The position numbers and the translations under genes are program-made. A stretch of 21,962 nt of DNA, taken from IMG/VR virus record IMGVR_UViG_3300024520_003101, positions 1 to 21,962 of that record; one strand, given 5' to 3'. Every line of letters starts with the position of its first letter. The first letter of the stretch is position 1. Of this stretch, positions 1 through 21,962 are shown one piece after another. A model generated the notes under the pieces. That model made no database searches, had not been told where the DNA came from, and was given only the letters and a program-made list of their open reading frames with translations. The stretch comes from a virus.

Positions 1-109
1 GAGTTAATTTAATTTCCCCATTTTCGTCTGGTTGTAATTCCATTACACTTTCCATACTTAAATCCTGATCTTCAGGTATTACTTCTTTTTCTTCTTTTAC
101 TGCTTTCAT
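1..109 (-). CDS. Unidentified protein, N-terminal fragment (cut by window edge)
   Basis: An open frame begins at an ATG at 109 and stays open to the window edge. The 36 visible residues begin MKAVKEEKEVIPEDQDLS and are strongly charged, mostly Glu, Asp and Lys, with no hydrophobic segment. The start is supported by the promoter-like element directly upstream (128-159) and an A-rich, Shine-Dalgarno-poor leader (AAAGAAACAGT). It is the first gene of a new transcription unit after the clamp-loader unit. Too little is visible to name a family. In T4 the small clamp-loader subunit gp62 follows gp44, but nothing here identifies this fragment as gp62. Confidence 0.6.
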   Translation of the reverse strand, partial: MKAVKEEKEVIPEDQDLSMESVMELQPDENGEIKLT

Positions 110-127
110 ACTGTTTCTTTATTTATT

Positions 128-159
128 ATAATATACAACTTTTATTTCAATTATCCTAA
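128..159 (-). promoter_or_regulatory. Promoter, TTTGG-N19-TATATT family (copy A)
   Basis: On the minus strand a TTAGG box (155-159) is separated by 19 bases from TATATTAT (128-135), and the spacer ends in AAAAGTTG. It is the copy that differs most in the upstream box (A in place of the third T). It lies in the only gap between the zinc-ribbon gene and the partial gene starting at 109. Resemblance to the Bacteroidota -33/-7 promoter is an inference from the shared pattern of six copies. Confidence 0.65.
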
Positions 160-161
160 TT

Positions 162-398
162 TTAAATAATATCACTTGGCATACCACAATCCATACATCG
201 ATATACCTCACACGGCTGGACCTGATCTATTGGACTTCCTGTTAATAATTTACTGATTTTCTTAAACTTAAATGCTGGTTGAAAGAATATTCCCTCACAA
301 TTATCACATTTAATATCCGGTTGTGCATGTACGTCTATGTCCGGTTGTTTTTGACTTCCACCTATTGGGGATTGTCCGTCTGTTCCTAATATATTCAT
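162..398 (-). CDS. Small zinc-ribbon-like protein of unknown function
   Basis: A 78-residue protein with five cysteines placed like a zinc ribbon: C31-x2-C34, then C63, and C68-x2-C71. The first 30 residues are Gln/Pro/Gly-rich and probably disordered; the middle (about 38-55) is basic and hydrophobic. The gene follows the clamp-loader ATPase by five bases, so it should be co-transcribed with the clamp and loader genes. The start at 398 is preceded by an A-rich leader (AATTAAATAAA) without a Shine-Dalgarno. The family is not recognised. A role as a nucleic-acid or protein adaptor beside the replisome would fit but is inferred from position and metal-site pattern only. Confidence 0.6.
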   Translation of the reverse strand: MNILGTDGQSPIGGSQKQPDIDVHAQPDIKCDNCEGIFFQPAFKFKKISKLLTGSPIDQVQPCEVYRCMDCGMPSDII

Positions 399-403
399 TT
401 TAT

Positions 404-1342
404 TTAATTTAATTCTGTTAATATCTGTACAAACATTGCGGCTACATTTAATTCTTTTGCTACTACGTGTACATCCTTTGCTTGTGCTTCTGCTAATATT
501 AATAATAATGGTCCTACGTGTCCTTTACCCCAATCGTCAATTTCTTCAAATAATTCTTGATACAATGGTTCAAACGTTTTTGTTTTACTGTCAGCAATAA
601 TAGTTCTTATACTAAATAGTTTATCTTTAAGACTACCTTTAGTTTTTAGTTCTTCTATTACCTTTGTAATATAGTTAGCTACCAAAGCACTATGTGAATC
701 AATTGTAAGTTTACCATCTACAATTTGTCTCTGTGCTGAATTAAGTACTCGTCTAATATCCGGATATCCATTATTAACGCAAGTAGCTACATCATTCATA
801 TCGTGTTCGATATTTTCCGTTTTAAGTATATCTACTAACCTCATCGCTACTTCCTTTTTACTTGGTGGATATACACCAAATACCTGACATCTACTTTGTA
901 TTGGGTCTGATATCTTCTCTATATAATTACACGTAAGTATAAATCTACAACTTTTACTAAAGGCTTCCATTGTATTACGTAATGCAGCTTGTGCATTGTG
1001 TGTTAAATAATCGGCCTCATCAAGTATAATAACTTTACCTCCAGAACTAAAGCCTACTGTACTAGCAAACGCTGTAATTTTTTCACGTACATCATCCACT
1101 CGTCCCTGATCAGACGCGTTAATATACATCACGTCACAATCGATATTATGAGTAATAAGTTTAGCAATTGTAGTTTTACCTGTTCCGGCAACACCATATA
1201 ATAGTAAGTGTGGTATATCCCCGTTTTCAATATATACCTTCACTTTACTAATTATGTCTTCGTTACCAACATAGTTTCCTATTTGAGTTGGTCTGTATTT
1301 TTCGACCCAAAGTGTGTGTTCGGTTTCTACTTGTTCAAACAT
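404..1342 (-). CDS. gp44: Sliding-clamp loader ATPase (T4 gp44-like)
   Basis: A 312-residue AAA+ protein of the RFC small-subunit/gp44 family (T4 gp44 is 319 aa). It opens the clamp and loads it on primer-template DNA using ATP. Visible motifs: RFC box WVEKYRP (12-18), Walker A GVAGTGKT (50-57), Walker B IILDEAD (105-111), sensor-1 region LTCN (136-139) and the family-specific SRC motif (150-152), which supplies the arginine finger to the neighbouring subunit. The gene follows the clamp gene with a one-base gap (stop TAA, then ATG at 1342), so translation is probably coupled. T4 also needs gp62 for loading; no gp62-like gene follows here. Confidence 0.95.
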   Translation of the reverse strand: MFEQVETEHTLWVEKYRPTQIGNYVGNEDIISKVKVYIENGDIPHLLLYGVAGTGKTTIAKLITHNIDCDVMYINASDQGRVDDVREKITAFASTVGFSSGGKVIILDEADYLTHNAQAALRNTMEAFSKSCRFILTCNYIEKISDPIQSRCQVFGVYPPSKKEVAMRLVDILKTENIEHDMNDVATCVNNGYPDIRRVLNSAQRQIVDGKLTIDSHSALVANYITKVIEELKTKGSLKDKLFSIRTIIADSKTKTFEPLYQELFEEIDDWGKGHVGPLLLILAEAQAKDVHVVAKELNVAAMFVQILTELN

Positions 1343-1343
1343 A

Positions 1344-2054
1344 TTATGATAATTGACTCATTACAATATAATAACTAGTTTCAAATTCATCGTCTGTAAA
1401 TGACAACTGCATTAAGCCTTTTGCACTAACTTTCAACGTACCTTTCATTCCTCTATTAGCATTTAAGACGTCTTTAAACATATCTGCAGGAAAGGCTACT
1501 GCTTGAATATCAGTTACTTTTGTGGCAGCTACATCAAATGTTAATCTGTTAGTATTAATCGATGAATAGTTAATAATAAATTGTACGTCTGTACCATTTG
1601 TTGTTACAGCAAAGTTTTCCGCTTCAGGTACTGCATTTCTAGCTTTAATAAAATCCGATATTAACGAACTAGTTACGTCAATTTCAATTTCCCAAGATGG
1701 TAAATCTTTAATAGCGGGTGCTTTCTTTACAACGCTTGGGTCAGCTAACATAAACTTAGCTTTATTCTTTTTGTCCTCAATACTAATTGCGTGTTTTTGT
1801 TTTTCATCTCCGTCAAACTTTACATCTATATCATTAGCTAATGCTGTTAACATTTTGTTTAATTTTGATGTTTGGTAAATACCAATTTTAGCATCCGTAA
1901 TTGGGTTATTTTTTAACTTAACATTTCCTACTAAGTTCTGTGAATCTGACACAAAATCGCAAGATAATGTACCGTTTGAATCCCATATAACAGATTCGAT
2001 TGTTCCTGCTAAGTGGTATTTGTCTATAAATTTTTGTAGTGTTACTTTTTCCAT
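1344..2054 (-). CDS. gp45: DNA polymerase sliding clamp (T4 gp45-like)
   Basis: A 236-residue protein of the size of T4 gp45 (228 aa). It is placed immediately before the clamp-loader ATPase, as in T4. The sequence has the alternating beta-strand character of clamps and lacks enzymatic motifs; the N-terminal helix (MEKVTLQKFIDKYHLAGTI) and the C-terminal strand ending in SYYIVMSQLS fit the family. In T4 the trimeric ring tethers polymerase and also activates late transcription. The start at 2054 has no Shine-Dalgarno (AAAAATAATT leader) and lies eight bases after the dpdA stop. The call rests on both sequence feel and synteny, because clamps diverge quickly. Confidence 0.88.
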   Translation of the reverse strand: MEKVTLQKFIDKYHLAGTIESVIWDSNGTLSCDFVSDSQNLVGNVKLKNNPITDAKIGIYQTSKLNKMLTALANDIDVKFDGDEKQKHAISIEDKKNKAKFMLADPSVVKKAPAIKDLPSWEIEIDVTSSLISDFIKARNAVPEAENFAVTTNGTDVQFIINYSSINTNRLTFDVAATKVTDIQAVAFPADMFKDVLNANRGMKGTLKVSAKGLMQLSFTDDEFETSYYIVMSQLS

Positions 2055-2062
2055 AATTATTT

Positions 2063-3256
2063 TTATTGATTAAAATTGAAGAATTCTTGAATTACTTTGT
2101 CGTTTGTTTGTGTCTTACTCATATTTCCATATTTTAAGAACACTTGTTCATATTTGTAAAATGTTTTTACAGGTTCGTCACTCATTATTAGTTCCCTAAC
2201 AATATTCTGTAATTGATAATACCCATTGCCTAATATTTCTTTAGTCATTTCTTTGTGAGAATCTACTAAGTTATTAAGTACTCCAATCATATTAGTCTGA
2301 AAGGCTAAATTATGGTTTGTCATCATCATATAAGTTTGTTGGTCATATGGTTCAACTTCAGAATAAGTTCTTCCGACACAAGCTGGACAACCTAATCTAC
2401 AAGGAAGTTTACCTTTTAGATTGTAATCAGTTTTACCTTTGTTTCCAAAATAACACGTAATTTGTTTCATTCCTCTCCAATCTATATCGTGAAACCAGCT
2501 ACCAAATACTGTTGCTCTATTACAACTAGAACTATCTGTTGTTATTTGTATTCTATTGTCAAACCTTTCATTCAACGCCTTTTGTATTACAGCAAAGAAC
2601 CAAAAGTTTTCTACAGCTGTAGCACCAAGTAAATGTAAGTACTTATTATGTGTTTTTTCAAATTCCTTTTCTTGTATAAATCTTGCAAGTACATACATTA
2701 CGGCATATACGTTACCACCTACACCACCAACTGACCAACCGTCAAATTCAAAGTCTTTCATTTTGTGATACCATTGGTCTAGTTCCCCTTGATTAGCACC
2801 CTGTAACACATTTAAAAACATTGTTTTACCTTGTCTGTTTTCTGTAAAATACTTGAAGTTGTCGTAACTAAGTTGTAACGCTTCATTGTATCCATATAGT
2901 TTCCCTCTTGGAGGAATATCCAAGTTAATAGCAATATCACTATTGTTTTCTAACCACGTTAATACTCTGTCCTTTGTTTCGGGTTTCCATTTAATGGCTC
3001 CGGTACATATCTGATATCCACCAGAATCACCCATTACAAAACAATCACTTCCTAGACCAAAGTCAGCACGTAACGTGTCTTTAGTTAAATTGTGTCCTGC
3101 AGATAGCAAGAAATATTTATGTCTATATTCTTCCGGATATGTGTCACAGTAGAATCGGGATGTAACTCCATTGGCCATCGGTACATTTTTAATTAACCAA
3201 TCCTTTGAATTTCCACTTGACAAGGATGGGAAAAATATAATCTTTTTTTCACTCAT
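2063..3256 (-). CDS. dpdA: DpdA-like 7-deazaguanine DNA transglycosylase (TGT fold)
   Basis: A 397-residue tRNA-guanine-transglycosylase-like protein; in phages this family (DpdA) exchanges guanine in DNA for a 7-deazaguanine. The TGT active site is visible: D77-SGGYQ (78-82), matching the DSGGFQ motif with its general acid/base Asp; LDIPP (112-116); GWSVGGVGG (173-181); LHLLGAT (207-213); and D241 in TTDSSS, matching the nucleophilic Asp. The zinc site is C286-x3-C290-x2-C293 with H315, slightly different from the C-x-C-x2-C of tRNA enzymes. FolE, QueD, QueE and a precursor transporter nearby support a DNA-modifying role over tRNA queuosine. The last residues (IQEFFNFNQ) resemble the polymerase C-terminus (IGQFFQF), a clamp-binding-type tail. 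It has its own promoter (3287-3318) and leads the clamp unit. Which deazaguanine it inserts cannot be read from the sequence. Confidence 0.87.
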   Translation of the reverse strand: MSEKKIIFFPSLSSGNSKDWLIKNVPMANGVTSRFYCDTYPEEYRHKYFLLSAGHNLTKDTLRADFGLGSDCFVMGDSGGYQICTGAIKWKPETKDRVLTWLENNSDIAINLDIPPRGKLYGYNEALQLSYDNFKYFTENRQGKTMFLNVLQGANQGELDQWYHKMKDFEFDGWSVGGVGGNVYAVMYVLARFIQEKEFEKTHNKYLHLLGATAVENFWFFAVIQKALNERFDNRIQITTDSSSCNRATVFGSWFHDIDWRGMKQITCYFGNKGKTDYNLKGKLPCRLGCPACVGRTYSEVEPYDQQTYMMMTNHNLAFQTNMIGVLNNLVDSHKEMTKEILGNGYYQLQNIVRELIMSDEPVKTFYKYEQVFLKYGNMSKTQTNDKVIQEFFNFNQ

Positions 3257-3286
3257 AGTTTATGTTCTTATTTATTTTATTATTAT

Positions 3287-3318
3287 ATAATATACAACTT
3301 TTTATTCGTTATTCCAAA
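3287..3318 (-). promoter_or_regulatory. Promoter, TTTGG-N19-TATATT family (copy B), before dpdA
   Basis: On the minus strand TTTGG (3314-3318) and TATATTAT (3287-3294) are 19 bases apart, and the spacer ends in AAAAAGTTG. The upstream box touches the polymerase stop codon, so the whole 62-base gap is promoter plus a short A-rich leader of about 25 bases. It should drive dpdA, gp45, gp44 and the zinc-ribbon gene separately from gp43. Confidence 0.75.
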
Positions 3319-6033
3319 TTAAAATTGAAAAAATTGTCCAATTGCTGAATTGTCTATAAACTTTCCATATCCCAATGCATCGTAAAATTGTTGTAGTTTC
3401 TTACCCAACAATTTATCGAATACTTTGTCATAATCAACGTATTGTTCGATAAATGTTAGTACTTCTTCTGGGTCTTCAAATCCACGTATTCCCAAATTTT
3501 CTATTCCAAGTGGATTTTGTTTCAAGTATATAAACTTAATTTTGTCACCATTTGTAATAGGTTGAAATTGAACTTTATTTCCTTTTGTTAATATGTTGTT
3601 GTAAGCTATTGCCGCTTTAACGTGTGCCGGAGTTCCTTTTGGAAAATTAAACAAATGTGATTGTATTGATTCATATTTCTTAATATCCTTAATAGAACTA
3701 GGTGACATTATGTCAATAGTTTTACGTGTCTTAACACTATCTTTAAATGTACATACAAAATCATTAGCGTTTGATTCCGGCAATCCGGTAAGTACTTTCA
3801 ATAAGAAATCTCCCATAAATGTTCTAAATGCTTTTGGGAAATTACTACGTACAACATCAAGTCCCTTTACGTCTAAGTGTGGTTTCTTTAAATGTACACC
3901 TTCCTCGTTTAATATAAGTTGTGCGTATCGTTTCTTAGCTAACCAAAATCCTGCCTTAGATACAAGTTCCTGTTTAATCTCAAGTCTATGTTCTGTTAAG
4001 TTGTGAAACTTGTCAGCATACACATTGTAAGCATTGTTAATGAATGTTTGTATTTCAGATGCTATCTTTAGTGTTTCCTCTGTTACTCGTATGTCATCTG
4101 TTATTTTAACATCGGGAAACCGTTTCTGTATAATTGGCCAACTACTAAAGAATACAGAATCTGTGTCAATGTATATATTATAGTCTACATCCTTTGTATT
4201 ACATATTTGATTGTACTTTTGGTTAGTAATATCCGCAGTAAATTTAATAATTTGTTGTCCCGAAAGTGTAGTTGCTTCGGCATTGTCCACATCATAAAAC
4301 CTAAATGATGCAAGCGCTAACACCCCGTAAAAAGAGTTCAGTAATACTTTCTGTACTAACTGTCTGTTATGATAAAACTTTGTTTTGTCTGTATCTCCGG
4401 CACGTTTATAGTCTTTCATTTTGTCTTTAAACTCTACACGTTCGTCAAACCAACTAGACAGAATACTAGGAATAAAGCCTTGTTTAGTTTTATCATACAT
4501 TACACCATTAGCTGCAATAGATAAATTAGTATCCTTTAAATACTTAACAAAATTTGTGGTATTGTATGTTGTAACAGAACTACCTATTTTTACTTTGTAC
4601 TCTTTTTCCGTTAGTTTAACAAAGTCTTTACCCTCAAAGTTCAAACACTTTCCTACCTTAGTTTCCGGACTAATTCCCAATGACATAATAATACTTGGAT
4701 ATAGTGATGTTAAATCCAAATCGTATATCCAATCGTATCTACCCGGAACAGGTTGTTTTACATAGGCTCCTTCAAGTGATGTTTTAACTTCATATTCCTT
4801 TAATACGTTTTCGGGTAAAGGTTCCTCTAGTATAAAGTAATCACTCTTAAAAGACTTATACTTTACAACAAACTTTGAACTAGTTGTTTTGTATATTTTT
4901 AACTGTCCCGAACCTGGAACTCTGTTTGGAATAGTATCATTCATATAAAGCTTTAGTTCTCCTTTTTCGTGTGAATGTGAAAGCGCTAACTTAACAGGTG
5001 GTTTCTTGTTTGGAGCAACTATGTCTAGTCGTTTTAAATATGTTAGACTTGCTCCGTCAAGATACTTACTTGCAAAGTACGCTGCATCGTATGGTACGTG
5101 TCCTTTATGACATATTCCTCGTGCTAGCTCAATAAACCCTAACTTTTTATCTAAGTCTACTACTAGTTCGACGTCAACTAAGTTGTATTCAATAAACTTT
5201 TCAATGTCTGTAGCATATAAGTCGTTTAGGTTTCCGTCATATTCAATTTTACCTCTACCCAATTCCTTACGTGAAATGGCGTCAAGTGCATATGAAGATT
5301 CTTCATTGTATGTAAACTTTTTATATAGTTCAATGTAGTCTAAGGAAGATACACCTGCTATTTTATATCGTGGATCGTCTTCATCTTTTTTGTGAAGAGG
5401 TTCTACGATTCCTAATGGACTTAAACAACCTGCTTTCTTTTTACCAATTACTTTAACTGACCTGTTATACAAATATGGAACATCGAAACTATCAATATTC
5501 CATCCTGTAATAATATGAGGAGATATTGTGTTGTAAATACTGTAAAATCTTTCAAGTAATAAACGTTCTGATGGAACTACATATATTTCTACATTGTCTA
5601 TTTTACGTGGTTTTACTTTTAGTTCTGAGTCGAGAATTATAACGTGTTTTTCATCAGCTTGATGGTCATATAACGCTATGGAGTTTATTACGTTGTTTGC
5701 TTCTTGTACTGTGCTATATCCGTGGTCTTCATCTTTTACAATCTCAATATCAAAGGTACATATTTTTATACCTGTAGATGGAGTATCATCTTGAAGATAC
5801 ATATCTATCAATGTTCTTGTAGTTACCGTAACGTCAGATTCGTAAACATTATCACGCTTATGACCTTCTAAATCTGTTGTTTTTCTACATCTTTGACCAA
5901 ATAGGGTTACGTATTTTCCGTTTGGGTCTTTAACATAACCATAACGTTGATATGGTATTTTAAAATATCCTTTACGGTCGTCCCAAATGTGGACTGTTTT
6001 TTTCTTGGCTTCATAGTAAATATTTTGGTACAT
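3319..6033 (-). CDS. gp43: Replicative DNA polymerase, family B (T4 gp43-like)
   Basis: A 904-residue polymerase (T4 gp43 is 898 aa) with an intact proofreading exonuclease and polymerase. Exo I is FDIE with D95 and E97; Exo II is in GWNIDSFDVPYL (about 176-190); Exo III is in YNLVDVEL (about 280). Polymerase motif A DLTSLYPS has catalytic D440, motif B is KVLLNSFYG (562-570) and motif C is YIDTDS with D623 and D625; a KKRYAQ motif follows. The final residues IGQFFQF resemble the C-terminal clamp-docking tail of T4 gp43 (LFDMFDF). The gene is unsplit, with no intron or intein. It starts directly at the yhhQ stop (stop codon then ATG), so the two are translationally close; the promoter for the next unit abuts its stop. 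Confidence 0.97.
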   Translation of the reverse strand: MYQNIYYEAKKKTVHIWDDRKGYFKIPYQRYGYVKDPNGKYVTLFGQRCRKTTDLEGHKRDNVYESDVTVTTRTLIDMYLQDDTPSTGIKICTFDIEIVKDEDHGYSTVQEANNVINSIALYDHQADEKHVIILDSELKVKPRKIDNVEIYVVPSERLLLERFYSIYNTISPHIITGWNIDSFDVPYLYNRSVKVIGKKKAGCLSPLGIVEPLHKKDEDDPRYKIAGVSSLDYIELYKKFTYNEESSYALDAISRKELGRGKIEYDGNLNDLYATDIEKFIEYNLVDVELVVDLDKKLGFIELARGICHKGHVPYDAAYFASKYLDGASLTYLKRLDIVAPNKKPPVKLALSHSHEKGELKLYMNDTIPNRVPGSGQLKIYKTTSSKFVVKYKSFKSDYFILEEPLPENVLKEYEVKTSLEGAYVKQPVPGRYDWIYDLDLTSLYPSIIMSLGISPETKVGKCLNFEGKDFVKLTEKEYKVKIGSSVTTYNTTNFVKYLKDTNLSIAANGVMYDKTKQGFIPSILSSWFDERVEFKDKMKDYKRAGDTDKTKFYHNRQLVQKVLLNSFYGVLALASFRFYDVDNAEATTLSGQQIIKFTADITNQKYNQICNTKDVDYNIYIDTDSVFFSSWPIIQKRFPDVKITDDIRVTEETLKIASEIQTFINNAYNVYADKFHNLTEHRLEIKQELVSKAGFWLAKKRYAQLILNEEGVHLKKPHLDVKGLDVVRSNFPKAFRTFMGDFLLKVLTGLPESNANDFVCTFKDSVKTRKTIDIMSPSSIKDIKKYESIQSHLFNFPKGTPAHVKAAIAYNNILTKGNKVQFQPITNGDKIKFIYLKQNPLGIENLGIRGFEDPEEVLTFIEQYVDYDKVFDKLLGKKLQQFYDALGYGKFIDNSAIGQFFQF

Positions 6034-6522
6034 TTATTTTAATTTGTTTTTAAAGATTAACGTGAATAAAAATCCACCACTAAATTTTATTAATGTTTGT
6101 ATTACTACAATCCAAGGGTCAAACCCAAAGAATAGTAATGTAAATACTAAACTATCAGCTATACTAGCAAAAAAGTTAGAAGTATTCATTCTAACAAACT
6201 TTGTCGTGTTTAACATCATTTGATATATTCCCGCATTAACAGTCATAGATGCAGTGAAAGCTGCTACACTTGCTACGGCAACTTGTAATGTGTCATGATT
6301 AAATAACCAAGTTATAAATCCACCTAACACAATTAATCCAGCCATTCGTAGTGTTATGTTATTATCTTTCCATCGTTCGTGTAAGATATCACGTAACACC
6401 ATATCAAGTGGAATTAAAAAAAATCCCACTAAATAAAAAGCGTACTCTCTAAATTCTATTATAGCTAGATTAGCACTTACTAAGGCTAGTAGATATATTA
6501 ATATTACTATCCACGTTTTCAT
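6034..6522 (-). CDS. yhhQ: Queuosine-precursor transporter, YhhQ/VUT family (short form)
   Basis: A 162-residue, very hydrophobic protein with about five predicted membrane helices (near 3-22, 28-45, 58-75, 80-103 and 118-156, the last stretch possibly two). The segment LIPLDMVLRDILHERW (36-51) matches the conserved core (L-x-LRD-x-LH) of the short VUT/DUF165 family, whose E. coli member YhhQ imports preQ0 and preQ1. In a phage this would load the infected cell with ready-made deazaguanine or keep the pool high. The gene lies between an HNH endonuclease and gp43 with gaps of three bases or fewer. Family assignment is from the core motif, length and the deazaguanine context; the exact substrate is inferred. 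Confidence 0.75.
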   Translation of the reverse strand: MKTWIVILIYLLALVSANLAIIEFREYAFYLVGFFLIPLDMVLRDILHERWKDNNITLRMAGLIVLGGFITWLFNHDTLQVAVASVAAFTASMTVNAGIYQMMLNTTKFVRMNTSNFFASIADSLVFTLLFFGFDPWIVVIQTLIKFSGGFLFTLIFKNKLK

Positions 6523-6525
6523 TTA

Positions 6526-7224
6526 CTATATATAACGATTTGTATTCTTTTTTGTTTCATACTGAAAATTAAGTGTTTTGTTATTAAGACTTTGATACTC
6601 ATATATTGTTTTAACTAAACCTAAAAACTTTTCTTTTGGAAAATCTGTCATCATTCTATTAACATATTTATCGACCCACTGAACATTTCCTTTAACATAC
6701 CCTTTCGTACTATCAATTCTATCTAAAGATGCAGTTCTTTGTTGAAAACCATTTTGACTTAACGAACCTACTTTTGTATTAAAATATAAAGGCAACCCGG
6801 ATATTACACATTTTTGTTCCTGTTTAATAAACAAATCCCAAAGATATTCAATTGTTATATCAAACGTATCAAACCTACGACCAGCTTCCTTAATTGTTCT
6901 CCAATAGTCACCGGAAATATCTCCAAAACCTTTCCATAGTTTATGTTTCCTAACAAGTCTTTGGTCTAAATTTTCCATTTGTTTTGTAGTTAGTTGACTG
7001 TGGATATTTCTTAGTTCTTTTGCTTTTTCAGTACCATACAATTCCTCATATGTTTTACCTCTTGTGACGTTTCCTTTTAAGTTTTTAGTTAATTCAGAAT
7101 TTAAATCAGTATTTGGATACTTTATCTTATAATCATTAATTGTCATATTATGACGTTTTAAATGTGTATTAGATATCGACTTAAATTCTTTATTACATTC
7201 ATTACATATTACAAAATCTTTCAT
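6526..7224 (-). CDS. HNH homing-type endonuclease with N-terminal zinc finger
   Basis: A 232-residue protein with two recognisable parts. Residues 7-25 form a C-x2-C-x10-H-x3-H zinc finger (C7, C10, H21, H25), followed by LKRHNMTINDYKIKYP, a MucR/ROS-like segment frequent in phage nucleases. The C-terminal part has the HNH-superfamily core ASLDRID (165-171), GYVKGNVQWV (175-184) and N189, with KCVISGLPL (138-146) before it. Free-standing enzymes of this type spread by cutting and converting alleles lacking the gene. It sits between folE and yhhQ, splitting the deazaguanine genes without interrupting either. Its start has a strong ribosome site (AAGGAG, 5 bases before ATG 7224), unlike most neighbours, which supports independent acquisition. 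Confidence 0.85.
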   Translation of the reverse strand: MKDFVICNECNKEFKSISNTHLKRHNMTINDYKIKYPNTDLNSELTKNLKGNVTRGKTYEELYGTEKAKELRNIHSQLTTKQMENLDQRLVRKHKLWKGFGDISGDYWRTIKEAGRRFDTFDITIEYLWDLFIKQEQKCVISGLPLYFNTKVGSLSQNGFQQRTASLDRIDSTKGYVKGNVQWVDKYVNRMMTDFPKEKFLGLVKTIYEYQSLNNKTLNFQYETKKNTNRYI

Positions 7225-7284
7225 TAAACTCCTTGTGTTGTTACCATTATGTTTATTAATAAGTATATGGAAACAACAAAAGTT

Positions 7285-7989
7285 TTAAGTTTTATAAGAT
7301 AATTCTATATTTTTATAAAATTCTGCTCTTGCGGATTGAGATGTTTCGAACGCACCCGATATTTTATTTGTTTGCATACTAGCACCTTGATGCTTAGTAC
7401 CTCTACAAGCAACGCAATTGTGTTCTGCAGATATCATTACGGATACTCCTTGATTGTCCGTACAAATTTGAGTTACTGCATTATGAATTGCTACAGTTAA
7501 TTGTTCTTGAATTGCTCCACGTCTAGCAAAATGTTCTACTAAACGATTTAATTTTGATAGTCCAACAACTTTACCATCTTTACTTGGTATGTAAGCTACG
7601 TGACACGTACCCTTAATAGTTAAGTGATGATGAGAACACATACTTACGATAGGTATTCTACTTTGTTGTACAATTCCATCGTACCCGTCTGCCGGAAATG
7701 CTGTAATATCGGGAGCAACTTCATATCTTCCTTTCCACAAATCATTTACGTAAGCTTTTGCTACTCTCAATGGTGTATTGTTACTGTTTGGGTCATTTTC
7801 CCAATCTACACCAAGTGCAGTCAGAAAGTTACCAAAACACTCAGCGGCATCTTCTATAATTTGTTTTTTATCCTGTTCATCTAATGTAGCTTGAGGACCT
7901 TCTATTGCTTGTTTCTCTGCTAAGTGTTCACTAATACCATTAGCCATACCAGCTTTTACCGTTTCAATGTTAACTTTTTTGTCTGTCAC
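7285..7989 (-). CDS. folE: GTP cyclohydrolase I
   Basis: A 234-residue FolE. It converts GTP to 7,8-dihydroneopterin triphosphate, the first step of both folate and 7-deazaguanine synthesis. The zinc and catalytic region is clear: C118-SHHH (H121 the expected ligand), TIKGTCHVAYIP (124-135), VVGLSKLNRLVEHFARR (141-157) and H190-N-C192, giving the C/H/C zinc set; RG follows at 196-197. The N-terminal 45 residues are extra, polar and poorly conserved. The start is GTG at 7989 with AAAGGA about seven bases upstream and a 20-base overlap with the 79-aa membrane gene; the next in-frame ATG (Met15) is an alternative. With QueD and QueE it makes CDG. Confidence 0.95.
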   Translation of the reverse strand: MTDKKVNIETVKAGMANGISEHLAEKQAIEGPQATLDEQDKKQIIEDAAECFGNFLTALGVDWENDPNSNNTPLRVAKAYVNDLWKGRYEVAPDITAFPADGYDGIVQQSRIPIVSMCSHHHLTIKGTCHVAYIPSKDGKVVGLSKLNRLVEHFARRGAIQEQLTVAIHNAVTQICTDNQGVSVMISAEHNCVACRGTKHQGASMQTNKISGAFETSQSARAEFYKNIELSYKT

Positions 7990-8209
7990 TTTTATCCTTT
8001 TTTAAATTACAAAATCCATATATATTTATTCCTATTATCAGTCCACTTAATACGCCGTGACTGAAATTGTTAATTAGTACATCATATACTATCCAACCTA
8101 CGTCACCAATTACCCATAATATTATTGCCAATGCCAATTTTTGTTTGGCATTAACATAAAATCCTATTATAACTAATAACGTACATAACCATCCTAATAA
8201 TTCTACCAT
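7970..8209 (-). CDS. Small three-helix membrane protein
   Basis: A 79-residue protein with three hydrophobic segments (about 3-18, 25-45 and 53-68) and a short basic tail (KKDKSDRQKS). The pattern of an N-terminal LLGW, KLALAIILWVIGDVGWIVYD in the middle and NIYG near the end is reminiscent of small PnuC- or YgjV-like half-transporters, but I cannot assign a family. Its 3' end overlaps folE by 20 bases, so the two are translationally coupled. There is no other Met in the frame, and the promoter -7 box ends four bases before the ATG, so the mRNA would have almost no leader. A role in moving a precursor or cofactor for the pathway is conceivable but unproven. Confidence 0.72.
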   Translation of the reverse strand: MVELLGWLCTLLVIIGFYVNAKQKLALAIILWVIGDVGWIVYDVLINNFSHGVLSGLIIGINIYGFCNLKKDKSDRQKS

Positions 8210-8212
8210 ACT

Positions 8213-8244
8213 ATAATATACAATTTTTTTATTGACTATCCAAA
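8213..8244 (-). promoter_or_regulatory. Promoter, TTTGG-N19-TATATT family (copy C)
   Basis: On the minus strand TTTGG (8240-8244) and TATATTAT (8213-8220) have a 19-base spacer ending in AAAATTG. The upstream box lies inside the last codons of the 118-aa gene. The -7 box ends four bases before the ATG of the 79-aa gene, which predicts a leaderless or nearly leaderless transcript for the 79-aa/folE/HNH/yhhQ/gp43 unit. Confidence 0.7.
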
Positions 8245-8585
8245 TTTATTACTTTGAAAAACTTATCGTGTAATGATTTGATTCTTTGGTCTGTGTAATC
8301 ACACGCATCTTTAATTGTCTCCACTGATACCTTTTCTAAGTCTTGATTAATTAACTTTCTAATTGAGTTTGTATTTTTTGACAATTCTGTCATATCACTA
8401 CGATATTGTTCTTTAGTAGATTTACTTGACTTATCAATCATATTATCAACAATACTCATTAATTGATTGAATTCATTGTCTGACATACCTTGGGTTTCTT
8501 TGTTCTCTAATGCCATTACTTTAGTGTATAAATAAGCACAAAATCCTGCCAATACGAATACCATTATCATTAATACTATTTCCAT
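8229..8585 (-). CDS. Membrane-anchored coiled-coil protein, unknown function
   Basis: A 118-residue protein with one N-terminal hydrophobic segment (about 2-21, IVLMIMVFVLAGFCAYLY) and a long polar, heptad-like helical remainder (about 35-110) rich in Lys, Asp, Ser and Asn. There is no cleavable signal peptidase site that I can see, so it is likely an inner-membrane protein with a cytoplasmic or periplasmic coiled coil. Its ATG overlaps the stop of the 58-aa gene by one base (TAATG), tying it to the queE unit. The family is not recognised. Small one-helix coiled-coil proteins in phages can be spanin-, holin- or exclusion-related, but there is no evidence for any of these here. Confidence 0.65.
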   Translation of the reverse strand: MEIVLMIMVFVLAGFCAYLYTKVMALENKETQGMSDNEFNQLMSIVDNMIDKSSKSTKEQYRSDMTELSKNTNSIRKLINQDLEKVSVETIKDACDYTDQRIKSLHDKFFKVINLDSQ

Positions 8586-8761
8586 TATTTATCTTCGTTT
8601 TTCCATTGTTCTCTTAATAGTTGCATAGCTTCACTTTCCATCAAGTGTGCTATACTACCTGTGTATTCACTTGTTATATCATCAAGTAGTCCAGATTCCA
8701 TCCAATTCTTTAGTACTTGTTCGTTATTAAAACTACCTGATTTATTTAGTAGTTTACTCAT
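8585..8761 (-). CDS. 58-residue conserved-looking small protein in the queE unit
   Basis: This short frame was read directly from the minus strand: ATG at 8761, TAA at 8585-8587, 58 residues beginning MSKLLNKSGSFNNEQVLK and ending LLREQWKNEDK. Its ATG overlaps the queE stop (ATGA) and its stop overlaps the next start (TAATG), so it fills the 172-base interval exactly; that tight packing is the main evidence that it is real. It is acidic, helix-rich, and has no membrane segment or metal site. Function unknown. Confidence 0.7.
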   Translation of the reverse strand: MSKLLNKSGSFNNEQVLKNWMESGLLDDITSEYTGSIAHLMESEAMQLLREQWKNEDK

Positions 8762-9534
8762 ACCTCTCGTTTGTCTTGATATGCCATTATATGTTCTCTA
8801 CCCGTAAAATTATACCCTTCTCTAATACACATTTCCATTGTCTTTGGATACATTTTTTGTAGTTCTTCACGTGTATCTCCTGCAGGCATTACCCAAGTTT
8901 TATCCTTTGGTATATTTGCTAGTCCCCTAAACATTTCAATTTCTTTTAATGTTTCGTCGGTACCATCCCAAACAGGTTTATAATGATAATCGTTGTGATA
9001 ATCTAATGTTTTACGTATTGCTTCTCCATTCAGTCTGAACTTGTTATGTTGTTTAATCATACGTTCATCCACGTCTTTTCCTTGTGGTGTTGTTGCACCT
9101 AGTTTAGGAACACTATTACTGAACTTTGGACTTAAACTGATTAGTCCTATTGGATGGTCTGTTTGTACAAAGTGTGAACCTTCAGTTTCCATTGTAATGA
9201 ATATTCCCTTTTTTCGTACGAAATACGTGAGTTCATTCACTAAATTTGGATGCATTGTAGGACTTCCACCTGTCAACATCATTTCGGTAATATGTGGATT
9301 CTCGTCGTAAGCGTTAACTATGTCGTTGAAGTTGTATTTACCTTTTTCCGGATGAATACTCGTGTACCAACTATCACACCAACCACCAGCTCCAAAGAAA
9401 CAACGATGTGTGCATCCCGTTGTACGTACTACTATTGTAGGCATTCCTTGTCTACTACCTTCACTTTGTATTGCTGTATATATCTCTAATACGGGCAATG
9501 TTTTATTGTAATCTTCTATTCTATTCATCATCAT
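8758..9534 (-). CDS. queE: 7-carboxy-7-deazaguanine synthase (radical SAM)
   Basis: A 258-residue QueE-family radical SAM enzyme that converts 6-carboxytetrahydropterin to CDG. Visible: LEIYTAIQSEGSRQG (16-30), the substrate-side start of QueE; the cluster motif C41-x3-C45-x7-C53 followed by D54, expanded from the usual C-x3-C-x2-C by a Gly-rich insert; MMLTGGSPTMHP (about 91-102), the GGE-like SAM motif; METEGS (about 121-126); and LSPK (about 140-143). Expanded cluster loops are known in some QueE enzymes, so this is probably functional. Three consecutive ATGs stand at the start; the 103-aa gene stop lies within this overlap, and an AGAG precedes it. It ends overlapping the 58-aa gene. Confidence 0.92.
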   Translation of the reverse strand: MMMNRIEDYNKTLPVLEIYTAIQSEGSRQGMPTIVVRTTGCTHRCFFGAGGWCDSWYTSIHPEKGKYNFNDIVNAYDENPHITEMMLTGGSPTMHPNLVNELTYFVRKKGIFITMETEGSHFVQTDHPIGLISLSPKFSNSVPKLGATTPQGKDVDERMIKQHNKFRLNGEAIRKTLDYHNDYHYKPVWDGTDETLKEIEMFRGLANIPKDKTWVMPAGDTREELQKMYPKTMEMCIREGYNFTGREHIMAYQDKREV

Positions 9535-9832
9535 TTTCTCTAAAATTTCTTAATGTTTCGTGATTCTTTGTAAAGAATCTTCCAAGTGGAACAAGCTTAC
9601 CTTCAATGTCCAATCTGTTTTTATGAAGATCCGCACATAGTTCATAATTTTCGGTGTGTTCAAAATAACCAATTAAACAATCCACAAATAGTTCTGCTGA
9701 GTGTATTATTGGAAATTCGTCGTCTTCTGTTAATAATTCCTGTGCTGTTATTAATACGTGGTCGTGAGCATCATCAGTCTTAACATTTACTATGAAATTG
9801 TTAATTACTTCTTCTTTTGTTATATCTTCCAT
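9521..9832 (-). CDS. Unknown 103-residue acidic protein between queD and queE
   Basis: The frame can be extended upstream to 9871, but that would overlap queD by 38 bases. The ATG at 9832, one base after the queD stop and preceded by GAAGAA, is the likelier start and gives 103 residues. The protein is acidic (many Asp and Glu), with a patterned region AELFVDCLIGYFEHTENYELCADLHKN (split around residues 44-70) and no obvious catalytic motif. It overlaps queE by 14 bases. Its position inside the queD-queE pair suggests co-expression with CDG synthesis, but no family is recognised. Confidence 0.7.
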   Translation of the reverse strand: MEDITKEEVINNFIVNVKTDDAHDHVLITAQELLTEDDEFPIIHSAELFVDCLIGYFEHTENYELCADLHKNRLDIEGKLVPLGRFFTKNHETLRNFRENDDE

Positions 9833-9833
9833 A

Positions 9834-10310
9834 TTATTCTTCGTAAATTGACGAATTCTTGTCATTCTCAAAGCACTCTACACGAATTACACGACATCTA
9901 CCACCATCTGTTTTAGATAGTCTGTCGTTGAACTTATCAAATACCATTTTAGCACAACTTTCAGCACCCATCTTATCCATCCAAATGATTTTAGCTAATC
10001 CTTCCATTTGCATACCCTCGAAGTAATCTCTATAAGGGTCATCTGCTTGTAGTAACAATGTGTGGTCCCACATTTCATTCATCCACGTTTTTAATCCATT
10101 ACCTTGTGGAGCATCTTTAAATCCACCATAGTCAACTATCCAATTCATATCGTCTAGTTGTTTGTCTACGTCAGGTTCGTTACTTGCAAACCACACTTTA
10201 AATTTAAGACTGTAGCCATGCAATAACTCACAATGACTATGTGATGCTTTCCATTGTCTAATAGCTACTGAGTAGTTATCAAACAGTTTTGTACTAATGT
10301 ATCTTGCCAT
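9834..10310 (-). CDS. queD: 6-carboxy-5,6,7,8-tetrahydropterin synthase
   Basis: A 158-residue QueD/PTPS-family protein that turns dihydroneopterin triphosphate (from FolE) into 6-carboxytetrahydropterin (used by QueE). Visible: the zinc/catalytic block ASHSHCELLHGYS (22-34) with H24 or H26, candidate catalytic C27 and H31; WIVDYGGFKD (about 57-66), equivalent to the DFGDLK motif; WDHTLLL (about 81-87) with the family DH; and RVIRVECFEN near the C-terminus with the expected Glu. The usual HGH zinc pair reads HGY here (Tyr33), so one canonical ligand is replaced. The gene starts three bases after the HTH gene stop and is followed by the 103-aa gene with a one-base gap. Confidence 0.9.
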   Translation of the reverse strand: MARYISTKLFDNYSVAIRQWKASHSHCELLHGYSLKFKVWFASNEPDVDKQLDDMNWIVDYGGFKDAPQGNGLKTWMNEMWDHTLLLQADDPYRDYFEGMQMEGLAKIIWMDKMGAESCAKMVFDKFNDRLSKTDGGRCRVIRVECFENDKNSSIYEE

Positions 10311-10313
10311 AAA

Positions 10314-11066
10314 TTAACTTCTATTAATAAAATCAAGTAAATCACCTTCGCCTATTCTTATAACTTTAGCTCCAAATCTACGTACTCGTAACGTACCATC
10401 TTTAATACGTGCTTTTAATGTACTGTCTTTAATACTTAACAATTCAGCTGATTGTTGAACTGTATAGAATTTTTCAAGTGTTTCGGTTTTTGGAAATGTA
10501 GTTCTGTTGTCTGTTACTATTGTTTTAGTTGGTGTAGGTTTAACTGTTAGTGTAGGTTCGACTGTTGGTGTAGGTTTAGTGACAGGTACTGTCTGAGTAA
10601 TAACATTACTTAATTCTTTCATATTACTATTAGTTAGTTCCTTTAAGTTATCTATTTTAAAATACATTACTTTGTCACCGTATTTAGTAGTTGTTACTTT
10701 ATGTGGATTCGAGGAGAAATGTTTCAATGATTCTATCATTGTTTTCTTTGGTTTAAATCTATCTTTACCGTAGTTTGGTATAATAAGATAATCTACATTA
10801 ACGTTTTCAATATGTTTCCAAACAGGTAAATCTATACCTTGTACCCATCCATCCATCATAGTATCATTGTTTGTAGAAAAATGAACTCCAGCATTCCAAT
10901 AAATTGGTTCTGACAGGCCTTTAACAAAGAATGTTTTAGTTTTTCCGTTACTATCTGTGGTAGTAAATATCCTACTCCACGTATCAATATTAGTTTTTTT
11001 AGTAACTGTAAATCCCGCTGAAGTTAATACAGCTTCGATAGATTTGTCTCGATTTCTTGTTGTCAT
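10314..11066 (-). CDS. Protein with C-terminal excisionase-like helix-turn-helix domain
   Basis: A 250-residue protein in three parts. Residues 1-150 are a folded-looking region of unknown family. Residues about 160-195 form a Pro/Thr/Val-rich linker encoded by an 18-base tandem repeat (10528-10581). Residues 200-250 (YTVQQSAELLSIKDSTLKAR then RRFGAKVIRIGEGDLLDFI) are a MerR/excisionase-type winged helix-turn-helix (HTH_17 style), which normally binds DNA. It lies three bases before queD and twelve after the methyltransferase-like gene. It could be a regulator of this unit, a recombination directionality-like factor or a DNA-tethered enzyme; the N-terminal part gives no clue that I can read. 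Confidence 0.75.
   Translation of the reverse strand: MTTRNRDKSIEAVLTSAGFTVTKKTNIDTWSRIFTTTDSNGKTKTFFVKGLSEPIYWNAGVHFSTNNDTMMDGWVQGIDLPVWKHIENVNVDYLIIPNYGKDRFKPKKTMIESLKHFSSNPHKVTTTKYGDKVMYFKIDNLKELTNSNMKELSNVITQTVPVTKPTPTVEPTLTVKPTPTKTIVTDNRTTFPKTETLEKFYTVQQSAELLSIKDSTLKARIKDGTLRVRRFGAKVIRIGEGDLLDFINRS
10528..10581 (-). repeat. In-frame 18-base tandem repeat (three units)
   Basis: Three consecutive 18-base units (10528-10545, 10546-10563 and 10564-10581; plus strand GTTGGTGTAGGTTTAACT and close variants) encode the hexapeptide-like series KPTPTV / EPTLTV / KPTPTK in the linker of the HTH protein. Being a multiple of three, unit number can change by slippage without frameshift, so linker length may vary among relatives. 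Confidence 0.85.
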
Positions 11067-11078
11067 AATTTTTAATTT

Positions 11079-11642
11079 TTAATTTTTAATATAATATGCA
11101 TTTAATGTTTCTACGTGTGCTCTACTGTTATCAATTTGTAGTCTGTTTTTGTAGAAGTCTTCTGTAACTGTATAGTCTTCTGAATATACTAGTTTAGATT
11201 TAGGAAGTAGTTTTTCTAATTGATCTTTAGTCCTAAAGTATTTAAACTCGTTTCTACTGTTAAAATACTTTGATTTTAAATCCTCATTAGTGAACTGAAT
11301 TACTAATACATTGTCTGCATTAATGTTTTCAAATAACTGTATTACTTCATAGTCTGTAAGATAGTGTAATACGTATCTTATTATTACTAGTTCGTAATGT
11401 TCTTTGTGGTCTAATATGTTTGCTACTATATCAGGATTTTTTGAAGCGTCTCTGTCAATAGTAATAATGTTAGGGATAAATTCCTTTAAATTACCATTAG
11501 CTCCTCCAAAATCAGCTACCTTGTTAGGTATGTTAATGTTAGATAATATTGGTTCGACACTATCAAAATACATAAATTGTGATATTGTGTCTTTCCATTT
11601 TCCAAAGGCTGTACCTTGGTCTGCTTTATATACTGATTTCAT
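11079..11642 (-). CDS. Class I SAM-dependent methyltransferase-like protein
   Basis: A 187-residue protein with a Rossmann methyltransferase outline: motif I VADFGGANG (42-50), acidic motif II TIDRD (61-65), then IVANILD (about 72-78) and LVIIRYVLHYLTDYE (about 84-98), the motif IV region. It lacks the NPPY/DPPY of DNA amino-methyltransferases and the PC of cytosine-C5 enzymes. The closest general type is a small-molecule or RNA/protein methyltransferase; the substrate is not predictable. It heads the unit that continues into queD and queE, driven by promoter copy D, so modification of a pterin, deazaguanine or nucleotide intermediate is a possibility. A degenerate, non-catalytic copy is also possible. 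Confidence 0.65.
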   Translation of the reverse strand: MKSVYKADQGTAFGKWKDTISQFMYFDSVEPILSNINIPNKVADFGGANGNLKEFIPNIITIDRDASKNPDIVANILDHKEHYELVIIRYVLHYLTDYEVIQLFENINADNVLVIQFTNEDLKSKYFNSRNEFKYFRTKDQLEKLLPKSKLVYSEDYTVTEDFYKNRLQIDNSRAHVETLNAYYIKN

Positions 11643-11657
11643 AAACTTTATTTAAAG

Positions 11658-11689
11658 TAAATATACAACTTTTATTTGGTAATTCCAAA
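11658..11689 (-). promoter_or_regulatory. Promoter, TTTGG-N19-TATATT family (copy D)
   Basis: On the minus strand TTTGG (11685-11689) and TATATTTA (11658-11665) have a 19-base spacer ending in AAAAGTTG. The -7 box matches TAnnTTTG in all but the last base. It lies between dUTPase and the methyltransferase-like gene and should drive the queD/queE unit. Confidence 0.75.
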
Positions 11690-11690
11690 T

Positions 11691-12143
11691 TTATTTTCCA
11701 CTACTTCCAAACCCACCATCACCTCTGTCAGAGTCTGATAACACTAATACAGGATTGAATTCTATTTGTGGATAAGGCATTATAATCATTTGTCCAACTC
11801 GTTCACCAACTTCGTAAATAGCCTTAAAACCATCATCCTCACCATTTACTTGTGCACTCTTTTTGTTGGGTCTAAACTTAAACATAATCTCACCACGATA
11901 GCCTGAATCTACTACTCCTACGTGGTTTGTTAAATATAAGTCTTTTTTACTATTACTGCTTCTTGGAAATATTAATCCTACATAGCCTTCGGGAATTTCC
12001 ATTGCTAATCCGGTACCATATACTACGTTACCGTATTTATCAAAATCTCTACTTGTAGCTGTTAAATCCATTCCAGCATCACCTTGTTTGGCGTATTGTG
12101 GAACCACTGCTTTGTCGTCCAAAGTCATTATATTAATTTTCAT
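11691..12143 (-). CDS. dut: Deoxyuridine triphosphatase (trimeric)
   Basis: A 150-residue trimeric dUTPase; hydrolyses dUTP to dUMP, keeping uracil out of DNA and feeding dTMP synthesis. All five motifs are present: I DAGMDLTA (22-29), II PRSS (60-63), III GVVDSGYRGEI (76-86) with the catalytic Asp, IV GERVGQMII (about 113-121) and the glycine-rich V RGDGGFGSSG (140-149) at the C-terminus. Motifs III and V are complete, so it should be active. Its ATG overlaps the stop of the 77-aa membrane gene (ATGA). Confidence 0.96.
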   Translation of the reverse strand: MKINIMTLDDKAVVPQYAKQGDAGMDLTATSRDFDKYGNVVYGTGLAMEIPEGYVGLIFPRSSNSKKDLYLTNHVGVVDSGYRGEIMFKFRPNKKSAQVNGEDDGFKAIYEVGERVGQMIIMPYPQIEFNPVLVLSDSDRGDGGFGSSGK

Positions 12144-12373
12144 AACTTTTCTTTTATTTTTTTAATTTCAGATTTTATCTCTTTGATTTCGTCTTTAATT
12201 TCGTCTGTTAGTACTAATACTAATACTACACCAAAAATAAAGACATCCTCGTTGGTAAGTTCTATTTTATACTCAGGTTTAATACTTCCCAATACCACTG
12301 AAGTTAACTTCAGTAAGAATATTATCAATAATATAGCCCTTGCCCCAATTTTTATTCCTTTAATATATTTCAT
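12140..12373 (-). CDS. Small membrane protein with charged C-terminal helix
   Basis: A 77-residue protein with two hydrophobic stretches (about 12-30 and 44-56) and a C-terminal Lys/Glu/Ile helix of alternating EIK repeats (about 57-77), a likely coiled coil. The start at 12373 follows promoter copy E by about 30 bases; the stop overlaps the dut start. No family recognised. The EIKKIKE-type tail may interact with an acidic or basic partner at the membrane, but this is speculative. An 18-base perfect palindrome (12297-12314) lies within the gene. Confidence 0.65.
   Translation of the reverse strand: MKYIKGIKIGARAILLIIFLLKLTSVVLGSIKPEYKIELTNEDVFIFGVVLVLVLTDEIKDEIKEIKSEIKKIKEKL
12297..12314. 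repeat. Perfect 18-base palindrome inside a small gene
   Basis: The sequence ACTGAAGTTAACTTCAGT equals its own reverse complement with no central spacer. It lies in the coding region for LLKLTSVV of the 77-aa membrane protein, about 90 bases downstream of promoter copy E. The symmetry would suit a dimeric DNA-binding protein; a coding coincidence is possible. Confidence 0.5.
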
Positions 12374-12402
12374 ATCTATAACTTATTTTTTTATTGTTAT
12401 AT

Positions 12403-12434
12403 ACAATATACAACTTTTATTTCGTTTTTCCAAA
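12403..12434 (-). promoter_or_regulatory. Promoter, TTTGG-N19-TATATT family (copy E)
   Basis: On the minus strand TTTGG (12430-12434) and TATATTGT (12403-12410) have a 19-base spacer ending in AAAAGTTG. The upstream box begins just after the T-run of the terminator at 12438-12466, so the end of one unit and the start of the next are fused in about 60 bases. Confidence 0.75.
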
Positions 12435-12466
12435 TAAAAAGGGGAAAGTTATTAACAATCCCCTTT
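12435..12466 (-). terminator. Intrinsic terminator after the Hc1-like gene
   Basis: On the minus strand AAAGGGGA (12459-12466) pairs with TCCCCTTT (12438-12445), eight base pairs with a 13-base loop, followed by further Ts. It starts 16 bases after the stop of the Hc1-like gene and should end the uvsX-rnh-gp41-nrdJ-Hc1 transcript. The A-run on the other side makes it possibly weaker on the plus strand, where there are no genes to end. Confidence 0.8.
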
Positions 12467-12481
12467 AGATAATATAGTTGA

Positions 12482-12649
12482 TTATTTAGATTCTTCTACA
12501 GATGCTTTTCTGTAATCTGTAACTAACTTTTTAATCTCTCCAACAGCTTTTCTTGCACGTTGTTGTGATGTTTTTGTTGTTCCGTTGTGTTCTTCTTCGA
12601 AAGAATCCCATAACGTTTTCATTTGTTCAAATAATGATTGCTTGCTCAT
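12482..12649 (-). CDS. Histone H1-like (Hc1 family) nucleoid protein
   Basis: A 55-residue basic protein, MSKQSLFEQMKTLWDSFEEE at the N-terminus and RARKAVGEIKKLVTDYRKAS (about 33-52) at the C-terminus. The R-x-RKA-x-x-EIKKL block is the signature of Hc1-type histone H1-like proteins found in Chlamydia and widely in Bacteroidota. The frame can be extended to a TTG at 12682, but the ATG at 12649 is preceded by AAAAAGGACAGGAA, a good ribosome site, and matches the usual family start. It is the last gene before the terminator at 12438-12466. In host cells such proteins compact or organise DNA; in the phage it could bind newly made DNA or host DNA. It strengthens the Bacteroidota host call. Confidence 0.75.
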   Translation of the reverse strand: MSKQSLFEQMKTLWDSFEEEHNGTTKTSQQRARKAVGEIKKLVTDYRKASVEESK

Positions 12650-12713
12650 TTCCTGTCCTTTTTGATTATTAACATTCTCCAATTTTTAACTGCTTGGAGT
12701 TCTACAGTTTTTA

Positions 12714-14786
12714 TCATACTATTTCACATTGTCCGGAGGAACAAGCTAACTCATTTGCTAAATCAGTTTCATCGCTAGTTTCTACGATTTTAGTTAAATC
12801 GATTTCCGTTAAACTTTTCATCATTTTTTTGTATGTGTATTCACTACAATCCTGAAAGGGAGCTTGTTTGTAAGTGCCCCCATTATAAGGTAATACACTA
12901 AGTCCATTATAAAATTTTCTGTTTTGCCACATCCATTCTCCAACTATATCCCAATCTTCCTCTTTAAGTGAAACAGTTGCTGATATATTATGTGTATTCA
13001 TTCCGTCAGTATGTCCACCATCAATCCAAGTTTGTTTAACTGTTTTAACTCGTTCTAATAAGTCTAGTGCAGATTCGTGTCTTAATATACTTCCTTTTGG
13101 TGCTTTCTGTGGTACACTTAATACAGCAGTATCAAATGGTCTAAAAAAGTCATCTTCAATTAAGTCTGGGTGATTTATTGACAAGTAAGTGTAAATTGCT
13201 TCGTTTTTACCTATTCTCATACGTCTGATATAGTAGTCATTATGCCAAGCGTGTATTCCACTACTTGAACCTGCTACTAAACTACTTGTTCCTGCCGGTT
13301 TAACAGTTGTTGCTCTAGCTGCTGGTTTTACTCCAATTAGTTTTGCTACTCGTTTGTTTTCTTCCTTAACAACATCTGCCGCTGATGTCATATCTAAGTG
13401 CATTACTTTGTTACTACCAATACCTGTCATTGATACACCAATTAAGGCATCTTTTTCTGTTGTCTTTTGCCATACTTTTCTTAAGTAATGGAAATCAGTA
13501 TAACCAGCTTGTAATGTTCCTATAAATGAAGCGGCCCTTACTCTTGCTTCCAAATCTGCTTGGTCGGTTACGTTACTTACATTTACTTCACATAAATTAC
13601 AGAACTGATAAGGTCTTAGTGCAATCTCACAACAAGGATTAGTTCCCCAATCTTTATCATTACTAAAGTAGAATCCAGGTTCGCCTGCTCCACTTTCCTG
13701 TATTGTATTCCAAAGGTCAAAGAATTTCTTTTTAGTAATTCTACTTCTTACTAGTGATACTGAATTGTTGGCTCTACCACGTTGTGGTTGAAAATAATAC
13801 CAAGGCAATGTTTGTTTGTTTTGTAGTTGTGCCATTTCAGTTTCACCAACCCAATACAATGTTTTTTTAGACATCCCGTATCCAGGTTCATTTACTGTCA
13901 CAGTTAAATCCCAATATTTATTTCCTTGTTCGTCTGTGTGTATAGCGTGTACTTTAACGGGTTCACCTTGTTCGTCTACCGGGCCATCTTCTAGTAAATG
14001 TTCCCATTCGTGAATTCTGAAATTAGTTTTAGAAGTTAACATATCATTATCACTTGCACTAAATAAACTAATCATCGCTGCTCTACGTATTCCACCCGCC
14101 AATACAGCGTCCGCAATATGACATAAAATATCGTGTACCTCGACAGGACTTAACTTGTCTCCATTGGTTTTACTGTCCAATAATTCTCTAATTGTATCCA
14201 AACATTTTTTTAATGGTTCATATCCAGGTGCCTTACCTCCACTAGTTATTAATCTTGCTCCTTTTTCACGAATGTCACTGTAATCAAATTTTTGTACTGC
14301 TCCACCTCTAAAATAGGACTTCATTAAGTGTTTAATAGCGTCTGCCCAACCTTCTATACTATCGTTAATTAAATAACGTTTAATGTTATCGGGATTAGGT
14401 TTATGAATTTCGGGTAATGCGTCAACGTGATGTTTCTGTACACTATATCCTACACCCGTTCCACCTAGTAATAGGAACATCGCTTCTCCAAATGCGTGCC
14501 AATCATCAATTGGTAAATATGCACAATTATAAATTCTATTCGGACTGATTTCAATTGGTTTACCCCCAAACTGTAAACTTCTCATAGATGGAAATATCTC
14601 TTTTTTAAATACATAATCATACGCCTTAATAATCTCATCTTTTAAATGTGGATATTTTTTAATATGCATATTCATATTACGTGTTACTAGTTCGTGCCAC
14701 GTTTCTCTTCTATCTAATTTGTCTATGTACCTTGCGTACTTGGTGTAGATAGTTATTTCACTTAATATCTGATTTGATACTTCCAT
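12714..14786 (-). CDS. nrdJ: Adenosylcobalamin-dependent ribonucleotide reductase (class II)
   Basis: A 690-residue class II reductase of the monomeric RTPR type (single chain, no NrdB partner). It reduces ribonucleotides using a B12-derived thiyl radical and works with or without oxygen. Visible: the substrate cysteine in IYNCAYLP (C88), the glycine-rich FLLLGGTGVGYS (about 103-114), the radical-site NPCCEIAL with C385 and, eleven residues later, C396 in QFCNLCEVN, matching the spacing of the RTPR cysteine pair; KPAGTSSLVAGSSSG (about 490-505); and a C-terminal CSSGQCEIV with the shuttle cysteines. The extra Cys next to the radical Cys (C386) is unusual. The start has GGAG seven bases upstream. 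It depends on host or scavenged cobalamin; no B12 genes are present in the window. Confidence 0.95.
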   Translation of the reverse strand: MEVSNQILSEITIYTKYARYIDKLDRRETWHELVTRNMNMHIKKYPHLKDEIIKAYDYVFKKEIFPSMRSLQFGGKPIEISPNRIYNCAYLPIDDWHAFGEAMFLLLGGTGVGYSVQKHHVDALPEIHKPNPDNIKRYLINDSIEGWADAIKHLMKSYFRGGAVQKFDYSDIREKGARLITSGGKAPGYEPLKKCLDTIRELLDSKTNGDKLSPVEVHDILCHIADAVLAGGIRRAAMISLFSASDNDMLTSKTNFRIHEWEHLLEDGPVDEQGEPVKVHAIHTDEQGNKYWDLTVTVNEPGYGMSKKTLYWVGETEMAQLQNKQTLPWYYFQPQRGRANNSVSLVRSRITKKKFFDLWNTIQESGAGEPGFYFSNDKDWGTNPCCEIALRPYQFCNLCEVNVSNVTDQADLEARVRAASFIGTLQAGYTDFHYLRKVWQKTTEKDALIGVSMTGIGSNKVMHLDMTSAADVVKEENKRVAKLIGVKPAARATTVKPAGTSSLVAGSSSGIHAWHNDYYIRRMRIGKNEAIYTYLSINHPDLIEDDFFRPFDTAVLSVPQKAPKGSILRHESALDLLERVKTVKQTWIDGGHTDGMNTHNISATVSLKEEDWDIVGEWMWQNRKFYNGLSVLPYNGGTYKQAPFQDCSEYTYKKMMKSLTEIDLTKIVETSDETDLANELACSSGQCEIV

Positions 14787-14906
14787 TTTTTCTCCGATAA
14801 ATTTTTAGTTAATATGTTTTTGTATTTTGTAACTCATTGTGTAAATAAATATAGTTGTTTTTTTTAATAATCAGCTTTTTAATTCTGTATAAAGAAAATA
14901 AATATT
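14787..14906 (-). promoter_or_regulatory. AT-rich leader of nrdJ with possible -7 box
   Basis: This 120-base gap contains TATATTTA on the minus strand (14846-14853), matching the -7 box of the promoter family, but the position expected for TTTGG (14873-14877) reads AAGCT. It could be a weaker or differently controlled start for nrdJ; there is no hairpin terminator after gp41, so read-through from upstream is also possible. No cobalamin riboswitch is recognisable at this length. GGAG at the 3' end serves as the nrdJ ribosome site. Confidence 0.35.
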
Positions 14907-16277
14907 TTATCCAAAATCTCCATTAATTTCTTTCCATTTCGATGCTAAATGTTTACGTGTTACTTCCTCTCCTGTATTCATTGTTTTTTGTGTATCTCTT
15001 CCTTGATCAGTCGATTCTTCAAATATTTGTATTTGTCCGTTGTTTAAATTTAACTTGCTTGGAAATGTCATTCCATCTGGACCAAACCTATTCTTAATTA
15101 CGTGGAATCTACCTGTTCCTGATAACTTGTCATCTATTTTTCGGGATAAGGATATTACAAAATCCGCAATCATTATCTTACTGTAACTTTCAGCTATCTT
15201 TTCCGCTCCAATTACATCTTCTTCTAGTGCACTTCTGTTTGCTTGCGATGCTGTAAATACAGGAACTTCGTACTCTCCTGCTAAACCACGTAAATCTTCG
15301 TAGATACTTTCCAAGTCGTGTCTTGCTTCTTTACGTGCGTGTACACTACGTAATAAATCAGCATAATCAACAATAACAATATCAGGTTTCTTTTCCTGTA
15401 ATATCATTTTATCTAAATGGGCTTTAATTGTATTTACACTAGCTGTTTTTGTTGGATAATATTTTACAATTAATTCACCGGGTAAGTTCTTTACCTTTTG
15501 TTTTACTTCGTCTAAATTAAACTTCAAGTTTTGATTGGCTATACCTGTTACTACTGCATCATAACGTAATCCTACGTATGCTTCGTTTAACTCCAATGTA
15601 TAATGTACTACCGTTAATCCTTTCTTAACTGCGTGTGCACCTACGTTGATTAATCCCCACGATTTACCAATACCTGCAGGAGCAACAAACACTACCAACT
15701 CACCCATTCCAAATCCACCTTCAGTGATATCATTTACGGCATCCCAAGGTGTTGGTTTAACATTACGTACTGCGTCTGTATATCTAAAATCTACACTAGC
15801 TTCTTCGTTGTATTCGTGTCCAATTTCCTTGTCAGCTCCGGCTTTCATTGCGTTATCCACTAATACTTTTATAGCCTCATAATCTTCTCCACTTTGTAGT
15901 ATTTGTACTGAATCAAGTATTGCTTGTTTAATACATTGATTTTTACAAAAGTTGACAGTTTCGTCTTTTATATATTCTAAATCTGTTGCTTCTGTATATT
16001 GGAACGCGTTACGTAAATCTTCAATAACCGTTTGTTTTAACACATCGGGTAATTCTTCTTGGTCTATTTTAATCTTAAATGTTTCTAACGTTGGTGCTTG
16101 TTTGTATTGTTGAAAATGCTCAAATATCGTTTCCGTTAACCATTGTTTTGCCTCTGTATCGAAGAAATTTGATTGTAGTATATCTGAAGTTTGTTGTATA
16201 AACGTTTTATCTGTAAGTAGTGAAGTTAATACCTTTACTTGAAACGAAGAGCCAAATTTTCCTAATCCATCTTTCAT
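14907..16277 (-). CDS. gp41: Replicative DNA helicase, DnaB family (T4 gp41-like)
   Basis: A 456-residue hexameric 5'-3' helicase (T4 gp41 is 475 aa). The N-terminal helical domain spans about 1-165. The RecA-type motor follows: Walker A APAGIGKS (199-206), HYTLELNE (225-232) at motif H1a, Walker B PDIVIVDYADLL with D304, and TASQANRSA (about 341-349), the polar motif 3. Near the C-terminus RFHVIKNRFGPDG holds the arginine-finger region. It unwinds ahead of gp43 and recruits primase. The primase (gp61) and loader (gp59) are not in the window. The gene has its own weak promoter at 16304-16335 and an A-rich leader (AAAAAATAAAGAAAAAT). Confidence 0.92.
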   Translation of the reverse strand: MKDGLGKFGSSFQVKVLTSLLTDKTFIQQTSDILQSNFFDTEAKQWLTETIFEHFQQYKQAPTLETFKIKIDQEELPDVLKQTVIEDLRNAFQYTEATDLEYIKDETVNFCKNQCIKQAILDSVQILQSGEDYEAIKVLVDNAMKAGADKEIGHEYNEEASVDFRYTDAVRNVKPTPWDAVNDITEGGFGMGELVVFVAPAGIGKSWGLINVGAHAVKKGLTVVHYTLELNEAYVGLRYDAVVTGIANQNLKFNLDEVKQKVKNLPGELIVKYYPTKTASVNTIKAHLDKMILQEKKPDIVIVDYADLLRSVHARKEARHDLESIYEDLRGLAGEYEVPVFTASQANRSALEEDVIGAEKIAESYSKIMIADFVISLSRKIDDKLSGTGRFHVIKNRFGPDGMTFPSKLNLNNGQIQIFEESTDQGRDTQKTMNTGEEVTRKHLASKWKEINGDFG

Positions 16278-16303
16278 ATTTTTCTTTATTTTTTAACATT
16301 ATA

Positions 16304-16335
16304 TTAATATACTATTTTAAAAATTAATAAACAAG
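16304..16335 (-). promoter_or_regulatory. Possible promoter before the helicase gene
   Basis: On the minus strand TATATTAA (16304-16311) lies exactly 19 bases from CTTGT (16331-16335), which keeps only the TTG of the TTTGG box, and the spacer lacks the TTG that precedes the -7 box elsewhere. It fills the 58-base gap between rnh and gp41. Position and spacing favour a weak member of the family. Confidence 0.45.
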
Positions 16336-17397
16336 TTATTTCTTTCCAAAAGCATCTAATGTATTAAATGTACTCGTCAACCAACTATCCAAATTAGGAA
16401 TAGCGTTAAACATCTTATCAACTGTAAACATCTTTCTAAAATCAATTCTGTTTAGATTTGGTATGTCCTGTTCAACCAATCGTTGTATTTTCATTTTTGT
16501 ATTTCCGTTAAAGTTGTTAGCTGTTAAATCCATTAATTTTTCGTTACGATGTAAAATGTCTTCACTATCTACAATTTTCTGATATACAGCGTATTTACTT
16601 CCATCAGTAATTTGTTGTTTTGCATAGGATATTAAGTCTTTAACTGATAACGCTTTGTCTTCTAGTATTATTGGTACCTTAGCAATTAATGATTTTATAC
16701 CAACACCTTTGACACCCCCTATTTTATCAGAATTATCTCCGTCAATAGTTCTCCACAATAAGAAATTTTGTATTGGAATTTTGTATTCTGAAAGTAATAA
16801 GTCTTTATCATAAAGTTTCTTTTTAACGGGTGACCATACTTTTACCTTGTCGGTTATTAAGTGTAGGAAATCCTTGTCCATTGAACTGATAATGATTTCG
16901 GATTCTTTGTAAAGTTCGGTAGCAATATAACCTATTACATCGTCTGCTTCTACACCATCAACAGATAATACGGATATTGGTAGTTGTTGTAGATACATAG
17001 ACAAGCGTGCAAATTGTAATCTCATCGACTCCATTTCTTTATCTTCGGACTGTTTCATATGTTCTGCCCTATTGACATTTATACTGAAACTTCTTCCTGC
17101 TTTGTAGTCTGGATATAACTTTTTTCTTCTTGTACTACCGTTCTTACCATCAAAGACAATAATACATCTAGTAGGATTGTACTGACGTATTAATGCTCCT
17201 ACACTTCTTATAAAACCTGTAATTCCTCCTATATGTAATCCATCTTCATTAAGAGAAGGAACTGCGGACCAAACACGAATAAACGTATTCAGTCCATCAA
17301 TTAATAGTATTCTATCATTTTTGTCTGATAGTTTACTGTTAGCTTCCTTTTCCTCGTGAAGTTCCTTTAGTAAATGAGCGTATTTGTCTAAACTCAT
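16336..17397 (-). CDS. rnh: 5'-3' exonuclease / RNase H (FEN family, T4 rnh-like)
   Basis: A 353-residue flap-endonuclease-family enzyme, somewhat longer than T4 RNase H (305 aa), that removes RNA primers from Okazaki fragments. The metal-binding acids are visible: D34 in LLIDGLN, D83 in IVFDGKNG, VEADDV (149-154) with E150, D152 and D153, SMDKDF (172-177) with D174 and D176, and TIDGDNSDKI (217-226) leading into the helix-hairpin-helix GGVKGVG (227-233). The arch basic segment RRKKLYPDYKAGR is at about 90-102. The ATG overlaps the uvsX stop (ATGA), so the two are translationally coupled. The extra N-terminal 25 residues before the catalytic core are charged and of unknown role. Confidence 0.93.
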   Translation of the reverse strand: MSLDKYAHLLKELHEEKEANSKLSDKNDRILLIDGLNTFIRVWSAVPSLNEDGLHIGGITGFIRSVGALIRQYNPTRCIIVFDGKNGSTRRKKLYPDYKAGRSFSINVNRAEHMKQSEDKEMESMRLQFARLSMYLQQLPISVLSVDGVEADDVIGYIATELYKESEIIISSMDKDFLHLITDKVKVWSPVKKKLYDKDLLLSEYKIPIQNFLLWRTIDGDNSDKIGGVKGVGIKSLIAKVPIILEDKALSVKDLISYAKQQITDGSKYAVYQKIVDSEDILHRNEKLMDLTANNFNGNTKMKIQRLVEQDIPNLNRIDFRKMFTVDKMFNAIPNLDSWLTSTFNTLDAFGKK

Positions 17398-18653
17398 TTA
17401 TCAGTAGAAGTTTCATTCATAAAGTCTGTGTTTTCAGTTATTAAACTTTTCTTTGGAGTTTCTGTAGGAGTGTCTAAACTACTAACTCCACCATCGAATT
17501 GTTTAGCTAAATCTGCTATAGCATTTTCATCTCCTAAATCTACTAACTCAGATTCTCCGTGAACTCTTGGTTGGTACTTCATAATGAACTTAGCACATAT
17601 CTTGTCGTACAATTCTTGTTTAACCTCAGGTTTGCTCATTACTTGTTCCTCAAAGTCCTTAGCAAAACATTGGTGTTCGTCACCAGCATCAGTTTTGTAC
17701 TTAATGTACGCTCCTGCTGTTTTTACAATATTGTAAGCTTTTAATACACCTAACCATCCACCTACGTTATCAATACCACTATCGAAATAAATGTCGTAGT
17801 TAATAACTTTGTGTGGTGGTCCAAGTCTATTTTTTATAACTTGTACCTGTGTTTTCATACCAACAATTTGTTCGATACCATTTACTTTACCTTTGATTTT
17901 ACCCATTGACTTAATACGTAATCTTACTGATGAATGGAATCCAAGTGCTTTACCACCTGATGTAGTATAAGGGTCTCCGAACATTGCATTCATTTTAATA
18001 CGTAACTGATTAGTACAGATAAATAGGATTTTCTCCCAAGATATCAAATCAGTAATTTTACGCATTGCCTTAGACATAATGATTGCCTTTTGTGTAGCAT
18101 ATCCATCTTTACCATATTCAGCTTCGTCTTCTTGTTGTGTTTTAGCACCCATAATAGAATCAACTACAATAGTAACAGGAACATCTTTGTTACCTGAACG
18201 TACTTTTGTAATTACTTCTTCTACTGTTGCAAATACATCTTCTAACTTACTAATTGGACAATATAGGAATTTGTTGAAATCAATACCAATCGCATTAAAG
18301 AATGTTTCATCCATTGCGTGTTCTGTATCAATATATACAACCATACCACCTAACTTTTGTGTTTCCGCCATAACGTGTGCACAAAGTAATGATTTACCCG
18401 CTCCCTCTAATCCTTGTACTTCTACAATTCTTCCAGCAGGTAATCCTCCATCAGGTCTGTTAGCGATTGCTAAATCTAGCATATCACAACCTGTTGAAAT
18501 CCATTGTTTAATGTTTGAGGGGTTGTCTTTCTCGGTATCAATGAAGTAAGCCATTTTGTGACCTTCATCCTTGAACTTTTTGTTTAACGAATCAGCTAAT
18601 ATGTTAGCTAAGTCATCTTGCACTTCTTGAGTGTCTTTCTTTTTTTTCGCCAT
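17394..18653 (-). CDS. uvsX: RecA-like recombinase (T4 UvsX-like)
   Basis: A 419-residue strand-exchange ATPase (T4 UvsX is 391 aa). Visible: Walker A GLEGAGKS (81-88), VVYIDTEHA (105-113) with the catalytic Glu111, Walker B VTIVVDSIMG with D165, FICTNQLRIKMN (about 205-216), the allosteric Q/R motif of RecA, and the loop-2 region YTTSGGKALGFHSS, which contacts DNA. The C-terminus (about 380-419) is polar and acidic, ending NETSTDK. It drives recombination-dependent replication with gp32 and gp41. The start has AAAGGA about seven bases upstream. A perfect terminator hairpin separates it from gp32, and no promoter fits in the 20 bases between, so its mRNA must come from read-through. Confidence 0.95.
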   Translation of the reverse strand: MAKKKKDTQEVQDDLANILADSLNKKFKDEGHKMAYFIDTEKDNPSNIKQWISTGCDMLDLAIANRPDGGLPAGRIVEVQGLEGAGKSLLCAHVMAETQKLGGMVVYIDTEHAMDETFFNAIGIDFNKFLYCPISKLEDVFATVEEVITKVRSGNKDVPVTIVVDSIMGAKTQQEDEAEYGKDGYATQKAIIMSKAMRKITDLISWEKILFICTNQLRIKMNAMFGDPYTTSGGKALGFHSSVRLRIKSMGKIKGKVNGIEQIVGMKTQVQVIKNRLGPPHKVINYDIYFDSGIDNVGGWLGVLKAYNIVKTAGAYIKYKTDAGDEHQCFAKDFEEQVMSKPEVKQELYDKICAKFIMKYQPRVHGESELVDLGDENAIADLAKQFDGGVSSLDTPTETPKKSLITENTDFMNETSTDK

Positions 18654-18673
18654 ACGAATTTCCTTTTGAAAGT

Positions 18674-18701
18674 TAAAAAAAGGAGTACCGAAGTACTCCT
18701 T
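18674..18701 (-). terminator. Strong terminator/stability hairpin with UUCG loop after gp32
   Basis: On the minus strand AAGGAGTAC pairs perfectly with GTACTCCTT (18680-18701), nine base pairs closed by C(TTCG)G, the exceptionally stable tetraloop, followed by a run of seven Ts (18674-18680). It begins 18 bases after the gp32 stop and ends 20 bases before the uvsX ATG. Besides ending transcripts it would protect the gp32 mRNA 3' end. Confidence 0.92.
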
Positions 18702-18719
18702 ATTATATTAAATTGAATT

Positions 18720-19478
18720 TTACTTGTTAAACAAGTTGTCAAATGCTGCACCAACGTCATCAACTTTTTCAGTCTTTGTTTCGTTAGCAACTGTATCAGC
18801 AGTTGATGTAGGGTTGTCCGTTTTAGGAGCTTGTTCCCCACCGTTTAACCAAGATTCTAATGCTTCTTTCAAAGTATCATACTCTGGTTCTTTAAAGATA
18901 TCCTCCGCCAATGGTTGGTTGGATATTGCCTCAATAACAGCTTTGTCTTCCGACGCAGGTGATTGATTTGGCTTCACTCTAATTGTAGTTTTTGGAAAGT
19001 TTCCTGCTCCTTCTGCTGGTGTAAACTCAACAGATACATCTCTACCAGATGCTGGATCAGTGATGTCACCGTAATCCTCGTCAGCCATAAATCCTAGTAA
19101 TTCAGTGTAAACTGTTTTACCAAATCCCCAAAGCTTAACGCCTTCTGATTCTTTACCTCTTACTAATACCGGAACATATACTCTCATCTTTGGAGTAATT
19201 TGTCTTGACAGTTGCCAATCTTCTTTACTTCCTGTTGATTTTAGTTTTTCCGCAAACTCCATTAATGGGTCTGGTCTTCCGTATGACGTTGGAGATAAAT
19301 ACGTTTTACCACCTAGTCCATAGTGAAAGTACAACTCGTGGAATGGATATTCCGGATTTGTTTTGTTTGGTACTATTCTGATTACTTGATTACCTGGTTC
19401 AGGTTTCCACAAATTGTCTTGTTTTTGTGTTTTTGTTTGAAGTTTTTGTAACTTTTTTCTTACTGCTTCTAAATCCAT
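18720..19478 (-). CDS. gp32: Single-stranded DNA-binding protein (T4 gp32-like)
   Basis: A 252-residue gp32-type SSB (T4 gp32 is 301 aa). The N-terminal basic segment (MDLEAVRKKLQKLQTKTQKQ) serves cooperativity. The OB core follows, with LWKPEPGNQVIRIVP (about 23-37), FHYGLGGKTYLSP and VPVLVRGKESEGVKLWGFGKTV. The C-terminal 40 residues are acidic and disordered with a hydrophobic end (DDVGAAFDNLFNK), the usual partner-binding tail. There is no cysteine at all, so the structural zinc site of T4 gp32 is missing, as the region around GLGGKTYL also lacks the corresponding His/Cys set. It has its own promoter (19528-19559) and a terminator hairpin just after, which fits a protein needed in large amounts. 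Confidence 0.93.
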   Translation of the reverse strand: MDLEAVRKKLQKLQTKTQKQDNLWKPEPGNQVIRIVPNKTNPEYPFHELYFHYGLGGKTYLSPTSYGRPDPLMEFAEKLKSTGSKEDWQLSRQITPKMRVYVPVLVRGKESEGVKLWGFGKTVYTELLGFMADEDYGDITDPASGRDVSVEFTPAEGAGNFPKTTIRVKPNQSPASEDKAVIEAISNQPLAEDIFKEPEYDTLKEALESWLNGGEQAPKTDNPTSTADTVANETKTEKVDDVGAAFDNLFNK

Positions 19479-19527
19479 AATGATTCTCTTTTTACTTGTT
19501 ATTGATTAATTAATTATTTATTATTAC

Positions 19528-19559
19528 TTAATATACAAAAGAATTTGTTAATATCCAAA
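19528..19559 (-). promoter_or_regulatory. Promoter, TTTGG-N19-TATATT family (copy F), before gp32
   Basis: On the minus strand TTTGG (19555-19559) and TATATTAA (19528-19535) have a 19-base spacer ending in CTTTTG. A 50-base AT-rich leader leads to the gp32 ATG with AGAGAA a few bases before it. A second TATATTTA (19638-19645) lies upstream in the same 199-base gap but lacks TTTGG at the right distance. Confidence 0.75.
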
Positions 19560-19677
19560 TCTTTCTCGTTAATACTTATTTTTCAATTGTTAATTTTTAG
19601 TTGTGTTATTTGTTATTTGTTATTCTTTGTATGGTAATAAATATACAGTTATTTTTCAAACGTTATACTTTTGGTAA

Positions 19678-20076
19678 TTATTTTTTGTATTTTATTCGTT
19701 GTATAAAAAATATTTCTGTATCAATTCGTTTTAATCCTTCATCACCTGTAAGTAGTAAACAGTTTCTATATGTGTCCCAATCCACCACAAAACTTGTATC
19801 TAGTACTCCGTTGTTATGTAACTGTATTACCTCATTTAATGCGTTTATGCTGTACATAGTATTGGTGTCCTTCTTACGATGTACCAATATACTACCCGGT
19901 AAAAACTTCAAGTTTGGGTTTACCTCAATATTGTAACTACATATCACTTCGTGTGGAGTTTGTGTACTCAATACGAATATTTTGTCATACACAACATTGA
20001 AGCCATCTATAATAGTGTCTAGGGTTTTATGTACGTCTTTTTTAGTTGAGAACGTACATATTAGTTGTGTTTTCAT
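19678..20076 (-). CDS. Unknown 132-residue protein upstream of gp32
   Basis: A 132-residue soluble protein with mixed alpha/beta character: MKTQLICTFSTKKDVHKTLD at the start, then FNVVYDKIFVLST (about 26-38), ILVHRKKDTNTMYSINALNE (about 63-82), and WDTYRNCLLLTGDEG (about 100-114). The text looks like a conserved hypothetical of marine T4-like phages, though I cannot attach a function. It has a strong ribosome site (AGGAG, seven bases before ATG 20076) formed around the stop codon of the large gene before it, so it is translated from that transcript. No catalytic motif stands out. Confidence 0.72.
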   Translation of the reverse strand: MKTQLICTFSTKKDVHKTLDTIIDGFNVVYDKIFVLSTQTPHEVICSYNIEVNPNLKFLPGSILVHRKKDTNTMYSINALNEVIQLHNNGVLDTSFVVDWDTYRNCLLLTGDEGLKRIDTEIFFIQRIKYKK

Positions 20077-20085
20077 TCATAGCTC

Positions 20086-21962
20086 CTAATTTGATCTTCT
20101 TGTGTCTACTTTAGTAGAAATACACTTTCGCATACTATCTCCATAACCACTCGCAACTTTTTGACTTGTACCGGCAGTTCTCCAAGTATCTGTACATATT
20201 GAATTTACTCCATCGTCACTATTCATAATTATAGCACCAGACTTTGAATCAATTTTACACGTTTGTCTTAAATGTTTTTTAAGTCCTTCTTTACCATCGA
20301 TAGTTGTTACATCACCCTTGTATCCGGTGTTGGATGCTAAGCAACCTCTTATGTCTTGTGGTTGAGCTCCTCGAATACCCATTTGTACAATCATTTTTCC
20401 ATCTCCACCATCAATGTAGGAATCGAAATGCATTGCGTCCATAACAGTACTAATATAACCTGAAACGTTTGGTCCATTTATTCCATCTTTCGGGAATCCT
20501 AAAACTTTGTCAGCATTTCTAATAGAATTAACTACTTTATCGTGAGAAGAATTAACTGCTGTTTTTTCGTTGTGTTTAATATCAACACATTTTTTAACAC
20601 TATGATCATCAAAATTTATATCAGGATATTTAGTTCTTAGTTTTTTAGACGTAGATATTTCTCCTACTTTTGTCATGATTTTTCCATACGGTTCAAAAGC
20701 AGGCTTCTTATTGGAATCCAATAATAGTTGAGAGTGTTCCTGCATTAATTTTACTTTTTCCTGTGTTGACAGTAACGTTATATCTTTCCCTTGTGATTTT
20801 AAATAATTATTATAACCTGTATTGTTTTCTAGTTGATTCATATACTTAGACATTTCCGGTATATTAAGTATGGATATCATAGTATCGTCTATGTTTACTA
20901 AATTTGAACTTTGTACAGATTGTTGTTTTACATCTGATACTGTTTCGATAGCTGTGTCCAATGCCTTAGTAATTGTTGCCGCTGCCTCTTTTCCATATTG
21001 TTCTTTAATTACACCGAAACGAGATTTCGGTGTTGTATTATTATGTGGATCTTTTAAATTATCGTCTTTTTTATTTGATACAGATACTGTTGTTGTTCGT
21101 CCTCTGTCATCAACTCCAATTACAAAAGTGTCATGATATTTTCTAAATTTCTTAAATGATTTTAATTCAGATTGATAATGTGTTATGTCGTCTTGATTTT
21201 TGTCTTTAGTCGCGTTTGCTAAAAGATTTGTAAGTTTACTCTGTACTTCATTATCAATATCTTTTTCCGATTGTAGTGTTGTGTGTGGTTTACTAGTATC
21301 AAGATTTGTGTCTTCAGCTAGAATTTTACGTGTTGATAATGTTCCATCGTACGCTACTCTAGCCCATTCTAAATATGGTTCGTCTTTTCCGTCAAATCCC
21401 TTTTTACCTTTTAGATAAAATACTGAGTTTGGTATGTTTTTTATTCTTTCAAGTTCATTCTGAGCAAATGCTTCTCGTATAGCAATATATTCAGCACCAC
21501 TCGGATCAGTAGGTTCTATTCCAAGAGATCTCAATGTTACACTTTCAGCCGAAGTTGGAAACTTAGATCGACCTGATCTAGAATTCATTTGTTCCAATAT
21601 TGAATTAATTTGTTCTTTATTGTGTTGTGTAAAAACTTTTACATCTAGTGAATTTAATGCACTACAATATATAGATTCACCCTGTGAAGCTATTGCCCCA
21701 CCAGCTCCTGCGTCACCCATATCTCGTTTCTGTTGAAGTTCTAATTGAGTTGTTTTATATTGTTGTTGTTCTATTTGTGGAGTATTAGAATCTTTTGCTT
21801 TTTTTATCGCCTTTTTTTCGACCGGAAGTAATCCGGCTCCAGATGCCATTGTATTAGGTCGATCACTCTTTTCGTCGTCAGTTTCAGGATTGTACTTCGA
21901 CTTTTCAGAGTCTTCCTTAGATGTGTCGTCATCCTGTCCTTTTTCATCATCATTCTTGTCAG
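20086..21962 (-). CDS. Large unidentified protein, 5' end beyond the window
   Basis: The stop is at 20086. An internal ATG at 21849 gives 587 residues, but the same frame stays open for 37 more codons to the window edge. Those codons encode an acidic, low-complexity stretch (Asp, Glu, Lys, Ser; for example KGQDDDTSKEDSEKSK), and the 21849 ATG has no ribosome site, so the gene probably begins outside and the visible part is C-terminal. After the linker comes SGAGLLPVEKKAIKKAKDS, then a long helical, polar region with QYGKEAAATITKALDTAIE, and a C-terminal third with spaced cysteines (KKCVD, RGCLA, RQTCK, SICTD, RKCIS). No catalytic motif or membrane segment seen. A virion or scaffold-type protein would fit size and composition, but this is a guess. 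Confidence 0.7.
   Translation of the reverse strand, partial: DKNDDEKGQDDDTSKEDSEKSKYNPETDDEKSDRPNTMASGAGLLPVEKKAIKKAKDSNTPQIEQQQYKTTQLELQQKRDMGDAGAGGAIASQGESIYCSALNSLDVKVFTQHNKEQINSILEQMNSRSGRSKFPTSAESVTLRSLGIEPTDPSGAEYIAIREAFAQNELERIKNIPNSVFYLKGKKGFDGKDEPYLEWARVAYDGTLSTRKILAEDTNLDTSKPHTTLQSEKDIDNEVQSKLTNLLANATKDKNQDDITHYQSELKSFKKFRKYHDTFVIGVDDRGRTTTVSVSNKKDDNLKDPHNNTTPKSRFGVIKEQYGKEAAATITKALDTAIETVSDVKQQSVQSSNLVNIDDTMISILNIPEMSKYMNQLENNTGYNNYLKSQGKDITLLSTQEKVKLMQEHSQLLLDSNKKPAFEPYGKIMTKVGEISTSKKLRTKYPDINFDDHSVKKCVDIKHNEKTAVNSSHDKVVNSIRNADKVLGFPKDGINGPNVSGYISTVMDAMHFDSYIDGGDGKMIVQMGIRGAQPQDIRGCLASNTGYKGDVTTIDGKEGLKKHLRQTCKIDSKSGAIIMNSDDGVNSICTDTWRTAGTSQKVASGYGDSMRKCISTKVDTRRSN
21011..21033. 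repeat. Perfect 9-bp hairpin inside the large unknown gene
   Basis: ACACCGAAA (21011-21019) and TTTCGGTGT (21025-21033) are exact inverted repeats with a five-base loop. It lies within the coding sequence for TTPKSRFGV and is not followed by a T-run on the minus strand, so it is not an intrinsic terminator. It may be an mRNA structure or coincidence. Confidence 0.4.

Follow-up and report, generated by a model that had tools for sequence, protein, structure and literature searches.

How a TGT-type enzyme is targeted and timed during replication is an open question for phages whose DNA carries 7-deazaguanines, such as phage 9g, in which guanines are replaced only in part. The question is raised by a dpdA gene in the virus record IMGVR_UViG_3300024520_003101, analyzed here over all of its 21,962 bases (the window), in which dpdA lies between the genes for a DNA polymerase and a sliding clamp. 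A sequence-only reading had proposed that the DpdA C-terminus resembles that of the polymerase and would carry the enzyme on the clamp, so that guanines would be modified in new DNA right behind the fork.

A dpdA gene within a replication gene cluster

On the minus strand, the genes follow the order polymerase, dpdA, clamp, and gp44-like loader, with gaps of 62, 8, and 1 bp. By gene order, dpdA can fairly be said to open the clamp unit, though the polymerase gene sits just upstream.

404..1342, minus strand: clamp loader large subunit, gp44-like (phrog_168, E 1.4e-80)
1344..2054, minus strand: sliding clamp, gp45/PCNA type, 236 aa (phrog_223, E 1.9e-11; AlphaFold2 PCNA fold)
2063..3256, minus strand: dpdA, predicted TGT-fold DNA 7-deazaguanine insertase, 397 aa (weak matches to PF01702 and TIGR00432; AlphaFold2/Foldseek)
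3319..6033, minus strand: family-B DNA polymerase (PolB, gp43-like), 904 aa (phrog_262, E 1.5e-193; PF00136)
6034-6522, minus strand: PF02592 gene (YhhQ-like, putative queuosine-precursor/vitamin transporter), directly upstream of the polymerase gene

Genes for 7-deazaguanine precursors occur in the same phage: FolE and QueD were recognized by Pfam near dpdA, together with a radical-SAM QueE-like protein scoring below its Pfam cut-off. Vibrio phage 2.275.O likewise has a PF02592 annotation close to dpdA. In a group of 12 related, possibly fragmentary records, FolE, QueD, and QueE occur, and QueC (PF06508) and QueF (PF14489) were not found. Provided that these records cover the genomes well enough, 7-carboxy-7-deazaguanine could be what is inserted, or a host QueC could be needed.

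Sequence searches of the PDB with DpdA and with the clamp gave no match, so folds were compared instead. Using Foldseek, the DpdA model matched TGT structures at E-values down to 1.5e-9 and the bacterial DpdA 7ui4 at 8.7e-6, with TM-scores of 0.43-0.57 that indicate a distant match. Two aspartates, D77 (DSGG) and D241 (DSS), were invariant in 31 diverse DpdAs and are candidate catalytic residues that would correspond to the TGT catalytic pair. On the basis of sequence and model, the window DpdA is predicted to belong to the TGT-type DNA 7-deazaguanine insertases. The clamp model (pLDDT 94.6) showed a PCNA fold, with a Z-score of 22.9 to Haloferax PCNA; T4 and RB69 gp45 entries were absent among the fold matches listed.

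The C-terminal tail of DpdA resembles the polymerase clamp peptide

Direct translation showed that DpdA ends in ...TNDKVIQEFFNFNQ and PolB in ...IDNSAIGQFFQF. When the end peptides NDKVIQEFFNFNQ of DpdA and DNSAIGQFFQF of the polymerase were compared, the common I-x-x-F-F-x-F pattern noted earlier proved real; in DpdA, it is followed by the residues NQ.

2066..2101, minus strand: DpdA C-terminal tail DKVIQEFFNFNQ, residues 386-397 (AlphaFold2 short helix 386-392; last-block pLDDT ~63)
2078..2092, minus strand: predicted clamp-docking core I389-Q-E-F-F393 of DpdA (direct translation; FF near-invariant in 65 homologues)
2102..2131, minus strand: DpdA linker, residues 376-385 (low AlphaFold2 confidence; length and sequence vary among homologues)
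3322..3342, minus strand: polymerase C-terminal clamp peptide IGQFFQF (direct translation; kept in 87/96 homologues), with its core encoded at 3328-3342

The Φ-x-x-aromatic-aromatic core thus lies near the DpdA terminus, with IQEFF at residues 389-393 of 397, and the cognate clamp is encoded in the same genome by the next gene downstream. The Φ-x-x-F-F core is shared with the PIP box (QxxΦxxFF), whereas the leading Gln of the full motif is absent, its place being taken by Asp386; the window polymerase tail likewise has no Gln at this position. The polymerase peptide occupies the position of the clamp peptide in RB69/T4 gp43 (PMC3012046), and in T4 the tails of gp43, gp33, and gp55 are interchangeable clamp peptides (PMC2988020). 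Like these proteins of T4 and RB69, DpdA carries a short hydrophobic-acidic peptide at or near its C-terminus, preceded by a divergent linker; in contrast, the T4 and RB69 clients are a polymerase and late-transcription factors, with no base-modification enzyme among them.

In the AlphaFold2 model of the DpdA monomer (mean pLDDT 89.8), the body was confidently predicted, residues 380-384 fell below 50, and the helix formed by residues 386-392 reached about 63. When the possibility of burial was checked, the monomer model placed the tail outside the TGT fold, beyond the low-confidence linker. TGT enzymes form dimers, and the tail could instead be a structural element resting against the TGT body or the partner subunit, with its resemblance to the polymerase tail being convergent. 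In favour of this reading, the model is that of a monomer and the tail takes up a short helix, and the low confidence of linker and tail leaves some probability to docking within a DpdA oligomer; the variable, low-confidence linker argues against it, as do two features of the homologues described below, and overall we consider it improbable.

The tail is conserved in divergent DpdA proteins

Scanning IMG/VR with alignments of DpdA, clamp, and polymerase yielded about 180 related loci, from which redundancy was then removed. The motif, scored as [ILVMFA]xx[FYL]F within the last 14 residues, was kept in 61/65 non-redundant DpdA relatives, which were about 36-43% identical to the window DpdA, and in 87/96 non-redundant polymerase homologues, compared with 46 of 1725 (2.7%) non-redundant proteins of the related loci after DpdA, Pol, and SSB were left out. 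The tail is therefore neither absent nor random in divergent DpdAs, and the resemblance between the two tails is not a matter of chance.

Among the 31 diverse DpdAs, about 38-44% identical to that of the window, the second F was invariant and the first at least 90% conserved, while the linker diverged in sequence and length. When the 65 DpdAs were aligned on the core, the entropy at two core positions was 0.45 and 0.00 bits against ~1.5-2.7 in the preceding linker. Beyond this linker, which diverges and varies in length, FF is the only element conserved. The final x-F of I-x-x-F-F-x-F was retained only partly. The four scored exceptions include DpdAs in which the motif is retained and followed by a C-terminal extension (...EFFDFTEFDKPEPKVV...). 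Several lineages (L038, L064, and most of L282-L361) add at least 30 residues beyond the motif, which argues against a structural element packed on the body.

It could also be supposed that the conserved codons serve the downstream clamp gene as a signal in DNA or mRNA, or that they arose by chance in AT-rich DNA, which abounds in TTT; the window dpdA stop lies 8 bp ahead of the clamp start. However, the motif persisted in loci with dpdA 1.6-2.3 kb away from the clamp, the codons for the first F were mixed (TTT in 40/65, TTC in 20/65), and DpdAs of the 9g group, described below, use all six Leu codons. In the jumbo group, dpdA comes after the clamp gene, and its 3′ end is thus away from the start of the clamp. 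Codon usage and this gene order rule out a DNA-level signal for the clamp start, and conservation set against background (61/65 vs 2.7%, and 57/66 vs 0/419 in the 9g group) rules out a chance origin, leaving very little room for either explanation.

DpdA tails mirror the polymerase tails of the same genome

Pairs of DpdA and polymerase tails from the same genome were closely similar, as in INNLFKF/INSLFKF (L024), IETFFDF/IESFFEF (L016), MNEFFEF/MQQFFEF (L285), LNEFFEF/LQAFFEF (L291), NNNDLFGW/NNTDLFDW (Vibrio phage 2.275.O, L199), and FNSLFDV/FDSLFGW (Pseudomonas phage PAC2). Tails were classed by an aromatic or aliphatic residue at the first core position, with a few regular-expression misses assigned by eye, and the window group and the jumbo/T4-like group were compared together. 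DpdA and polymerase fell into the same class in 102 of 103 loci, 55 with both tails aromatic and 47 with both aliphatic, and differed in one. A naive 2x2 Fisher test, which ignores kinship, gave p ~9e-29; we rejected the significance it implies because the tree of DpdA bodies holds only about 5-6 independent class changes. On supported branches, 3/3 independent pairs agreed (sign test p 0.25), and with so few independent changes a phylogeny-aware covariation test lacks the power to reach significance. That the DpdA core switches in step with the polymerase core argues against a structural role for the tail.

The tail appears to follow the type of clamp

In phage 9g, 8 bp separate dpdA from a following clamp gene of another type (phrog_947), and the polymerase gene comes next. 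An alignment scan yielded 80 loci of the 9g type with 66 non-redundant DpdAs, 57 of which end in [L/F]F no more than two residues from the terminus, typically as QELF, QGLF, or QRLF; such an end was found in 0/419 proteins of other clusters. At first look, DpdAs of this type had been expected to be without a tail, their clamp not being gp45-like; this was wrong, since the proteins end in xxLF. The Gln stood most often two residues ahead of the Leu (33/57), giving the usual form xQELF. Beta clamps are known to bind a QLxLF motif (PMC4549789, PMC3716654), which the 9g tail, with its LF end and usual Gln, resembles without matching it exactly. The 9g-group polymerase has no LF tail; given this and the usual xQELF form, the assignment of the clamp as DpdA partner in this group rests on adjacency and resemblance. 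Ends of this kind also occur in the DpdAs of Streptococcus phage Dp-1 (RQRRLF) and Edwardsiella phage ZHS (KQSLW), and both phages encode phrog_947 clamps.

In the jumbo/T4-like group, the DpdA core was FxxLF or xxFFEF, often followed by an acidic extension. In PAC2, dpdA lies ~340 bp from the clamp gene. Gene neighbourhood also favours a link to the clamp, as no more than 100 bp separate the two genes in 111 of 119 loci. The acidic extension beyond FxxLF in many of the jumbo DpdAs L282-L361 shows a recurring LDESKLEELEDEQ-like pattern and is a possible second interaction segment.

Eight actinophage DpdAs (CRB2, Typha, Sour, Lephleur, Nicole72, Finch, Knocker, and Bipper) had no such tail, and searches with PF00712 and phrog_947 found no clamp in any of the eight genomes. 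These DpdAs are related to one another and divergent from the clamp-bearing groups, so the control represents few independent events. Three phages do not fit the pattern neatly: Peetri and Ep032 gave distant clamp matches, yet their DpdA tails are Lys-rich with at best an internal SLF/TLF, and the DpdA of Phosso ends in VEGLF though no clamp was detected.

Other candidate clamp clients

The gp32-like SSB of the window ends in GAAFDNLFNK.

18720-19478, minus strand: gp32-like SSB
18729..18743, minus strand: FDNLF core at the C-terminus of the SSB (AFxxLF kept in 9/9 homologues)

Judged by its sequence, this tail may be that of a second clamp client or an ordinary SSB interaction tail. Short hydrophobic-acidic C-termini serve many contacts, and the SSB itself ends in AFxxLF, so the DpdA tail might bind a different component of replication, for example the gp32-like SSB or a helicase, in place of the clamp. 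Against this, what DpdA reproduces from the polymerase is, in T4-type phages, the clamp peptide, and dpdA adjoins or lies near the clamp gene in three groups, which have clamps of two types between them. We regard another partner as unlikely, marginally more so than a structural role.

Asparagine-synthase-like proteins (MCGIIGG...) and a small neighbour, encoded in loci of polymerase relatives (L125, L131, L136, L141, and L157), end in NKFFx or SEKFFQF and are possible further clamp clients, too few to interpret. A conserved protein of 340-360 aa (77-member cluster) is encoded between polymerase and dpdA, for example at 6911-7993 on the plus strand of locus L001. It gave only a weak, sub-threshold glycosyltransferase-like match and might further modify the inserted base.

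Discussion

We conclude, with a probability of about 85%, that a C-terminal PIP-like peptide on a flexible linker tethers DpdA to the sliding clamp of the phage. Much of the earlier proposal held: the tail is conserved, mirrors that of the polymerase, falls beyond the TGT fold in the model, and is missing from the DpdAs of actinophages in which no clamp gene was detected, and dpdA sits close to the clamp gene. From this we infer the binding of DpdA to the clamp, a pocket common with the polymerase tail, coupling to the fork, and a benefit to the phage. In the proposed mechanism, the DpdA tail would plug into the pocket of the PCNA/gp45-type clamp used by the polymerase tail, and once the gp44-like loader has placed this clamp on duplex DNA, DpdA would be kept there and would swap guanines of the replicated phage DNA for a 7-deazaguanine. 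The tether would raise the local concentration and processivity of DpdA and would mark DNA bearing the phage's own clamp.

Somewhat less firmly, we think it probable that phage DpdAs in general are tethered to clamps. The peptide appears to follow the clamp type, being PIP-like FF or FxxLF with gp45/PCNA-type clamps and QxLF-like with beta-type clamps, to track the polymerase tail where one is present, and to be absent in the clamp-less actinophages; the phage's own clamp would then be a self-label directing base replacement to new phage DNA. The 9g DpdA (PMC6884629) belongs to the same enzyme family as the window protein, with the same FolE/QueD/QueE pathway and dpdA beside a clamp gene, and differs in having a beta-like clamp and an LF-type tail. 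The text of that paper never mentions clamps.

The sequence-only reading had called a clamp-tethered base-exchange enzyme a new arrangement. In kind this was overstated, since T4 alpha-glucosyltransferase (alpha-GT) is a binding partner of gp45 (Sommer 2004; confirmed in PMC13216743), and clamp-bound phage base modification is therefore not new; the TGT/DpdA case appears to be unreported, as no paper linking DpdA to a sliding clamp was found (subscription literature aside, with co-mentions judged by title). Both alpha-GT and DpdA would be phage DNA-modifying enzymes on a phage sliding clamp, proposed to act with replication. However, alpha-GT is a GT-B enzyme that adds glucose to hydroxymethylcytosine, whereas DpdA has a predicted TGT fold and would exchange the whole guanine, and clamp binding, shown for alpha-GT, is predicted for DpdA. 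A 2026 study of T4 found that gp45 binding is not the main cause of alpha-GT's share of glucosylation (PMC13216743), so a tether can exist without setting the extent of modification. To our knowledge, a clamp-tethered base-exchange (TGT) enzyme whose tails follow the clamp type appears to be a new variant.

If true, the clamp tether would explain why dpdA lies beside clamp genes and would bring T4 alpha-GT and DpdA under one logic. The idea is concrete and can be checked with a 12-residue peptide, and clamp tails offer a route to other base-modification enzymes. Since many diverse phages keep a tail like the polymerase clamp peptide on DpdA, they probably mark their own DNA while it is being copied.
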